Shown here one piece after another: positions 1-64,000 of a DNA stretch of 64,000 nt. The notes beneath the pieces were generated by a model. It did no database searches. It had not been told where the DNA came from and was given only the letters and a program-made list of their open reading frames with translations. Numbering within the stretch: the stretch's first letter is position 1; each line of letters starts with the position of its first letter. This stretch comes from a virus: IMG/VR virus record IMGVR_UViG_3300038461_000101, positions 24,724-88,723 of that record. One strand, 5' to 3'. The position numbers and the translations under genes were made by a program.

Positions 1-549
1 AAGCGTCGGCCTGACAATCCAGTGATTTGTGTCTCGTTCCATTGGGATGGATCTGGTGTGGCTCCGGAAGCCGGAAATGCTTGGGAACACTATCGCCGGT
101 TCCTACCTGAACTGATGAAGCATTACAAAGTTATCGGCCATGGACATCCCAAATTCTTGGAACAACTGACCTATGCCTACACAAAATTGGGGATCCCTGT
201 GGTCAATGACTTCGAAGATGTGATGCAGCAAGCTGATGTGTACGTGAATGATTGCAGTTCGACCATGTATGAGTTCTTAGTCACTGGTAAACCGGTCGTG
301 GTAATGAATGCCCCTTGGTTTCGTAAGAATGTGTTTCATGGCATTCGTTTTTGGGATTACTCTGAGCCAGGGCCGGTCGCTGAAGGACCCGAGCAACTGA
401 TTGAAGCCATTGAGCGTGCTCTGGTCTATGACGAGCACGATATTCGAACCCGTAGAAGATACGTGAAAGATCTGTATCCTAACTTAGGCTCAGCCGCCAA
501 GACTGCAGCCCATGCCATCCGAGATTTCTGCTACGATCCCGAAGACTAA
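1..549 (+). CDS. Glycosyl/glycerophosphotransferase-like protein, 5' end cut by window
   Basis: The reading frame is open to base 1, so the true start lies outside; the visible part is about 182 residues. The stretch DVYVNDCSSTMYEFLVTGKP followed by VVVMNAPW resembles the C-terminal nucleotide-binding half of CDP-glycerol glycerophosphotransferases and related GT-B enzymes, where a D-S-S-hydrophobic-E-F motif precedes a K/R-P-V-V strand. By family knowledge such enzymes add glycerol phosphate or sugars to surface polymers. It sits 8 nt upstream of a DNA methyltransferase gene, probably in one transcript. The family assignment rests on one motif only and the substrate is unknown. Confidence 0.6.
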   Translation, partial: KRRPDNPVICVSFHWDGSGVAPEAGNAWEHYRRFLPELMKHYKVIGHGHPKFLEQLTYAYTKLGIPVVNDFEDVMQQADVYVNDCSSTMYEFLVTGKPVVVMNAPWFRKNVFHGIRFWDYSEPGPVAEGPEQLIEAIERALVYDEHDIRTRRRYVKDLYPNLGSAAKTAAHAIRDFCYDPED

Positions 550-557
550 GGAGTTGA

Positions 558-2051
558 ATGAAAACAATTGACGCTGCTGATCTATTCTGCGGAGCCGGTG
601 GTACATCCACCGGCCTTGCTTTAGCTGTTGAAGAGATGGGTATTCATTTGAAGTTGCTTGCCATCAATCACTGGCAGTTGGCTATTGATACCCATAGTGC
701 AAACCATCCTAATGCGATCCATCAATGCGTGAACCTGGATAACGTGGATCCTCGCAAGGCTGTGCCTTCGGGGAAACTTGACATCTTGATTGCTTCTCCT
801 GAGTGTATGCACCATAGCAATGCTCGTGGTGGCCGACCGATGAACGATCAGTCCAGGGCCAGCGCATGGCTGATACTTCGATGGGCTGAGGCTTTGTTCA
901 TTCGCAATATCCTGATTGAGAACATCCCTGAGTTCATGGATTGGGGGCCATTGAGTGCCAAGGGTAGACCAATCAAGAAGCTGAAAGGTACCACCTTCAG
1001 GGCTTTCATTGAGTCTCTGAAGTCTTTGAATTACCATGTCGATTACCGGGTGATCAACTGTGCTAACTATGGAGATCCTACCACTCGGCATCGGCTATTC
1101 ATCATGGCAAGTAAGGCTCGCAAACCAGTATGGCCGGAGCCAACCCATCTGCAGCACGGTGCGGATATGTTTGGTACTTACCAGCCCTGGAAGACTGCCA
1201 AGGAGATCATTGATTGGGATCATAAGGGCAAAAGTATCTATGCAAGGAAGAAGCCGCTATCTCCCAACACAATGCGCAGAATCATGGTGGGTCTTACCAA
1301 GTTTGGTGGTGGTGCTTTTGTAATAGGCCAGCAAACACCTGCAGCTCCTCGATCGGTGGATAGGCCATTACCTACAGTAGCAGGAGCTGGTGCAATTTCT
1401 CTAGTGCAACCTTTCATCTTTGAGATGGAGCATACTGGCCTCAAGTCTGGTGATAAGCATCGCTGCCATAATATCGACCGGCCACTACCTACCGTAACCG
1501 GTAAGGGACAATGGGGATTGATTGAGCCCTATCTGGTGGAATTTCATGGCACTGGAGAAGATGGCCGGGAAAGAGTTCGCTCTCTGGATGAACCCATGCC
1601 AACCGTCTTGGGAGCCAATGTGTATGCCCTGGCTGAGCCAATGCTTATTCAGATGAATGGCACAGATCCAGGCCAGCTTGACCATTCGGCCAAGTCGATC
1701 AATGAACCGGTGCCCACTCTGACTGGTGGGAATAAGTTTGCCCTGGCACAACCCTACATCGTTGAATATTATGGGTCAGCCACTGCAGTTCCCATCACGG
1801 ATCCATTGCCAACAGTTACCAGTAAGAGCCGGTTTGCCCTGGCAGATCCCATTATCATGGAAGACAAGAATGGCAAGAGATATTTGGTTGATGTTCTCTT
1901 CCGAATGCTTTCCATCAAAGAGCTTGCTGCTGCAACTTCGTTCCCTGCTGACTATATCTTCAAGGGAACTCACAATGATGTCGTAAAACAGATCGGTAAT
2001 GCTGTGCCAGTCAACACTGCAAGAGCACTGACACATTCCCTCTTGTCATAA
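558..2051 (+). CDS. DNA (cytosine-5) methyltransferase, Dcm family
   Basis: 497 residues. Motif I is ADLFCGAGGTSTGL near the N-terminus (AdoMet binding). Motif IV reads SPECMHHS, with the catalytic Cys in PEC in place of the usual PPC. Motif VI is ENIPEF, motif VIII TTRHRLFIM, and the C-terminus carries QIGNAVPVNTA (motif X). Between motifs VIII and IX lie about five degenerate repeats built on a PLPTV/VPTLT core, roughly residues 270-430, in the target-recognition region. The reaction is methyl transfer to cytosine C5 in a specific DNA site. No restriction endonuclease lies beside it, so it is likely an orphan phage enzyme that protects the genome or marks it. RBS GGAG precedes the ATG. Confidence 0.93.
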   Translation: MKTIDAADLFCGAGGTSTGLALAVEEMGIHLKLLAINHWQLAIDTHSANHPNAIHQCVNLDNVDPRKAVPSGKLDILIASPECMHHSNARGGRPMNDQSRASAWLILRWAEALFIRNILIENIPEFMDWGPLSAKGRPIKKLKGTTFRAFIESLKSLNYHVDYRVINCANYGDPTTRHRLFIMASKARKPVWPEPTHLQHGADMFGTYQPWKTAKEIIDWDHKGKSIYARKKPLSPNTMRRIMVGLTKFGGGAFVIGQQTPAAPRSVDRPLPTVAGAGAISLVQPFIFEMEHTGLKSGDKHRCHNIDRPLPTVTGKGQWGLIEPYLVEFHGTGEDGRERVRSLDEPMPTVLGANVYALAEPMLIQMNGTDPGQLDHSAKSINEPVPTLTGGNKFALAQPYIVEYYGSATAVPITDPLPTVTSKSRFALADPIIMEDKNGKRYLVDVLFRMLSIKELAAATSFPADYIFKGTHNDVVKQIGNAVPVNTARALTHSLLS

Positions 2052-2097
2052 TCTGGATACAGATGTATCATCTAGTCACCAGGAAAGGAAAGCTGCT

Positions 2098-2388
2098 ATG
2101 GATACCCGTAGTGCGTTGCAATTAGTGTTAGATCAAGTTGACTATACCCGAGGAGCTTGCACTGTAACCGAGATGGTTGGTGCTGTTCTCCCCGAAGAAA
2201 CGATCGCAATGGCCCGTGCATCTTTGGCTGAAGCCTATACAAAGGCACTTCAGTTCATTGATATGCCCGTGGATGACATTGTGAAGGCCATCTATGAGAA
2301 GTATTCGGAGGCCCTGCCTGATATGTCTCAAGAGGATCTTGCCAAAGTCATCAAGATTGTGTTCGAATACGAAGGGAGTTTTCTATGA
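2098..2388 (+). CDS. Hypothetical protein, 96 aa
   Basis: Starts at ATG 2098 after AGGAAAGGAAAG. Soluble, mixed acidic and basic, mostly helical by composition, with no recognised motif. Its last codons overlap the ATG of the next gene (ATGA), implying coupled translation. Confidence 0.7.
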   Translation: MDTRSALQLVLDQVDYTRGACTVTEMVGAVLPEETIAMARASLAEAYTKALQFIDMPVDDIVKAIYEKYSEALPDMSQEDLAKVIKIVFEYEGSFL

Positions 2389-2930
2389 GTCCAGTTGGTT
2401 ATATGGATCCTGATTGGGAACAAGGCGGTCAGAAGAGACCAGCCTGGGCCAAGCCCAAAACCGAACTGGCAAAGGAAGCACTGGCTATCAGTGGTAGGCA
2501 ATACTTCCGGGGCCAGACAAAGCATGATAGTGAATTTGCTTTGTGGGATGCTCAAGAACAAATGGCTATCGGGGCAACTGATGATAGTTATCTTCACCTG
2601 ATGTGGATCCGGCACAATATGGAACTTGGGCAAAAGAAACGGGCTGATTTGATCCCGGTTTCTTTCCAGTGGTTGCTCAGGAAGATCTGTGACCATGAAG
2701 CCATGGTGGACTGGAAAGCAAAGAACCGCAGCCGGGTCCTGGATGAACGTGGTAAGGCCGTGCTTGGTCAATTCAACCGGGCGGCTGAGCTGGCTCGTGA
2801 TGAAGGTAAAGCTACTCGTGCCAAGGAAGAACTTGGACTGCAGAAAGCTTGTAGCAAGGTCTACCATGCTGCCTTGTACGCCAAGGGGGATCGTTACTGT
2901 GGAGTGTGCCACCAAGAATTGGAGATGTAG
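2385..2930 (+). CDS. Hypothetical protein with C-terminal CxxC
   Basis: 181 residues. The start overlaps the upstream stop by 4 nt. The protein is rich in charged residues, and the last ten residues include YCGVCHQE, a single CxxC that could be half of a metal site. It lies in the run leading to the helicase loader. Function unknown. Confidence 0.7.
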   Translation: MSPVGYMDPDWEQGGQKRPAWAKPKTELAKEALAISGRQYFRGQTKHDSEFALWDAQEQMAIGATDDSYLHLMWIRHNMELGQKKRADLIPVSFQWLLRKICDHEAMVDWKAKNRSRVLDERGKAVLGQFNRAAELARDEGKATRAKEELGLQKACSKVYHAALYAKGDRYCGVCHQELEM

Positions 2931-3017
2931 ATGGATTTCATTGCAGGACTTATCTTCACGGTTCTCATGCTGATCGTCTGGATTGCCGAAGCAATTGAGA
3001 ACAGAAAGAAGAAATAA
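2931..3017 (+). CDS. 28-aa single-span membrane peptide
   Basis: ATG directly follows the stop of the upstream gene, and the TAA shares one base with the ATG of the helicase loader. The product has a hydrophobic segment GLIFTVLMLIVWIA and ends in NRKKK, a typical one-pass peptide with a positive tail on one side. Its exact fit between two genes supports it being real. No RBS beyond the GGAG at 2921, so translation is probably coupled. Confidence 0.5.
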   Translation: MDFIAGLIFTVLMLIVWIAEAIENRKKK

Positions 3018-3877
3018 TGGTTCAGACCGTAGCTATATTGAAGAGCTATAACATCTGGATGCACCAGGCCCCCCGGCTTCTGGAGAAATATGGCTATACT
3101 TTTCCTTCTCCAGTTGGGGTATGGGAGAAACTGACCGGTCCTCTTTGCCCTGAATGCAATGGGTATCCTACCATGGAAGATAGCAAAGGCAATTGGATTT
3201 ACTGTGTGTGTGCCTTATCCAGATGGCTGGATACCCATAAGAATGATTGCCAGCTTTTTGAAACTCCAGTTCCTGCAGTATCTCTTGATGATCTCAAGCC
3301 TTTCAGTAATCACAATAGCCCAAAGAAAGGTGAAGAAGATCTCCGGGTCTTGCTTTCCTTCGTGCGCAAATGGATGCAGAGACCTCGACGCTGGATGTGG
3401 ATTGAAGGTGGCACTGGTACTGGTAAAAGCCATGTTCTCATGGCAATCAAAACAGCCTTGCCCAAAATAGCTTTCTATATTGGGGCTGAAAGGTTTTCAT
3501 CTGAGTGCTTCCGAACAATGGAGCACAAGGTTCTTACCGAAGGTGGCGATGAAGTTACCCTGGACGATTTCATTACTCGATTATCCACGGTGCCTATTCT
3601 GTTGTTTGATGATTGGGGATTAGAGCATCGAACTTCCTTTGTGACTGACCAACTGGCAGCAGTGATCAACAATCGTGTCCGGTTCCCGGATGAGTTTGTG
3701 ACTATTGTTACTTCGAACATGCAGCTTGCCAAACTCCTACATTCTGGAGATCAAGCCATTGAACGGATTGCCAGCCGAATGAGCGACAGTCAGTATTGCG
3801 ATTTCTTTACTCTCTCCCAGGCAGATTATCGTCGCCCCACTACTTTCGCAGAAGGGAGTGGGTATGCTCAAAGATAG
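3017..3877 (+). CDS. DnaC/IstB-like AAA+ ATPase, helicase loader
   Basis: 286 residues. An N-terminal CPEC...CVC cluster (about residues 44-65) looks like a zinc ribbon. The AAA+ core shows Walker A GGTGTGKS and Walker B PILLFDDWGLE, followed by sensor segments typical of DnaC-type loaders (VTSNM). Such proteins open and load the replicative DnaB ring onto DNA. The next gene, overlapping by about 14 nt, encodes a DnaB-like ATPase, its expected partner. Confidence 0.85.
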   Translation: MVQTVAILKSYNIWMHQAPRLLEKYGYTFPSPVGVWEKLTGPLCPECNGYPTMEDSKGNWIYCVCALSRWLDTHKNDCQLFETPVPAVSLDDLKPFSNHNSPKKGEEDLRVLLSFVRKWMQRPRRWMWIEGGTGTGKSHVLMAIKTALPKIAFYIGAERFSSECFRTMEHKVLTEGGDEVTLDDFITRLSTVPILLFDDWGLEHRTSFVTDQLAAVINNRVRFPDEFVTIVTSNMQLAKLLHSGDQAIERIASRMSDSQYCDFFTLSQADYRRPTTFAEGSGYAQR

Positions 3878-4715
3878 ATCCAGAAAGATCAGTGTTATTG
3901 CTGATGCTGTCATCAAAGATACACAGGAAATGATGCAGCATCCAGAGTTATATCGGCCCATCAAAACTCAGCTGGATGAGCTGGACAAAGCGATCGGTGG
4001 CTTGGTGTTTCCTGCCTATTATGTGATCGGTGGGAAGTGGAAGACCTGTAAGACGATCATCGCTCAGCATCTTGCAACCGTTCTGGCCGCATCTGAACGT
4101 GGTCGGGTGGATTACTTCATGCTGGAAGAAGTGGCTGAGCAGTTGGGCCTTCGAAGTCTCACCCGGCATACCAGCCATGTAACTCGAAACCAGTTCAGAG
4201 ATCTGAATATTGGTGAGCAGGACTGGAAGGATATTCATACTTCCCGAGCCATGCTGGAGAATATCGACCTATGGGTTGATGACACCGTGCGCACGGCAGC
4301 CGGTATCATTGAGCAAGCCAAGCAGAGAGGATCCAAATATGTCGTGATAGATTACTTGCAGCTCTTAGAAGATAAGTATGGGCACTCAGAAGCAGAACGG
4401 CTTGAATATGTTTCCAGACTTTTCATTGCTGCTCGTAATACCTTGAAGATCACTTTCATTGTGGTCTACCAAATGAATGAGAAGGGTAAGGCGCATGGCA
4501 CTCGGTCAATCTATCGGGATGCAGACATGGCAATTGAGATCAAGGCCGTGGATGATACTGTGCGTACTGAGAATGTAGATGGAGTGGTAAGCATCATTGT
4601 CTTGCCCTCTCGTATTGCCCCGAGTGGCACCGGAATAATCAATCTTGCTTATTCAGGCTCCCACTCCCGAATAACCAATGTCCCTAAACTGGACCCACAA
4701 CTGGAGTTGATATGA
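3864..4715 (+). CDS. DnaB-like RecA-fold replicative helicase
   Basis: 283 residues from ATG 3864, chosen because GAAGGGAG lies 5-6 nt upstream; a GTG at 3858 is in frame but too close to that RBS. The DnaB C-terminal ATPase domain is recognisable from VVIDYLQLLE (H3 motif) and FIVVYQMNEKG. The P-loop reads GKWKTCKT, with Cys replacing the last Gly of GxxxxGKT. The N-terminal primase-interacting domain of bacterial DnaB is absent, so it is a short helicase form. It should unwind DNA ahead of replication together with the upstream loader. Confidence 0.82.
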   Translation: MLKDRSRKISVIADAVIKDTQEMMQHPELYRPIKTQLDELDKAIGGLVFPAYYVIGGKWKTCKTIIAQHLATVLAASERGRVDYFMLEEVAEQLGLRSLTRHTSHVTRNQFRDLNIGEQDWKDIHTSRAMLENIDLWVDDTVRTAAGIIEQAKQRGSKYVVIDYLQLLEDKYGHSEAERLEYVSRLFIAARNTLKITFIVVYQMNEKGKAHGTRSIYRDADMAIEIKAVDDTVRTENVDGVVSIIVLPSRIAPSGTGIINLAYSGSHSRITNVPKLDPQLELI

Positions 4716-5239
4716 TCCCTGACAATACTGCTATTCGTGAGAAATTCGCTGTCATGGCGAAGGATGAATTTGAGTCCTACCTTACCTACCTTGACCTGCA
4801 TTGGGTGGGATGGGACTGTGAAGTGAATGAGCTTTCTGAGGGCTTCAAGGTGGCCTGGAAGTCTCATATCGTGGTACCCAATTCCAAGGCACCTGATTCT
4901 CATATCGACATTCCCACATCAGGTGTGTTCTATTTCAAGGAAGATGCTACCAAGTTCCACTTCCGCCAGATGTATGCCATGGTGATCGGCGTTCAGCTAC
5001 ATCCCCGGTCGCCCATGTTCAACTGGATCTTGGAACAAGAGCAAGCCTATCGCTTGCAGGATCCTGATCATGACAACATCCTGGAAGTGGTTCTTCGAAG
5101 CGTCCTTACTTCGATGATACTTTCAGGGGTAAGACGACCGGAGATCCTGGGCGCATTCCTGGAGCAGTGCCACTTCGATTACAACGTGGCCCGTACCGTG
5201 GACATTATGACCAAGGGCAAGCGGTTGAAGAGGCATTGA
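4712..5239 (+). CDS. Hypothetical protein, 175 aa
   Basis: The ATG overlaps the helicase stop (ATGA). Soluble, with no recognised motif, ending in a basic KGKRLKRH tail. Its position directly after loader and helicase genes suggests a replication accessory role, but that is inference from context only. Confidence 0.7.
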   Translation: MIPDNTAIREKFAVMAKDEFESYLTYLDLHWVGWDCEVNELSEGFKVAWKSHIVVPNSKAPDSHIDIPTSGVFYFKEDATKFHFRQMYAMVIGVQLHPRSPMFNWILEQEQAYRLQDPDHDNILEVVLRSVLTSMILSGVRRPEILGAFLEQCHFDYNVARTVDIMTKGKRLKRH

Positions 5240-5664
5240 TGAATAGGCGACAGACTCTTGCCTCTGAGTTGTTCTTGTTGATTGCTGCTCCCAAGGTCCA
5301 GTTCATGCTTTGGAAGTTCAGGTTTCATATCTGGCTGGCTGCCAAAGAATATAGCTGGCAGATGAAGAACCTCAAGATAGCAATGAAGGCGGTTGACAAC
5401 AAACAGGAATTGGAGTCCATTAATCAGCCTAACTGCTTGTATCTGGCAATTAGTGAAGTGGAAGGATCCATCAAGTTGTCTGGCTTCTACGCCAACAGCG
5501 ACAAAGAATTTCAGAAAGAATGCCGCAAGGTTCCTGGCATTGCTTTCATGATCATCTCTCTTGCCAATCTGCGAACACAGTTGATTGACAATTACTTCCG
5601 AAGAAAGTCCGTCGATTTTCAGAGAGAGCAGATGGCAAAGAATGGTGGCTTTTACGTGCATTAG
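5239..5664 (+). CDS. Hypothetical basic protein, 141 aa
   Basis: Starts at the ATG inside TGATG at 5237-5241, coupled to the upstream gene. Rich in Lys and Arg, with helical heptad-like stretches near the N-terminus. No family recognised. Confidence 0.7.
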   Translation: MNRRQTLASELFLLIAAPKVQFMLWKFRFHIWLAAKEYSWQMKNLKIAMKAVDNKQELESINQPNCLYLAISEVEGSIKLSGFYANSDKEFQKECRKVPGIAFMIISLANLRTQLIDNYFRRKSVDFQREQMAKNGGFYVH

Positions 5665-5672
5665 GAGATCCT

Positions 5673-5930
5673 ATGGATATGACTGAATTGCAAGTGCTCA
5701 AAGGTGTGTATGACCATATCTCGATGCGCCGGATCAGCGTGTTGATTGGCAAAACATTGAGAACGGTTCAACGGCTCTGTTTCCAATTGGAAAAAGAAGG
5801 GTACATCAGTAATCCTTGGAAGCCAGGGGAGCCTCGGGTAGCTGTGGCTCGAACCCTGACAGCCAAGGGGAAGTTGGTATTGGCCCAGGAAGGGCTGATC
5901 CCTTACGAGAAATCCAATGGAAGCCGATAG
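5673..5930 (+). CDS. Small winged-helix DNA-binding protein
   Basis: 85 residues after RBS AGGAG. The pattern LQVLKGVYDH, ISVLIGKTLRTVQRLCFQLE, then EGYISNPWK and a basic wing RVAVARTLTAKGK matches a MarR/PadR-size winged helix whose recognition helix is TVQRLCFQLEKEG. It probably regulates transcription. One copy of the 12-bp palindrome (5781-5792) lies within the recognition-helix codons, so autoregulation through it is conceivable but unproven. Confidence 0.7.
   Translation: MDMTELQVLKGVYDHISMRRISVLIGKTLRTVQRLCFQLEKEGYISNPWKPGEPRVAVARTLTAKGKLVLAQEGLIPYEKSNGSR
5781..5792. repeat. TTCCAATTGGAA palindrome, copy 1
   Basis: Perfect 12-bp palindrome inside the winged-helix gene, read in the frame Phe-Gln-Leu-Glu. 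First of nine copies in the window. Confidence 0.9.
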
Positions 5931-6360
5931 TATTACCAGCCTTACTCAGCATGTCTCTTTACTTGTTCCTGACAAGGAATGGTTTGAGCGGGGCTGTAGA
6001 ATGGCTGTAGCCAGGATTGAGCAGACAATCGCCAAGGAAATGTTTGAAGAACTCAAACGGACCCAAGGCCGATGTGTATTAGAGTATGTAATTGAGTCCT
6101 GGGATGATTATGCTGCTGCCTGCAGAGTTTTCAAAGGCCATTATCAGATCGTGGTATTGGCTCCTCATCAAATTCAACTGCCAACCTTCGTCTACCTTGA
6201 CCACAATGGGGAAGAAGAATGGAAGTGTCCTTATTGTGGTGCCATCAACAAAATGACCGCAACTTATTGCGGTGAGAAGCATGAACACGCTCATGGGTGT
6301 GGACACCCAAGAGAGAAAGAGAGATTTGCCGGTGAATACGCAAGCTTACATGCTGGATGA
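5917..6360 (+). CDS. Hypothetical protein with C-terminal zinc-ribbon module
   Basis: 147 residues, overlapping the winged-helix gene by 14 nt. The N-terminal 100 residues are not recognised. The C-terminus has the pattern WKCPYCG...N...A.YCG...EHAHGCGHPR: three Cys pairs plus His suitable for zinc. The same layout ends an otherwise different protein at 53644-54009, so this is a module shared within the genome. Confidence 0.72.
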   Translation: MEADSITSLTQHVSLLVPDKEWFERGCRMAVARIEQTIAKEMFEELKRTQGRCVLEYVIESWDDYAAACRVFKGHYQIVVLAPHQIQLPTFVYLDHNGEEEWKCPYCGAINKMTATYCGEKHEHAHGCGHPREKERFAGEYASLHAG

Positions 6361-6736
6361 AGAAGTAAAACAGTTCGTAATCAGTTGTCGTCGTCGGGCT
6401 CGTGTCAACAATGATCCTGGTAAGTGCACCTGGAAGCAACGTACCTGTTTGCTTCTAACAATTGAAGCTGCTTTGATCGACCCGAAGAATCGGGATAGAG
6501 TGCTGTCGGCCATCACTGGTCTTGACATCAAATCACAGAACCAGCTCACGTTCTGGTATCACTCGGTCCTTATTGACGAGACAAAGGATGGTAAAGCAGA
6601 TGGAATCCTCGGACGCATTGAGGCAGTTGTTACACAGTACCCTGTCCAACAGGCGTACAAAATATATCCCTGGGATCGGCCCGGTATTGATCTGCCCGTT
6701 CTGCAGCAAGCCAATTCGCAAGGGGCAAATCTATGA
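6332..6736 (+). CDS. Hypothetical protein, 134 aa
   Basis: Start uncertain: GTG 6332 follows a purine-rich AGAGAGAAAGAGAG, ATG 6350 is the alternative. The first 90 residues look like a normal soluble protein. The last 45 codons (6600-6736) overlap the HNH-like gene in another frame and may be read-through into it, so the C-terminus is less secure. Function unknown. Confidence 0.5.
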   Translation: MNTQAYMLDEEVKQFVISCRRRARVNNDPGKCTWKQRTCLLLTIEAALIDPKNRDRVLSAITGLDIKSQNQLTFWYHSVLIDETKDGKADGILGRIEAVVTQYPVQQAYKIYPWDRPGIDLPVLQQANSQGANL

Positions 6737-7073
6737 CATGCACGAGGGACTCATATCGAGAGGCCAGGTTCAGAAATCGAATAACCCGGATCTCATATTC
6801 CATCCCTGTAATCTGGTTTTTAGGCATCACAATAGTCAACGCTGTTACCATACTGGCGGTGTGGGTGGTGATGAGGGCTTTCAGATTAGTGCCGTCTATC
6901 TGGTAGAGTACGAAGGAATGGAAAAAGTCAGGGACTGGCTCTATTCGCTGATCCCTGAGTTTGAAGTGGTGGCAGCTCAGGCGTTTCGCCGGTTCAACCT
7001 GCTATATCCGATGAAATCATCGGTATATCAGATGCCTCATGAGTTTCATGATGCTCATGGGAAACCAGCTTAG
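6600..7073 (+). CDS. HNH-endonuclease-like protein
   Basis: About 157 residues from ATG 6600 (ATG 6588 also possible; an AAAGGA lies at 6583-6588). The region ICPFCSKPIRKGQIYDMHEG followed by HPCNLVFRHHNSQ resembles a phage HNH-like family in which CxxC and a D-M-H-E motif precede a HPxN..LxHH element. By family knowledge these may nick or cut DNA; here the second His cluster RHHNSQRC is intact. It overlaps the upstream gene by 137 nt in a different frame. Confidence 0.62.
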   Translation: MESSDALRQLLHSTLSNRRTKYIPGIGPVLICPFCSKPIRKGQIYDMHEGLISRGQVQKSNNPDLIFHPCNLVFRHHNSQRCYHTGGVGGDEGFQISAVYLVEYEGMEKVRDWLYSLIPEFEVVAAQAFRRFNLLYPMKSSVYQMPHEFHDAHGKPA

Positions 7074-7099
7074 GCTGTGGTTCTGAAGGAGAGTAGAGC

Positions 7100-7684
7100 A
7101 TGTTCAATTTCAAGCCGAAGGATACAAATAAGCCAGCAAAGAAGGTCCCCTTCTTCGAGGATGCTACAGCTGCCAATGGTTGGGCTGGCATCAACACTGG
7201 CAAAAGCATTGATACACTCAAGTCAGAGATCATTTCTGCCATGAGCAAATTGGGAGGCTTGGTAACAGGCTTCGAACTTGGTACCTGGGGCACCCCGGAT
7301 GTTCTTCGAGAGGGCTACAGGATCCATTATGTGGTGGAATCTCCTGATGGGCATCATGTCCCTGGTTACATTGATGTAGCCGGTCTTCCAATCAAGCCGG
7401 TAGAAAGATATGACAATAGGCGCAGACGCACTACAGAACAGAAGCAGGAGGATGCTCTCAAGGCCGCTCTCTGGAATGTGAAGGAATGCCTTGATCATAT
7501 GTGGAAGCTGCAGTTGCTTTCACCGGGGTTTGCTGCATTGATGCCCTTCATGATTGCCACGAAGGGCGTAAACTTGACTCAGCTTTGGAGTGAAACTTCA
7601 ACCATGAAGCCACTCTTGCCTATGGCAGATGACTTCAAGGCTGAGACCGGAGATATTATTGATGGTCAAGTAAAGGATATGTAA
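7100..7684 (+). CDS. Hypothetical protein, 194 aa
   Basis: Starts after GAAGGAG. The middle section (TGFELGTWGTPDVLREGYRI, then IHYVVESPDG) suggests a small beta domain, followed by a basic RYDNRRRR and a helical C-terminus. Not recognised. Confidence 0.7.
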   Translation: MFNFKPKDTNKPAKKVPFFEDATAANGWAGINTGKSIDTLKSEIISAMSKLGGLVTGFELGTWGTPDVLREGYRIHYVVESPDGHHVPGYIDVAGLPIKPVERYDNRRRRTTEQKQEDALKAALWNVKECLDHMWKLQLLSPGFAALMPFMIATKGVNLTQLWSETSTMKPLLPMADDFKAETGDIIDGQVKDM

Positions 7685-7685
7685 G

Positions 7686-7886
7686 ATGAGTAAAAAATCT
7701 TTGCAGGTATTTGAACAAAAGGATTTGATATTGCCTACTTTGCATTTGTCAAAGCCCTGTCACATTTCGATTTCTCTTTCTCGTACACGAATCTATCTCA
7801 CAATTGGTCCTCGTGATTGGGAGTGGGATAGGCAGACTGGAGAATTGATTGGAGCAGGTACTTCTTTGGTATCGGAGAATAGATGA
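7686..7886 (+). CDS. Hypothetical protein, 66 aa
   Basis: Begins 1 nt after the upstream stop. Short beta-rich product with no motif. The stop overlaps the ATG of the next gene. Confidence 0.55.
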   Translation: MSKKSLQVFEQKDLILPTLHLSKPCHISISLSRTRIYLTIGPRDWEWDRQTGELIGAGTSLVSENR

Positions 7887-8110
7887 TGACAAACAATACA
7901 CCCAGGAAAGCCCGAGATACCAAAAGGGTTTTCCTGTCTACTACGATCGTATGCCCTGTGTGTGGAAAGATGATCGACAAACTCCCTTCGGGGATGCAAG
8001 AAGCAATCTCTGATCGTGACCGGCTGATCTGTAACCATTGTGATGAGAATATCATCGTGCGGGTTATGGGTGGTCAGCACTGGACCAGAGAAGAAGCACC
8101 CGAGTATTAG
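7883..8110 (+). CDS. Small zinc-ribbon protein
   Basis: 75 residues. Two Cys pairs, CPVCG at about residue 24 and CNHC at about residue 50, form a four-Cys zinc ribbon. Coupled to the genes on both sides. Role unknown. Confidence 0.65.
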   Translation: MMTNNTPRKARDTKRVFLSTTIVCPVCGKMIDKLPSGMQEAISDRDRLICNHCDENIIVRVMGGQHWTREEAPEY

Positions 8111-8668
8111 ATGGCAACCGGGGATGTCCATCTCAAAGCTATTACCAGAGCAATCATCCCTGTCTGGATGGTTGCAGGTATATTCTTGGTTTTGATACAG
8201 AACTGGACTCCCTGTTTTGTTTCCCTGGGCTTATTCTTTCTGGTCTGTCGATATGTGGATCCCGATATGGACTCTTTCTCTACACTGGCTGCCGAATGGC
8301 GCATCAAAAGAGAATTGAATTTGCTTGGTGTATACATGGCCGGTTGGTGGACTATCTATGCGGCTCAGATGGATTGGATCCTACGAAAAGGAAGCCATCG
8401 AAGTTGGTTGACCCATTCCATCCTTCCCGGTACTTTGACCAGAGTGATCTGGTTCGATCTTCCCTTTGTATTTCCAATGGCCTGGCTGAGCAATAAGTAT
8501 CCCTGGGTGATAGCCAATATTTACCCGGCAATTCCACAGGTTTTGCTTGGACAGTTCCTTGCTTTCGCAATTGGTGATATGATACATCTGTATCTGGATG
8601 ATATGCTACCATTCTTCAGATACCACAAAGAGGAAAACCATAATGAATTTACCAATCATAGGAAATGA
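8111..8668 (+). CDS. Membrane metal-binding protein, DUF2227-like
   Basis: 185 residues beginning at the base after the upstream stop. Acidic and His residues fall in the order DPDMDS, HRSWLTHS and GDMIHLYLDD, which is the metal-site layout of the predicted membrane-bound metal-dependent hydrolases (YdjM/DUF2227 type). Two hydrophobic segments near the N-terminus (IIPVWMVAGIFLVLI and FVSLGLFFLVC) and more around 115-150 suggest an integral membrane protein. Substrate unknown; the residue pattern is clear but the family link is from memory. Confidence 0.6.
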   Translation: MATGDVHLKAITRAIIPVWMVAGIFLVLIQNWTPCFVSLGLFFLVCRYVDPDMDSFSTLAAEWRIKRELNLLGVYMAGWWTIYAAQMDWILRKGSHRSWLTHSILPGTLTRVIWFDLPFVFPMAWLSNKYPWVIANIYPAIPQVLLGQFLAFAIGDMIHLYLDDMLPFFRYHKEENHNEFTNHRK

Positions 8669-9578
8669 AGATGAAACACTTGTCCAAGCTGAACTTGTTC
8701 GTATGGAAGGCCACGAACAGATCTATCGGCGCACCCATCCGTTTCCCGAGCCTAAGAGACTTAGTTTTCTTCGGGATTTGGGCATTGAAGCGGTCTCTAC
8801 TTTCCTGTCTGGCGTTGGCGGTCTGGTTCTGGCTGGTGTTCGTACTGCTACCGTGTTTTACCTCTCTGAGGCAAACCTATTATCTACCTATACTATTGCC
8901 GGTGCTTTCGCTGCTGGCTTCAAGGCGGCAGCTCCTGGAGTGGCTACGGTATCCGCCCTTCTCGCTGTAGAAGGGACACTGTTTGCCAAGGGATTGAAAG
9001 CCGGTCGACTCAAGGGGGAAAGCAAGAATGCAAAATGGGACATGATCTTTGCCTTTGCAATATCTCTCATCGCTGGTGTGATCTCATCCACGACACTGGT
9101 CAGGAATGTGCCTGATGTACTGGCAACTTTCTTGAGCTGGTCACTGGTGATCATCACAGGCTTTGGGGCAACTGTACTGGCCTACTATGGGGCTGAGAAC
9201 CTGGGTTCAATCTTTCATACCTGGGGCGACATGCTTACAGCTGCTCAGCTTGAGTTTGAAGCAGTGGAAGCAGAGTGGTTTTCCAAGATGCAGAATGACT
9301 ATCGCAATAAGGGTCGGACTGCCATCTTTGGGCTTGAGAAATATAGTGCCAAGAAAGGAGATGACGAAGTACCCGTTGAAAGAGAAGTAGATCAAGGCGT
9401 AATTGATACTGTGCGTATTTGGCTTGCTGATAATGGTTTGAATGCCTCGCAAGTTGGTGGCAACCGGGATATGTATTCGGTAACTCCATCCGACATTGCC
9501 CGGGCCTGTAATTTGAAATCTGATTCTGTTCGTCCAGCCCTCTTCCGGCTTCGGAAGATGGAAACTCAAGCAACTTAG
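8643..9578 (+). CDS. Membrane protein with C-terminal HTH-like domain
   Basis: 311 residues from ATG 8643 (AGAGGAAAACC upstream), overlapping the previous gene by 26 nt. Four or more hydrophobic spans lie between residues about 45 and 180. The C-terminal 60 residues (TVRIWLADNG, then VTPSDIARACNLKSDSVRPA, then LFRLRK) look like a helix-turn-helix. A membrane anchor joined to a DNA-binding-type domain could tether phage DNA or a replisome to the membrane; this is inference. Confidence 0.6.
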   Translation: MNLPIIGNEDETLVQAELVRMEGHEQIYRRTHPFPEPKRLSFLRDLGIEAVSTFLSGVGGLVLAGVRTATVFYLSEANLLSTYTIAGAFAAGFKAAAPGVATVSALLAVEGTLFAKGLKAGRLKGESKNAKWDMIFAFAISLIAGVISSTTLVRNVPDVLATFLSWSLVIITGFGATVLAYYGAENLGSIFHTWGDMLTAAQLEFEAVEAEWFSKMQNDYRNKGRTAIFGLEKYSAKKGDDEVPVEREVDQGVIDTVRIWLADNGLNASQVGGNRDMYSVTPSDIARACNLKSDSVRPALFRLRKMETQAT

Positions 9579-9590
9579 AAGGAGGTTGTT

Positions 9591-9878
9591 ATGTCAATTG
9601 GTGATGTCCCTGTAGCAGGTCGTGATACACAATACAGTCAGGCATTGGGCGAGTTGGGTGAAACAATTTCTCAGCTCCTGCAGACACGTGATGAAATGGA
9701 GAAGCGATTACAGCGAGTTATGCGCCCCGCTCCCGCCAATGGCAATCTCATTGAAACAGGTCCTGCTACACCTCCTGTGCCAATGGCTCCATTTGTGCTT
9801 GACATCAAAGAACAAACTGGTCGCATCAAGCAGGTGATCAGTCAAATGAGAGCGATGATGTCGCTCATCGAGATCTAA
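9591..9878 (+). CDS. Hypothetical protein, 95 aa
   Basis: Strong RBS AAGGAGG. Two helical segments with coiled-coil character are joined by a Pro-rich linker (TGPATPPVPMAPF). Sits directly upstream of the recombination protein and shares its style of RBS; role unknown. Confidence 0.68.
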   Translation: MSIGDVPVAGRDTQYSQALGELGETISQLLQTRDEMEKRLQRVMRPAPANGNLIETGPATPPVPMAPFVLDIKEQTGRIKQVISQMRAMMSLIEI

Positions 9879-9892
9879 TCAAGGAGGTTGTG

Positions 9893-10777
9893 ATGCCTAA
9901 AAAAGATGATAAGAACGAAGTGCTAGAAGGTCAGGTTGCTGATGTTCCGGGATCTGAACCACCGGAGCCCGAAGTTCCAACTGAAGCAAGTATCAAGCCA
10001 GACATGGTGAATGTAAAAAATAACGAGATCGTTCCCCATGGAGCAAATGATATTCCAATTCCCAAGGGTGCTACTCCTTTGGAGATGGTCAAGGTCGAAA
10101 CCATTGGCACCTTGAAGCTAAGTGCACATGCTGAAGAAGTGCTCAATCGTAAGATGGAGCCGGAAATAGTGTGCATCCGACCAAACGATGGCATTCTCTA
10201 TATGCCATGGACGTTCTATGCTTCCCGGCTAAACGAGGCTTTTGGTATTGGACATTGGGGCTTGATGCCACAGGGATCCCCTCAGATAACCAAGCAAAGT
10301 CCCAAGCAGGATCTTGTGGTTTGGGGATTTGCTCTCTTTGTCGAAGGAATCTTCATCAGCTTTGCCATTGGCGAGATGTCCTACAATACGACAAATGCTA
10401 AGATGTCCTATGCAGATGCTGCCGAAGGTGCCAAAAGTAATTCCCTGGCCCGTAACTGCAAGAACTTGGGTATGACACTTGAGTTATGGGATAAGGAATG
10501 GTGCGAAGAATGGAAAAGGAAATTCGCAAGGAAAAATGGTGATGATTGGGTCAGGCAGATACCCAAGAAGCCAGTCGATACTATAGCTACCGTGAAGGCA
10601 TTATGGATTGCCCAGGCCATTGATAAGGGTATCCTGATTGACCGCAAGGATGAAGGTGGCTTCAAGATCCTGACTACCTTATTGGGTGAGACCTACACCA
10701 AATTGAGTGATGAAAATCTGGCCGCCAATAAGAAGGCTGGCCTTGAGTTGATCGCCGGGTGGAAACCTTCGCTCTAG
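9893..10777 (+). CDS. Rad52/Mgm101-like single-strand annealing protein
   Basis: 294 residues from ATG 9893 (AAGGAGG five bases upstream; GTG 9890 is too close). After an acidic, low-complexity N-terminus of about 60 residues, the core YMPWTFYASRLNEAFGIGHW matches the Rad52-superfamily signature of aromatic-x2-R-L-N-x-A-F-G-x-G-x-W, followed by AEGAKSNSLARNCKNLGM, a typical segment of this fold. Such proteins anneal complementary single strands in phage recombination. No partner exonuclease is visible nearby. Confidence 0.78.
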   Translation: MPKKDDKNEVLEGQVADVPGSEPPEPEVPTEASIKPDMVNVKNNEIVPHGANDIPIPKGATPLEMVKVETIGTLKLSAHAEEVLNRKMEPEIVCIRPNDGILYMPWTFYASRLNEAFGIGHWGLMPQGSPQITKQSPKQDLVVWGFALFVEGIFISFAIGEMSYNTTNAKMSYADAAEGAKSNSLARNCKNLGMTLELWDKEWCEEWKRKFARKNGDDWVRQIPKKPVDTIATVKALWIAQAIDKGILIDRKDEGGFKILTTLLGETYTKLSDENLAANKKAGLELIAGWKPSL

Positions 10778-10786
10778 GCGAGTAAT

Positions 10787-10798
10787 TTCCAATTGGAA
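10787..10798. repeat. TTCCAATTGGAA palindrome, copy 2
   Basis: Intergenic, ten bases after the annealing-protein stop. Its right half forms part of the stem of the hairpin at 10794-10815. Confidence 0.9.
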
Positions 10799-10815
10799 GA
10801 TAGGGGGATCTTCCA
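10794..10815 (+). terminator. Terminator-like hairpin
   Basis: Stem TGGAAGAT / ATCTTCCA with loop AGGGGG, followed by TCTTATTATG. The T-run is weak, so it may attenuate rather than stop. It overlaps the palindrome. Confidence 0.5.
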
Positions 10816-10838
10816 TCTTATTATGAGAGGAGCACATT

Positions 10839-11210
10839 ATGTTGGACCATGTATCTTTTGACGGTTTGGTTGTGGCCGGTTCTACCAGATGGTCGAAGCA
10901 CAAGACAAACTTCACCGTGTCTGGTGATTATGCCGCTTGTCCAGAGATTGAGTCTCAGTCCCTGGCACAGTACAAGCGTTCTGAAACTGCAGTGCATGTG
11001 ACAGTCTTTGTCTCTGAAAACGAGAAGATTGAATGTGACGCTTACATCGCTACAGTAGCCACTGACTGGATCCAGGACAAGACCAAGGTTACTTTCTCGG
11101 TCTCTGGTACCAAGAAGTTCGAAGGATCTGCCAGCGTCCTGGGCACCTGGGATGAGAAGGAAGTGCCAGTAACTGTTACGATCGAACCTCTTCAGAAGGC
11201 ATTGGTATGA
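10839..11210 (+). CDS. Hypothetical beta-rich protein, 123 aa
   Basis: RBS GAGAGGAG. Alternating hydrophobic pattern with many Val/Thr residues suggests an all-beta fold; no Cys cluster, no signal peptide. It overlaps the radical SAM gene by 4 nt. Function unknown. Confidence 0.68.
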   Translation: MLDHVSFDGLVVAGSTRWSKHKTNFTVSGDYAACPEIESQSLAQYKRSETAVHVTVFVSENEKIECDAYIATVATDWIQDKTKVTFSVSGTKKFEGSASVLGTWDEKEVPVTVTIEPLQKALV

Positions 11211-11998
11211 GCTACGGTCTGATCTATGAGCCTCGGGGTGCCGCCCGGGAATATGCTCAGCTGGCCTGTAATGTCTACCATGGTTGCGAACATGGGTGCC
11301 GATATTGTTTCGGCCCCAATGTTCTGCGCCAGGAGAAAACCACATTCCACGAACAGGCTGGAGAACGTCCCAACTTCCTTGTGCAATTGAAGAAGGATGC
11401 TGCAAGGTTACGCGATCAAGGTGTGAAGGGTCAGGTGCATCTTTGCTTTACCACGGATCCTTACCAGCCAATGGATGTGAAGCTCGGAATTACTCGAAGC
11501 ACGATTGAAGTTCTCCATGCAAATGGTTTCAGTGTAGCCATCTTGACCAAGGGAGGTAGTAGATCCCTGAAGGACATTGATTTGTTTGGCCCCACTGATG
11601 CCATGGCAGCCACGATTACCTATGCTAGGGATGAGGACAGTCTGCGCGAAGAACCCAATGCTGCTCTCCCACAGGATCGTCTGGATGCTCTGAAGATATT
11701 CCATAATGCCCATGTTCCCACATGGATCTCCTGTGAACCAGTCCTGGACCCCAAGCAGACCTTGTATTGCATTGAACTGATGCACTATTGGGTGGACCAT
11801 GTGAAGGTTGGAAAACTCAACCATGATCCCAAGCGGGAAGCCACGATTGACTGGTACAAGTTTGCCAAGAATGCAGTGAAATTACTGGAACGCCTGGGCT
11901 ATAAGCGCATTCTGGATCCGGATGATGCAGTCAGGGCCACCAATGATAACCGAACTTTCTATGTGAAGTCCGGGCTTGTCAAATTTCTGGAGGCTTAG
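11207..11998 (+). CDS. Radical SAM protein
   Basis: 263 residues. The [4Fe-4S] motif CEHGCRYCF (CxxxCxxC) at about residue 25 and the preceding NVYHGC resemble the SplB/Rv2578c-like radical SAM group. The barrel segments TTDPYQPM and ISCEPVLDP fit that group. It would cleave AdoMet to form a radical; the substrate is unknown. It sits four bases into the preceding gene, which may be a partner. Radical SAM genes occur in phages, where roles include base or tRNA modification and DNA repair. Confidence 0.85.
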   Translation: MSYGLIYEPRGAAREYAQLACNVYHGCEHGCRYCFGPNVLRQEKTTFHEQAGERPNFLVQLKKDAARLRDQGVKGQVHLCFTTDPYQPMDVKLGITRSTIEVLHANGFSVAILTKGGSRSLKDIDLFGPTDAMAATITYARDEDSLREEPNAALPQDRLDALKIFHNAHVPTWISCEPVLDPKQTLYCIELMHYWVDHVKVGKLNHDPKREATIDWYKFAKNAVKLLERLGYKRILDPDDAVRATNDNRTFYVKSGLVKFLEA

Positions 11999-12229
11999 AT
12001 GGATACCGGTGATGGAAGATTTGCTCCTCTGCAAGTACCTGAAAGCGCAGACAAGCTCTTGGCCGAGCAACAACTTCGAATAGCTCAGGAAGCATTGGAG
12101 GCGCAGTTTACGGGTCACGGTGGATGGTTTCAGGTTGGCGAAATTGTTGTGATCAAAGATAGTCGGTTCCGGGTGAAGTCAATCAAACCAACCGAACTCC
12201 GATTGAAGTTGCTTCCGAAGGAGGGATGA
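11999..12229 (+). CDS. Hypothetical protein, 76 aa
   Basis: Starts directly after the radical SAM stop. The C-terminal half, with GEIVVIKDSRFRVKSIKP then LRLKLLP, looks like a small SH3/KOW-type beta barrel. Unknown role. Confidence 0.6.
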   Translation: MDTGDGRFAPLQVPESADKLLAEQQLRIAQEALEAQFTGHGGWFQVGEIVVIKDSRFRVKSIKPTELRLKLLPKEG

Positions 12230-12630
12230 TGCCAATCAAACCGAAGGGTATTGTTACTCGAAGTAATGACCCCAAAGAAGGCTTTGCCAAGATAGGAGAG
12301 CCTCAGGTTCAGATCGTGGCCTGGTGTCCGGACAAATATGCCAAAGTTCCTCCCACTCAGGTTCACTTCATCATGCACTGGCCGGTCGAACTCTCTGACC
12401 TACCTCCGCTGGTCATTCGCTTCAAAGGCCCGGATACTCTTGGTTTCTTCATCGAAGAACTGATGAAGTATCGCCGGACTGTATGGCCTAATTGTGAAAA
12501 AGTGACCGGAGAGCAATCCCCGGCCTCACTTGAAATGGAACTGCCAGAAGTATGTAATTGCGGTAAACCTTATCCACATTCTGGCTATTGTCCATTCTGT
12601 GGAACCCATCGAAGGGAAGGTGCTGGATGA
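12226..12630 (+). CDS. Hypothetical protein with C-terminal zinc ribbon
   Basis: 134 residues; overlaps upstream stop by 4 nt. A beta-rich N-terminal part is followed by CNCGKPYPHSGYCPFCG, a four-Cys ribbon close to the C-terminus. Partner and role unknown. Confidence 0.65.
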   Translation: MMPIKPKGIVTRSNDPKEGFAKIGEPQVQIVAWCPDKYAKVPPTQVHFIMHWPVELSDLPPLVIRFKGPDTLGFFIEELMKYRRTVWPNCEKVTGEQSPASLEMELPEVCNCGKPYPHSGYCPFCGTHRREGAG

Positions 12631-13001
12631 GTTTCTTTCATAAGCATTCCTGGAAACTTACCATCTATGTCTATTCCCGGGAAAAGCGTATGGTTCGGGA
12701 ATGTTATCACTGTCCTGTTGTGCAGTCAGAAGTAGTTGATCGACGTACCGGCCAACGCAGATGGATAGATGGTGATGTGTGGTCAAGGAATGATACGGTC
12801 TATATCGTCTGCGAAAATGAGCAGCAATACCATGCTGTAGCCAACCAGATTGGAATTTTCAATCACCAACGATGTGCTCGGTTGATCAGTACCGATATGC
12901 TCCGAGGAATGCGAGACCCCATCATTATCTTTGCAGGACAGTGGTGGGAGAATGAAATCATCCAGGATCCGTACTTCACGGCCATCCTGAATGGGTTATA
13001 A
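12627..13001 (+). CDS. Hypothetical protein, 124 aa
   Basis: Start at ATG 12627 inside the ATGA overlap. N-terminal CYHC pair, then a segment TVYIVCENEQQYHAVANQIG and IIIFAGQWWEN that alternates strands and helices in a Rossmann-like way. No ATP motif seen. Not recognised. Confidence 0.62.
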   Translation: MSFFHKHSWKLTIYVYSREKRMVRECYHCPVVQSEVVDRRTGQRRWIDGDVWSRNDTVYIVCENEQQYHAVANQIGIFNHQRCARLISTDMLRGMRDPIIIFAGQWWENEIIQDPYFTAILNGL

Positions 13002-13036
13002 TGCAGCCAATCAGACAGAGAAAAGGAGAATAGAGT

Positions 13037-13372
13037 ATGAATATCAAGTTAGCAGAAGCGTTATTGCGGCGGAAAGAATTGCAAGCTAAGGTGGATCAGC
13101 TCCATACCATCCTCCCGGCACAGCTTTACGAACTGAAGGTTGCTCGGCGCAACATCAATGAGACCGTTGACGACATCACGGCCCAGGTGCCTCGCCTGAA
13201 TGCAGCCCAGGTCACTTCCGAGTATGACTTCTATGCTCGGCAGCTGCGCCTCGTGGATGCGGCCATCCAGCAAGCAAATTGGACGACCACCCTGGAAGTG
13301 GGCGAATCTGTCATGGCTGATTGGTCTGGCCCTGCAGCTGTGCAGGGTTCCACTCTTCCTTTGAAGAAATAG
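13037..13372 (+). CDS. DIP1984-like protein
   Basis: 111 residues, RBS AAAGGAG. The opening MNIKLAEALLRRKELQAKVD and the following helical pattern resemble the DIP1984 family (start with KLAEAL..R..LQ..I..L). The family has no settled function. A hairpin CCCTGCA/TGCAGGG lies in its last codons (13330-13347), and the large structured element begins 4 nt after its stop. Confidence 0.55.
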   Translation: MNIKLAEALLRRKELQAKVDQLHTILPAQLYELKVARRNINETVDDITAQVPRLNAAQVTSEYDFYARQLRLVDAAIQQANWTTTLEVGESVMADWSGPAAVQGSTLPLKK

Positions 13373-13375
13373 AAT

Positions 13376-13694
13376 GTTTGGCGGGTCTCTGGTGATTGAG
13401 AGTGCGTTGGGTAAAGGCCGCTCGGAGCCTAAATCCGTAGGGAATGGCCGTTCCCATAGCGAACTGAAGCAGAACAGTAAACCTGCGCCTCCAATGCTAA
13501 TGGAGCATTCGAAATGTCCACCACGTTGGGCACTTTGAACCGGGCACCGGTTGCCTTGAAGCCGGGTAACTCCGATTATCCTAACCACTACTCTTTCATA
13601 TCCGATTGGCCGACTGTGATTATCTGAGAACTCCGACTGTGATCCAGCCCGACTAACCAAGCCCAGGCTCTCTTTCACCAGAGACCCGCCAAAC
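13376..13694 (+). ncRNA. Candidate structured RNA, 319 nt
   Basis: Closed by a perfect 20-bp inverted repeat: GTTTGGCGGGTCTCTGGTGA at 13376-13395 and its exact complement at 13675-13694. The stem continues inward across a TT/TT loop with GAGAG/CTCTC (13398-13402 with 13668-13672) and TTGGG/CCCAG (13407-13411 with 13662-13666). Internal hairpins include AATGCT/AGCATT, AACCGG/CCGGTT, GGGAA/TTCCC and AAATGTCC with a bulged GGGCACTTT. CCGACTGTGAT occurs twice (13610, 13633). No plus-strand gene covers it, and a terminator follows 12 nt later. A MITE-like element is the alternative, but no target-site duplication is seen. Not recognised as a known class. Confidence 0.6.
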
Positions 13695-13706
13695 CCATAT
13701 AATCAA

Positions 13707-13732
13707 AACCGCCTCCAGCAATGGAGGCGGTT
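13707..13732. terminator. Bidirectional intrinsic terminator
   Basis: Stem AACCGCCTCC / GGAGGCGGTT with loop AGCAAT. CTTATTTT follows on the plus strand and TTTGATT on the minus strand. It separates convergent plus and minus gene blocks. Confidence 0.85.
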
Positions 13733-13759
13733 CTTATTTTAGTGCTAGATCAAAATTAT

Positions 13760-14176
13760 CTAATGAATACCCTTGGGGCCGGTTGCACCAGTTGGACCCT
13801 GAGGATAGATCTTGGAATGATATTTGGTAAGCACTTGCATATTGCGCTTCAAGACTGCCACTTGGACATCAACAGGTTGTGGCAGGATCATGAAGACTGG
13901 CTGGTTCACGATAATGAACATGAGCATGGTGGCAACGTAGGTAGACCATGTTACCGGCTGAGTGGCCGTGATCACACCAAGTTGGATCAGCAAGGTGATC
14001 ACAGCTCCGGTCGCCAGAGTCACGCCGAGCATAATTAGGCTCTTATAGCCAGCCAGGAGCCCTGCATACCAGACCCGGAAGACCGGGATCCAGGCAAAGG
14101 TGGCTGCCAGCACCAGGCCAGCGATCGCTGCAATACCAACGGGGGTAAAACTTACGGGCGGAATTACGATATTCAT
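13760..14176 (-). CDS. Holin-like membrane protein with collagen-type tail
   Basis: 138 residues from the ATG at 14176, preceded by AAAGGAGAG. Three hydrophobic segments (VGIAAIAGLVLAATFAWIPV, IMLGVTLATGAVITLLIQLG, and YVATMLMFIIVNQPVFMI) suit a class I holin. Last gene of the lysis group, next to a second membrane protein and the endolysin. Oddly it ends in [12 protein letters not shown], a short Gly-X-Y tract like that of the tail fibre. The holin role is inferred from topology and context. Confidence 0.6.
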   Translation of the reverse strand: MNIVIPPVSFTPVGIAAIAGLVLAATFAWIPVFRVWYAGLLAGYKSLIMLGVTLATGAVITLLIQLGVITATQPVTWSTYVATMLMFIIVNQPVFMILPQPVDVQVAVLKRNMQVLTKYHSKIYPQGPTGATGPKGIH

Positions 14177-14230
14177 TTTGCTCTCCTTTACTATATCCGG
14201 CCATGGCCGGTTGACAAACCGTTTACACAA

Positions 14231-14656
14231 TCATACCCCTTTTAGCAGAACGTGAATGACCAATAGGACAAACGAGATGGAGCTGATGACAAAGCCCCCA
14301 ACGGCCAATCCAGTTGCCAGGTTGACAGACTTCGTTGATGCTTTTGTGTCTAACGTCAACTTGAAGTCTTGTAGGGAACGTATCTCTAGCTCAATTTGTT
14401 TTTGATATAACTCATGTGACTCCTTGGTGAAATAGGTAGCACGCTGATCGCGCAGGGCTTCCCGCAATTCATTCATGCCATCAAGCCGCTTGTCCATTGC
14501 TGCAAGTGCGAGTCTACGAGCTTCTTCCATGGAGTCTATTCGTGTTTTGAATAATTCCTCCACCTTGGAGATCCATAAGGTAAAGAACTTCTCCAATGCA
14601 AGCAAAGTCATGCCTCCTACATGCTCAGGTTTACAACTTGGATCAGGGTTTGACAT
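14231..14656 (-). CDS. Coiled-coil protein with C-terminal membrane anchor, lysis-associated
   Basis: 141 residues from ATG 14656 (GGATGGAG upstream); it overlaps the endolysin 3' end by 14 nt. A long charged helical region (residues 25-110) is followed by one hydrophobic span GLAVGGFVISSISFVLLVIH and a short LLKGV end. This layout matches XhlA-type or similar phage membrane proteins encoded beside endolysins. Likely a holin partner or regulator; inference from context. Confidence 0.58.
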   Translation of the reverse strand: MSNPDPSCKPEHVGGMTLLALEKFFTLWISKVEELFKTRIDSMEEARRLALAAMDKRLDGMNELREALRDQRATYFTKESHELYQKQIELEIRSLQDFKLTLDTKASTKSVNLATGLAVGGFVISSISFVLLVIHVLLKGV

Positions 14657-15488
14657 AGCTCCATCCTGCTGGCATAACATGCCCACAATTTGGACAAAGA
14701 AGTGCTGGAGTAGGTGGTGGTGGTACAACTGGAGCCGGAAGAGTTTTCGCCCAATCAATATCCAGAGACTTGCCTTCGCCTATTCCGGGTGGTGTCGGCC
14801 AGATTGGGATGGCATTTCCATTACCAGCATATTGCCACTTATCCCAATCTTTCCAGGGGGGAGGAACCTTGATGTATTGCTGTGCAGCATACCAGGCCAG
14901 CCAGAACTTATAGGCAGCCCAACCGGGATCGGGTGTCATCCACTGTAGCCAGTAGTAATAGCCGCTATAGATGTCAGGGGTCAATCCCAATCCTTTCTGA
15001 ACACCAGTGAGCCAGTTCCAGACGTTGCCTTCAACAACAGCCCTGCTCATGGTCAATGGTTGGCTCAGGCTCATCAACCTGTATTTCAAGGGCCTTCGAG
15101 GAGAACCGATCAGTCTGCGTGTTTTGGGCATTACGTCGATGATCACGCCTCGGTTGCCACCATACTTGGTTGCATAATTGGTGGGATCCATTTCAAGGTC
15201 GAGTACAGGGGCTGCCTGACCTGGATCTGGTTTCATCAACGAAATGAAGAAGGCAGTCTGGAGAGGAAGAGAGAAACGCCAGTCAAGGAAGGCGTATCCG
15301 CCCCATGGCAATCCAACTGCTTCTGCACCAGCTCGGTATTCCAGGAAGCGTTTGTCGATATTCGTACCCCAACAAACACGCAGATAGACGAAACTGTAAA
15401 GAGCCTTGAGCTTTACAAAGTCTACCGGCCCGTTGTATTCCGAAAGATCACAGAAAGCATAATAGGCCGCCAAATCAGTTGGGTTCAT
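14643..15488 (-). CDS. GH25 lysozyme-type endolysin
   Basis: 281 residues. GH25 features: DLSEYNGPVDFVKLK at the N-terminus (catalytic-site Asp), YLRVCWGTN, GGYAFLDW, PVLDLEMDP (acidic catalytic pair region), WLAWYA and DKWQYAGNG, ending with IDWA. It cleaves the glycan of peptidoglycan. After a Pro-rich linker, the C-terminus has CPNCGHVMPAGW, a lone CxxC in place of a normal wall-binding repeat. No signal peptide, so release needs a holin. The start overlaps the peptidase gene by 4 nt. Confidence 0.88.
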   Translation of the reverse strand: MNPTDLAAYYAFCDLSEYNGPVDFVKLKALYSFVYLRVCWGTNIDKRFLEYRAGAEAVGLPWGGYAFLDWRFSLPLQTAFFISLMKPDPGQAAPVLDLEMDPTNYATKYGGNRGVIIDVMPKTRRLIGSPRRPLKYRLMSLSQPLTMSRAVVEGNVWNWLTGVQKGLGLTPDIYSGYYYWLQWMTPDPGWAAYKFWLAWYAAQQYIKVPPPWKDWDKWQYAGNGNAIPIWPTPPGIGEGKSLDIDWAKTLPAPVVPPPPTPALLCPNCGHVMPAGWSYVKP

Positions 15489-16225
15489 AATGCCTTCAGA
15501 TCTGCCAGTAACTGGCTGTAATTGAAACCGGGCGCATATTCTGGCTTCAGGGCTTCTTCAGGGAGGATGGCATATGCCTCCTCCACACAGCAGTCCCACC
15601 AGGACCAGGTTGCCCGTTGAACAGCACCCCAGGTAAGGACACTGACGCTGGAGCTGTCATAGGTGGTGGCAAAGACTGCATGACCATCTTGCGTCAATGG
15701 CCCCGGAGTCCATTCTTTACCTTCATTGAAGTCCTTGATGCAGTTTTCCTGCACCTGGAACCCAATATATACCCCACCATATAACCAGTTTGCCAACATG
15801 ATCTGGTCATGGTTTGTGGGCTTGATGCTAACAAAGGCACCAATCTTTTCACCAAAGACCGAATGCTTACGGATGTAATTCAATACATCCAACTCGTTTA
15901 GCCCATTATCTATACCATGGGCCAACCAGAGATACTTGGCGATAACGCTCCGGGATGAAGCAATTTCTTTCTTTCCCAGGAGCCCATGGTAGATCGTAGA
16001 CGCATGGGCTACACCAGCGAACGTACAGTCCCCGTACCGATCATTTCCATCCATTGGAAAAAGCACGGATGGATCTGAGATCTTCAAGTTCTGGTACACC
16101 CGGGTAAGAGAACTATATGCAGTTGGGGGTGTTGGGAAAGTCACTCCAAGATAATTCTCAAAGTTCAGGGTACGGTAATGGGGATCGTTCTTTACAGCCA
16201 ACTTGCCAAACTTCAGGTCGTTCAT
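15485..16225 (-). CDS. Papain-like cysteine peptidase
   Basis: 246 residues. YGDCTFAGVAHA around residue 66 gives a nucleophile Cys in the C1/C39-like context, GHAVFATTYD supplies the catalytic His, and TWGAVQRATWSWWDCCVEEAYA ends the domain in the usual W-G...W layout. Next to the endolysin, it may cut peptide cross-links in the wall or mature a tail protein. The substrate cannot be told from sequence. Confidence 0.72.
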   Translation of the reverse strand: MNDLKFGKLAVKNDPHYRTLNFENYLGVTFPTPPTAYSSLTRVYQNLKISDPSVLFPMDGNDRYGDCTFAGVAHASTIYHGLLGKKEIASSRSVIAKYLWLAHGIDNGLNELDVLNYIRKHSVFGEKIGAFVSIKPTNHDQIMLANWLYGGVYIGFQVQENCIKDFNEGKEWTPGPLTQDGHAVFATTYDSSSVSVLTWGAVQRATWSWWDCCVEEAYAILPEEALKPEYAPGFNYSQLLADLKAL

Positions 16226-16449
16226 TGAGGTTCCTCCTTATAGGGTGCTACTTGGAACTGGACAACGATTAGGCTTCCAGAGATATTGCCGACCGTCATT
16301 GGTGCCAGGGCTGGTACAGCGGCATGTGTCCAGCCAGTTTTCCGACAGAGCTCAATGTACATCTGATTGAACTCGTCAGCCGTGTAGGTCTTCTTTTCTC
16401 TGAGGACTTTTGCTACTGCTTCCTCGATCTGCGGAGTTTTCTTATCCAT
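16222..16449 (-). CDS. Hypothetical protein, 75 aa
   Basis: Start set at ATG 16449 after AGAAAGGATAT. Charged N-terminal helix, then a beta-rich end (VGNISGSLIVVQFQVAPYKE). Overlaps the peptidase gene start by 4 nt. Unknown. Confidence 0.65.
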   Translation of the reverse strand: MDKKTPQIEEAVAKVLREKKTYTADEFNQMYIELCRKTGWTHAAVPALAPMTVGNISGSLIVVQFQVAPYKEEPQ

Positions 16450-16460
16450 ATATATCCTTT

Positions 16461-18014
16461 CTATGAGGCGAATGCGCCAACACTGGCGGCTGCAGGAAGT
16501 CTGCGGCTGCGCCAATAACTGCCAAAGAGTGGGCTAATCGAACCAGTTGTTGCAGTAGCTTGGATCTTCAATGAAGTACCTGCATTATTCTTTAGCCAGA
16601 TTTTGAAGTGAGCATAATGTGTAGCGGCTGATAGAGAAGCTGTCGTAATTGTATATACTGCTGAAGTAGTCATTGCTTGAGCCTCAAGCATTGTAGCAGT
16701 TCCTGGAACTGCAGTCACACCAACAACCGGTGACATCTCAAAGAACACATTCATCTCGGTTGGTGCACCACTATTGGTCAACGTCCATACAATGGTAGAT
16801 GCAGTGACCTTAGTAAACCATAATTCAATCTCGATTAAGTAATAGGCACTGGCTACCAGTGGGATGTTTGATGTCGTTCCAAAGAAGTTGGCAATGGTTG
16901 TTATCGAACCTGCTGAACTTTGCAGACTAAAGAATTGCTCAACAGGGATAATGCCACGGCCAGAGGTTACTTCATTGGTCATGTAGGAGTTGATGGAGTC
17001 ATATTCTCGGGCTCCAGCCACCTGAGCAGAGAGAAGAATACCCGTTCCTTGGTAATAGGCAGGAGCCTGACCTGCAGTAGCGGTTCCAACCATGAATTTG
17101 ACAGTACCCGTAAAGATAGCACCAGCTAGGAGAGCGCAAGCCAATAAGGTTTGTGCCTGAGCTACGGTCATGGCGATAATGTCGCCTGTAGCAATTCTTC
17201 CTACAAAAGTGCTGGCCGGGACAGACATGGCAACTGGAGCCGCAGATCCTGATGTGTTATTTACTACCACTGTATCGGTAGCAATCGTTCCAAGATCACC
17301 AATCATATAAGCCAGAAGAGTTTTTGCCTGAGTAACTGTCATGGCTATGATGTTGCCAGATGCGATGCGGCCAACAAAAGTACTCGCTGCAACCGCCACA
17401 GCAGTAATAACGGCTGAACCGGCAGTGGCATTTGCCATAATGGTATTTGCAGCAACTGCAGCAAGATCACCGACCGCATATGCAAGTAAGGTTTTTGCAT
17501 TTGCCACAGACATGGCCGTGACACTACCGGAAGCCAAACGTCCTACGAAAGTGCTGGCAGCAATTGCGATCGCTGCTGGAGCTGCAGCACCTCCTGTATT
17601 ATTTCCCATCAGGGTAGCATCAGCTACTGTGGCAAAATCTGCAAAGGTATAAGCCAACATCGTCTTTTGTTGGGCAACGGTAAGGGCAACAACATGGCCT
17701 CCAGTAATGCGACCTATCACGGTTTGGGCTGGAACTGCGATTGCTACTGGTGCTGCATCCCCTGCTGTATTGTTGGCAAGAACAGTATCCGTGGCAATTA
17801 CTGCCAGATCTCCAATGGCATAGGCAAGAAGGGTTTTGACCTGAGCAACTGAAAGGTCATCTATATGGCCCCCGGTAATGCGTCCAAGCAGGGTCTGCTC
17901 AGCAAGGGTTACTGCTGAGGGAACTGCTGCACTGGCTGTGGCGTTGGCAAGGACTGTATCAGCTGCTTGCGTGTAAAGTTGCTTTAGCTTGATGCCTGTT
18001 GGTGTCGCTGGCAT
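16461..18014 (-). CDS. Tail fibre protein with about 57-residue tandem repeats
   Basis: 517 residues. From residue 16 to about 305 it carries four full and two partial copies of a 57-residue unit with the core RITGGHI..LSVAQVKTLLA followed by IATDTVLANNTAG and ending STFVG. The C-terminal 200 residues are beta-rich and end LFGSYWRSRRLP, as in fibre tips. RBS AAAGGAAT. It overlaps the upstream glycosyltransferase gene by 56 nt. Probably a trimeric receptor-binding fibre. Confidence 0.75.
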   Translation of the reverse strand: MPATPTGIKLKQLYTQAADTVLANATASAAVPSAVTLAEQTLLGRITGGHIDDLSVAQVKTLLAYAIGDLAVIATDTVLANNTAGDAAPVAIAVPAQTVIGRITGGHVVALTVAQQKTMLAYTFADFATVADATLMGNNTGGAAAPAAIAIAASTFVGRLASGSVTAMSVANAKTLLAYAVGDLAAVAANTIMANATAGSAVITAVAVAASTFVGRIASGNIIAMTVTQAKTLLAYMIGDLGTIATDTVVVNNTSGSAAPVAMSVPASTFVGRIATGDIIAMTVAQAQTLLACALLAGAIFTGTVKFMVGTATAGQAPAYYQGTGILLSAQVAGAREYDSINSYMTNEVTSGRGIIPVEQFFSLQSSAGSITTIANFFGTTSNIPLVASAYYLIEIELWFTKVTASTIVWTLTNSGAPTEMNVFFEMSPVVGVTAVPGTATMLEAQAMTTSAVYTITTASLSAATHYAHFKIWLKNNAGTSLKIQATATTGSISPLFGSYWRSRRLPAAASVGAFAS

Positions 18015-19122
18015 TGGGATATTCCTTTTTTAGCCAATTCATATTGGTCTTTTCTGGATACTCTTTGTTCCATCCTTCCTTCTCCAGAAGGGAAGACAAT
18101 CTATTGAAATACTCTCTATACATCATGCCACAGTGATCCATGGAAAAGTTGGCAATTGCATATTTTCGAATGACTTTGGGTTCAAAGTTTTCCAGATGTT
18201 GAGCTGCCCAAACAAAGTCATCTCTTACTGCACATCGCCAACCAGTTACTCCATGAATGATGGTCTCGGGATACACCCCAAAGTTGGATACGATCACTGG
18301 TGTTCCCGACATAGCTGCTTCGATAGTAACTCCCCCGAATGGTTCAAGATAGATGGTAGGCGAGAAGACTGCCTGGGCCTCGGCCAGGAGTTTTGCACGC
18401 TGTTTTGGATCATTGATCGGACCGAGGAACTCGATGTTTTTCCAATTGGAAAGTTCGACATCTTCCAGCTTTCCCTGACCGGCTATGACCAATTTCTTCC
18501 CAAGCTGCTTGCAAATATCGGCTGCAATGTTGATACCCTTGCGATAGATCAACCGGCCAAGGTAAAGGAAGTAATCTTCTCGCTTGTCGGCAACGTAGAA
18601 GGCACGTGGATCAAAGTAATTGGGGATAACAGTGTCGAACCAGCGTCCGTTCTCGATCCCCTGCTTTCCATAGATGAAGTTCATCCAGGCATTACTTTCA
18701 AAGACAACATAGGGGGCAAAGGTTCCTGGATAACCCACGCCCGATTCTACCTGTAGGGGATAATCGGTCAGCCCACGGCTGATGTCGATCTGTCCAAAGG
18801 GGTAAAGGATTATGTCCTGGGGAGTTGAGTTGGCTCGGATCTCCCGAATGGCATTGATATTGAAGAGGCGGGAAGCATCAGTTTCATCAATGTTATAGAA
18901 GTCTTCTGGCTTGACGTTCCCATAATCAATATCCCAATGCTTTCGAGAAAGAACCGTGATGTGCTTGCAACCAACTTCAGCCCCTTCAGTTCCATAATGG
19001 ATTACTTCGAACCCCTCCTTTGGAAGCATCTTGCTGAGTTTCCAAACCTTCTGAGTATAGGCGCAGGTTTGCCACTTAGGAGAGGTGATTGTATGTGGAA
19101 GTCCGATCAGGTGAATTTTCAT
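17959..19122 (-). CDS. GT4-family glycosyltransferase
   Basis: 387 residues, GT-B fold. The donor-site signature EPFGGVTIEAAMSGTPVIVS (E-x7-E) is intact, and FLYLGRLIYRKGINIAADIC and LVIAGQGKLED are typical C-domain strands. It lies inside the tail-fibre cluster, between the LamG fibre domain and the repeat fibre, so it may glycosylate a fibre or alter the host glycan it binds. The last 18 codons overlap the start of the repeat fibre gene. Confidence 0.88.
   Translation of the reverse strand: MKIHLIGLPHTITSPKWQTCAYTQKVWKLSKMLPKEGFEVIHYGTEGAEVGCKHITVLSRKHWDIDYGNVKPEDFYNIDETDASRLFNINAIREIRANSTPQDIILYPFGQIDISRGLTDYPLQVESGVGYPGTFAPYVVFESNAWMNFIYGKQGIENGRWFDTVIPNYFDPRAFYVADKREDYFLYLGRLIYRKGINIAADICKQLGKKLVIAGQGKLEDVELSNWKNIEFLGPINDPKQRAKLLAEAQAVFSPTIYLEPFGGVTIEAAMSGTPVIVSNFGVYPETIIHGVTGWRCAVRDDFVWAAQHLENFEPKVIRKYAIANFSMDHCGMMYREYFNRLSSLLEKEGWNKEYPEKTNMNWLKKEYPNASDTNRHQAKATLHASS
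18440..18451. repeat. TTCCAATTGGAA palindrome, copy 3
   Basis: Inside the GT4 gene, read there as Ser-Asn-Trp-Lys, a different codon frame from copies 1, 4 and 9. Confidence 0.9.
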
Positions 19123-19123
19123 T

Positions 19124-19948
19124 TTAGAGTATCCCGTATATGGCCTTTAGATATAGTTCAACATCATTGCGGTGAGAATCACTTATGCTTTCATGATAGC
19201 ACAAAAATGCTGCCATATCGCCATTGTATTTGCCATCGTTGCCAAGGTTGATGGTACCGATCGTAGGATCATTCCAGTTCCAGGTAGCCAGATCTGGATT
19301 GGTATGAGTGGTTATAAGAGAACCATTCTTATAATACTTTACAGTTCGTCCAGTTACTACATCCTGCGTATGGACAAACTCAAGTATGACTGGATTGGTA
19401 TCAGGCAACGTGAAGTCAACCGTATCGGCTCCAGTATCATCCCACTGTCCAGTGCTATAGTTACGCAGCCATTCTGGACCAGTGTTGGGTGCACCATCAA
19501 AGATACCTATTGGATTGACAGTGGCAGGCTTGAGCACAAAGAAGTAGGAGGAACTGTTTCCTGGAGCCATTGTAGCAAACTTGAGATAGAGTGAATTGGC
19601 ACCGTCAAAGCGATAGACTGATCGACCATTGATAATGTTGGTCTTGTAGGTCGGTCTATTCGCTGCCGATGTCTGCAAACCGTGCATGGCAGCTGCACTT
19701 TGATCGGTTGCCTTGTAAACTGTATCTCCATCCACGCAGAGAGTAACACCATTGTCCTTGTAGGATTGGAGTCGAGCTTCCACCCAGGTTGACAGGTTGG
19801 TCTGGTAGGCCAGGGCTGGATCTGTATTGGTAATTGCCTTTTGGATGCTCACAAATAACATCGTAGTACCAGTACAAACGAAGGTGAGTAGATCAACCGA
19901 GTTCTTATAAGTGGACAAGGATGGTGCGGTATTGGAGGGCCAGTAAAA
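19124..19948 (-). CDS. LamG-like C-terminal part of collagen fibre, -1 frame
   Basis: About 270 residues. It starts with the continuation of the fibre tip ([20 protein letters not shown]) in the -1 frame and continues into a concanavalin/LamG-like lectin domain (NGRSVYRFDGANSLYLKF, then GRTVKYYKNG, then NDPTIGTINLGN). An independent start would have to be TTG at 19918, without a convincing RBS. The simplest reading is one protein made by slippage at CCTTTTA near 19945-19950, or a single-base deletion in the sequence. LamG domains bind glycans. Confidence 0.68.
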   Translation of the reverse strand, partial: FYWPSNTAPSLSTYKNSVDLLTFVCTGTTMLFVSIQKAITNTDPALAYQTNLSTWVEARLQSYKDNGVTLCVDGDTVYKATDQSAAAMHGLQTSAANRPTYKTNIINGRSVYRFDGANSLYLKFATMAPGNSSSYFFVLKPATVNPIGIFDGAPNTGPEWLRNYSTGQWDDTGADTVDFTLPDTNPVILEFVHTQDVVTGRTVKYYKNGSLITTHTNPDLATWNWNDPTIGTINLGNDGKYNGDMAAFLCYHESISDSHRNDVELYLKAIYGIL

Positions 19949-22545
19949 GGCAGAGTTCCAGAAGTAATGGTTCGGCCACCAGTACCATCCTGAATGATCT
20001 CAAGGAAGTATTGTTGACCGGCCACCATATTACTTGGAAGACCCATGATGCGACTGGCTCCAAGAGTAACCTTAGCACTTCCAAGAGAGCAGTCCCAGGC
20101 AATTGTGGCTGCATCTGTGAGTGTCTGGAAGTTGGTTCCACCACTGGCTACTACCTGAACCCATCCAGCATTCTTTCGAGCATATTGATTGCCATCGGTC
20201 GGAGCTTCTGGCATTCCAGCCCAGGTTGACATATGTCCATAGGACACGATGATCACATCGGTCGACTCCGGGGCTACTGCCATGGTGAATGTACCAGCAG
20301 CAGGATTGGTTTCTACCCATCCCTCAGAGGATCCTTGGGTAAGAGCCTGACCGTTGAGAAGTACCAGTAAAGTGCCTGAGACATAAGAACCCTGCGAAAC
20401 CGTGTAAAGGCAGTTCACACTGTTTCTGGCACCTGCTAGTGTGCCATAAGATGGAGTAGTACCACCAGCCTCATCAATGTAGAAAGTATTGCTGGCAGGG
20501 CCTGATGCTCCCGATGGGCCTGTAGGACCGCTTGCACCAGGGGCACCTGAAGCTCCAGAAGGTCCCGTTGCTCCAGTTGGACCTCCTGCTGGGCCGGTTG
20601 GGCCTGAAGGTCCGGTTGGACCCGATGGCCCGGAAGGACCAGTTGCACCATTAGAACCTGCAGTTCCTGATGGCCCTGTGGCACCGGTTGGGCCACCTGC
20701 TGGACCCGTAGCACCAGATGGACCAGCTGCTCCTGATGGGCCTGTATTTCCTGTGGCACCCTGACCGCCCGCTGGCCCGGTAAGTCCCTGTGGCCCTGTA
20801 GGGCCTGAAGGACCCTGTGGCCCGGTAAAGCTGGCTCCCGTAGCTCCCTGAGGGCCTGTAGCTCCTGTGGGGCCACCAGCAGGGCCTGTTTGTCCGATAG
20901 GCCCGGTCGGGCCACTAGGCCCATTACTTCCTGCAGGCCCGGTCGATCCAATTTCACCAGTAACATTCAAAGTCCATGTACCAAGAGTTCCAGTACCTAC
21001 GAATAGATCAGAAGTGAAATGAACAGTCGATCCATCCCAGGATGTGATGATACCTTCCATCCAATGGGTAGTGTCGTAGACTGCTCTAATGCGCATTCCA
21101 ATATTCCAGCCAACAGCAGCAGCAGTAAGAAAAGCCTTGTCGCCCGTTCCCAATAAGACAGATGTTGTTGAAGTGGCCTTTAGGCCAAGGCCATTAGTAC
21201 CATTGGTACCAGAAGTTCCAGATGCACCAATCGGCCCGGTGGGACCAGAAGGACCTGTCAATCCAATTTCACCCGCAATACCTAATGACCAGATGGCATA
21301 TTCATTTGGAGCACCACTACAAATATCAACGGTGATCTCAGCAGTAGGATAGTTCCATCCAGTCAGAACACCTTCCATCCAGAATGCAGGTGAAGCAGTA
21401 GCACGGATCCTTTGATAAGCAATCCAGCCAGTATTATTTCCAATCGTAAAGGTTTTTACACCAAGCCCGATCGTTTGGTTGGTTGTGGAAGAACTGGTTA
21501 TCCCAAGTCCAGTTGGACCACTGGCTCCTGTAGGACCTCCAGGCCCTGTGGGGCCAGAGTGTCCTGAAGCACCTGATGGTCCTGTTGCTCCGGTCGGGCC
21601 TCCAGCGGGGCCAGTAGCTCCTGCAGGTCCAGAAGGCCCGGTAGCACCAGTCGGCCCTCCTGCAGGGCCAGTAGCACCGGCTGGCCCGGTTGCACCACTA
21701 GGCCCGGATGGGCCAGTTGGTCCTGAATGACCAGACGCACCCGATGGGCCGCTTGGCCCGGTCGGGCCACCAGGATCTCCCGGTGCACCAGGAATACCAA
21801 TACCAGGAGGCCCTACGGGGCCTGAAGGTCCGGTCGGCCCGGTGGCTCCTGCAGGCCCGGATGGGCCAGAGGGTCCAGTTGGTCCAGAAGGGCCACCATT
21901 GGGGCCTGTAGGCCCTGTGGCTCCCGTAGGCCCACCAGCAGGCCCGGTTGGTCCTGTGGGGCCTGTAGCACCTCCTGGCGAACCTGCAGGGCCACTTGCA
22001 CCTATGGGGCCAGTATTCCCAGGCTCACCAGCAATAACAATGTTCCAGGCTGAGTAAGTACCACTACCTTTGATGCGATCAGCCTGAATATGTAGATCTC
22101 CCCATATATTCGAGAAGAATGTGCATGGGCCTTCAAGCCAATTATTTTCATCAAAGGCTGCTCGTAAACGAACTCCGATCGCAAAAGCTGCTGTAAGAGG
22201 TGCGCCAATGAAGTGAGCATCACCAAGGGCAATGGTAATACTGGTGGTAGATGTTCCAATAACTCCCGGGCCAGTGGCTCCCGTAGCTCCTGGAGTTGCA
22301 GGGCCGGTTGGCCCTGAATGACCAGATGGCCCGGTTGGACCTGTGGCACCACCAGCAGGGCCAGTGGGACCGCTTGGACCAGTGGCTCCAGGTGAACCAG
22401 CGATCAACGCTGCATGTTCGGCTGCAGTCAAATGATAGGCTTCAACGGGGCCGGTAAGAGATGGAGCTTTACCACCTTGAAGACCAGCGAGGTCATTATG
22501 GTTGAAGGATCCAGCAGTGCTTTTAGGAGTGGGTACGCCAGCCAT
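19849..22545 (-). CDS. Collagen-like tail fibre
   Basis: 898 residues as read in frame 0. The N-terminal 50 residues ([12 protein letters not shown]) match fibre attachment regions. Long Gly-X-Y tracts rich in GPTGPSGP and GATGPAGG are broken by three related globular inserts of about 75 residues, each with a core like GMRIRA...WMEGIITSW and ending W.L.I.GEIG. After the last tract comes a knob of about 150 residues. The last 34 codons, after about 19948, look like an out-of-frame tail, and the natural continuation lies in the -1 frame. Probably a trimeric receptor fibre. Confidence 0.85.
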
Positions 22546-22552
22546 TGGAACC

Positions 22553-24106
22553 TCAGTTCATTTCCAGGATTGCTTCAACTTCATTGATCCGAATAGGAAT
22601 GCCACCAATGTAGTAACCATGTGTTCCCACAAAGGCAAAACCATTGACGATGATTGCCCAACTTCCATAGGTGGCATTTGAAAATAGAGAAACTGGAATG
22701 AAATCTTGGAACACACCACCCTGGCTGAATATGGCAATTCCATACCAGTTATCAGAAAGTCTTTTGGCCCAGCAGAGAATATTGTTTGTGTCGGAATCTA
22801 ATCGGTTGAAGGCAGTTTTGATGTCATAACCAGTTTCAATCAAGGGGATCATGGAGTGTTGGATGTAATCAGTTAGATAGATTCGATTGTCATGCCCCTT
22901 CTCGAAACCCATATACTGCATTTCCATACCAGTTTCAGTAAGTATGTGGGCATCTATTTTGTAAGGATAGGGAGTGCCATATGCAGCAGCCGACATGGGA
23001 TAAGCTGATTGTGAAGTTATTACCTCATAATGATTGTCGGCTTCCACATGGTAACTTGCAACATATTCACAGTAGAGAAAGAATGAGTTTGCTGGAGAAG
23101 TAAATCCATCTGTAAGGCCAGCTCCGCCACTACCAGATGGAGGAGATTGATAAGAAGGCCATCCAGGAAATACGTCAACGGTTAGCACTGGATCATAGGT
23201 AATTTCCTGAACAGTTGTGGGTGTAAGTGTTTTGTCGGATAGATCAAATCCAGCCCATTCATATTTGTAGAGGCCAAGAGCAGCCAACCAGTAGGTACCA
23301 TGTCTATCCCAGGGGCCACTACCATAAGGAATTGCGATCGCTGCTCTTACAATGAAACCACCATTCCCCAAATGAGATGCAACAACTCCTCCAGCTATAT
23401 TATCGGCAGGTGAAGACCACCAAGAACCATTGTGTGCAAAATTATAGTTTGCCATCAACATTTCTTTTTGTATACCAAACGAGGCTTCTGCAAAGTTAGC
23501 AATCACTCCAGCAAGATGAAAATAACCTCCCTGATTATTCATCATATTTCCATATCCAGAGCTTGCCTCTTCTACAAAACCTGCAATGAAATCACCACTC
23601 CTTGTGTTCTCATTGAACCCACTGTCATGACTGAAGAAAATGTTTCCTGGAGTTGCAAATTCAAAATTGAAAGTATTTTCAAGAACCCATACAGAAGTGC
23701 TAACATTGAGTACACCAAAATCCCATTGGGAAAGATAGGTAGTTGATCCCGCAGGGATATTGGCAGTATCTCTGACTAGCACTCTGAACTCATACTTGGA
23801 TATTTTTTTGATGCCAGCACAATAGATATTGGCAGGTGGAATGGTAACCTCATAAGTTTCGGCAATTGAAAGTTCGTCTTCGCTTAGATAAATTACATGA
23901 AGTTCCACGGAATAATCTTCAGCTACTTTTGTCCAGGCGACTCCTTTGTCATTTGGATTGCTAAAGACACACAGACTTATTCCACCCCAATCAGTTTGAT
24001 AATCAACTACTCCAAGATCTAATCCCATGTATGGGGCAACGCCATTCATGGGAACTCGATCAGAAGGATTCCACCATATGTAATCGCTCACACCGAGATA
24101 ATTCAT
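22553..24106 (-). CDS. Minor tail/adhesin protein, unknown
   Basis: 517 residues from ATG 24106, which overlaps the upstream stop. Aromatic- and Gly-rich, beta-dominated, no Lys-rich regions, ending with a short conserved-looking strand block (WAIIVNGFAFVGTHG). Lies just upstream of the fibre in transcription order, so likely a tail-tip component. Not recognised. Confidence 0.62.
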   Translation of the reverse strand: MNYLGVSDYIWWNPSDRVPMNGVAPYMGLDLGVVDYQTDWGGISLCVFSNPNDKGVAWTKVAEDYSVELHVIYLSEDELSIAETYEVTIPPANIYCAGIKKISKYEFRVLVRDTANIPAGSTTYLSQWDFGVLNVSTSVWVLENTFNFEFATPGNIFFSHDSGFNENTRSGDFIAGFVEEASSGYGNMMNNQGGYFHLAGVIANFAEASFGIQKEMLMANYNFAHNGSWWSSPADNIAGGVVASHLGNGGFIVRAAIAIPYGSGPWDRHGTYWLAALGLYKYEWAGFDLSDKTLTPTTVQEITYDPVLTVDVFPGWPSYQSPPSGSGGAGLTDGFTSPANSFFLYCEYVASYHVEADNHYEVITSQSAYPMSAAAYGTPYPYKIDAHILTETGMEMQYMGFEKGHDNRIYLTDYIQHSMIPLIETGYDIKTAFNRLDSDTNNILCWAKRLSDNWYGIAIFSQGGVFQDFIPVSLFSNATYGSWAIIVNGFAFVGTHGYYIGGIPIRINEVEAILEMN

Positions 24107-24729
24107 TCTTGTGCTCCCAGGGTGAGACAAACCATTGCTCTTGTTGAAGCATTGAAGGCTGAAATATCAATCCAAAGCCAGTCGCCTTCAGGTAATAAGA
24201 CTTGGGCAAATGAAAGTTCAGTGCTTCCTGTAAGACCAGCCACAAGATCTGATGCCATCACATCTACACCAGTTGCACCGATCGTATGTCTATCTTCCAC
24301 GTTGAAGGTGAACGAGGTGCCATTGATAACAAAAGCATCTATCCGAAGAAGAATACGATCCTTTGGTATTCGCCCTCCTGCTACACCACCAATACCAACA
24401 AAGGTAATAGGCCATGAATAAGTGTAGATGTTAGCAATGAAGATGGGTTCAGGAACTGGAGCTTTTGCTGAAGTAGGAGTTGGCAATTTACCAGCAGGAA
24501 GAACAGGATCTGGTAGGGTTTGGGTTTGCACAAAAGGTGTGCCAGTCTGATAGTTGACTATTACCAGTTGACCTAGGGAAGGAGTGGGGCCAACATAGCG
24601 CAACTTATTCATTCGAGTGCCAGTACCAGATAGCCGAACAGAAACATAAGGTCCCAAGACATTGGTCACGATCGCCGGGATCATCTTCTGTTTGGATAAT
24701 TTAGTAATGGACTTCGAGAGTTCGCTCAT
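24103..24729 (-). CDS. Tail tip/baseplate-like protein, 208 aa
   Basis: The N-terminal third (IPAIVTNVLGPYVSVRLSGT, then LGQLVIVNYQTGTPFV) looks like an OB-fold barrel used by tail hub proteins. The C-terminal half is beta-rich. Overlaps both neighbours by 4 nt in a tail operon. Specific role unknown. Confidence 0.6.
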   Translation of the reverse strand: MSELSKSITKLSKQKMIPAIVTNVLGPYVSVRLSGTGTRMNKLRYVGPTPSLGQLVIVNYQTGTPFVQTQTLPDPVLPAGKLPTPTSAKAPVPEPIFIANIYTYSWPITFVGIGGVAGGRIPKDRILLRIDAFVINGTSFTFNVEDRHTIGATGVDVMASDLVAGLTGSTELSFAQVLLPEGDWLWIDISAFNASTRAMVCLTLGAQE

Positions 24730-25706
24730 GCGAGGTTCTTCCTTCCGTTCATGGTCATGGAAAACGAACCATTCTCAAGGGAAATTTGAATGTCTTCGAT
24801 GATGGCATCTTCGGTGATATGGGTTTTGGTACCGGCCACAATCAAATCGAAGTGCATCAAATCGGAGATCTCCGGTCGGGGATCCAGACGCATTTGAGCC
24901 GTGATTGGAGTTCGATGTTCCAGGGCAATCTCTTGGATAGTATGAGTGGCTTCTACTGCACCAATATCCAACTCTGAGAGTTGGTAAAGTCTGGTAATGA
25001 ACCCAACCTGCTCAGCAGCCAGGGCATAAGTCGAGATACCTACATCGTAGTAGTAGACCAAACCATCTGAGGAAATATCGTTGTTGTTGACCTGCTTGTT
25101 GTCATAACTCCAAACATGGTTGGCTGCCACGGTGTCTTTGATGGTGTGATAGGTGAAGGCAATTGCCCGGTCGGTTTCAGGGAAGATCCAGACTGGCCGT
25201 TGCTGGTAGATCGACTGCAGGGCATTGTCACCAGTGGTTTCATAGTCCACATACACAGCATCACGCCAATCAGGAATCTCTTCTCTGCGAATGTTGGTGA
25301 GTGTCACGGCACCACCTAGGGCTTTGAGATCGGCCACCGTGGTGTAATCGGCATACTTGGTCAGGGCCATGACGTAGGAGTAAACCCATCGGTTGTTGCA
25401 GTAAACCGAGATTGCTACATCGTGAATATAGATCCAGACATCCAACGCTGGATTAGTGGTATTTCCAATTGGAAAATCGGATGTGTCAACGATTGTGCCA
25501 CCAAGAAGAGTGGATACTTGCATATACCGATTTCCACCATGAGTGGTCGTGCCAATTTGAATAGTGAGAACCTTGTATCCCTTATCGGGATCTGTGTTCT
25601 CTTTTCCAAATGCAGCAATGCCCTGGATGTCGGTTTCCAGAAGCAAGGAAATTGCATCATTGACGGTATAGGTGTAGCGCAGGGAGAAGGCACCGTTCTT
25701 GTTCAT
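24726..25706 (-). CDS. Minor tail protein, 326 aa
   Basis: A beta-rich protein whose first 170 residues resemble a lectin-like sandwich (LTIQIGTTTHG, then ISVYCNNRWVYSYV) and whose last 150 fit the siphophage tail-tip type (RLYQLSELDIG, then ITAQMRLDPRPEISDLMHFD). Coupled on both sides. Contains palindrome copy 4. Confidence 0.6.
   Translation of the reverse strand: MNKNGAFSLRYTYTVNDAISLLLETDIQGIAAFGKENTDPDKGYKVLTIQIGTTTHGGNRYMQVSTLLGGTIVDTSDFPIGNTTNPALDVWIYIHDVAISVYCNNRWVYSYVMALTKYADYTTVADLKALGGAVTLTNIRREEIPDWRDAVYVDYETTGDNALQSIYQQRPVWIFPETDRAIAFTYHTIKDTVAANHVWSYDNKQVNNNDISSDGLVYYYDVGISTYALAAEQVGFITRLYQLSELDIGAVEATHTIQEIALEHRTPITAQMRLDPRPEISDLMHFDLIVAGTKTHITEDAIIEDIQISLENGSFSMTMNGRKNLA
25463..25474. 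repeat. TTCCAATTGGAA palindrome, copy 4
   Basis: In the 326-residue tail gene, read on the minus strand as Phe-Pro-Ile-Gly-Asn. Confidence 0.9.
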
Positions 25707-28648
25707 ACACTCACCGTGCCATTCTGTGCAAGAGGAGCTGAGGCAATCAGATGATCACCCGGGAAGCGTGCCTGAGTTCCCGAAAGTCGAGTTACTTTGT
25801 CCAGTAAACCTTCGATGGTATTGTCTTCATCGCCACTGGTTCCCATGAAGCCAAGCAGGGTCACAGAATCGTTATGGTCTATGTAAACGAATGAGCCGGT
25901 CGTGTGTTGTACTTCTGTCTTGGTGGTGTCGATCAAAGCTACTCCAGTAAGGCCATTGGTAAGCCAAACCTTTTCCTCGCAACTGTCATTGGCACCTTCA
26001 GGGATTACATCATTCAGGCCATAGATACGCATTCTCTCTAATTGCCATACCACTACACCCCCGGTTGTAACCCAGGGTTTAAAGAAGGTCTGGTCAGCTA
26101 TCCAGGAATAACCATTGTCAGTGCAGACAATTGCACCTGCAAAGAGGGCATGGTTGGAGTCGTCGGAGATCCATTCAAAATCGAAAATCTCAACGGCCCG
26201 AATGCCAGTATAGTGGTAACTGTCATAGAGATCGGTGTTATATCCATTCCAATTCAGAATAGCCCTGAGTTGATAGGGACCACGGATCTGGTCATAGGTA
26301 AAGAAGGTGTTCTTTCCTGAGAAGTTGTAGATGTAATCATCGACAGAGATCTTGCCAGATGATGGGAAGACACCGAAGGCAGATGCTCCAGTCTCAGGAT
26401 CAATGTCACAGGGCATGACTGGTATCTGGTTGCCAGATGAAAAGAAGCCACAGCAGCGGAACTTTGGTGGATCTATGATGGCCCAAACTCCAGTATGGTA
26501 GATGTATGAGCCGGAGGCATCTGTGTCGATGTTCTCTGGAGAAGATGAAACAATAGGCACTTCATAGGTGATTGGAGTATCGGATGTCTTCCAGGAATAA
26601 GACAGCATGGAGCCTCGTTGAGGCCATGTCGCTGCAGCGATCGCTTTGTATTCCACGCCAAAGAGACCATCCCGGTGCCAGAAACGAATATCATATGTGC
26701 CACCATCCTGGATGCCAGCTTCAGCCACTTCAAAGAGTGTGTACCGAATGCCATAGCGGATCTTGGCAATTCCAATGTAACCGGGGCGCATGTAGCCTGC
26801 AATGAAGTTATCCTTATCGGTGCCCAAGCCAAGAAGACCCGCAAAGGTGTATGGACCCACGATCGTAAATCGACCGGTCTCTTCAAAGTTCCAGGCATTC
26901 CATGGAGAGAAAGCAAACAGAATTTGGGGAACACCTTTTTGCTGAGTGGTGATCTTGCTATCTACCACAGTGAAGCCCAGGGTAGCTGATGGAATGTATT
27001 CCACCACGATCCCGGGCATTTCAATTCGAGAGAGATAGTAAGTGGTGTTGCCTGAGCCAGAGATAACACGCACTCCAAGTTTCAGGATCTTCCATCCCTG
27101 GCCGGGATTGGTAAGAGTGAAGGAAACAGGGAATGAGCCAGCCCGGGCACCCGCCGCAAACCAGGTCTGAGGTGGATTGGCATGGGCTGAGGTGAGATTA
27201 CCTATCAGGGTAACAAGCGTGGAAACATTTCCACTGAGATCCTGAACCTGAACAAGCCCATAGAAAGTATCGTTGGGGGTGTTGGTAGGAGTGGAATCGG
27301 CCACATTCGGATTGGTGGAAGGGATACCAGCCCTGGACCAGCCATAGATATTGATCACATAGCTGGCAGCATCTTCAAAGATTGGATATGAAGTGGCAAG
27401 GCCAGATTCCAAAAGGTCATTTCCCCAGGTATCTGTAGTGGTACTTCCAGCGTGGGTTTGGCGGGTATAACCCTCAGGATCTGAAGTGGGTGAAAGATCT
27501 TGAGTAAGTGACCAGCGTTGACCGGCTCCTCCATCCACGTTGGAGAGTGAGTCAAGGGTAAGGCAGGGTGTTTGGAGATATTGTTTGCCCTGCCATTCCA
27601 TGTAATAAGGATGGGTCATAACACTGGTGTGCCAGGGGCCATCTGCTTCCAGTTGGATGGACATCTTTCGCAATCCATTTGCCCAATTACGATCGACCGC
27701 AGAGATAACCACATCGTAGTATTTCACCCATTCGGGGTTGGCATTGGCTGTTACGATACCGATCTCCAGTTTGGCAAACCCACCTTCTACTACCAAGGGA
27801 TTGGTATAGTATTCTTCCTTCCCTGATTTGATGTCTGCCACCCATCCCTGAGTTACGGATCCCGAGAGATTTCTCATGACGATGGCGATATTTTCTGTAG
27901 CTTCGCCAATGATCTGGTAAGGGGCACTTGTTCGATAGGTATGAGTGGTATTGTAGAAAACAATCTGGCCGGTACCAGTCTCATATCTGGCACCAAAGCG
28001 ATCATCCACAATGCTGACCAGCACCCGCCGATCCAGAGAGAATGTAAATCCGTTATCAGAATAGGTGAACAAGGTCCATCGGGCATCATTCTGGAACTGG
28101 TCTTTTCGATAGAACTTGCCGACCATGAAGATGCGACTGTTGTAGACGAAAACGCTTGAGATGTCGAAGCTGCTCATATCTTCAGGGATGGCCGTGAAGA
28201 AGTCTGACCATGTACCATCCCGATTGTTGGCATTCAGTTTGTAATAAGCTCCTATAACTGCTCCATTGAAAGCTGTGAAATAGGCAAAGACCTTATCTCC
28301 AAGCAATACTGCGCCACCATAAGAGAGATGGCAGGTATCTGTATCTGCAGTCAGCACGTTCACTGGATCGAAAATCCTACCTGGAGAAACATGGGAAGCG
28401 GCCAGATCGTCTATGAAGGCCAGCCTGACAGCACCTTCATCGTAATAGAACTTTACTCCCTGAGTGCCAGAGACTGGATAGGTCACATAACCGGCTCCTG
28501 ATACTGGAGCCAGCGAGGGTGTGTAGACTTCGGCCTGCAGATCATCGGCACCAAAATAGACACGAGACTTATATGCAGTAAGTCTCGATTTTGCTTTGAT
28601 GCCAACCAGAGCAAGGGCTGCAGGAATTGCTGCTGTCGTGGTTCTCAT
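25703..28648 (-). CDS. Large minor tail protein, 981 aa
   Basis: Start at ATG 28648 in an ATGA overlap. Long beta-rich protein with many Tyr/Trp residues and no detectable enzyme motif; central part contains SLVTLIGNLTSAHANPP-type carbohydrate-binding-like strands. Position after the distal tail gene and before the tip genes fits a tail-associated or receptor-binding lysin-type protein, but no catalytic motif was seen. Confidence 0.6.
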   Translation of the reverse strand: MRTTTAAIPAALALVGIKAKSRLTAYKSRVYFGADDLQAEVYTPSLAPVSGAGYVTYPVSGTQGVKFYYDEGAVRLAFIDDLAASHVSPGRIFDPVNVLTADTDTCHLSYGGAVLLGDKVFAYFTAFNGAVIGAYYKLNANNRDGTWSDFFTAIPEDMSSFDISSVFVYNSRIFMVGKFYRKDQFQNDARWTLFTYSDNGFTFSLDRRVLVSIVDDRFGARYETGTGQIVFYNTTHTYRTSAPYQIIGEATENIAIVMRNLSGSVTQGWVADIKSGKEEYYTNPLVVEGGFAKLEIGIVTANANPEWVKYYDVVISAVDRNWANGLRKMSIQLEADGPWHTSVMTHPYYMEWQGKQYLQTPCLTLDSLSNVDGGAGQRWSLTQDLSPTSDPEGYTRQTHAGSTTTDTWGNDLLESGLATSYPIFEDAASYVINIYGWSRAGIPSTNPNVADSTPTNTPNDTFYGLVQVQDLSGNVSTLVTLIGNLTSAHANPPQTWFAAGARAGSFPVSFTLTNPGQGWKILKLGVRVISGSGNTTYYLSRIEMPGIVVEYIPSATLGFTVVDSKITTQQKGVPQILFAFSPWNAWNFEETGRFTIVGPYTFAGLLGLGTDKDNFIAGYMRPGYIGIAKIRYGIRYTLFEVAEAGIQDGGTYDIRFWHRDGLFGVEYKAIAAATWPQRGSMLSYSWKTSDTPITYEVPIVSSSPENIDTDASGSYIYHTGVWAIIDPPKFRCCGFFSSGNQIPVMPCDIDPETGASAFGVFPSSGKISVDDYIYNFSGKNTFFTYDQIRGPYQLRAILNWNGYNTDLYDSYHYTGIRAVEIFDFEWISDDSNHALFAGAIVCTDNGYSWIADQTFFKPWVTTGGVVVWQLERMRIYGLNDVIPEGANDSCEEKVWLTNGLTGVALIDTTKTEVQHTTGSFVYIDHNDSVTLLGFMGTSGDEDNTIEGLLDKVTRLSGTQARFPGDHLIASAPLAQNGTVSV

Positions 28649-29073
28649 GAAGTAGGTTCCGTTTCTGCCGTGATGCAAAGGAAAACGACCTGCACGTAAT
28701 ACCAGGCTTCCAGTCCTTCCAGGGCAGTTGCAAAGGGCTTAGGCTGAACCTGTTGGCTGAAGATAACTTGAAAGGTTTCTCCAAAGAAATCCACAAGGGT
28801 CAGGATATTGGTTGGAGTTCCGCCAGGGTCGTTGTATTTGAAGAACCGGATGAGGTCAGCATAGGTGCCACGATCACCATCATCTTCGTCATAGCGCAGA
28901 CGCAGGGTGAAGTTCCATAAGCGAAAGATACTACCCATACTTACATCAAGATCACCATCCAAGGTGACTTGAAGATCCTGCTTCTTGTCGAACTCTTCGA
29001 TGTAACCATCGGCTATGGCATAGAACTGCTTTGAGAGAGATCCATTACTGTTGGTGAGAGTGAAGTATTTCAT
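28645..29073 (-). CDS. Distal tail-like protein, 142 aa
   Basis: First gene after the tape measure in transcription order, where siphophages encode distal tail proteins. Beta-rich (VTLDGDLDVSMG, then FRLWNFTLRLRYDE). Assignment is from order only. Confidence 0.5.
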   Translation of the reverse strand: MKYFTLTNSNGSLSKQFYAIADGYIEEFDKKQDLQVTLDGDLDVSMGSIFRLWNFTLRLRYDEDDGDRGTYADLIRFFKYNDPGGTPTNILTLVDFFGETFQVIFSQQVQPKPFATALEGLEAWYYVQVVFLCITAETEPTS

Positions 29074-29080
29074 GGTTGCC

Positions 29081-32000
29081 TCAATTGTTTAGGTCCTGGG
29101 CAACGGTTCGAATAATGAAGTCTCGAATCTTTTCATTGCCGATGAAGATCTGAATGACCTGTGGTGTATTCCCGCCACCAGTTCCCCTTGCAAGAGATAG
29201 GGAATGGTTCAGGGAAGAACCCTTGAGCTGGCTATTGGGGGTGACATTGAAACCACCACCAGGAAGGGCCGTAACCAATTCTTCATAGCCAGTTGGAATA
29301 CCAGAGAGACTATCACCAACAATGGCTGAGCCACCAGGTCTTACTGAACCACCAGCAGCGCATTTGACAGAGTTATGGGTGAGCATTTTCTCTGCATAAT
29401 ATTCATGCTGGCCGCCAACAACCATGGTGTAGGTTGGAACTTCAACTTCTGTATAGGACATGTCGATGATAGATTCATAACCTTCTTCGAAGGTAAGGAT
29501 CTCATCTCCAATTTCCAGACCACCAATAATATCCAGACCATAATAGGATTTTTCAGAAGCCAGGGGATCAATGGATTTCCAACCGTGGCGAGTATACATT
29601 GGGTGATCGTTGGTTAGATTGAGAATCTGACCACTGGCAAACTTGATAGTCCAAATACCTTCTCGGATCGGTTGGATAAGGCCATGTACTTCAACACCTT
29701 CCTTTTCGAAGTGATCATTCTTTCCCATGACTATATCGCCAAGTTTCACATCTTCAATGGCCCTTTCGGAGCCATCACCCATCAGGATCTTGGTACCAGC
29801 CAGAAAGCAGCACAATCTTCCTTCATCGGTTGGAATAGGAAGACCAAGAGCTTTCATGATGTCTTTCCAGGCTTGCACTAATCCAGCGTCAAGAAGAGCT
29901 ACTGCTCCAGCAGCCTTGGCAGCATCAGTTGAGAGATCAAGTTCAGTTGTGGACAGATCCTTTTGGTCCTTGGCAGCCTGAGCTGCAATACCAGCGGACT
30001 CTGTAGCAAGTTTCTGCTGTTCAACGAAGTTGGCCCGGGCAAGCTTGATGGATTGCAGTTCCAGATCCATCTGTACTGCATAGAACTCTTTGGCCTTATC
30101 TAACTGTTGCTGTTGAAGTTGCTTGGTCTCTTCGAACTGTTTGATCTGCAGTTTGTATTGTGCTTCCTGGAGAGCCCACTGTTGTTTTTGATAGCCAAAC
30201 TCAGTCTGACGTTGACTGGTTTGCATGTTGTATTCAGTGATGTTCTCTTTCTGCTGCATTTCTCCGAGTCGACGTTCACGGCCAGAAGTGAAACGAGCTT
30301 GTTCTTTGTACATAGTCTGGCTGAAGCCAAATTGCTGAGCAGCCATAGCCGTATTGAAACCAAACTCTTCGGTTCCTTGTGCACGACCAAGAGCCATTCC
30401 TTGGGCCTGTAACCCCATGGATTGATAGAACTGACTGGACTGCAGGTTGATTTGTTTCTGCTGCATTCCAAAGCCGAATTGGGTTTGTGCAATTCCAAGA
30501 GCACGCTGAGCATCTTCAATACCCCATTGTCCACCACCCTGGGAAGTGAAACTACCAGTACCGGGAATACTCCAGGAAACCTTACCAGTATTGAGACCGA
30601 AATTGCCACCGGTTTGCGGATTGACCAAACCAGCATAGTTCTGTAATCCCACTCCTGTAGTAAAGGCAAGATTAGCTGCAATACCTTGTTGCTGAACTCC
30701 AACTCCAGCCATGGCAAGTTCATAATTCTTGGCAATCGCAGTCTGTTGTACTTTGATGGATCCACCGGCAGCAGCGGCGGCCATGTAGGGATTATTTTCC
30801 CAACCAGCTCCGAAAATCTTTCCAGCCATTTCACTGGAACTTGGACCACCAAGAATACCCAAACTAGATGTTCCATAGGCCATACCAGTAAGTTGGCCGC
30901 CTGGAGTTACATCAGTTCTGGCAAGATTATAGGCAGGCATGGTTCCACCACCCATAAGAGGTAGGGGTGCCATCTTGTTGTAATTGATGCCATACTTGGC
31001 AGCAGCCACACCAAATCCAAGTGGGTTCTTCTGAGAGATCATCTCCCACATGGTATAGTCCTGGAAAGGAATAGTATATCCAGTGGGAGCTACATCCTGA
31101 ACCCTTTTGATTGCTTCAGGACCAGCTAGGGGCGCAGTAGGAGCAACGGCTGGAGGAGTAATCCCAATATCATTATTGTTGAGAGCATTGATGAGATTGT
31201 CTCTCGTTGAAGGTTGAGGTGAAAGACTACTTGGGACCGCAGTTGCTCTTTCTCCTCCAATGTTTGCAAATTTCAATACATGATTTACTACATCCATAAT
31301 AGATTTAGGTATTGGATTCTTGGAGAAGTAGTCTTTTTCAGATATGCCTGGACTTACTGAAGGCTTATTGCCTTGAGCAGCTTTGGCCGCCAGATCTGAC
31401 TTGAGTTTTTGAAGATCGACCGAAGTGTTTCCAAGAGTGGCAGCAGTTTTTGTAATGGTCAATGGAGGGGTGGATAATGTAGTAGCAGGACTACCATTGA
31501 TAGACTCATGACCACTTGTAGTAGTTGGAGGTCCAAAAGCAGCAGCGATTTTAGCAACCATTTCAGCATCACCCGCTGTAGCTGCCTGCATACCCATGGT
31601 ATTGGCGAGATTATCTCGGCGTGCTTCAAGACTAGCATAGGAATTGGCCTGATTTTGCATTACTTGAGCAGCACCAATTGTCTGCTGCATAGGTGCAAGA
31701 TCAAGAGGATTGATACCTGTAGGAATGCCAAGCATTGTCTGAGCAGTAAATTTCTGAGAAGCTGCCTGATAATATTGAGTTGTTGTCTGATCCAGACCAC
31801 CCCATGCCTGAGCCCAGGTGTTCATTTGTGTCATTTGGGCCTGAGAAGGAGTCCCTGAAGTAGCCAATCGCCCCATCTCGGACCATCGCAGACTTGGCAT
31901 ATTTCCAAGAGTAGCAGCACCTGCAGCGAACAGTTTCTGTTCTTGCATACTCATTGGAACTTTCTCATTGTTGAGTTGATTGGCTACGATCGTAGCGGCC

Positions 32001-35000
32001 AGGCTTGGTTGATTTCTGGTACCAGTGATCTGTGCTTGAGGATAACCAAGACCATAGAGAAGGTTCTGGTAAGCTCCTAAGTAATCAACACCCTGAGCAT
32101 ATCCCTCTGCCATACGTTGTGCCCCAACCTGAGAGAGTGGAGCTGTTGGATTTTGCACCATGAAAGTTGCAGGAGCAATCAGAGTTTCCTGGGTACCCTT
32201 ATATCCTTTGTCTACCATGTTGGTAGCAAGGGCTGCAGCGGCCTCGGTTGGAGATCCTACAGAAGCCATGAAACCCATTGCTTTGGCAAAAGATGATGGA
32301 GTACCAGTTTCACTAAGAGCAGCTGTAGCTCCCTTATACATTGTACTGGATTGCTGGATAGCAGCCAGTTTTGTAGCAGATCCCTGGATACCAAGAGCTG
32401 TACCGATCTTGGCAGTCTCGGTTGAGAAGTATGCTTCTATGTCCGATCCCATGAAACCATAGGTCAAGTTGGTATTATTACCTGGCATTGCTCTTGCAGC
32501 GGCATAACCTACCGATGTAGTATCCCGGGCCTCAGCAGAAGCAACAAAGGATCCTACACCTACTGCCAATGCTGCTGCCAATCCTAACTTAGCTCCAGCA
32601 CCTGGATTGGTTTCTGCAAGTTTCGGGAATGCACTTTGGAGATAGAACTCACTGGCACCGGCTGCAGCTACACCTGCAAATATTGATTGACCCAATGCCA
32701 TAGGTGTGGGGTTCTTGGCACTCCAAACATCCATCATCTGTTGAGGAGTTTGTCCACCATAACGGGCTGCCATTTGTGAGGCTGCATAAGCTGCCGGAGA
32801 CACAAAGGGTGCATTGGCACCAAGAACACCATTGGCATAATTCGCCATAGCCTGCTGAGCCTGCTGAGCTTCAGGGGCACCATAACCAACACCTTCAGTG
32901 ATAATGCCAGCAATACTTCTGGCATACATCAAGCCAAATCCACCAAGAGCTTTACGAGCAAATCTTGCAAATGGGGACATGGCAGCATTGACAGCTATGG
33001 CTTTGTCGCCCTGCATTTCGGCTGATGTTTGTTCGAGTAGGCCCTGGTCAGCCTGAGTAATCATGCCACCATTAGCTTTGGTTCTGGCAGAGATCTCAGC
33101 CACAGTTGCCACATTAGAAGCAAGTCTGGACTCAGCAAGTGGACCCTTGAGGGCTGCTTGAGCTTTCTCAAAAGCTTCACCAGTACTCTTTACGGCAGCG
33201 GCATGTTGAGTTACTGATTTGGTATCATCTCTTAAAGCGGCTGCATGGGCTACTGCTGTCTTCTGTAATTCATCCACGGCTGCCTGGGCAGCTGGATTGA
33301 GTTGTGTTCTCTTCTCAAAGGATCCACTCAAAACATCAGCACCACTTTCACCCTTGATGGCTTTCAGTGTACCGGCCATCTGAGTGAAGGAATCTGGTAG
33401 GGCTGCCTTGGTGACATCACCAGTTAGACCCGACTGCATTCTCACAACTGCATTAGCTACACCAGCAAGTTCTGGATTGGTTCGAAGGATCCCTTGAAGG
33501 GCTTGGGCTTTTTCTTGATAACCCATTCCTGGATTGAAGAGGCCTCGTTGGGCCATTGCCGCATTGAGTTTGGCAAAGTCCTGTCCTCCAGTACCTACTC
33601 CAGAGACCAGATTATTGATTTGGTTCAGCTGCTCAACATTGCTTGTGATCGAACCAAGAACTCCCTGCAGACCAAAACCTACATTGATTGCATGACCTAA
33701 CTGGCCGGGAGCTTCTTCAGCAGCCTCAGTATTTTCAATCATTGCCCGTTCACTAGGCGATATATCAATAGGATCTGCAAAGGAAGTAGCTACAGATCCC
33801 ATGATCACTTTCTTCTTGATATTCGCCAATGTCTTGATACGGGCAGCTTCAGGGGCCAACTTACCAATTAGTCGAAGAGCATTGGGACCACCAAGCCCCT
33901 TACCTACACCTTCAACAATTTCTTTTGTGGTGGGTGGATTGCCAGTGCGAGGAAGAAGATTCTCTGCTTCCAGAATGTCCTGAATACGATTGACCGTTTC
34001 AGTGCCAGTAACATCCTCACCCATATCGGTTACAGGACCAGCCATGCCAATGGCAGCCAGGGCTGCTTGGATTGCATCCTTGGCTACTCCATGGCTCATT
34101 CTGAATATCTGTGAAGCTTCATTCCCGAGCATAACTTTCTCGACATCGGGATTGTAGGTCGTGGAACCAGGTTCAGCCAGATAGGAACTTACTCGCTGAT
34201 TTTGGTTATTGAAAACAGGGATCTCGTTGGTTCTGAAATGACCAATGATGGTATCGCCTTCGCCACCGTAGAAGTTGATCCTTCCACCTTGGCGAGGAAT
34301 GATTGTTTCACCAGCCTGAACCGTAATATCTCCATGACCTTCAGCATCTTTTCGACCATGTAGATCTTCAGGACGAATGGGGCCACCAGTATCGAATCGC
34401 TTATCACCACTCTCTGATTTCTTGGGCCACTTTGGAATTTCAGGGCCGCCTGATTCTGGCTTAGGAGGCCAGGGATAGGCTGTCTCATCACCAAAGGGAA
34501 TTTCTGGAATGTCATCCCAATTGAAGTTATCAGGTCCATCCAGAGGAGTTGGAGTTTTCGGAAGTTGTCTGGCCGCATCTCTCTTCGCTTTTTGGTTGGC
34601 TTTCCATTCTGCAAGCCATTTGGCATATTCTGCAGGATCTGAAATGTGACCAGATTTTGTCGGCCCATTGCCAGATGTTCCAATTGGAAGATCGGTAGAT
34701 GTAGTGGGTGGACCCATTGGAGGAAGACCCTGATTGGGTACACCCGTAGGAAGTGAAGCCAAAACTTCTCCCTGCAGGGGAGTAAGCCTCAAAGCTGATT
34801 CAATTACTTTAGTAGGAGTAACTTGACCAAGTGCATTCTTGGCAAGCTGATTGGCACCCTTATGGAGCAATTGGATGGTCTTCCCCATCTGTGCTTCAAC
34901 TTTTTTGTCAGCCAGGACCGCTGCATCGGCAGGTGACATTGGGGTAGCAGCCCTTGCCCCATAGGTTCCCATGAGTTCTTCAAGAACTGCTTCAGGAGCC

Positions 35001-38000
35001 ATTCCTTTGGCTTCAGCGAATGGTGTGATCAGGTCTCTTATTTCCTGGTCGGCATAGGTATAAGCATCGACTGGAGAAATACCTCTGGACACGGCTCGTT
35101 GAGCATACATATGAGCCTTGTAATCAATGGCACTGACAACGGTATTTTCCTCTGGAAGAGTATAGGGAATGCCATAATTGTTTGCCAGGGTTATCAGTTG
35201 ACTGCGGGTAATGCTATCGGGAATATCTCCAATTGATTTGGAGATCATGGCTGCAGGAACATTTACCTTGCGTTGAAGAAGGTTGATGATACCAGCCGCC
35301 CGAGTAATGGCTTCAACGTGGAACTTGTTCTCAAAGACGTTCCTTGCAATCCTGGACTCGTTTAGGAACTTCTCTTCTTGAGATCCAGGGGCCGGTTTCT
35401 GATATTCCAAACCTTCTGCTTTTCGAGTGGCTGCAGTAACAAAGGGTAGGAAAGCTGGTAGGCTCATCATAGATTGGGTGAATGGTTTGCGTTGTCTCTG
35501 ACCAAGTTCTGTCGAGACATCTGCCAGTCGATGCAACCCATGCTCAGCCAATTCTTTGGAGCTGTAGAGATTCCCCGTGTCTGGATTTACTGGATCACCA
35601 GTCAGAGTATTGATATGGTTGGTGATTGCAACCAGATACTGGCTGCTCAGATCCTTGGAGGGATCGGCGGCTTCCAGCTTCTTTTGAAGAATAGATTCCT
35701 GGCCTGGATAACTGAATGCCTGAGCCAGAAATTCAGGACTGGCAATTTCAAAACCTTCTCCCTTACCACCCACCTTGATCTTGGTTGTCATCATGGCTGC
35801 GATAGAACCAAGAGCATTCACTACCTGGGGCTGGTCAAGTGTTTGTAGTGGAATTGCCATTCGGTTGGTTCGGCCACGTTCATTGACCACGTTGCTACCA
35901 ATAATTAGCTCGGCCTCACCAGTTCTTTCATTCAATCCAAAGCGAGACTTGGCAATGGCACCGGCCCAACCAACACCTTGGGTTTCCTGACCAAGATTTG
36001 TCTTATCCAAGGGGAATTGATAGAAGGACTGCATTCCTGCATAGATCCGAGATTGAGCTTCTTCGGAGTAACCAGAAGCAGCCATTGTAGGAATGACAAC
36101 TCGACGGATGTTATAGGATTCGCCCATGCCAATTTGGGCATACCAGGAGTTCAGACCGGCACTAATCACATCCCCATATTTCTTCCAACCAGCCTTCTTG
36201 ATGGTTTCTCCAATGACGTTGAAGTTGGGATCCACTAGATCATTGACAGCCTTTACAGCACCACTGGCAAGATCGGCTTGTTCAGGGCGGAACATCTTTG
36301 ACTCAATATCGAAGGTTCCTTTGGTAGTGAGGCGTTGACGGTTCTTCAGTTCCTGGAATGCTTTGCCTTGTTCAGCATTGCCACCCATGACAAAAGCACC
36401 TACCACAGGATCATAGTCAAAGTCACCTACACCTACGCTGGCAAATTGCTGAGAGACAAAGAGAGCACCCTTGAACTCTGGACTGTGAAGAAGCTGGTTC
36501 ATGAACTTGCCACCAGTGCGGTTGCGCATCTCCTCGTCACCAAGGAGATTGACACCCATAATACTTTCCAGTTCAGTGCCCTGCGGATAACGAAGCATGA
36601 AACCCTGCAGTGGGCCACCCATGGACAATTCCTTCATAGCCTGCTTCATATCCTTGCGCCGAACACCACCTGCTTCCAGTAACTTTCGGCGTTCTGCAGG
36701 TGGCAACCAGACTTCATCAGGGCCTAAGGCACCTAAGTAACCAAACCGACCACCCCAACCAGTAGGCATAGGTCGGTTATGGACAGCCTTATAAGCCTCA
36801 CCACCACCTTGGAAAATATCTCTCCATTGATCGAACAAACCTTTTACTGCAGTCTGACCATATTCCTGGAGTTTCTCAGGAGCTGTGCCAGAGAAGGCTT
36901 GGAGTTGGGCAAGTTTCTCAATGCCCTTACCCCACGTTCTGGTAACACCACCGATCTCTTCTCCGGTAGGGCCCTTGAACTGCAGTTCCTTGACGGTCAG
37001 GGGGTTCATGTCATAGGTATTGGAAAGCGGAAAATAGAGTAAGCGATTATCACCTTCCTTGATGTCAAGGATCCCGGCCATCCGATCGAGGGTTTCCTCG
37101 GTCATATTGCGACCACCACCGGTCGCTCCAACGATACCAGCCATAGCCAGGGCTTTGCCCTGATCTACTTCGATATAGGAAGTAGGGAGAATAGCGGGGG
37201 TTTGACCTTCACTTACACCCATCTGCCAGGAAACAAATGCTGAGGCTGCGGTGAGTGCCTTAGCCTGGGCTCCCTGATGCTGGATTGGTTTTGAAACATC
37301 CAGCCCCATCTCTGAAGCAAATTCTGGAAATTTGGCTGTAATAGATCGGGCCAACTCTTCATTGGCACCATGCCCATGCACAAATTCCAATTGCCGGGGA
37401 AGAGCTGTACGAGCGATCATTGCATGACCAGAAGCAATTTGAGAAAGGGTGATCATGTCTGATCGACCCAATGCTTCCTGCCCAATCAATGCTTTGGCGG
37501 CTGCCTGAACATCAATTGTTCCACCTGTTTTGAATTGGTTCAGAACAGCGTCAATGTCTGCCTGGGTAGCTCCTGGTTTTTTGCCTCGAACACTTCTGGC
37601 TGTAATCTGTTGAATGAACTCAAGGTTGGCCGGATGAGTAGGCCCATAGGGTACTTCGATGTTTGGGAGATACCCAATTCCGAAACTCTTCAGGTTGAAT
37701 AGATTGCGTCTTCGTTGTTTCTCATTTGCCATATCGACATCAACGAAGACCTTCTGGAATACATCCAGACCAAGGCCCTCTGAAGGTTCTTTCCAACCTC
37801 CACCAGCTGCATTGAACTTTTGGGCGATCTCTTCCCAATCGGTTGTCTCATTGCTTTTTCCCAACCAACGAGACACTTTGTAGGCTGCATTGCTGGCATC
37901 GCCTTCTGTTTGTCTACTATAGGAACGGAAGATTCCTGCCAATTGCGATCGTGATTGGTATCCTAAGATACCTTCGGTGATTGCAGAACCACCTTTCATT

Positions 38001-39481
38001 TCCCCGGTCACGTATTGAACATTTAGATTGCCAGTGCCCAGGGGAACTTTCAATCTTTCACCAGTTGGGGTGAGAGAGTATTTGTAGCCAAGACCACCTA
38101 CTTTGGTAGGCACATCATAGCCAACCCCACCAATGTCAAGTGAAACCTTATCAATGCCAAGAGCACGAACAGCCCATCCGGTTCGAGCAGTTATATCTCT
38201 GGCAACATCTTCAGTGGATACAGCATTGAGATCCGTCATTGGCACAGGAGCCCCGGTATCCTTGTGCATGAAGGCTGGAATAGTCATTGAGATTTGAGTT
38301 GGAGAAAATTTGGAAGATCCTGTTTTGAAGGTTAGTGGATCACCATTGATTGTTCCTGCACTATAGGTATGCCCAGGAAGGTATCGTTTCCCACGAATGT
38401 CCTTGATCTGAAGGGGACTGTTTGGACCAGCCAATGATCGTATATCTTCAATGGGAACATTGACTGGCTCAGTAGTAGGATACCCATATGTCTTTTCTCT
38501 TTGGGCTCCTGGCATGACCATCGCAAGACCACCACCACCAATGAATGTGGGGGTGAATAAGACATTTCCAATCTCATTTACTCTTGGTTCGGCTTCTCCT
38601 GGAACTCTCAAAGTGGCAATTCCATAACTTGGAGCATATCGGTTCATGATGGGTTGAGGCTGGTTTTCAACCAGTTCATCACGACCTTCGAGATGGATCC
38701 AGTGATAGGGTTTGGCTCCGCCACGACCATAATCAATGCTTGGAACGCCCACCATCTTTTCAGCATTTCGAAGACCATAGACCATATCAGTGGTCGCATC
38801 ATATTCACCAATGGGACTGAGGTTGGCTTTCTTATCCAATGCCATACCAATCCCACGAGCATCTTGCCAACGAACACCAGGTGCATGAAGAGGATCTATG
38901 GGGCCATAGCCGGTCATCAATTTCATGTTCAGCATCTTGAGAGCATCCTGCTGCTCGTAGGGTGCCAATTTGGTTTGGTCAAATTTTTGGGTTACTACAT
39001 TGATGCCCTGGACTTCCCTATTCTCAACCGCCTGGAAGGAGTTCCATGGAGTACGACTATATTTACGAGTGTTAAACTCGGCATTTAGAGCAGTATTAGG
39101 ACTTTCTCCTATACCCTTATAGAATGTTGTCCAGGCATTTTTGATAGAAGATGCAAGATTCTCCAAAGGTGTAGTGATTTCATCTCGAACATCATTTTTG
39201 GAAAAATAAGTAAGGGTATGGGTGGATGGAATTACAACAGCACTACCACGTTCTTCCTGGTTCCCGATCATTGGCACAGGGCCATACAAGTTGCGCTGAG
39301 CTGAGATGGAGAAGTCAAAATCCATCGCATTTTCAGTATCCTCCCCAAAACCAATTGAGACCCGCTCCATATGTTGGGAGGGGTCCATTTCAGGGTGGGC
39401 TACATGATATTGTGGCCCTAAATATTTTTCGAGAATACTCAGGTTGTCAACCTGAAGCGTGCTTCGACGTACTCTACTCAT
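29081..39481 (-). CDS. Tape-measure protein with intein
   Basis: 3466 residues as encoded, about 3320 after removal of the intein. The last third shows tape-measure features: Ala/Gly-rich helices, hydrophobic spans (KLGLAAALAVGVGSFVASAE), a long Gln-rich coiled coil near residues 2990-3180, and a C-terminal AAGGSVRPGGSAIVGD block typical of these proteins. The first 1700 residues are unusual, globular and unrecognised; a linker near residue 1700 is Pro/Lys-rich. At about 1.5 angstroms per residue the tail would be about 0.5 micrometre long. Position between tail chaperones and distal tail gene supports the call. Confidence 0.88.
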   Translation of the reverse strand: MSRVRRSTLQVDNLSILEKYLGPQYHVAHPEMDPSQHMERVSIGFGEDTENAMDFDFSISAQRNLYGPVPMIGNQEERGSAVVIPSTHTLTYFSKNDVRDEITTPLENLASSIKNAWTTFYKGIGESPNTALNAEFNTRKYSRTPWNSFQAVENREVQGINVVTQKFDQTKLAPYEQQDALKMLNMKLMTGYGPIDPLHAPGVRWQDARGIGMALDKKANLSPIGEYDATTDMVYGLRNAEKMVGVPSIDYGRGGAKPYHWIHLEGRDELVENQPQPIMNRYAPSYGIATLRVPGEAEPRVNEIGNVLFTPTFIGGGGLAMVMPGAQREKTYGYPTTEPVNVPIEDIRSLAGPNSPLQIKDIRGKRYLPGHTYSAGTINGDPLTFKTGSSKFSPTQISMTIPAFMHKDTGAPVPMTDLNAVSTEDVARDITARTGWAVRALGIDKVSLDIGGVGYDVPTKVGGLGYKYSLTPTGERLKVPLGTGNLNVQYVTGEMKGGSAITEGILGYQSRSQLAGIFRSYSRQTEGDASNAAYKVSRWLGKSNETTDWEEIAQKFNAAGGGWKEPSEGLGLDVFQKVFVDVDMANEKQRRRNLFNLKSFGIGYLPNIEVPYGPTHPANLEFIQQITARSVRGKKPGATQADIDAVLNQFKTGGTIDVQAAAKALIGQEALGRSDMITLSQIASGHAMIARTALPRQLEFVHGHGANEELARSITAKFPEFASEMGLDVSKPIQHQGAQAKALTAASAFVSWQMGVSEGQTPAILPTSYIEVDQGKALAMAGIVGATGGGRNMTEETLDRMAGILDIKEGDNRLLYFPLSNTYDMNPLTVKELQFKGPTGEEIGGVTRTWGKGIEKLAQLQAFSGTAPEKLQEYGQTAVKGLFDQWRDIFQGGGEAYKAVHNRPMPTGWGGRFGYLGALGPDEVWLPPAERRKLLEAGGVRRKDMKQAMKELSMGGPLQGFMLRYPQGTELESIMGVNLLGDEEMRNRTGGKFMNQLLHSPEFKGALFVSQQFASVGVGDFDYDPVVGAFVMGGNAEQGKAFQELKNRQRLTTKGTFDIESKMFRPEQADLASGAVKAVNDLVDPNFNVIGETIKKAGWKKYGDVISAGLNSWYAQIGMGESYNIRRVVIPTMAASGYSEEAQSRIYAGMQSFYQFPLDKTNLGQETQGVGWAGAIAKSRFGLNERTGEAELIIGSNVVNERGRTNRMAIPLQTLDQPQVVNALGSIAAMMTTKIKVGGKGEGFEIASPEFLAQAFSYPGQESILQKKLEAADPSKDLSSQYLVAITNHINTLTGDPVNPDTGNLYSSKELAEHGLHRLADVSTELGQRQRKPFTQSMMSLPAFLPFVTAATRKAEGLEYQKPAPGSQEEKFLNESRIARNVFENKFHVEAITRAAGIINLLQRKVNVPAAMISKSIGDIPDSITRSQLITLANNYGIPYTLPEENTVVSAIDYKAHMYAQRAVSRGISPVDAYTYADQEIRDLITPFAEAKGMAPEAVLEELMGTYGARAATPMSPADAAVLADKKVEAQMGKTIQLLHKGANQLAKNALGQVTPTKVIESALRLTPLQGEVLASLPTGVPNQGLPPMGPPTTSTDLPIGTSGNGPTKSGHISDPAEYAKWLAEWKANQKAKRDAARQLPKTPTPLDGPDNFNWDDIPEIPFGDETAYPWPPKPESGGPEIPKWPKKSESGDKRFDTGGPIRPEDLHGRKDAEGHGDITVQAGETIIPRQGGRINFYGGEGDTIIGHFRTNEIPVFNNQNQRVSSYLAEPGSTTYNPDVEKVMLGNEASQIFRMSHGVAKDAIQAALAAIGMAGPVTDMGEDVTGTETVNRIQDILEAENLLPRTGNPPTTKEIVEGVGKGLGGPNALRLIGKLAPEAARIKTLANIKKKVIMGSVATSFADPIDISPSERAMIENTEAAEEAPGQLGHAINVGFGLQGVLGSITSNVEQLNQINNLVSGVGTGGQDFAKLNAAMAQRGLFNPGMGYQEKAQALQGILRTNPELAGVANAVVRMQSGLTGDVTKAALPDSFTQMAGTLKAIKGESGADVLSGSFEKRTQLNPAAQAAVDELQKTAVAHAAALRDDTKSVTQHAAAVKSTGEAFEKAQAALKGPLAESRLASNVATVAEISARTKANGGMITQADQGLLEQTSAEMQGDKAIAVNAAMSPFARFARKALGGFGLMYARSIAGIITEGVGYGAPEAQQAQQAMANYANGVLGANAPFVSPAAYAASQMAARYGGQTPQQMMDVWSAKNPTPMALGQSIFAGVAAAGASEFYLQSAFPKLAETNPGAGAKLGLAAALAVGVGSFVASAEARDTTSVGYAAARAMPGNNTNLTYGFMGSDIEAYFSTETAKIGTALGIQGSATKLAAIQQSSTMYKGATAALSETGTPSSFAKAMGFMASVGSPTEAAAALATNMVDKGYKGTQETLIAPATFMVQNPTAPLSQVGAQRMAEGYAQGVDYLGAYQNLLYGLGYPQAQITGTRNQPSLAATIVANQLNNEKVPMSMQEQKLFAAGAATLGNMPSLRWSEMGRLATSGTPSQAQMTQMNTWAQAWGGLDQTTTQYYQAASQKFTAQTMLGIPTGINPLDLAPMQQTIGAAQVMQNQANSYASLEARRDNLANTMGMQAATAGDAEMVAKIAAAFGPPTTTSGHESINGSPATTLSTPPLTITKTAATLGNTSVDLQKLKSDLAAKAAQGNKPSVSPGISEKDYFSKNPIPKSIMDVVNHVLKFANIGGERATAVPSSLSPQPSTRDNLINALNNNDIGITPPAVAPTAPLAGPEAIKRVQDVAPTGYTIPFQDYTMWEMISQKNPLGFGVAAAKYGINYNKMAPLPLMGGGTMPAYNLARTDVTPGGQLTGMAYGTSSLGILGGPSSSEMAGKIFGAGWENNPYMAAAAAGGSIKVQQTAIAKNYELAMAGVGVQQQGIAANLAFTTGVGLQNYAGLVNPQTGGNFGLNTGKVSWSIPGTGSFTSQGGGQWGIEDAQRALGIAQTQFGFGMQQKQINLQSSQFYQSMGLQAQGMALGRAQGTEEFGFNTAMAAQQFGFSQTMYKEQARFTSGRERRLGEMQQKENITEYNMQTSQRQTEFGYQKQQWALQEAQYKLQIKQFEETKQLQQQQLDKAKEFYAVQMDLELQSIKLARANFVEQQKLATESAGIAAQAAKDQKDLSTTELDLSTDAAKAAGAVALLDAGLVQAWKDIMKALGLPIPTDEGRLCCFLAGTKILMGDGSERAIEDVKLGDIVMGKNDHFEKEGVEVHGLIQPIREGIWTIKFASGQILNLTNDHPMYTRHGWKSIDPLASEKSYYGLDIIGGLEIGDEILTFEEGYESIIDMSYTEVEVPTYTMVVGGQHEYYAEKMLTHNSVKCAAGGSVRPGGSAIVGDSLSGIPTGYEELVTALPGGGFNVTPNSQLKGSSLNHSLSLARGTGGGNTPQVIQIFIGNEKIRDFIIRTVAQDLNN
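29372..29809 (-). other. Mini-intein (Hint domain) in tape measure
   Basis: 146 residues, residues 3225-3370 of the tape measure. Block A CFLAGTKILMGDG begins with the splicing Cys; block B has NLTNDHPMYT with the conserved T-x-x-H; block F/G is TYTMVVGGQHEYYAEKMLTH followed by Asn. The +1 residue is Ser. Flanking exteins GRLC and SVKCAAGG rejoin into a normal tape-measure C-terminus. No homing endonuclease domain is present, so it cannot spread by itself. Confidence 0.85.
34678..34689. repeat. TTCCAATTGGAA palindrome, copy 5
   Basis: Within the tape-measure gene, read on the minus strand as Leu-Pro-Ile-Gly-Thr. Confidence 0.9.
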
Positions 39482-39771
39482 TTTGCGGCTCCTGGCAGGT
39501 TAGGAATTGCATTGAATAATTGCGAGAGATCTCTGACTATATCCTGCTCTAACAGCCACATATGAGGTTGGTCGGCTAACCCGCCCGGGTAATATGCTAC
39601 ATGGTATCTTTCACACCGTTCGAACTCCAACAGTACGTCTGGTTTTTCGATAGGGTCTTTGACTTTTAGGCCCTGAGATAATTCGTTTTGCTGACCGAGA
39701 TAATTTGTTACTACTTCAGAAATATGCTCTAATCTATCCGCTACAACCCTTCCCCCGAGGTTGGTACCCAT
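39478..39771 (-). CDS. Tail assembly chaperone, -1 frame extension (T part)
   Basis: 97 codons, of which about 91 follow the slip site. Helical, acidic. It overlaps the upstream gene by 31 nt and the tape-measure ATG by 4 nt. In siphophages the second chaperone is made as a -1 extension of the first; the overlap and the GGGGGAA heptamer fit this. An independent ATG at 39771 has no visible RBS. Confidence 0.65.
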   Translation of the reverse strand: MGTNLGGRVVADRLEHISEVVTNYLGQQNELSQGLKVKDPIEKPDVLLEFERCERYHVAYYPGGLADQPHMWLLEQDIVRDLSQLFNAIPNLPGAAK

Positions 39772-40175
39772 AGAGGGTTCATTTCCAGAACCTTATCTCC
39801 AATCTCGATGGCAACAACCGGTGGAAGTGCGGCCCAGGCACGATCGAAGGCGTTCTTATCAGTAAGGCGTTCGTTGACAAACTTGAACAACGGATCGCCT
39901 TTTTCATTGATGATATTGCAGGCACAGAGGGTCAGGAAGACTTCCAGCCGACGAATATCATCATAGGAGATCTTCTGAGTAACCTTGACCATCCGGCCAT
40001 CATATTCACGGGTAAAGTCGGCAAATAAGGTGTTGCGTTGTTCCACATCGCCTTGGGTGGCTTGCCGAACAGTGATTACCGTAGCGACAGCAGCATCGCC
40101 GGTATTCTCCAGGGCCTTATCACTCTCAACGAGGGTAAAGTCCTTCTTCTTGGGGGCTGACAACTGAATTGGCAT
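39741..40175 (-). CDS. Tail assembly chaperone (G part)
   Basis: 144 residues, RBS near GGAGTAGAG. Soluble, helical C-terminus (RLEVFLTLCACNII). Lies between tail tube and tape measure, the expected position of the short chaperone that binds the tape measure during tail assembly. Its 3' end carries the slippery site. Confidence 0.72.
   Translation of the reverse strand: MPIQLSAPKKKDFTLVESDKALENTGDAAVATVITVRQATQGDVEQRNTLFADFTREYDGRMVKVTQKISYDDIRRLEVFLTLCACNIINEKGDPLFKFVNERLTDKNAFDRAWAALPPVVAIEIGDKVLEMNPLWVPTSGEGL
39750..39756 (-). promoter_or_regulatory. Putative -1 frameshift site GGGGGAA
   Basis: On the minus strand the frame reads TCG GGG GAA GGG. A -1 slip at GGG joins ...VPTSG to GRVVADR..., creating a product of about 232 residues. 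The heptamer is not a perfect X-XXY-YYZ because the last codon is GAA, so its efficiency is uncertain. Confidence 0.55.
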
Positions 40176-40201
40176 TCTCTACTCCATATCTGAAAGTAAG
40201 G

Positions 40202-40225
40202 GAGGGGAAGGTTGCCCTTCCCCTC
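40202..40225 (-). terminator. Hairpin after tail tube gene
   Basis: 10-bp GC-rich stem GAGGGGAAGG / CCTTCCCCTC with loop of four, followed on the minus strand by CCTTACTTTC. Likely a partial terminator that sets a higher level for the tube gene than for downstream genes. Confidence 0.65.
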
Positions 40226-40244
40226 GATCTATTGAATGACTGGC

Positions 40245-41297
40245 TTAGCTCGGCCAGGTGTATTTCGAAACGTTGTTCTTCAGGATGAACTGGCAGTACG
40301 GGGTACTGTCCAGAGCAACGCCAGCGAAGCGCAGCATGACGCTTTGGGCACCGGCCAGGGCGATCCCACCGACCTGAGTCATCATGCACTCGGGGGCTTT
40401 GACACGCAGGGCATATTTCTCGGAATGCCCAACCATCTCCGTGGAAGAAACTGTGTTCACATCCAGGGATGCGGTATAGGGCTTGCCACTCCAGAGCTGC
40501 ACACCTGAGCCAGCTCCGGTCAGTACCTTACGGTACAGGGTGGGATCATTCCATTTCACCATGATGTCAAAGGTCAGGCGACGCTGAACGATCGTCACAT
40601 CTTCGATGTAAGGATCGCCAAAGATGCGCTCCTGGCGGAGATCCAGCGGGACGTTCTGGAAACCGATTTGGGCCTGCACGATCGGCAGTTCGTTTCCGTC
40701 GATCTTGATGAAACCATCTGTCTGGCAGGCGACCGGGATGGACTCCCAATCTTCCATGGAGGCTGCCCAGGTCCAATTCGCAGGATCTGGATCAAGGTAG
40801 AACTCCCGGCCAATCACATCCAAACGACAGCCGATGGGGGCATCATTCGGAAGGGCCAGGGTTGCGCCAATGACCTTGCAGTCTTTGAAGAAGATACCCA
40901 TATCGGTATCCACATTGTTATCCTTCTTAGGAACCATCTTGCGGAAGGACATCCAAGGCACAAAGTTCGTGTCCGAGGGGGCAAACGAGAAAACGTGCGA
41001 ATACACGTCCTCGTAATCGTGATCAGACTCAACGTACCCGAGCAGGCCATACAAGAGCCAGCCGAACGAGTCGATCAAACGGGGCTGAATGGACATGCCA
41101 CCAGCCACAACAGGTCCCGCCTTGTACGGGAATGTAGGAACGGCGACGCCTCCTACTTCGGGTGGGCCTTCCCGTACATCGTCAACGGCATCCAAGTCCA
41201 CCATGACAGCCCGATGACGCTGCCAAGCAGTAGCAATGGAGCCTTTACCGATCTGAGGGCCAAACCCGACCAATCCTTGCTGAGCTGATACACTCAT
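40245..41297 (-). CDS. Major tail tube protein
   Basis: 350 residues. Codon use is more GC-rich than most neighbours, a sign of high expression, as for the capsid gene. Sequence order (two short adaptor genes upstream, chaperones and tape measure downstream) is that of the tail tube. Strand patterns such as IVQRRLTFDIMVKWND and KPYTASLDVNTVS fit the tube fold. The final residues NNVSKYTWPS are surface-like. Confidence 0.8.
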   Translation of the reverse strand: MSVSAQQGLVGFGPQIGKGSIATAWQRHRAVMVDLDAVDDVREGPPEVGGVAVPTFPYKAGPVVAGGMSIQPRLIDSFGWLLYGLLGYVESDHDYEDVYSHVFSFAPSDTNFVPWMSFRKMVPKKDNNVDTDMGIFFKDCKVIGATLALPNDAPIGCRLDVIGREFYLDPDPANWTWAASMEDWESIPVACQTDGFIKIDGNELPIVQAQIGFQNVPLDLRQERIFGDPYIEDVTIVQRRLTFDIMVKWNDPTLYRKVLTGAGSGVQLWSGKPYTASLDVNTVSSTEMVGHSEKYALRVKAPECMMTQVGGIALAGAQSVMLRFAGVALDSTPYCQFILKNNVSKYTWPS

Positions 41298-41319
41298 AAC
41301 GAACCTCCAAACTCAATGA

Positions 41320-41865
41320 TTACGGTCTTCCAGTAAGGGCAGCCCATAGGACTTTTCCTCGGAAGATATATGCTTTAGGGGGACCACCACTCTCGAAGAA
41401 GGTATTCTCGTAGACGAATATAAGTGAGGCTTTCTCTCCGAACTCATCCTTGAGATCTGAAACGTAGGTGTTGGCAACCGTCTGCATGACCATGCCAAGG
41501 CATTGATAGGCATTTACATGGGCAAGTTCTTCAGACATGGCATGAGCAGCCACGTAGAAGCATTCCACTCGCACAACTCCACGCCGCCACCATTGTTCTC
41601 CGCCGCCAAATTCACGTACTGGTACTTTCCAGGCAATTTGTTTTGAAAACCCATCCGTGGTCGTTAGGCCATCGTTATAACTTGGGTTTTCATGATCGCC
41701 ACCGGCTACACCAATTTGGATGTTTTGCTTGATCCGGTTTTCCTGCAGGAGGCCCTTCTTCACGACACTGGCCCTCCAGAGTTCGGAGGGACTTACATCC
41801 GTGATCATTGCTTTGGTAAGGTCACGAACCATCCGGTCGAGCAGAAGGTTGACGATCTGCGTCAT
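41320..41865 (-). CDS. Tail terminator-like protein
   Basis: 181 residues between the connector and the tube gene, the usual place for tail completion/terminator genes. Central region VREFGGGEQWWRRGVVRVEC and FFESGGPPKAYIFRGKV are mixed alpha/beta. Overlaps the connector gene by one base. Role inferred from order. Confidence 0.58.
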   Translation of the reverse strand: MTQIVNLLLDRMVRDLTKAMITDVSPSELWRASVVKKGLLQENRIKQNIQIGVAGGDHENPSYNDGLTTTDGFSKQIAWKVPVREFGGGEQWWRRGVVRVECFYVAAHAMSEELAHVNAYQCLGMVMQTVANTYVSDLKDEFGEKASLIFVYENTFFESGGPPKAYIFRGKVLWAALTGRP

Positions 41866-42527
41866 TAGTGCATTGCCTTTTGACTTGGCGGAATACGTTG
41901 CAGTTCGAGTTCAAACCGCTTCATGAAATAGGTTGACATCTGCTCAGCCGGATTGTCGGTTGGTTTACCTGAATCTACCTTGGTATCAAACTGGCGAATG
42001 CTTGCCGTTTGGGTTGCCGTATTGAGAAGACAGTAAGATGCTGCGAAATAAGTAAGGGCTGTAGCGGCCATTTGGGGAGTGTCGATTGGATCTTCGTCAT
42101 CTTCCGGCTTGGCCCAAGTTGCTGAGTAATACACTGTGGCACCGACTTCTCCATCAATTACGGCTGCAAGTGAGACATAACCTGCAGGGTAAAGCAACCA
42201 ACCATTTCCCCTAGTGGGGATCCTGGCCTTATCAACTTGCATGTTCAACTTTTCCAAGAAGACACTGTTTGTCTCATCGTAGACAGCCTCAATGTCGATC
42301 ACATCATCCGGTAAAGCCGTAGCCTCGCCAGAAGGTTTGATCGTGAACGTAGAAGGCTTGAAGCATCTGACCGTAATAGCGTCAAGGGCAGCATGAACAG
42401 CATCTTTGAGTAGATCGGCCTCATAGATCTGGCCTGCGGTTTCTGGCCCACCTGATGTTCCAGGAACGACCGTATCACCGAGGATCCGTACTATTTTGGC
42501 TTTCAATTCTGCAAATGTGATATTCAC
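41865..42527 (-). CDS. Head-tail connector/adaptor protein
   Basis: 220 residues. Helical N-terminus (TFAELKAKIVRILGD, DLLKDAVHAALDAI) and a C-terminal helix ending RFELELQRIPP resemble adaptor proteins that bind the portal. Encoded directly after the major capsid gene. Assignment from order and helical pattern. Confidence 0.62.
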   Translation of the reverse strand: MNITFAELKAKIVRILGDTVVPGTSGGPETAGQIYEADLLKDAVHAALDAITVRCFKPSTFTIKPSGEATALPDDVIDIEAVYDETNSVFLEKLNMQVDKARIPTRGNGWLLYPAGYVSLAAVIDGEVGATVYYSATWAKPEDDEDPIDTPQMAATALTYFAASYCLLNTATQTASIRQFDTKVDSGKPTDNPAEQMSTYFMKRFELELQRIPPSQKAMH

Positions 42528-42560
42528 GCTGCGCCTTTGTTCTTTAGGTCAGGAGTGTGA

Positions 42561-43997
42561 CTAGCTGATTTCAGCCATGGGCGAGATGATACCGCCTGGC
42601 TTGGGCAGGGTCACGGAAACGAAGTGGCACTCGAAGAGCAACGGATCCCACACGTTGTAACCGGCGATGATGTCCCATACATAACGCCAGACGGACTCGA
42701 AGTCATCAATCGGCTTTGGTTCGAAGAAGCGCAACGGACGGTTCACATTGCCTTTGATGCCACCCTTGGCACCAAGTACCAAGCAGAAGCCAACATGGGA
42801 GGCTTTGGTCATGTAGCAATAACCTGTGACCGTGCCATCCTTGGCTATGCGTGAGATCTTGTTGCCATAGTGGAAGAGAACAGGGCGATCGAACTGAACG
42901 GTTTCAGGAGTCGGCTTAGCAACGATACGACGATGGATTGTCTTGCCATGCAGCAGGGCGACACCGTTGGGATCACCTGTGAGACTGGCATCAAACTCTG
43001 TATGGAGCGAGATGATGTCATTCACGTTGAAGGCGGCCAGAGACTGACCGGCGCAGGTGATCTGATGGGCAGCACCCTTCTGACCGACATACCAGGTTTC
43101 ATCGACCTGGGTGGTCGTAGGATCGGGTGCACCATCACCCATGTGGATTTCTTCCGTGACAACCACCTGGGAAACAACCCGGCCACCGTTATAGAGCACG
43201 GCACCGGATTGCCCATACTTGTCATTGGGGGCCTGCATGAACCGAATGTTCTTGTAGGTACCCAATTCATAGGGCAGCGGGCCACGCCCGGTCCAGATGG
43301 TGGCATCACGCCACAGGGCCGCTTCGTTCTGGCTGGCTTTGTGGAGAGATTCCTGGAAGTCGAAGATCGCACCTGGGGGCACGATACAGACTTTCATATT
43401 GGGCATATCGCCGGGAATAACGGGATCACCGGTCTGCCCAATACGCAGGTTCCACTCGTTGACGATGCCAATACCGAACTTGTCGTCAGCGTCCAGGGTG
43501 GCAAAGCTGGAAGCGTCACCACCATAGGTCCAGAAGGTCTTGGGGCCACGGAGAAAGGCATTGCGGGACAGGGCTTCGACCTTGCGACGGACATTGCTGC
43601 CGAGAACGCCCCGGAGCAAAGGTCGCCAATCACGCCCACCGGACATCTGCCACATCTGAAAGATGTTGTCCGATTCGTGCAGCTGAACCTTGTCGCCATA
43701 GCGGGCGACGGTCAACTGTCTCATGCGGGAGTCGACACCGAGGGGCTCAGGGATGTATTGCTGAGTCATCGTCAGCTCTTCAGTGTCAGCTTCCCCTTCC
43801 AACAGCTCAGTGAACTGGCTGTATTGGGCACCGGTCACGGATGACCGATCGGTCCACTCAATGAGTGGGGTGTAGATCGTGGGGCCAGTCTGGAACTGCA
43901 TCATGACAGCAGCGTCACGGTCAGTCCAGACGTTCTGGTCGATCACACCAATGGGGTTGTTGTTGTAGAAATCGAAAAACGAAGGATCAGTAGCCAT
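42561..43997 (-). CDS. Major capsid protein
   Basis: 478 residues, encoded after the scaffold and before the connector. GC-rich codons suggest very high expression. Features include an E-loop-type region near residues 60-110 (TEELTMTQQYIPEPLG) and LSRNAFLRGPKTFWT, with a late TKASHVGFCLVLGAKG region. Size and order match HK97-fold capsids of the N4/P22-like size class; the exact subgroup is not established. Confidence 0.85.
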   Translation of the reverse strand: MATDPSFFDFYNNNPIGVIDQNVWTDRDAAVMMQFQTGPTIYTPLIEWTDRSSVTGAQYSQFTELLEGEADTEELTMTQQYIPEPLGVDSRMRQLTVARYGDKVQLHESDNIFQMWQMSGGRDWRPLLRGVLGSNVRRKVEALSRNAFLRGPKTFWTYGGDASSFATLDADDKFGIGIVNEWNLRIGQTGDPVIPGDMPNMKVCIVPPGAIFDFQESLHKASQNEAALWRDATIWTGRGPLPYELGTYKNIRFMQAPNDKYGQSGAVLYNGGRVVSQVVVTEEIHMGDGAPDPTTTQVDETWYVGQKGAAHQITCAGQSLAAFNVNDIISLHTEFDASLTGDPNGVALLHGKTIHRRIVAKPTPETVQFDRPVLFHYGNKISRIAKDGTVTGYCYMTKASHVGFCLVLGAKGGIKGNVNRPLRFFEPKPIDDFESVWRYVWDIIAGYNVWDPLLFECHFVSVTLPKPGGIISPMAEIS

Positions 43998-44021
43998 AAT
44001 TGATTACCTCAATTTCAGAGA

Positions 44022-44741
44022 TTATTTCTTTCCTTTTTGACTCAAGTTTAGGTAGTTCTGGAAATGCAGGTTATAACCTGCAGAGTCGCCCTTGAACATG
44101 GCGGCATTTGCCTGCTTGAGTTCTTCATCGGCTGAGGCGTTGCCACTTCCACCACCGCCACCAGCCGGAGGAGGCGGGCCTCCGCCCGCACCCAAACTGG
44201 AGATCTTCGCAACAGTTGCCAGCTTGTCGGCAAAGGATTGGAAGAGTTTTTCAACATCTTCGTCCTTGGCATCTACTGGAGATTCGGGAAGCTGACCATC
44301 GGCTTCCCAGGATGCGAGAAACGGGTATTTGGCGAGAATGATTCTGGCACGTTGCAGGGCTGACTTGGCAGTCGTTCGTTCGAGGTCTGCTTCCTCAAAT
44401 TGGGTCTTGAGGGTTTCATGCTCGGTACCGAGGGCTGTATGGGCCTGTTGCAAGGTTTCCAGTGCTGTCTTATGGGTAAGCACTTCTCCTTCCAGAGTAG
44501 TGACTTTTGGCGTGAGCTTATTTGCGATCTCACGCTGAAGACCAGCGTAACCATTCTTCCAGCGATCCGCTTCAGCGAGTGCTGCAGCTAACTGTTGTTC
44601 AACGGTTAGTCCTGCTGCGGGTAGGTTCTGGCTTTGGGGAGCAGGGGAATTTCCACCGGCTGCAGGGGCAGGATCTGCAGGAGGTGTGGTTCCACCGCCA
44701 CCACTAGTACCACCATCAGGGGACAAGAATTTGCGAAACAT
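44022..44741 (-). CDS. Capsid scaffold protein
   Basis: 239 residues. A disordered Gly/Pro/Ala-rich N-terminus is followed by a long coiled coil (residues 50-135: LEGEVLTHKTALETLQQAHT), then a second Gly/Pro linker and a basic C-terminal helix. This is the usual layout of phage scaffolds and it lies directly upstream of the capsid gene. Confidence 0.82.
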   Translation of the reverse strand: MFRKFLSPDGGTSGGGGTTPPADPAPAAGGNSPAPQSQNLPAAGLTVEQQLAAALAEADRWKNGYAGLQREIANKLTPKVTTLEGEVLTHKTALETLQQAHTALGTEHETLKTQFEEADLERTTAKSALQRARIILAKYPFLASWEADGQLPESPVDAKDEDVEKLFQSFADKLATVAKISSLGAGGGPPPPAGGGGGSGNASADEELKQANAAMFKGDSAGYNLHFQNYLNLSQKGKK

Positions 44742-44755
44742 GATTTCTCCTTTAC

Positions 44756-44977
44756 CTAGATTTTGCCTTCTGCCTTATCTTTTTCCCACGCAGCATGAGC
44801 TTTTGCGGGTAGAAACTTGGCAGCACGGCGTAAGATGGAACGGCGTTGAGACTTGGATGTGTTCTTGCCTCTGAGCCGTATAGCAGAGTCCGCCTGGGAT
44901 GCGTTCTTGATTGGGAACCGTTCATCACCAGTCGCACTATACTTTTCACGATCACCCTTATCTACTTTAGCGGCCAT
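44756..44977 (-). CDS. Small basic protein, DUF6582-like
   Basis: 73 residues from ATG 44977, with GAAGG upstream. The pattern RFPIKNASQADSAIRLRGKN followed by ILRRAAKFLPA resembles a short phage family with FPIPD...A..A......A that accompanies head genes. Role unknown. A palindrome copy lies just upstream (44988), touching its RBS. Confidence 0.6.
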   Translation of the reverse strand: MAAKVDKGDREKYSATGDERFPIKNASQADSAIRLRGKNTSKSQRRSILRRAAKFLPAKAHAAWEKDKAEGKI

Positions 44978-44987
44978 ATGCACCTTC

Positions 44988-44999
44988 TTCCAATTGGAA
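44988..44999. repeat. TTCCAATTGGAA palindrome, copy 6
   Basis: In the short gap between the portal stop and the small basic gene; its right edge on the minus strand runs into the GAAGAAGG RBS. Confidence 0.9.
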
Positions 45000-45006
45000 A
45001 AATGGG

Positions 45007-46572
45007 CTAATGGGTGGGTTTGATCCCGCCACTTCCACCACCTGGATCACCAAAACCACCACCAGGAGGTGGGACAATATCTTTCTCGGAACGGATCTGA
45101 GCAAGTTCGGCTTCTGCATCTGGAGTATCTCCAAGCAGTTCAATGAGATGTTTGATGGAGCCAACCTTGTTCTTGGCACGAATGGCAACTTCCTGTACCA
45201 TTCCATCCCGATCACGAGGTAGAGTGGGCGACCACTCAATAACAAGTTGAACCTTCAGGTCGTCTTCAATGATGTCATTCAAACCGATAACTTGCATCAT
45301 TTTCAGAAGGATCTTGCCAAAGGTGGTAAATCCAACTGACCAGAAGATACGCTCAGCTTCAACGTGCGATGTAAGCGGCCACATACGGGCATTGAGTGTG
45401 ACCGAAGATCTTTGGGAGCCCTGATCGACACCATCTGCAACTGCAGGATGGTTGACTTCAATCCGGTAATAATCCACCAGGGACTTGTTGAAATTTAGAA
45501 TTGGAAGAGTGGCTGACTTGTTGTTTACGGCCTGCATATCGGGATTGCTTTCATTCCCGGTCAAGCCACTGGTGGCTCCAAGGTTTACGATCGGTCTTCC
45601 ATCACCGATCTGGATTGTTTCCAGAGAACCACGAATGTTGCGAACCCAAATGTAGGCATGTGTATCTTCACTGACTGCATCGCCTACATCTGCTTCACGC
45701 AGGTTGATCTCACGGACAAGCCCCTTTACCATATCGGTAATGATGGACTCGCCACGGAATTTGTTGAGACGAATGTGTGGGATATAGACTACAGGAACAA
45801 CCCCAAAGGGGTTGGTATTATCTTGGATAAGACTGGTACCATTGATATTGACTTCATGGAGAGTTCGGGTCCAGTGCTCGATATACCACCAGGAAATATC
45901 GTTGCCATTGGCTGAGTTGTATCCCTCATCTTTGAACTCACCATATTGCTTCAGTTCATCCCAGGTCAACGATTTGATGATCCAGCATTCCTTCAGATTG
46001 TAGTAGTCCGTTCCATCAGGAATACCAACAAACTCTTGGGGTAAGGGAGCACTGATAAGGATTTTCTTTTGTTCAGGAAGATAGGTTGCACACCAGACAC
46101 AACCCCCCAAATATTGAGATTGAATTGCATTTTGCATGAACAGCGATCCTGCATTGCTATCGGCAAAGCAAGTTGTCAGGGCTTTCTCAATGCGAGTAAC
46201 CTGCTCTTTACTTGCTTCAGTAGGATCGGCGTGAATCTTGATAGGCATGGCCCCCTGATGGATGCTGTCGAGAGAGGTGCCCAAAAGCGTTACGGCATGT
46301 TTCTCACAGGTATTACGGATAGGGTTGATGCGGATAGGGAATTTTTCAACAGCCTTTTTCGATTTAGGATCCACTGTGGTTTCTGCTAAATTGCTCCCCT
46401 CATACCAGTCACTCAGCATACCATATTCTTGAAGTTGGATATTCCAGGTGGTAATTGGAAAATTATCCAGCATCTCCAGCGTCCAGGGTGTTGAGGCGAT
46501 GGAGGAGATGTTCTTTAGGGTTTCAAGAAATGGCACTGTAACTGGTGCTGCCGTAAGAGGGACTGCAGGCAT
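45007..46572 (-). CDS. Portal protein
   Basis: 521 residues, directly after TerL in transcription order. Features of SPP1-type portals: conserved N-terminal helices, TLLGTSLDSIHQG, IEHWTRTLHEV and the long C-terminal wing with GSQRSSVTLNARM. The dodecamer forms the packaging channel. The C-terminus ends with a Gly-rich GGGFGDPGGGSGGIKPTH. Confidence 0.88.
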   Translation of the reverse strand: MPAVPLTAAPVTVPFLETLKNISSIASTPWTLEMLDNFPITTWNIQLQEYGMLSDWYEGSNLAETTVDPKSKKAVEKFPIRINPIRNTCEKHAVTLLGTSLDSIHQGAMPIKIHADPTEASKEQVTRIEKALTTCFADSNAGSLFMQNAIQSQYLGGCVWCATYLPEQKKILISAPLPQEFVGIPDGTDYYNLKECWIIKSLTWDELKQYGEFKDEGYNSANGNDISWWYIEHWTRTLHEVNINGTSLIQDNTNPFGVVPVVYIPHIRLNKFRGESIITDMVKGLVREINLREADVGDAVSEDTHAYIWVRNIRGSLETIQIGDGRPIVNLGATSGLTGNESNPDMQAVNNKSATLPILNFNKSLVDYYRIEVNHPAVADGVDQGSQRSSVTLNARMWPLTSHVEAERIFWSVGFTTFGKILLKMMQVIGLNDIIEDDLKVQLVIEWSPTLPRDRDGMVQEVAIRAKNKVGSIKHLIELLGDTPDAEAELAQIRSEKDIVPPPGGGFGDPGGGSGGIKPTH

Positions 46573-46738
46573 AGGACTCCTGAATGCAAAAGAGCAGAAA
46601 CCGGATGTACTCTATCCATGTCTCTGCTCTGTCTGTCTTACGGTATTACTATATTACTATAACACTTTTGTGGCTCAAATACCACGAAATTAGGTAAAGA
46701 TGGAAGGTTTTGGAGGTTCTCAGCGAGGAAAACGCCTA
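46573..46738 (-). promoter_or_regulatory. Portal leader with candidate promoter and hairpin
   Basis: Gap of 166 nt between TerL and portal. On the minus strand TTGAGC (about 46676) is followed after 16 nt by TAATAT, a weak sigma70-like promoter. The transcript would carry an inverted repeat AGAGCAGA/TCTGCTCT (46591-46630) before the portal RBS. Confidence 0.4.
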
Positions 46739-48397
46739 TTACCTCTCTCGGGGTCCCGATACTCTCTCCCTAAGCCTTCGGATGGCCCAAGCATTGTTTG
46801 CATCGCTTTCTCTTGAATGTCTTCGTAGGACTGTATTTGCATTATGCGCTGTGTCAATACTTCCTTCTCCTTGGCCGCTAAATATACCGTAGTGCGCACG
46901 TATCGCAAACGCAGCCATCGCCAGAGTAGCAACCAGGTCCTGTGGAAGTTTAGACGCAGCACTCTTATCAATTGTTGGATCATAGTTCCTCAATTGTGAA
47001 CCAATCCCCGCTATGAAGTGGGGCCAGATAATCCCACGACTTTCCAGCGAGAGCCGCAGGGCAATAAGATAGGAGAATTTCTTCTGGCCTGAGAAGTCCA
47101 TGCCAGTGATGTAATCAATGGAGAGGTGTCGGCCAACCACATATTCCATGGTGATGATCTCTGCAGTGTTCTTCTGAGTGCCGGTGCTATCCACTCCTAC
47201 AAAGACCGGTCGATAATACTCAATGAGATCCATCATTTCAGAAACCCAGGGAGTGATTGATCCACCACCATTTCCCCACCACATCCCTACGAGTGCCGCC
47301 GCCGAGTTCGGGCAGTCGGTAACATCAAAGACCATGAGGGTAGGAGCATTTCGAGCAGGAGCCACACCAGTACCAGGATCTCCAAGAAGGAAGTAAATAC
47401 GACCTTCCTTGCGAGGTATACGCATGTTCCACACTGAAAGATGAGGGACACTCTGAATAATCCAGTAAGGTGAATCGCCCTTAGCATTTTCTCTTCCTTT
47501 CAGATACGAGACAGAAAGTAACTCACTCTCACAGCCAGCGACTGTCTCTTTGGTAAAGTAAGTGCCCCGGCCTTCTGGCCGCCGACCGGTAAGGAATCTG
47601 TCTTGATCATCCTTGGGCACCAGCTTTAGGATATTGCGTAATTGCTTTGGAGTAACGTTTGTGTTATCGGCAGTTTCAATGTTGATGGCAAGCGATTCTG
47701 TTGGATCTGCAGCTGCTACATCAAACATTTGCCAGAGTTCTGGATTGTCGTAGGGGTTACTGATAAGTGAGAGCCGCCCCATGTATTCACGGCCAACTGG
47801 CGTATTCCCAGTACCACGTGTGGAAAGATTTCCCACTACTTCAGCCAGATCATCCAGTAGACCGGCTTCATCGACGTTCAACCAATCACCACGCCAGGAC
47901 ATGATGTTTGTGGCATCACGATCGGAACCAATTGACATGAACTCCATCGTGGCATGATGGTAAAGACCATTGACCAGGAAACCCAATTCGATCATGGGAT
48001 ATGGTCTCTTGGGAGATGCGATGATCAACTTTTCAGCTAAGCAGTCTTTTGCATGTTCCAGCATGATCCCATACATGAGTTGAGACTGCCAGGATACTTT
48101 GGCTATATTCAGAAATTTGAAGTCCTGAGTAACTATTCCATGCCCAAAGGCTGACATACCAACCCCCAATGTCTTACCAGTACCAATACCACCAATGGCA
48201 ACAAGAAAGGTCTGGCTGGCAAGACACATATCCATTTGCCATTTACCATTGGAAGTGAAACCATGGTCGAGTTGCCATCCTATTTCCTGGCCGGGTTTTC
48301 GGAAGAAATATCCGAGCAGGATATTGGGATCTTGTTTCCCCCTCTCCATGATTTCGATCTCAGCTTGTGACAGGGAATAGATATTACTACTAGCCAT
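46739..48397 (-). CDS. terL: Terminase large subunit
   Basis: 552 residues. ATPase domain: Walker A GGIGTGKT near residue 70, Walker B DWLNVDEAG near residue 174. Nuclease domain: FLLGDPGTG, VFVGVDSTG and later acidic residues. It cuts concatemers and pumps DNA through the portal. Its start overlaps the preceding small gene by 8 nt. A small terminase gene was not identified with confidence. Confidence 0.9.
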   Translation of the reverse strand: MASSNIYSLSQAEIEIMERGKQDPNILLGYFFRKPGQEIGWQLDHGFTSNGKWQMDMCLASQTFLVAIGGIGTGKTLGVGMSAFGHGIVTQDFKFLNIAKVSWQSQLMYGIMLEHAKDCLAEKLIIASPKRPYPMIELGFLVNGLYHHATMEFMSIGSDRDATNIMSWRGDWLNVDEAGLLDDLAEVVGNLSTRGTGNTPVGREYMGRLSLISNPYDNPELWQMFDVAAADPTESLAINIETADNTNVTPKQLRNILKLVPKDDQDRFLTGRRPEGRGTYFTKETVAGCESELLSVSYLKGRENAKGDSPYWIIQSVPHLSVWNMRIPRKEGRIYFLLGDPGTGVAPARNAPTLMVFDVTDCPNSAAALVGMWWGNGGGSITPWVSEMMDLIEYYRPVFVGVDSTGTQKNTAEIITMEYVVGRHLSIDYITGMDFSGQKKFSYLIALRLSLESRGIIWPHFIAGIGSQLRNYDPTIDKSAASKLPQDLVATLAMAAFAIRAHYGIFSGQGEGSIDTAHNANTVLRRHSRESDANNAWAIRRLRERVSGPRER

Positions 48398-48689
48398 TAC
48401 GTCGCATTTCTTTCATCCTGATCAGGGCATCCTTCCAGCGATTATAGGCTGGAATGACGTTCTGCCAGGGAACTTCGAATGGTTTACCTGATAAGAGCAG
48501 ATCTTCAACTTTCTTGATTTCCCGCCTATCAAATATCCAAAACATCTTGGAACCTTCTGCTTCCACTTTAATTTCGGTGATCCCGAAGCACAGAAAACAG
48601 ATCACTGGGTCAAAGCGATCCTTTTCACTGTGAAACTCACGAGGAACACCAATCTTCTCTGGATTGCTCTGAATAACGTACCTATCCAT
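48390..48689 (-). CDS. Hypothetical protein, 99 aa
   Basis: Overlaps the TerL start by 8 nt and is thus coupled to it. Contains CFLCFG and a Lys-rich middle; C-terminal helix NRWKDALIRMKEMRRNG. Could be a packaging accessory, but nothing identifies it as small terminase. Confidence 0.6.
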   Translation of the reverse strand: MDRYVIQSNPEKIGVPREFHSEKDRFDPVICFLCFGITEIKVEAEGSKMFWIFDRREIKKVEDLLLSGKPFEVPWQNVIPAYNRWKDALIRMKEMRRNG

Positions 48690-48765
48690 AATATCCTCCG
48701 AATCTAAACTTTGGTTTTGCGCGCACCTCCTTCTGGTCTACTCTACTCTGGCTGTCGTACTGGTC

Positions 48766-49089
48766 TTACCGTTCTTTGATATTAGGATGCCCTTTCTCGT
48801 AAATCGGGAACCAACCACCAGTTTCCAGCTCACCCCAAATACGGTGGGCACTTTCAACATGGATCTTGGTGATTACGACACGGTTGCCCGGGCCATGGGC
48901 ACCTCCTGGAAGGGCTCCCATATTAGGAACCGTTCGAAGGGAAACTGGTTCGATAATGGTGGCAGGGCCAATATGCAAACCATGTTTGGCAAGAATGGCC
49001 TCCCATTCTGCCTGTGGAAGTGTTTCGGGGACATCTTCCTGGACAACTTTCTGGACAGGTTTCTTCGAAGCTGATTTGGCAGCCATCAT
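48766..49089 (-). CDS. Basic-tailed beta protein, paralogue of next gene's C-terminus
   Basis: 107 residues. N-terminal Lys-rich linker (AAKSASKKPVQKVV) followed by a small beta domain GNRVVITKIHVESAHRIWGE and GGWFPIYEKG. The same layout is seen in the last 104 residues of the upstream gene, so the two look like a tandem duplication. Unknown role. Confidence 0.6.
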   Translation of the reverse strand: MMAAKSASKKPVQKVVQEDVPETLPQAEWEAILAKHGLHIGPATIIEPVSLRTVPNMGALPGGAHGPGNRVVITKIHVESAHRIWGELETGGWFPIYEKGHPNIKER

Positions 49090-49400
49090 ACCTCCTTTGG
49101 GAAGGTCACATAATCTTCGTTATTCTGGTGAATAACGACAAAGTAGCCCTCTTTTGCCTGGGCAAAGATCAGTTGCTCATGCAGGCGAATGATGCGGGTG
49201 AAGAGGACCTTATCGCCCGGTTTGAGTGGCTCACCAATAATGGTGCTATTCAAGGAAGTGGTAGAACGTTTGGAGAGCACTTTCTGAACAACGCCCATCT
49301 TAGGGAATCCATCCTGAACAGGAGCAGTTGGCCCATAATAGGCCGGTTGTGCAAGGGGAGTAACTTTTACCACTTTTTTGGGACTTGATTTTTTAGCCAT
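49086..49400 (-). CDS. Nested in-frame gene, 104 aa
   Basis: Internal start at 49400 with a near-consensus RBS inside the longer gene. The product has a basic N-terminus, a central linker and a beta domain LKPGDKVLFTRIIRLHEQLI ending YFVVIHQNNEDY, parallel to the 48766-49089 product. Its autonomous translation is inferred from the RBS. Confidence 0.5.
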   Translation of the reverse strand: MAKKSSPKKVVKVTPLAQPAYYGPTAPVQDGFPKMGVVQKVLSKRSTTSLNSTIIGEPLKPGDKVLFTRIIRLHEQLIFAQAKEGYFVVIHQNNEDYVTFPKEV

Positions 49401-50072
49401 GACTTCCTCCGTAAACTGAAATAGAATGGGATCAGAAAATCTTAAGGATGGATAGATCACCTCCTCAACACCACCAGGGATCAGTACGTTTTTGATCCAC
49501 TGGACAACTTGAGTATTGCTGTGCTCAACTGGTACGACGAAGGCCGTAAATGGCTTGTCGTGATTGACATGCTTCATAAGTAGAACTGTTTCCACTGTTA
49601 TAAGTTTGACCTGAGAAATAATTGGGACATAAGAAAGTCTATTCTTTACAGTGGAAAAGATAGTTCGGGTAATACTTTTTTCTCGCATCATTTCCCCAAT
49701 TGATGAGATGAAACTCAGATTGTACATATGATGAAGAAGATCACCGATTACTTCGATCAGGGGGCCAGCTATATCAAATTCCCCAAAGGTTCTCAGAAAA
49801 ACACGATCGGGCTGCAGTGTTTGTAGATATTGGATGGTCATATCCATGATGTCTTTGATCACATCATTGGAATGCAAGGTAAGCATGGCAACTCGTTCCA
49901 TTCTGTAATCGGTACCCATTTGGAGCAAGTTCCAGGACCAGGTGAGTGGGATCTTCTGAGAGGTCTCAACGACCAAGGAATTGAGGGGAAGTTTGGAGAT
50001 GTGGGGGCGATATGCTTCAGGATCTTCAAAGGTTGTTGGAGCCGTTCTAAATATGGCAATTCCTGTCTTCAT
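49086..50072 (-). CDS. Two-part protein with probable internal start
   Basis: 328 residues from ATG 50072. The first 224 residues are unrecognised mixed alpha/beta (ERVAMLTLHSNDVIKDIMD). The last 104 residues begin with MAKKSSPKKVVKV at ATG 49400, preceded by GGAGGAAG eight bases upstream, and resemble the neighbouring 107-residue protein. Either the long protein is a fusion or the short one is also made separately from the internal start. Confidence 0.6.
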   Translation of the reverse strand: MKTGIAIFRTAPTTFEDPEAYRPHISKLPLNSLVVETSQKIPLTWSWNLLQMGTDYRMERVAMLTLHSNDVIKDIMDMTIQYLQTLQPDRVFLRTFGEFDIAGPLIEVIGDLLHHMYNLSFISSIGEMMREKSITRTIFSTVKNRLSYVPIISQVKLITVETVLLMKHVNHDKPFTAFVVPVEHSNTQVVQWIKNVLIPGGVEEVIYPSLRFSDPILFQFTEEVMAKKSSPKKVVKVTPLAQPAYYGPTAPVQDGFPKMGVVQKVLSKRSTTSLNSTIIGEPLKPGDKVLFTRIIRLHEQLIFAQAKEGYFVVIHQNNEDYVTFPKEV

Positions 50073-50095
50073 ATGTACACTATACCCTTTTCTGC

Positions 50096-51487
50096 TCAAT
50101 GTAGCAATGAGGAGACATGGCTCAGCTCGTCTGGTCGATAGACAAGAATCTCTTCTGCAGCAGCTTTGCAATCAGGAAGGTTCTCTCTTGGAACAGGCAA
50201 ATTGAATGGCGATAATAGAAAATTCAATCTTCTGAAACCCCCATCTTCAATATCGGTATTTACCCTGGTTTTGGGATTGTTGGTGATAAGGATATATTGA
50301 TTGGTGACAGAAAGTAGGTTTTTCAAAGCAAGGTAAATATTCTCAAAGCAAAGATGAAAGAGAACGTCCCGGCAAAGAACCAGATCTGCTCTATCAAGTT
50401 GATCCTTGGTGATGTCGGCCACCTTGAAGAAAATGAAGGGTGGTTTGGTCGAACCATATGCTTGCTGGTTTTTCCTGACGAGTTCAGGAACAATATCATA
50501 CCCAATATAGGGAACCGATAGGCCAATCTTGCGCATCCAGTTGAAATCCCCACAGCCAGCGTCAATCATGGATCGAATATGGTGGGACTGGATGAATTTA
50601 GGTAGCCATGCACGAATATCAGTTGTGTGAATCAGTTCAGATCCCCGACCACTCTTAGTTTCTTTACTAAGCCAAAAATCACTATTATAGATGGCTGAAA
50701 ATATATCCTGCATGTTCTTAGACTTATCAAGATTACCATCTGGTTCTTCTGGTACTTCATTGGGATCCACAATGCCTTTGTCTCTTGCAGTCCACCATTT
50801 GTGCCAGATGACAATTGGCATATCGGGTTGTCGCCGGTGGTGATAGTTCCATACTGAAGGAAGATGGAGGATCTTGGTTTCGGGCATGAGATGTTCGGTC
50901 CGAATGAATGCTAGTTGCTCATCCCAATGAGAAAAACGTTCCCATTCTCCATACCAACCATTGAAGAACTGAGTGGCTGCCAGTCCCTTGTGAAAGAAGA
51001 TAACTCCAGTATTGATTAGTTTGTTCTGGTCGCCACCAAGGAGTTTGTGGGTATAGTCCCGTTCTTTCTTTGGAACATCCCATTGGGGGCCAGCTGCACC
51101 ATCATCCCGATAGAGATCTTCGACATGCCATTTACGGGAATAAGCAATACAGAGATCGTGGTCAAATAAGATCTTGAATCCAGGAAGAATATCACCACAA
51201 ATCTCAGTATCTGCATCCAGGTAAAGATTGTATTCAAAGGGAGAGTATTGAATAAGGAATGGCTTGATCCGAGCTGCATAGAAACTATATTTTACTGGTG
51301 CACCTTCTTCCCAAGGGGATTGTCCTTTCCAGGGAATGAAAGTTGTTCCTTCAACCGGATGCGTTCCAATTGAGATGGCTGGTATGTTGCCAGAATAGTG
51401 CCGAGCCGATTCCAGACTTTCTTTGGCTGCCTGGGCCGATACTTCTCCGAATGAGATGTAGATGATACCAATATTGAGATTGCTCAT
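50096..51487 (-). CDS. GT8-like glycosyltransferase fused to SAM methyltransferase
   Basis: 463 residues. Residues 1-240: GT-A type, with NLYLDADTEICG (DxD-like), LLGGDQNKLINTGVIFFHKG and HLPSVWNYHH. Residues 290-463: class I methyltransferase with IDAGCGDFNWMRKI (motif I), DLVLCRDVLFHL and NQYILITNNPKT. A two-domain enzyme that could add and methylate a sugar. Its N-terminal half is paralogous to the next gene in the map (51484-52248), with which it overlaps by 4 nt. Confidence 0.82.
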   Translation of the reverse strand: MSNLNIGIIYISFGEVSAQAAKESLESARHYSGNIPAISIGTHPVEGTTFIPWKGQSPWEEGAPVKYSFYAARIKPFLIQYSPFEYNLYLDADTEICGDILPGFKILFDHDLCIAYSRKWHVEDLYRDDGAAGPQWDVPKKERDYTHKLLGGDQNKLINTGVIFFHKGLAATQFFNGWYGEWERFSHWDEQLAFIRTEHLMPETKILHLPSVWNYHHRRQPDMPIVIWHKWWTARDKGIVDPNEVPEEPDGNLDKSKNMQDIFSAIYNSDFWLSKETKSGRGSELIHTTDIRAWLPKFIQSHHIRSMIDAGCGDFNWMRKIGLSVPYIGYDIVPELVRKNQQAYGSTKPPFIFFKVADITKDQLDRADLVLCRDVLFHLCFENIYLALKNLLSVTNQYILITNNPKTRVNTDIEDGGFRRLNFLLSPFNLPVPRENLPDCKAAAEEILVYRPDELSHVSSLLH

Positions 51488-52248
51488 GATTTCTCCTGAA
51501 TAAGTTTGGAAGGATGAGGGTCGTTTTTGCTACGAACATCACCAGAACCCCAATAATGATAGATGATGGATTTCCTACTTAGAGAATGGCTATTCCAATA
51601 TCCATTGAGTGGCTTGAATTTCACATCATCTTTGTGTTGGTAAAGTGCTCGAATGAGTGGCCCTTGCTCATCCCAGGCACGATATTTCAACCATTCCTTA
51701 TACCAATCAATGAATAATTCAGCAACAGCTGGTTTCTTCTTGAAGAAAATGATTCCTGAACAGATAATGCCATTGAATGGTTCGGGAATTTCTTTCAAGG
51801 TATCTTCTACACATTGCTGGCTGAAACCAAGTCTACTATCAAACTCTCTGATAATTTCCACCGATCGAAAATTTGGTTCCCGGGCTTGCCATAGAAGGAA
51901 GTCACTCTCTCCAAGTTCTGCAAAACCAGACAATGGACTTTGCCTGAACTCTGTATCTGCATCAAGATATAGAGTCAAGTCAAAGGGTGACAAGCCATAT
52001 AGGTAAGGTTTGATCTCACCAGCATAGAACTTACCCGCAGGATCGCCTTTGACCCAGGGACTTTTTCCAATCCACTTGAAGAATGGATAACCACTCATTG
52101 GAAAGTCGCCTACAGATACTGCAGGAATACTTATTCCAAGATTACGCAGAGATGTCATACTTCTATCAGCACCTCTGGCGGCTCTTTCGCCAAAGGTAAT
52201 GTAGATGATGCCAATGGTCTTACCGTAAATCGTGGTAATGGTTTCCAT
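51484..52248 (-). CDS. GT8-like glycosyltransferase
   Basis: 254 residues. GIIYITFGERAA, IKPYLYGLSPFDLTLYLDAD then TEF, and GIICSGIIFFKK match the N-terminal half of the fused protein downstream. The DAD of YLDAD would bind the sugar nucleotide through a metal. Start overlaps the methyltransferase gene by 29 nt. Confidence 0.78.
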   Translation of the reverse strand: METITTIYGKTIGIIYITFGERAARGADRSMTSLRNLGISIPAVSVGDFPMSGYPFFKWIGKSPWVKGDPAGKFYAGEIKPYLYGLSPFDLTLYLDADTEFRQSPLSGFAELGESDFLLWQAREPNFRSVEIIREFDSRLGFSQQCVEDTLKEIPEPFNGIICSGIIFFKKKPAVAELFIDWYKEWLKYRAWDEQGPLIRALYQHKDDVKFKPLNGYWNSHSLSRKSIIYHYWGSGDVRSKNDPHPSKLIQEKS

Positions 52249-52825
52249 AAGTATCCACTTTCTTGATCAGAGTAATGGTAGACCATTCATGATGGTCAAT
52301 AACCCATTCAGGATTTTTTGCCAGAAACTCATCAATTGCTTTGGTAACTCCTGGAGAAGTATCTTCTCCAGTGTCTCGCCCACGATAATCATGGGCCATA
52401 ATTACCTTGGATAATGGCCCAAACCCAAAAATATCCGATCGTACAAACTCATATTCGTGATTTGCGTCTATCCAAAGAAGATCTATGAATTTGGGAATTT
52501 GTGACACTATTTCTTCAGAATTACAGTTGAGAAAAACAACATTGGTTACTCCAAGATCCTTCAAGCGTTTTGCGTTTCCTGCTGGTGAGTAATCAATGGA
52601 AAGTTCTTCTGGTCGGAGGATATGAGAATAGTTATCAACACTGATAATTCTGGCAAAAGAAGCAGAAGATCCGAGAACAAATGCCGACCGGCCAAACAAA
52701 CTACCAAGTTCAAGGATGAATCCATTCGCTGGAACTGCTTTGGCTCTTACCCATAATTCTGCAGCATCTTTCTCGCCAATGTATCCAGGAATGGTATCAA
52801 TTTCAGCAAAGTTGAATTTACGCAT
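52220..52825 (-). CDS. Class I SAM methyltransferase (MTF_24 type)
   Basis: 201 residues. ILELGSLFGRSAFVLG is motif I, IISVDNY the acidic end of strand 2, and LLWIDANHEYEFVRSDI then HDYRG the later motifs typical of methyltransferases in glycan clusters. Likely modifies a sugar made or transferred by the adjacent glycosyltransferases. Confidence 0.8.
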   Translation of the reverse strand: MRKFNFAEIDTIPGYIGEKDAAELWVRAKAVPANGFILELGSLFGRSAFVLGSSASFARIISVDNYSHILRPEELSIDYSPAGNAKRLKDLGVTNVVFLNCNSEEIVSQIPKFIDLLWIDANHEYEFVRSDIFGFGPLSKVIMAHDYRGRDTGEDTSPGVTKAIDEFLAKNPEWVIDHHEWSTITLIKKVDTYGNHYHDLR

Positions 52826-53632
52826 TTACCACCTACCTTTTGGATCTTTTACAATAAGATGTTTGTATTTTTCCCGATTTTCTCGAATGTAATCAGGAAA
52901 TGTCTCGTCAATGGGAACTGGCTGCCAAACTGAGTTTCTTCGACCTCCCAGGGGATCCAAACCATTCTGTATTCTTCGAATGCACTCAAGTCTTGAAATA
53001 TCAGTGTTGATCCCATGAAGTTGTTGATCTGGAGTGTTTACCAACTTGGTCTGAACCATATCTACACCACCCAGGTAACTCCAATGCCAACCTCCATAGA
53101 AGATGGTATGTGCTCCTCCAATTGGTTTTCTTTGACTGTGCCACATCCTGGTCTCTTGGGGAGTAACCATTTCTTGATAATGAATACTTCGAGTACCCAT
53201 ATTCCAATATGGTTCATCTGCAGCCCGAGTATTGAGATTATAGATGTAATAATCTTGGGAAAAGATGGAAATTCCCCGATCGTGGATCTCGTGGAACTTG
53301 GATGGCCGGGGAATCTCATCTACATCGGAAACCAGTATTAGATCATGTGGACGAGCCTTGGTAAGTCCCCTGGTTATACAATTACGCTGAAAATTCTCTG
53401 GGATCCAGAAATCAGCACTTTTTGGCATGTCTTTGACGATAATATGCACAATTTTGTCATTGAACTTGGTAAACCGATCTTTGTTCTGATCATAGAAGAG
53501 TGGTTTCTTCTTATTGGCATGTGTAGTAGTGGCTTCAACCAAAACGAAGCGATCAACGAATGGATAGAGAATATTCAGTCGAATTTCCAGAATATCCAGT
53601 TCGTTGAAGAACATGAAGGTGTCCCAAATCAT
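52826..53632 (-). CDS. GT17-family glycosyltransferase
   Basis: 268 residues. DTFMFFNELDILEIRLNILY and FVLVEATTTHAN are the start of GT17 (beta-1,4-N-acetylglucosaminyltransferase type) proteins, with LILVSDVDEIPRPS as the DxD region and WHWSYLGG further on. First gene of the cassette in transcription order. The actual donor and acceptor are unknown. Confidence 0.85.
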   Translation of the reverse strand: MIWDTFMFFNELDILEIRLNILYPFVDRFVLVEATTTHANKKKPLFYDQNKDRFTKFNDKIVHIIVKDMPKSADFWIPENFQRNCITRGLTKARPHDLILVSDVDEIPRPSKFHEIHDRGISIFSQDYYIYNLNTRAADEPYWNMGTRSIHYQEMVTPQETRMWHSQRKPIGGAHTIFYGGWHWSYLGGVDMVQTKLVNTPDQQLHGINTDISRLECIRRIQNGLDPLGGRRNSVWQPVPIDETFPDYIRENREKYKHLIVKDPKGRW

Positions 53633-53643
53633 TATGCCTCTCC

Positions 53644-54009
53644 CTATATCTCATAAGCGATCGGTCTGGCAACACCACACCCTTTGGCATGTTTGTCACT
53701 GGCACCACAATATCGGGCATCCCGAGGGTTGACATGACCACACCAGAGACACTTCCACTCAACTGCATGAAAATGTTCAGTGAGAAATTGACTTTTCATG
53801 GTAAATGTGACCGGACCAGCTGCTTCAAATCGGCCAGATGTATGTTGAAGTCCCTGCAGATAAGTGGGGAAACGTTGACCAATTTCTTGAACTGGAACGG
53901 CATCCTGGGAGATATTTAGCTCAAAAGAAGCCACGAACATCTCAATTACCTGTCCATCCCCTGTTTCCAGGGTCAACTTGGCCTTTTTGATGGTCTGAGT
54001 GGCTGCCAT
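53644..54009 (-). CDS. Hypothetical protein with C-terminal zinc-ribbon module
   Basis: 121 residues from ATG 54009. A beta-rich N-terminal region is followed by VEWKCLWCGHVNPRDARYCG and KHAKGCG, the same module as at 5917-6360. Role unknown, but the module is shared between early and late blocks. Confidence 0.68.
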   Translation of the reverse strand: MAATQTIKKAKLTLETGDGQVIEMFVASFELNISQDAVPVQEIGQRFPTYLQGLQHTSGRFEAAGPVTFTMKSQFLTEHFHAVEWKCLWCGHVNPRDARYCGASDKHAKGCGVARPIAYEI

Positions 54010-54011
54010 GA

Positions 54012-54161
54012 TCAATTTACCTTTACTGAAAAAGCTAGTGCTATTGCGATAACACCAATAGCTGTCAAATAAGATGTTGTAAGGCAAACAAGGTAAATTC
54101 CTATCAGTGCAACAAAAACAATAACGATACTTGTCAAAACACGCCTGGTTCGAAGATTCAT
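54012..54161 (-). CDS. 49-aa protein with two membrane spans
   Basis: ATG 54161 follows GGAGATAGAGCAG. Two hydrophobic stretches (VLTSIVIVFVALIGIYLVCL and YLTAIGVIAIALAF) separated by a short turn. Its stop lies next to the ATG of the following gene. A holin-like or other small membrane role is possible. Confidence 0.55.
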   Translation of the reverse strand: MNLRTRRVLTSIVIVFVALIGIYLVCLTTSYLTAIGVIAIALAFSVKVN

Positions 54162-54178
54162 CTGCTCTATCTCCATTC

Positions 54179-54190
54179 TTCCAATTGGAA
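54179..54190. repeat. TTCCAATTGGAA palindrome, copy 7
   Basis: Intergenic, between the zinc-finger gene at 54192 and the small membrane gene, 18 bp upstream of the latter's ATG. Confidence 0.9.
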
Positions 54191-54191
54191 A

Positions 54192-54521
54192 TTATAGGTT
54201 TACAAAGATTTTGGTATGGGGATCGACCTTGTTTCTGAAGACTTTGAAAATATCATCCATGTGATCAACACCATCGGCTGGATATAGTCTGTGGTATTCA
54301 TCCTCTCCATACTCAACACGTCCAATGATGGTAACACCTTTCCAGAATTGAAAGTCTATTTGTAGTCTCAGGAAGTCCCTGAGAACATAGACAATGTATC
54401 CATTGAAATAGAATGGTTCCGATCGGTACATCTTAGGAACCGAATCTTCCATTTTGGAGCCACAACCCTTGCACTTTTTGGCAGTTGGTTCATTATCTAT
54501 ACCGCAATAGTTACATTTCAT
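54192..54521 (-). CDS. N-terminal zinc-ribbon protein, 109 aa
   Basis: Begins CNYCGIDNEPTAKKCKGCG, a four-Cys ribbon at the extreme N-terminus, followed by a mixed domain. Overlaps the upstream gene by 4 nt. Unknown role. Confidence 0.68.
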   Translation of the reverse strand: MKCNYCGIDNEPTAKKCKGCGSKMEDSVPKMYRSEPFYFNGYIVYVLRDFLRLQIDFQFWKGVTIIGRVEYGEDEYHRLYPADGVDHMDDIFKVFRNKVDPHTKIFVNL

Positions 54522-54838
54522 GCTCTTATCCTGCTCTTTCCTGCTGTTCTAGGCTGAAGAGGAACATTTTGAACGGTTTCCCAATTTCCAATCTCAATTT
54601 CAAGCAAAATGGGTACATTTAGCTCTTTGGACATGATTTTTGTGAAATTCTCACAATTTTGGTGTGCATTTGGATATTTTAGGAGAAATCCAGCAAATTC
54701 AACCCATTCCCACCTGCCCATCCTGGGATCTTCGTCAATTTTTCCCCCTTTCATGGATCTGATCCACATTTGGGCCATCAATACTACTGCTTCCCCTTTG
54801 TAATGATCAGTCACGATCTGAAATGCTCTGATCTTCAC
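54518..54838 (-). CDS. Hypothetical protein, 106 aa
   Basis: Mixed alpha/beta with a basic C-terminus (PRTAGKSRIRA). No motif. RBS near AAGGAGA. Confidence 0.62.
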   Translation of the reverse strand: MKIRAFQIVTDHYKGEAVVLMAQMWIRSMKGGKIDEDPRMGRWEWVEFAGFLLKYPNAHQNCENFTKIMSKELNVPILLEIEIGNWETVQNVPLQPRTAGKSRIRA

Positions 54839-54981
54839 TGGAATCTCCTTGCTTCCCCATTATATACCGAAACCCCACTCTCTGCGCATGTGAGAATGGG
54901 GTTCGGGGCCTGTGGCAAACACGTACCGAAGGGGGTGAGATGCCTGAATATTCTACCACAACTTTCTTCAATGAACAAAAA

Positions 54982-55005
54982 GAAGACCACCTTTCAGTGG
55001 TCTTC
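54982..55005. terminator. Bidirectional terminator
   Basis: Stem GAAGACCAC / GTGGTCTTC, loop six bases. ACAATTTTTT follows on the plus strand and TTTTTG on the minus strand, so it can act in both directions. Confidence 0.75.
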
Positions 55006-55018
55006 ACAATTTTTTGCA

Positions 55019-55165
55019 GGAGCCGGGATTACTTGCGATGATCACCGGATCACTCGGCCACAACCCGGCTCCATCATCAATTGGGTGTCCTGAGTTGGGT
55101 GAGGTCTGGAGCACTACCGGAAATGACAGACCTCCGAACTAAGTGGCTCAGCCACATATTTTTTA
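55019..55165. other. Hairpin-rich gene-free stretch
   Basis: The gap 54839-55209 has no convincing gene. Besides the terminator it holds three inverted repeats: GGAGCCGGG/CCCGGCTCC (55019-55027, 55064-55072), GAGGTCTG/CAGACCTC (55101-55134) and GTGGCT/AGCCAC (55143-55155) followed by ATATTTTTTAT on the plus strand. Might be a small RNA or an mRNA leader; direction unknown. Confidence 0.4.
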
Positions 55166-55209
55166 TAGGGGACCGGTACGTTCTTCAGTTTATCCCAAAA
55201 AATATCAAC

Positions 55210-55488
55210 TTATAACCGGCTAACGGCCACGATCGCTGCAGCAATGGCCGCTGCCGTTGTGCCATCCATGATCACGATGGATCCCAGGTTTGCGTCTGGA
55301 ACTTCCACGCCAACCGTGGGATCCGAAGACCATTCTGGGCCATGTAACTGACCGACACCAGACAGGGTGAAATTACCTTCACCATCCATTTCAACCTGGA
55401 TGCCAGTGAGGGCAATTTCCACGTTGTTGATGGTCATCTTTGCCATCGAATCAACAGGAACGATTTCGGGATTGGTAGTGCCAGCCAT
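55210..55488 (-). CDS. Hypothetical protein, 92 aa
   Basis: Beta-rich N-terminal part (MTINNVEIALTGIQVEMDGE) and an Ala-rich C-terminus (TTAAAIAAAIVAVSRL). RBS within GGAGGCGTA. Unknown. Confidence 0.6.
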   Translation of the reverse strand: MAGTTNPEIVPVDSMAKMTINNVEIALTGIQVEMDGEGNFTLSGVGQLHGPEWSSDPTVGVEVPDANLGSIVIMDGTTAAAIAAAIVAVSRL

Positions 55489-55552
55489 AATTACGCCTCC
55501 GTTTCAATTCGCACCTCCAAGAGGGAGATGACAATGAAAACACCTACGCAGA

Positions 55553-55813
55553 TTACGCAGGTGTTGAAATAACAGCCGTATTGACTTTCATGAGCAGACC
55601 GATCTCTTTCATGGTCTCACCCTGGGCTCCATCTGTCCACTTACCTGCATGGAGATACCCCATCGCCACGAAATCGGTCGTGTCATCCAGGTTGCCGACG
55701 ACCTTCAATGCGTACATCGGAACCAATACTCCCTCCAGGGTAAAGTACCCTACGGGACTTCCATCAGCATTCGGGCCAAAAGTTCCAGTTGGTATAGGCC
55801 GTTCATTTGACAT
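55553..55813 (-). CDS. Hypothetical protein, 86 aa
   Basis: Start ATG 55813 after AAAGGAGTG. Beta pattern GYFTLEGVLVPMYALKVV, no Cys. Paired with the next small gene; both could be structural but no evidence beyond pairing. Confidence 0.6.
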   Translation of the reverse strand: MSNERPIPTGTFGPNADGSPVGYFTLEGVLVPMYALKVVGNLDDTTDFVAMGYLHAGKWTDGAQGETMKEIGLLMKVNTAVISTPA

Positions 55814-55833
55814 ACTCACTCCTTTCGATTGCC

Positions 55834-56463
55834 TCATTCTATCACAACTTCATGGCCTGGAACATTGTCAAAGTTACGCATGTCCTTCTTCTCGATCGCC
55901 TTACTCTCCAGTATGACTGGATCTCCATGGGGACCAAACCGATTTTTCCCGGCAATCTTGAGCAGTTTTGCTTTCTCAAAATCCCGCATGTAATTCCATC
56001 CCCTCACCATGATCTGTGTTCTCCAAAGCTGACTTTCCAGGTATGCGATCAGGTCGGACGCATCTTCCTTGATCCCTATCCAGTCTGGAAGTTCAATTGT
56101 GACCCATAGAACATAATCATTATGCTCCATCTTCCTGGTCAGTTGAATTACACTGATCGCCCGGCCCATCGTAACCCAATTCACCCCTTTCACGGTCTTC
56201 ACTTCCACATTCCAACGCTTGTCCACTCTCAGATCTGACAGGGGATCTTTGTTCGTCACCGTTTCATGTCCCCAGGCAATGTACATCTTGAAGGCTGCCA
56301 CTTCTCCCAGGCAACCTATGATATGCACCAGATAGGAGTTGAGAAACGCCTCCCCTCCATGATGCTCCTGTACATCCCACTCATCCTTTCTTCTTTGCCC
56401 CTCTGCGATTGCTTCCTTTGTTTCACTTTCATTCAACCAAACCATGACCGGCTGTGCTTTCAT
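55834..56463 (-). CDS. PD-(D/E)XK-nuclease-like protein
   Basis: 209 residues. The order CLGEVAAFKM, then DPLSDLRVDKR, then WNVEVKTVKG gives a conserved Glu, an Asp and E-x-K, the pattern of PD-(D/E)XK nucleases. RBS AGGAGAG. Likely DNA nuclease or repair protein; not assigned to a subfamily. Confidence 0.6.
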   Translation of the reverse strand: MKAQPVMVWLNESETKEAIAEGQRRKDEWDVQEHHGGEAFLNSYLVHIIGCLGEVAAFKMYIAWGHETVTNKDPLSDLRVDKRWNVEVKTVKGVNWVTMGRAISVIQLTRKMEHNDYVLWVTIELPDWIGIKEDASDLIAYLESQLWRTQIMVRGWNYMRDFEKAKLLKIAGKNRFGPHGDPVILESKAIEKKDMRNFDNVPGHEVVIE

Positions 56464-56488
56464 ATGCTCTACTCTCCTTTTCTAAGAT

Positions 56489-56770
56489 CTATCGGTAGAA
56501 GGTCTCTCCTACCACATAGTAGATCAAACCATGTTCATACTTCTTCTTCACCTCATACAATTGGTCAATCAATAACTTCACTTTGTCCTCATCCACCTCC
56601 ACTACAAAACAAAAATTCTGCCAGGTTGCATCTGCCGGAGATCCACCCGCAAAATGTTGATGATGAAAATGATCCAATACTATATGTTCCATCTCCCGGA
56701 TCATTATCCCCCAATCCTCTTGCCTCAACCTGTCCTCCGTGTTCTCCACTAATACCGTAACCGTCTTCAC
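56489..56770 (-). CDS. Hypothetical protein, 93 aa
   Basis: RBS AAAGGAGGTGG. Basic/acidic mix, His-rich stretch VLDHFHHQHF. First gene of the minus block downstream of the divergent control region, so probably expressed early in that operon. Confidence 0.62.
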   Translation of the reverse strand: MKTVTVLVENTEDRLRQEDWGIMIREMEHIVLDHFHHQHFAGGSPADATWQNFCFVVEVDEDKVKLLIDQLYEVKKKYEHGLIYYVVGETFYR

Positions 56771-56806
56771 CTACCACCTCCTTTCTCTCATCTCATATAA
56801 CAATAG

Positions 56807-56883
56807 TATACCCCTCCTTTCCCCCATAGACATATACCCCAATTCCCCCTGCGGGGGTGCGAGAGGGTATGAGTGGGGGTATA
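56807..56883. promoter_or_regulatory. Divergent control region with TATACCCC boxes
   Basis: TATACCCC at 56807-56814 and 56833-56840, and its exact complement GGGGTATA at 56876-56883, plus a partial GGGTAT at 56865. They flank a CCCCC-TGC-GGGGG hairpin (56845-56857). Read outward, each box is a GGGG-TATA element, suggesting phage promoter or operator boxes for both directions. No usual -35 boxes are visible. Confidence 0.5.
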
Positions 56884-56887
56884 GAAA

Positions 56888-57108
56888 GGGCAAAATGAAC
56901 ATAGGGGGAGTCTTGCCCAACTCTGAAAGCCTGCTAAACGTGCAGGTAGTCAGACACGGAATGGCGTTCCGTGCGCCCGATGTACCTGGGGCAACAGCCA
57001 AGACCGATGGTGCTACAGTCTGATGAAGCACTAAGAGTGATGAGTTCCCGGGGACTCATCCACTCTTCAGGATCATTGACCTACTTATGTCGATGATCCT
57101 GAAGAGTG
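56888..57108 (+). ncRNA. Train of hairpins, leader or small RNA
   Basis: Successive inverted repeats: GGGCAA/TTGCCC (56888-56918), CCTGC/GCAGG (56930-56946), CACGGAA/TTCCGTG (56955-56973), GTGCT/AGCAC (about 57011-57032), GATGAGT/ACTCATC (57039-57060) and a 20-bp arm pair with one G-U (57061-57080 with 57089-57108, loop CTACTTAT). An overlapping short frame of about 42 codons from 56895 has no RBS. Likely a structured leader of the first plus-strand gene or a separate RNA. Confidence 0.45.
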
Positions 57109-57178
57109 CCTATCAAGGACACTTCTACTGCTACGCAGAGTTACTGCGCTTCTGGTACTGTAGCCAAAGGAGGCTATC

Positions 57179-57547
57179 ATGACCACTTCTGTACTTCTCC
57201 CCTTCAACCCTGAGACAGATCATCTTATCTGTCCTATTCATCACCAAGAAATTAGTGAGGAATATGGGTGTGGGCAGTGTAATGCACAGTCAAATGATCC
57301 TGATATTAGTGGATCTTCATTTTTGACTGGTAACACTGTATTGGAGAATGCCCTGGCTGTCTATCCCAACTACATTCACTTTGAGTGTGGTCATACTATA
57401 GAAGCTACTATCGGCATGATTGAGTCCCTTGATGATGGGACCGATCTATCTGAGTGTCCCGCATGTGCAAAGCGCACAAGAGACTTGGAACGATCGGCTG
57501 CTTATTCAAAGTGGCTCTTGAGTGAGATGAAAAGGGCACAATTCTAA
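57179..57547 (+). CDS. Zinc-binding hypothetical protein, 122 aa
   Basis: RBS AAAGGAGG. Cys/His positions CPIHH, CGQC, CGH and CPAC make a likely two-site zinc protein. The immediate leader contains CGCAG/CTGCG inside GCTAC/GTAGC (57128-57170). First gene of the right plus-strand block. Confidence 0.68.
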   Translation: MTTSVLLPFNPETDHLICPIHHQEISEEYGCGQCNAQSNDPDISGSSFLTGNTVLENALAVYPNYIHFECGHTIEATIGMIESLDDGTDLSECPACAKRTRDLERSAAYSKWLLSEMKRAQF

Positions 57548-57572
57548 AGCGTAAAAGCAGATGCTACCTGCG

Positions 57573-57650
57573 ATAAGCCCCCCGAGGAGGGGGGATGTGC
57601 CGGTGTAAAGCCGGTTTCCCCTTGCCGTGTCAAGGGTCTATGCTACAGCA
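57573..57650 (+). promoter_or_regulatory. Hairpin leader between small genes
   Basis: CCCCCC-GAGGA-GGGGGG, then CCGG-loop-CCGG and CCCTTG/CAAGGG in quick succession. The first could terminate the upstream gene, though no T-run follows. Confidence 0.45.
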
Positions 57651-57687
57651 TTCTCTTCTCTTGGGCATCCAGAACAAGGAGATAACA

Positions 57688-57909
57688 ATGGAAGCTCAAA
57701 TCTGTCAGTTATTGATGAATTTCTGCAATCGTGCTCTTGAAGCAGAATATGACAAAATCAATACCAAGAGTATGCCCAATGGAACAAAAGTCTGTTCTAT
57801 TGATTTGACCAAGGAAGAACCTTGGTTGAAGTGTATCTATTCAAACCCATACCATGAAACACTGAAACAGACGGTGATCGTTCTACGCCATCTGTATCAG
57901 TATTGGTAA
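57688..57909 (+). CDS. Hypothetical protein, 73 aa
   Basis: ATG 57688 chosen because AAGGAG lies 9 bases upstream; a longer frame upstream runs through the hairpins. Helical N-terminus, four Cys scattered. Unknown. Confidence 0.62.
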   Translation: MEAQICQLLMNFCNRALEAEYDKINTKSMPNGTKVCSIDLTKEEPWLKCIYSNPYHETLKQTVIVLRHLYQYW

Positions 57910-57967
57910 ATCAACTTATGCCCAGGAGAATAGAGTGCTGTAGCGGTGATGTCCAAGGAGGACTATC

Positions 57968-58180
57968 ATGAATAAGTTGGAAGTCACTACATTCCTTGCC
58001 TTACGGCATCAACTCAGATTGTGCAAACAGTACGATTGTTTGTTCAATAAGTTGATCACTATGCAAAAGCATAGTGCAAGATATATGCGTGAATACAAGA
58101 AAGCGCAATATCTTGAGTCATTGGTCAAGATAGGAGATGTTCGTCTTGCAACATATAAGAATCTCTTATTCAATCAATGA
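57968..58180 (+). CDS. Hypothetical basic protein, 70 aa
   Basis: RBS AAGGAGGACTATC, almost the same as the string before 57179. Basic helical protein (ALRHQLRLCKQYD, YMREYKKAQYL). Unknown; nucleic-acid binding is possible. Confidence 0.62.
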   Translation: MNKLEVTTFLALRHQLRLCKQYDCLFNKLITMQKHSARYMREYKKAQYLESLVKIGDVRLATYKNLLFNQ

Positions 58181-58198
58181 CAGGGCAACCTACCAAGA

Positions 58199-58222
58199 GC
58201 CCCCGAAGTTTAGGGGGCTTTT
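58199..58222 (+). terminator. Intrinsic terminator
   Basis: GCCCCC-GAAGTTTA-GGGGGC followed by TTTTGGTTT. Confidence 0.85.
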
Positions 58223-58238
58223 GGTTTGCTTGTACATA

Positions 58239-58349
58239 GACGCATGTATATAACGAACTTATATATATGCGTCCCTGCACAAGCAGGGCAAGAAGATCCA
58301 CTTATGACTATGGGGGTATTATGTTCCGATCCATAGCTCATAAGTGGAT
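58239..58349 (+). promoter_or_regulatory. Three-hairpin leader
   Basis: GACGCATGTATATA with TATATATATGCGTC (58239-58273), CCCTGC/GCAGGG (58273-58288), then ATCCACTTATGA-CTATGG with CCATAG-C-TCATAAGTGGAT (58296-58349), an 18-bp stem with a one-base bulge. GGGGGTATTAT at 58312, in the loop side, resembles the boxes of the 56.8-kb control region. Confidence 0.5.
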
Positions 58350-58392
58350 GAAAGCCGATCCACCATTCCACTATAGAAAGGAGGTGAAATAC

Positions 58393-58728
58393 ATGAATCG
58401 GCATTGCTCGAACACCAAGCGTCCTAAGTACCACGAAAACGCTGGTGGGGTCGCTCCCTATTGGGAAACAGACCCATCCATTGCTGCCCCTGTTCTTTTG
58501 GTTGCAAAACCAAGGATCATTGGTGGCAAAGGAAGTGGATGCTATGGCAATAACGCTACGAATGGTATGCCACAGCACGAAGCAAGTCAAATGGCTTCTC
58601 GCATCGAACGCCATACTGCCCATGTCATTATGCACAAGTTGGCATTGGGTACTATGGATCCCGATAAGCTGCCTATTGATTTTGTCAGCTCGGGTGCACG
58701 CGCAGAAGTCAACTATCGCGTTTCATAA
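58393..58728 (+). CDS. Hypothetical protein, 111 aa
   Basis: ATG 58393 with the excellent RBS AAAGGAGGTGA. Contains several His and Met residues (PQHEASQMASRIERHTAHVI) and a Gly-rich GGKGSGCYG. Not recognised. The RBS strength suggests high translation. Confidence 0.68.
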   Translation: MNRHCSNTKRPKYHENAGGVAPYWETDPSIAAPVLLVAKPRIIGGKGSGCYGNNATNGMPQHEASQMASRIERHTAHVIMHKLALGTMDPDKLPIDFVSSGARAEVNYRVS

Positions 58729-58806
58729 GCGATAACACTATATTCCCCTTGCCTGTTGGCTATATATAGCAGCAGGATCTGGCATGGATGGTGTCATATC
58801 CAACTA

Positions 58807-58839
58807 GCCCCCTGATGTCCAATCCTGGCTTCAGGGGGC
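58807..58839 (+). terminator. Intrinsic terminator-like hairpin
   Basis: GCCCCCTGA / TCAGGGGGC, 15-base loop, followed by GTTCACTGTTC (weak T-run). An extra hairpin CCTG...GCTATATATAGC...CAGG lies at about 58763-58785. Confidence 0.65.
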
Positions 58840-58874
58840 GTTCACTGTTCACATTCTAATGACGAGGTGATTGT

Positions 58875-59147
58875 ATGGGCAAGAAAACAGAACGAGCTGG
58901 CAGAACAGCCAAAGGTACTCGCAATATGGCAAAGCGTGCTCACAAGCACACTCCTTTGCAGGATCATCGGGCAAAGGTTGAGGCAACCAAGAAGATCATC
59001 AACCTGGATGCTTCCCCCACCCTGGATCGCTCAATCGCTCAGATGGCACGCAAGTTCCAGATGCAGAAGGCTCATCCCATGACCTTTGCTCCGATCTTGC
59101 CTGAGATCGACGTTGAGTCCATGATTGTCAAGTACCAGAACTGGTAA
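58875..59147 (+). CDS. Small basic protein, 90 aa
   Basis: RBS GACGAGGTG. Very basic N-terminus (GKKTERAGRTAKGTRNMAKR), then a helical part. Probably binds nucleic acid; no family recognised. Confidence 0.68.
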   Translation: MGKKTERAGRTAKGTRNMAKRAHKHTPLQDHRAKVEATKKIINLDASPTLDRSIAQMARKFQMQKAHPMTFAPILPEIDVESMIVKYQNW

Positions 59148-59198
59148 GATGTACTAAAGAGACTGGCAGCAGGTAAAATAGACCCACCAGTCTCTCAT

Positions 59199-59272
59199 GC
59201 CCCTGTAGCTCAAATGGATAGAGCATCGGCCTTCTAAGCCGCAGGTTGCTGGTTCGAGTCCAGTCAGAGGCA
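59199..59272 (+). tRNA. tRNA-Arg(UCU)
   Basis: Cloverleaf: acceptor GCCCCTG with CAGAGGC (one C-A mismatch), D arm GCTC/GAGC, anticodon stem CGGC/GCCG with loop CTTCTAA giving anticodon TCT, T arm GCTGG-TTCGAGT-CCAGT. Discriminator A; no CCA is encoded. It reads AGA, a codon common in this genome. An upstream hairpin GAGACTGG/CCAGTCTC (59159-59194) may aid processing. Confidence 0.92.
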
Positions 59273-59276
59273 CATG

Positions 59277-59303
59277 CCCCACTTTTCCAATTGGAAGGTG
59301 GGG
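59277..59303 (+). terminator. tRNA terminator formed around palindrome
   Basis: CCCCAC...GTGGGG encloses TTCC-AATT-GGAA, followed by TAAATTTT. The stem therefore includes the 12-bp palindrome. Confidence 0.7.
59285..59296. repeat. TTCCAATTGGAA palindrome, copy 8
   Basis: Located 12 bases after the tRNA, in its terminator stem. Confidence 0.9.
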
Positions 59304-59332
59304 TAAATTTTATGCCATGCACGGAGGTGCAG

Positions 59333-59674
59333 ATGAAGAAACAGAAGAAGTGGTTCAATGCCAATACGTTCAGCCGTAAAACTGCTAATGGATTGGTCCA
59401 TACCCGAAAGGTTATTCCGCCCGATGATAACGGTCTTCATGGATTTCCTTTTGGGCAACATATGGTATGGAAGGATGTTACTCCTGAGCAAGCTTTGGGT
59501 GCTATTCTTTGTTGCTTGGTACCCTATGAAAGAATGAGTAATGTCTCATCCTTTCAACTGAACTATCCTCATGGGGTTCTGGATATTGAGGTTGCCTATT
59601 TGTATCCAGCTGGTGAGGATATTCTGGAGGGTTGGTACTTGTCCAAAATCGGAAAGATCAACCTACGTGGATAG
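59333..59674 (+). CDS. Hypothetical protein, 113 aa
   Basis: ATG 59333 chosen for GGAGGTG upstream; the frame runs further but through the tRNA. Mixed fold (VTPEQALGAILCCLVPYERM, LDIEVAYLYPAGEDI). Not recognised. Confidence 0.65.
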   Translation: MKKQKKWFNANTFSRKTANGLVHTRKVIPPDDNGLHGFPFGQHMVWKDVTPEQALGAILCCLVPYERMSNVSSFQLNYPHGVLDIEVAYLYPAGEDILEGWYLSKIGKINLRG

Positions 59675-59724
59675 AACGGTTCAACCGTTCTATGAACCGG
59701 TGCATGAACCGATGAACCGGTGCA
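59671..59724. repeat. GAACCG repeat cluster with 23-bp palindrome
   Basis: ATAGAACGGTT-C-AACCGTTCTAT is a perfect 11-bp inverted repeat (59671-59693), overlapping a stop codon. GAACCGGTGCA follows at 59694 and 59714 with GAACCGATG at 59706 between them. Looks like an operator or iteron cluster. Confidence 0.6.
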
Positions 59725-59731
59725 ATACCGT

Positions 59732-59760
59732 GCCCTGGGCGTGTCACAGCGTTCCAGGGC
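59732..59760 (+). terminator. Intrinsic terminator
   Basis: GCCCTGG / CCAGGGC followed by CATTATTTC. Confidence 0.65.
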
Positions 59761-59863
59761 CATTATTTCACCTGAAAGGAGGTGATGACTGTCCGTAAGT
59801 GCATCATTTGATGCGGTGTCATTAGCCACTATGCCTATGTTCGTGTTCAAGGAGAATAGTACG

Positions 59864-60556
59864 ATGAAAAAGACAACCCTGAAAAGCAAGAAACTCACTG
59901 TGATCGGCTCTACCGATGAAGGTCTGGCTGCCTTGGCCCATATCCCTGGTTTCACTCCAGGCGATGTGGCTCTGGTTGAGGAAGTCAATTCCAAAGTTCC
60001 TGCGATTGTTATTGATCCAGGGATGGTGGAAGACTTCTTTTTGAAGCTGAGTTCCAAGACCGGTGATGAGGATCTCTTCCAAGAGACCACCTTACGCACC
60101 CAGGCATTCGAGACCATGAATCGAGTGGATATGATTATGAAGTCATCTCCATTCCCTGAGCTGAAGGCTGCCAAGATCGAGTTCTTCAAAGTGGACAAGG
60201 TGATCTGTCTGCTGAAGGAGTCCATCAAGCCGGTCTTCATGGCGAATGTTCATTACAAGAGCCAATTGGCGGCTGCCAGAGCCAAAGGTGGACAGCACGA
60301 AGCTAAGTTTTGGGCAGAGTTCGATGATGGTCTGCTTGAAGCTCTTTGTGCCTTGAAGCCTACTGACTACCAGGCTTGGATCGCTGCCAAGAAAGAATAT
60401 GAGGCCCTGCGGAAGATTGCAGAACCTATCGCAGTTGAGTGTGATGAGGCAGTAAAGGGTGCCCATGCTGATTTTGCCAAGGCGCAAGAACTTGGTATGA
60501 AGCATAATCGCAACTATGCCAAAGCCACCCCTAAGAAGGTGGTCGTAGCCGCCTAG
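59864..60556 (+). CDS. Hypothetical protein, 230 aa
   Basis: ATG 59864 with AAGGAG upstream. N-terminal mixed alpha/beta (LTVIGSTDEGLAALAHI), later long charged helices, Lys-rich C-terminus (KATPKKVVVAA). An eight-codon start preceded by AAAGGAGGTG at 59776 may be a leader peptide. Unknown function. Confidence 0.72.
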   Translation: MKKTTLKSKKLTVIGSTDEGLAALAHIPGFTPGDVALVEEVNSKVPAIVIDPGMVEDFFLKLSSKTGDEDLFQETTLRTQAFETMNRVDMIMKSSPFPELKAAKIEFFKVDKVICLLKESIKPVFMANVHYKSQLAAARAKGGQHEAKFWAEFDDGLLEALCALKPTDYQAWIAAKKEYEALRKIAEPIAVECDEAVKGAHADFAKAQELGMKHNRNYAKATPKKVVVAA

Positions 60557-60570
60557 TAAGCGGGTCCGTT

Positions 60571-60675
60571 GTGCTGATGATGAGGAGGGCTCCATCAGCA
60601 CAGCAAACCTGCCTATGCAGGAGAAAGGAGAGTCCAAGGGCTTTGCCCAATCTTATCCAACCAGTTATAGGACTG
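60571..60675 (+). promoter_or_regulatory. Hairpin leader of the 60.7-kb gene
   Basis: GTGCTGATG/CATCAGCAC (60571-60601), CCTGC-CTAT-GCAGG (60609-60622) and CCAGT/ACTGG (60660-60675) precede the AAGGAGG RBS. Similar in style to the other leaders of this block. Confidence 0.45.
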
Positions 60676-60721
60676 GATCCGTTCTCTATTCACTGTACGT
60701 GGCCTTGAAGGAGGCTTTAGT

Positions 60722-61696
60722 ATGGCTAAGAAACTCTTGAACGTGAACGACTCCAATGCAAAGAACGAGAACGAAACCATCGTTCGCACTCCTATGTTCC
60801 CGGTGATGGCTCACCCCATCCTGGTGGATGTGAAGTTCGGAACTGTGGACATGTACATTGGCTCTGATTCCAATCAGGCGATCCCTGTGCGCAGCCCCCG
60901 TAAGGGTGGCAGCCTGTTCAATGCGGCCTTGCTGCTGAAGTTCGGCACCAAGTTCCCCGTTGTTGAGCTGGGCCTGCATCTGCGGGCTCCTGTGGATTTC
61001 CTCAAGAAAATGGCTATCTGCGAAGATGCTGGCTTCTTGGGTGCTGAGTACGTGCCCCATGGTGCGAACGATCCCCTGGCCGGGCTGGTGCCCGAGGAAG
61101 GGTTCGTGAAGTTGGGTGTGGATTGCGGCCAGTTCAGCGGCTATCCCCTGTTCCTCAAAGAGATCGAAGAGGACATGCCTGGAAGCCAGATGAACGGCAT
61201 CGCTCACAACAACAACATCGTTCGGCAGCACTTCTATATGGATGCGCTGCTGAAGGGTCAGACCTTCCACGTGATGCCCCTCTTCCGCAAGGGCGACGAA
61301 GGTGAGACTGCTCCTACTTTGAGCCTCACTGAACGTCAGATCCTGTGGATCCAGGAGAAGGTTGCTCGTTCCAACATGACAGCCGAAGAACTTGCTGTAA
61401 GCACTGGCGAGATGATCGAAATTGCTCAGACTCGCCGCACCTATGCCAAACTCGGTGACGAGGATAAGGCGTTGGTGGCTGCTGGCAAGCCCGTGACTGC
61501 TCCAGAGTACGTTCTGGCTCGGGATGGTAGCAAGTTGACTTTCGAAGGTTTGGATGGCAAGGTCGTGCGTGAGTTCTATGGTCGTGCCAAGATCGTTGGT
61601 ACCACCAAGATCTCTACCGAGACCTGGCCGGTGTTCGCCAAGGAAGCCAATCTCCGCCGCCATACCGTGGAGATCGTTGAAGTACCTGCTCAATAG
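60722..61696 (+). CDS. Abundant-type hypothetical protein, 324 aa
   Basis: RBS AAGGAGG. Codons are clearly more GC-ending than in neighbours (e.g. CTGCTGAAG runs), like the capsid and tube genes, suggesting strong expression. Mixed fold: GSLFNAALLLKFGTKFPVVE, NNNIVRQHFYMDALLKGQTF, and a helical LSLTERQILWIQEKVA segment. No motif recognised. Strong terminator downstream. Confidence 0.75.
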   Translation: MAKKLLNVNDSNAKNENETIVRTPMFPVMAHPILVDVKFGTVDMYIGSDSNQAIPVRSPRKGGSLFNAALLLKFGTKFPVVELGLHLRAPVDFLKKMAICEDAGFLGAEYVPHGANDPLAGLVPEEGFVKLGVDCGQFSGYPLFLKEIEEDMPGSQMNGIAHNNNIVRQHFYMDALLKGQTFHVMPLFRKGDEGETAPTLSLTERQILWIQEKVARSNMTAEELAVSTGEMIEIAQTRRTYAKLGDEDKALVAAGKPVTAPEYVLARDGSKLTFEGLDGKVVREFYGRAKIVGTTKISTETWPVFAKEANLRRHTVEIVEVPAQ

Positions 61697-61712
61697 GCAG
61701 ATACTGTAAGTT

Positions 61713-61736
61713 GGGAGGCCTCGAAAGGGGCCTCCC
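61713..61736 (+). terminator. Intrinsic terminator-like hairpin
   Basis: GGGAGGCC / GGCCTCCC, followed by TTGCAATTATTC. Confidence 0.7.
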
Positions 61737-61953
61737 TTGCAATTATTCGTTCCATTCATTGATTTTGTGCTAGAATCACCTGTATTCAGCCAGGATTTGC
61801 GATAGATGTACGTCAGATGAGATGCGGTATGCCAATCCATAGCTCGTACACGAGTGAAATACCTAATTGGGCCCCTCGTCGGGTCGTTTTCTGTGCTTGC
61901 GCTCTCTCTTGGGCGTGAGCATTGCCTTATATACGCTCCTGGAGGTGCGTGTC
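61737..61953 (+). promoter_or_regulatory. Gene-free gap with candidate extended -10 promoter
   Basis: TGTGCTAGAAT near 61767-61777 is an extended -10-like element without a clear -35. A small palindrome CTCGTACACGAG follows at 61844. RBS GGAGGTG precedes the next gene. Nothing else seen. Confidence 0.35.
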
Positions 61954-62136
61954 ATGCCTAAGATGTCTATTACCCTGAGTGAGAATGACTTGCGAGCCTT
62001 ACTTGTTGAGTTCTATCTCTATGGAAGGCGTGAGCATCACTACGATAAGCCTCACGATAACGCCATTGACCATGCAGATGGCTGGATTGCGGCTCATGAA
62101 GCAGACTTCCAATTGGAAAAACAGCCAGTCGGGTGA
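61954..62136 (+). CDS. Hypothetical protein, 60 aa
   Basis: ATG 61954, RBS GGAGGTG. His/Asp-rich (REHHYDKPHDNAIDHADGW). Its last codons contain palindrome copy 9. Confidence 0.6.
   Translation: MPKMSITLSENDLRALLVEFYLYGRREHHYDKPHDNAIDHADGWIAAHEADFQLEKQPVG
62107..62118. repeat. TTCCAATTGGAA palindrome, copy 9
   Basis: Read as Phe-Gln-Leu-Glu at the end of the 60-residue gene, 23 bp upstream of the next start. Confidence 0.9.
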
Positions 62137-62140
62137 TGAA

Positions 62141-62434
62141 ATGCCTAACACAGACGATGCTGCAACCCTTGAAACTCGTCTTCGGACGATGTTTTTGACC
62201 TTTCTCAGCCTATCTGCTGACCTTACACTGCCTATTGAGTATCGTACCATCAAGAAAGTGGATACCGTAGAGCATACTGTAATGACAGAAGGTGGCGAAG
62301 TCTACTGTTTGCGCCTTTCTGACCAGTCCTGGGAGCTTGTAGGAGTGGATGTGAGCGAGTTCTTCACTCATAGAGAGCCCCATAACGGTCAATCTGATGA
62401 TCCAAGTGAAGGAGATCCCCTAGATGTCTCATAA
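62141..62434 (+). CDS. Hypothetical protein, 97 aa
   Basis: ATG 62141 with only a weak GGGTGATG upstream. Acidic, ends DDPSEGDPLDVS. Overlaps the next gene by 11 nt. Unknown. Confidence 0.6.
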   Translation: MPNTDDAATLETRLRTMFLTFLSLSADLTLPIEYRTIKKVDTVEHTVMTEGGEVYCLRLSDQSWELVGVDVSEFFTHREPHNGQSDDPSEGDPLDVS

Positions 62435-62780
62435 GGGATGGGAGTGGCTCAAAAGCTGGCTTACAAGTCGGGCACATGGTAATACCCCGGCTACGCCTGT
62501 ATCGGGTGTAAAGCCTATGGACATATCTGCCTATGATGGTTCTATTCCCCCTATGGATGGAGATAGTAAGCATGGGTATGTATGGGAGTTTACGCCTATT
62601 GAAGGGAGTGATATGCTGGAGATAAGGCATATGGGAAAAGGAGAATATGCGGTCTATGTGTTTGGAGTAAAAGTACCTGATGTCATGATATTGGGTGTTT
62701 CGCCTGATATGTCTTCGAATGGATACCATGCTGAAAGAAAGAATGTAGAGATCAATTTTCCGAAGGAGATGAAAATATGA
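62424..62780 (+). CDS. Hypothetical protein, 118 aa
   Basis: Starts GAAGGAG-ATCCCCTAG-ATG. N-terminal Trp-rich GWEWLKSWL helix, then beta strands (YAVYVFGVKVPDVMILGVSP). Overlaps the next start by 4 nt. Unknown. Confidence 0.6.
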   Translation: MSHKGWEWLKSWLTSRAHGNTPATPVSGVKPMDISAYDGSIPPMDGDSKHGYVWEFTPIEGSDMLEIRHMGKGEYAVYVFGVKVPDVMILGVSPDMSSNGYHAERKNVEINFPKEMKI

Positions 62781-62956
62781 GCCCTGATTTCATGAAAGCC
62801 TATGTAATATCAAAGTATGAAGAAGTCAAAAATGAGAAACTGGTCGATGGAGTACCCTGGAAATGGATCCTTATCTTTTCCATTGTGCTCATCTTTTGCT
62901 TGGGAATCATTGCCATTGAAGTAACCGTATTTCTGCACAATCAAGGTATACAGTGA
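62777..62956 (+). CDS. 59-aa single-span membrane protein
   Basis: ATG inside the ATGA overlap, RBS AAGGAGATG. Charged N-terminal 30 residues then WKWILIFSIVLIFCLGIIAI, a transmembrane segment. Its TGA overlaps the GTG of the next gene. Confidence 0.6.
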   Translation: MSPDFMKAYVISKYEEVKNEKLVDGVPWKWILIFSIVLIFCLGIIAIEVTVFLHNQGIQ

Positions 62957-63213
62957 AGAGAACACGGCCAAACCGCAATGCTCCAGCCCATTCCGGGCTG
63001 TCATATCCCAAAGAACAACGAATTTGGAAGAGATTCAGCGATGGGCAGCTTTACGTTACCTTTGCTGTTTCAACTGCACAAATTCGACTGGTCAAGCTGG
63101 AAGATAACCATATTGTGGCTGAGTCCCTGGATATTCATGGCCTGGAAGAGTTCTACAAGCAGTTTACCTATTGGGGAAGGGTAGAAGATGAACCGACTTC
63201 TCCAGCTATATAA
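62953..63213 (+). CDS. Hypothetical protein, 86 aa
   Basis: GTG start coupled to the upstream TGA. Basic N-terminus (KRTRPNRNAPAH) then a small beta region. Overlaps the next gene by 26 nt. Confidence 0.55.
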   Translation: MKRTRPNRNAPAHSGLSYPKEQRIWKRFSDGQLYVTFAVSTAQIRLVKLEDNHIVAESLDIHGLEEFYKQFTYWGRVEDEPTSPAI

Positions 63214-63514
63214 GGATGATGTAGCCCTGATGCTTGACCTGCTTAATGCAGGATGGGACTTTGCTTGCCCGGACGGATGCAATGAAACCTTTCTGGTAAT
63301 CAAGCAGCATGTCAAGTATCCGATGGGGGAAGGTGAGATCAGTTATCTACCCCATGAGCACAGTTTGAAAGGTGGTATTGGCAATCTTCGAAGTGGTGAT
63401 GCCTCCAATGGTTGGATGGCAAGCACTGAAGAGGACTTCATAACACCTGAAAATGCACTTATTCTTCTGAATAAGCGGTTATCTGAAATACTCACAGGAG
63501 GTGAAAAGAAATGA
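63188..63514 (+). CDS. Hypothetical protein, 108 aa
   Basis: RBS GAAGGGTAG. Helical N-terminus (LLQLYKDDVALMLDLLNAG) and CPDGC. Overlaps next gene by 4 nt. Unknown. Confidence 0.58.
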   Translation: MNRLLQLYKDDVALMLDLLNAGWDFACPDGCNETFLVIKQHVKYPMGEGEISYLPHEHSLKGGIGNLRSGDASNGWMASTEEDFITPENALILLNKRLSEILTGGEKK

Positions 63515-63936
63515 CCCCAAGAGAAGAGTTCTTACATGACCTTGCATTGGTATTCAAGAAACATCATATCGTGATCGACAGCGATTCCCAATATGATGGT
63601 GAAGATAACAAATGTGGTGATGAATATACTTTGAAGGGTCCTGGCTTTGAAGTAAATTTGACCGAAATTGACGATTTCTTTGTGGTGAAATGGGCTGGAA
63701 AAGTGTCAGAACCTTCCAAAAACTTCCAAAATGTCAAATTGGCCTCTGATTTCATCTGGCAGGCTTTGCTGTATGTAACTGACATTACTGAGAGACGTGA
63801 ACTCAATGAATTGCCAGTTCCTGTAGCCCAATGGCTTGTTTCTATCCTTACTCACAATGTTCCAGAACAAACCATTGCTGCTGAATTGAGAATAGCTCTC
63901 TTGGAAGGAGGCAATCATGTCGAAGAACCGAAATAA
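63511..63936 (+). CDS. Hypothetical protein, 141 aa
   Basis: RBS AGGAGGTG. Acidic alpha/beta protein (FEVNLTEIDDFFVVKWAGKV). Overlaps the next gene by 20 nt. Unknown. Confidence 0.6.
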   Translation: MTPREEFLHDLALVFKKHHIVIDSDSQYDGEDNKCGDEYTLKGPGFEVNLTEIDDFFVVKWAGKVSEPSKNFQNVKLASDFIWQALLYVTDITERRELNELPVPVAQWLVSILTHNVPEQTIAAELRIALLEGGNHVEEPK

Positions 63937-64000
63937 TGTAGGCCAGGGCTTTGTTGAGTTCTTGGTGCTCTTTGCCCTATTTGTGGTCGTGGTAGGAGCA
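63917..64000 (+). CDS. Pilin-like membrane protein, 3' end cut by window
   Basis: ATG 63917 with GGAGG upstream. The visible 28 residues read a short charged leader, then GQGFVEFLVLFALFVVVV, which resembles the class III (Flp/TadE) prepilin start G-Q-G-x-x-E-F followed by a hydrophobic helix. Too little is visible to decide if it is a pilin or an ordinary membrane anchor. Confidence 0.45.
   Translation, partial: MSKNRNNVGQGFVEFLVLFALFVVVVGA

Follow-up and report, generated by a model that had tools for sequence, protein, structure and literature searches.

What is the gene-free stretch of about 320 nt that follows a small phage gene in an 88.7-kb viral record, and what could it be doing there? 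We analysed a window of 64,000 nucleotides from this record (the whole stretch of DNA studied here), in which the candidate RNA element occupies positions 13376-13694 on the plus strand. A sequence-only reading had taken it for a large structured RNA, and named a MITE as the alternative.

A structured element behind a DUF6847 gene

The element begins 3 nt past the stop codon (13372) of a DUF6847 gene, and no gene lies on the plus strand between that stop codon and 13694. Its ends form a perfect 20-bp closing stem, P1 (13376-13395 with 13675-13694), around 279 nt, as the sequence-only reading had described. The two helices that it had placed inward of this stem are also present: P1b pairs 13398-13403 with 13667-13672 and P2 pairs 13407-13412 with 13661-13666, the 3' strands of both lying together at 13661-13672. 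The terminator said to follow the element corresponds to a terminator-like hairpin at 13707-13732 (plus strand), 3' of the RNA and itself followed by CTTATTTTAG; convergent genes, a GH25 endolysin among them, lie past this hairpin.

The plus strand of the element folds with −127.5 kcal/mol, compared with −94.0 ± 4.7 for shuffled sequences (z −7.1). The minus strand also beats its shuffles (z −5.4), as is expected because the long stem can form on either strand. Several features had escaped the sequence-only reading: the DUF6847 gene itself, a pseudoknot at 13415-13437, a self-complementary loop at 13445-13450, an anticodon-like hairpin at 13489-13505, and the fact that an 11-mer repeat is part of an array with a 7.6-nt period.

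Homologous RNAs in other phages

A DNA similarity search of the element in phages gave no match, and the search was therefore run via the neighbouring protein, DUF6847. The first scan found DUF6847 relatives in 56 viral contigs, about half of which showed, at first look, a long inverted repeat starting within some 15 nt after the stop codon. The arms of P1 differ in sequence between relatives and yet remain complementary, and BLAST showed internal RNA segments common to some of the relatives. A second scan enlarged the set. A genome scan added three bacterial assemblies (a Planctomycetota MAG, Legionella maceachernii and a Desulfosporosinus MAG), and phage records added Vibrio phages of the PS32B group and 1.264.O (Zobellviridae). 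Homologous RNAs, on the same strand as DUF6847, are thus found beside this gene in about 80 viral contigs, in these Vibrio phages and in the three bacterial assemblies; several of the loci are close relatives, and the counts are not counts of independent events. In the two Vibrio phages that were inspected, the RNA is an annotation-free stretch of 300-370 nt between the DUF6847 gene and sigma-factor-like genes.

Two sequence probes were tried and rejected. A 14-mer from the P1 arm matched 119 viral stretches by chance, an outcome that is expected because the arms drift in sequence, and a CCGACTG-repeat pattern returned two known loci and one chance match in coding sequence (L182).

DUF6847 is a near-obligate neighbour

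The DUF6847 (PF20935) gene of the window (13037-13372, plus strand) encodes 111 amino acids and matches the Pfam family at 1.5e-07, with 31.9 bits against a gathering cut-off of 27. DUF6847 is a phage subfamily distantly related to DIP1984; the DIP1984 family model (NF038048) gave 36.6 bits, below its NCBIfam cut-off of 70, over the C-terminal part only. The invariant positions are A6, L9, R12, K13, L15, R37, L70, R71 and the segment DAAIQQANW, and the invariant residue types include R, K, Q, N and W. AlphaFold predicts, with modest confidence (pLDDT 71), a helix, two strands and a second helix, and Foldseek found no relative at E<0.001, only a weak likeness to prefoldin-beta and 3kdq.

The core model R1 detects the RNA, on the same strand, in 65 of 83 DUF6847 loci at E<0.001; these E-values are rough, and some 40 of the 65 loci are the model's own training rows, which leaves about 25 as independent finds. 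A further four loci (L184, L152, L164 and L166) score between 0.001 and 0.1, and the RNA was read by eye in others, including L133, L157, L178, L180, L227, L267 and L268. L173 is the only locus with DUF6847 and no recognisable RNA in the available sequence; an apparent array end there turned out to be coding sequence. At L173:3337-3710 there are two tRNA-like pieces, each with a T-arm and paired ends and no clear D-arm, with a small gene between them.

The association was also approached from the RNA. Pattern scans that started from the RNA yielded 20 contigs, 16 of them already known via DUF6847, and in all four new ones DUF6847 adjoins the RNA. Neither 517 kb of unrelated viral DNA nor 273 other genomes of L185's class gave a match to R1, and the cellular DIP1984 loci carry no such RNA. 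We infer that DUF6847 is the binding partner of the RNA. The neighbouring genes are mostly of the early or replication kind, with an exception in L186 (a tail assembly chaperone), so an early role fits better than that of a packaging RNA.

The conserved core: a pseudoknot and a self-complementary loop

The core of the RNA begins with an H-type pseudoknot, PK1 (13415-13437, plus strand), in which S1 pairs AGGC (13415-13418) with GCCT (13427-13430) and S2 pairs CGGA (13423-13426) with TCCG (13434-13437). Hairpin C follows at 13440-13455. Every pair of S2 (four) and of hairpin C (five) has changed on both sides across the family. In alignment A2 (41 rows), 88.4% of cells are paired and the covariation score is 0.709; shuffles gave 0.232 ± 0.020 and slid partners no more than 0.157. 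In part of S1, MAFFT put about half of the rows out of register, and this weighs against the structure. If the helices are instead read by a descriptor, the pairs of S1 and S2 vary widely and are all standard, the latter by construction; the descriptor is biased to paired solutions (the shuffled maximum being 11.6). G-U pairs fix the strand, placing the RNA on the plus strand. Covarying homologues in viral metagenomes, which the sequence-only reading had named as the check on its proposal, therefore exist, and its structured-RNA reading is supported by covariation far above the shuffled and slid controls.

The 6-nt loop of hairpin C (13445-13450, TGGCCG in the window) was not scored by the descriptor. 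In 40 of 43 distinct cores this loop is self-complementary over all six positions, and its inner four nucleotides are so in all 43; a letter-shuffle control gave a mean of 8.8 and a maximum of 20 of 43. The loops comprise 20 different 6-mers, 19 of which are fully self-complementary, including UGGCCA, UGCGCA, AGUACU, AGAUCU, AACGUU, UGUACA, AUCGAU and AAGCUU. Within a single loop the inner four bases have no way of pairing with each other, which makes a homodimer by loop-loop contact the straightforward interpretation, and hairpin C may well act as a kissing loop that joins two copies of the RNA in vivo.

An exchangeable tRNA-like cassette

Between hairpins D and E lies the variable part of the RNA. 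Hairpin D (13469-13486, plus strand; GCAG/CTGC, with ACAGUAAA in its loop) has similar hairpins in relatives, and hairpin E (13547-13565, plus strand; CCGGTT/AGCCGG) precedes the 3' array. In the window, this part contains an anticodon-stem-loop-like hairpin at 13489-13505 (plus strand; CTCCA-ATGCTAA-TGGAG), at the site where relatives have a tRNA-like cassette. The window element forms no cloverleaf, and the only tRNA in the window is a tRNA-Arg at 59199.

Inside the RNA elements of many relatives, ARAGORN and Rfam recognise tRNA cloverleaves; those called by ARAGORN, in about 20 elements, have diverse anticodons. A survey of topology by simple rules found 24 cases with the D-arm and T-arm in normal order, including a separate tRNA after the RNA in L129 (a second, complete tRNA-Asn at L129:3655-3729, immediately 3' of the element). 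By the same rules, 11 loci (L125, L132, L142, L145, L147, L153, L154, L159, L164, L254 and L261) show a circularly permuted order; here a loop caps the acceptor stem of 4-8 bp, and the opened anticodon stem connects the domain to the RNA body. Many of the normal-order copies have few contiguous acceptor pairs. Because acceptor ends are capped and acceptor stems are short, service as an ordinary tRNA is unlikely for many copies, and these predicted stems argue against charging and use in translation.

Reduced cassettes of the window type retain a hairpin of the anticodon kind whose 7-nt loop is mostly N-Y-N-N-U-A-A, and this loop is kept even where the remaining tRNA has been lost. Cassettes are also swapped. 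In L128 and L131 the gene is 96% identical and the RNA core 87-100%, compared with 43-60% for the cassette; in L267 and L268 the gene is 99% identical and one cassette block 33%; and PS32B.1 and 1.264.O differ most at the cassette site.

Some further variation was seen in this region. Most anticodon-like loops of the relatives end in UAA (an anticodon ending in U), a second class ends in UUGG (Gln-like UUG), and the loop class appears to differ between PS32B.1 and 1.264.O. In L153, L159 and L172 hairpin C is followed by two tandem tRNA-like domains in one RNA, with two T-arms; after one of these come a D-arm of Leu type and an anticodon-like hairpin.

A single-stranded array of nearly fixed length

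The 3' part of the RNA (13571-13659, plus strand) is an unpaired array with a period of 7.6 nt, and a consensus fold of the array in relatives predicted no pairs. It is made of 11 units with a purine-A and is about 76 nt long, in which CCGANT units and weaker ones, for example NNGAAC, alternate; the unit boundaries were read by simple rules. The power at the 7.6-nt period is 0.390, compared with 0.051 ± 0.007 for the null, and the mismatched-arm controls of this analysis, which covered arm complementarity as well, include related loci. Despite sequence variation, the distance from the first to the last unit is 75-77 nt in about 50 loci, and in the window it is 77 nt (first to last CCGA). The duplicated CCGACTGTGAT that had been noticed from the sequence, with copies at 13610 and 13633, belongs to this array: both copies lie inside it, 23 nt or three pitches apart.

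A subfamily (L186, L242, L258, L259 and L266) has an extra hairpin inside the array, with array units on both sides and, in several members, a GTAGTGACGACA-like stretch.

Comparison with known RNAs

The statement of the sequence-only reading that the element matches no RNA class known to it holds against Rfam 15, in which no family matched at gathering score. A literature search on DUF6847, DIP1984 and septicolysin, on permuted phage tRNA, on tRNA-bearing phage RNAs and on tRNA decoys found nothing on the element in open-licence papers (no preprints). The RNA family is previously undescribed in these sources.

GOLLD is the closest in kind. It is a structured RNA of phages and prophages that forms a homo-oligomer and whose linker sometimes holds a phage tRNA (PMC12286853). 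The likeness thus extends to the phage origin, the oligomer and the occasional tRNA. GOLLD is, however, often longer than 800 nt and lacks a constant protein partner, whereas the element described here has about 320 nt, occurs with DUF6847, and combines permuted tRNA forms with a palindromic dimer loop and an array of 7.6-nt period; and while GOLLD assembles into a homo-oligomeric nanocage (a 14-mer), the loop predicted here is of the dimer type. The Rfam covariance model of GOLLD gave no match in the window or in 20 related loci. ROOL is an ornate RNA of phages and prophages with a conserved intermolecular kissing loop (PMC12286853). It differs in size (about 600 nt), and its Rfam covariance model does not match the element. 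We know of no internal tRNA cassette in ROOL.

Single aspects of the element recall other systems. The OLE RNA is a large RNA encoded beside its protein partner OapA, much as this RNA lies beside its putative partner DUF6847; the two differ in sequence, length and hosts. The dimer initiation site of HIV-1 is a hairpin with a self-complementary 6-nt loop, similar to the palindromic loop of hairpin C, whose dimer we predict from sequence; the RNAs are unrelated. Circularly permuted tRNA genes of algae and Archaea have the T-arm before the D-arm and mature by circularisation (PMC3978253, PMC3218864). They give rise to a normal tRNA; in the present family, by contrast, a loop caps the acceptor and the tRNA-like domain forms part of a larger RNA.

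Proposed function and alternative explanations

The existence of the RNA family, its plus-strand orientation, the pseudoknot, the self-complementary loops, the pitch of the array, the swapping of cassettes and the near-obligate DUF6847 neighbourhood are well supported by the computation. We consider it fairly probable that the element acts in trans as a dimeric RNA-protein particle, likely with DUF6847, that presents a tRNA or anticodon mimic to the tRNA or translation machinery of the host. The element, which we take to be one stable RNA, would be a phage-encoded structural RNA produced together with the DUF6847 protein. P1 would close it, with pairing kept while sequence drifts, as in RNase III-type processing stems; pseudoknot and hairpin would form the core, with the hairpin loop mediating homodimerisation; and the variable middle would display an anticodon-like stem-loop or a whole tRNA-like fold, normal or circularly permuted. 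The 3' array may serve as a single-stranded ruler, its 11 purine-adenine units most likely running along a protein oligomer, for which DUF6847 is the natural candidate. Early in infection, the particle would present this mimic to a tRNA-handling host factor, such as an anticodon nuclease or the ribosome, with the cassette being exchanged as the target changes.

That the cassette is exchanged rapidly while the scaffold is conserved suggests such a changing target, with anticodon nucleases of host defence as one candidate and the ribosome as another. Taken alone, a mimic or decoy function is a tentative proposal, to which we give less than an even chance; it may not be general, because the window copy has an anticodon-like hairpin and no full tRNA. 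More speculative still is a version in which a DUF6847 ring or filament is assembled on the 11-unit array and swappable, even permuted, tRNA mimics soak up anticodon nucleases or further host defence proteins aimed at tRNA; this would be a counter-defence system scaffolded by RNA, with its bait changed as a cassette.

An RNA directed at the ribosome, for hibernation, rescue or host shut-off, is an unlikely alternative to this particle. It would enter by its tRNA-like domain in the manner of tmRNA, and the persistence of the NYNNUAA loop where the rest of the tRNA is gone would suit such a role. The tmRNA has a pseudoknot and a tRNA-like domain, both of which recur in the element family, and permuted versions exist. 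However, the acceptor stem of tmRNA is made of the two RNA ends, while here the ends form P1 and the tRNA-like domain, with its acceptor end, is internal and often capped. The family also has no tag reading frame, and neither Rfam nor ARAGORN reported a tmRNA; the different topology and the missing call exclude tmRNA itself.

It is less likely again that the RNA is a cis-acting untranslated element that controls the DUF6847 mRNA alone, through its stability or by autoregulation. Most RNAs do start 3-15 nt past the DUF6847 stop codon, as such an element would. Yet in L184, L152 and L166 the RNA precedes the gene, and in L146, L161, L141/L143 and L150 it follows after a gap of some hundreds of bases to about 1 kb. 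This variable order and distance argues against an element that is purely an untranslated region, for which an 11-unit ruler and a tRNA-like cassette would also be more than is required.

We regard as improbable a third possibility, a carrier or precursor whose scaffold protects ordinary phage tRNAs until RNase P and RNase Z cut them out. It would account for the tRNAs with diverse anticodons, and GOLLD linkers also sometimes contain phage tRNAs (PMC12286853), but it is hard to square with the loop-closed permuted copies, with the scarcity of acceptor pairs in normal order, and with the window and other elements that retain only the anticodon-like hairpin. A DNA element, for instance a cruciform-forming replication origin of the iteron type, could explain the evenly spaced repeats and the replication genes near several copies; the G-U pairs on one strand, the covarying pseudoknot and the tRNA folds point to RNA and make it very improbable. 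The MITE or other mobile element that the long terminal inverted repeat had brought to mind is refuted on present data by a single copy per genome with none at unrelated sites, a constant gene neighbour and arms that change in a compensatory way.

The family represents a new class of large structured RNA with a near-obligate protein neighbour, and its presence in cultivated Vibrio phages makes it directly testable. In Rfam and the open-licence literature searched, we found no match for permuted tRNA folds as a module of a bigger RNA, nor for a single-stranded RNA ruler with a 7.6-nt pitch. Some phages thus appear to carry an RNA particle that mimics tRNA. Should the cassette be a decoy, it would provide a swappable RNA-based answer to host defences that target tRNA, and would be relevant to how GOLLD and ROOL RNAs use the tRNAs located within or beside them.

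Other genes of the window

Upstream of the DUF6847 gene, the early region encodes a homologue of Mgm101, a Rad52-type annealing protein (9890-10777, plus strand), and a radical SAM protein (PF04055, phrog_13321) lies at 11207-11998 (plus strand). On the minus strand, positions 29081-39481 form one reading frame of 3466 codons.
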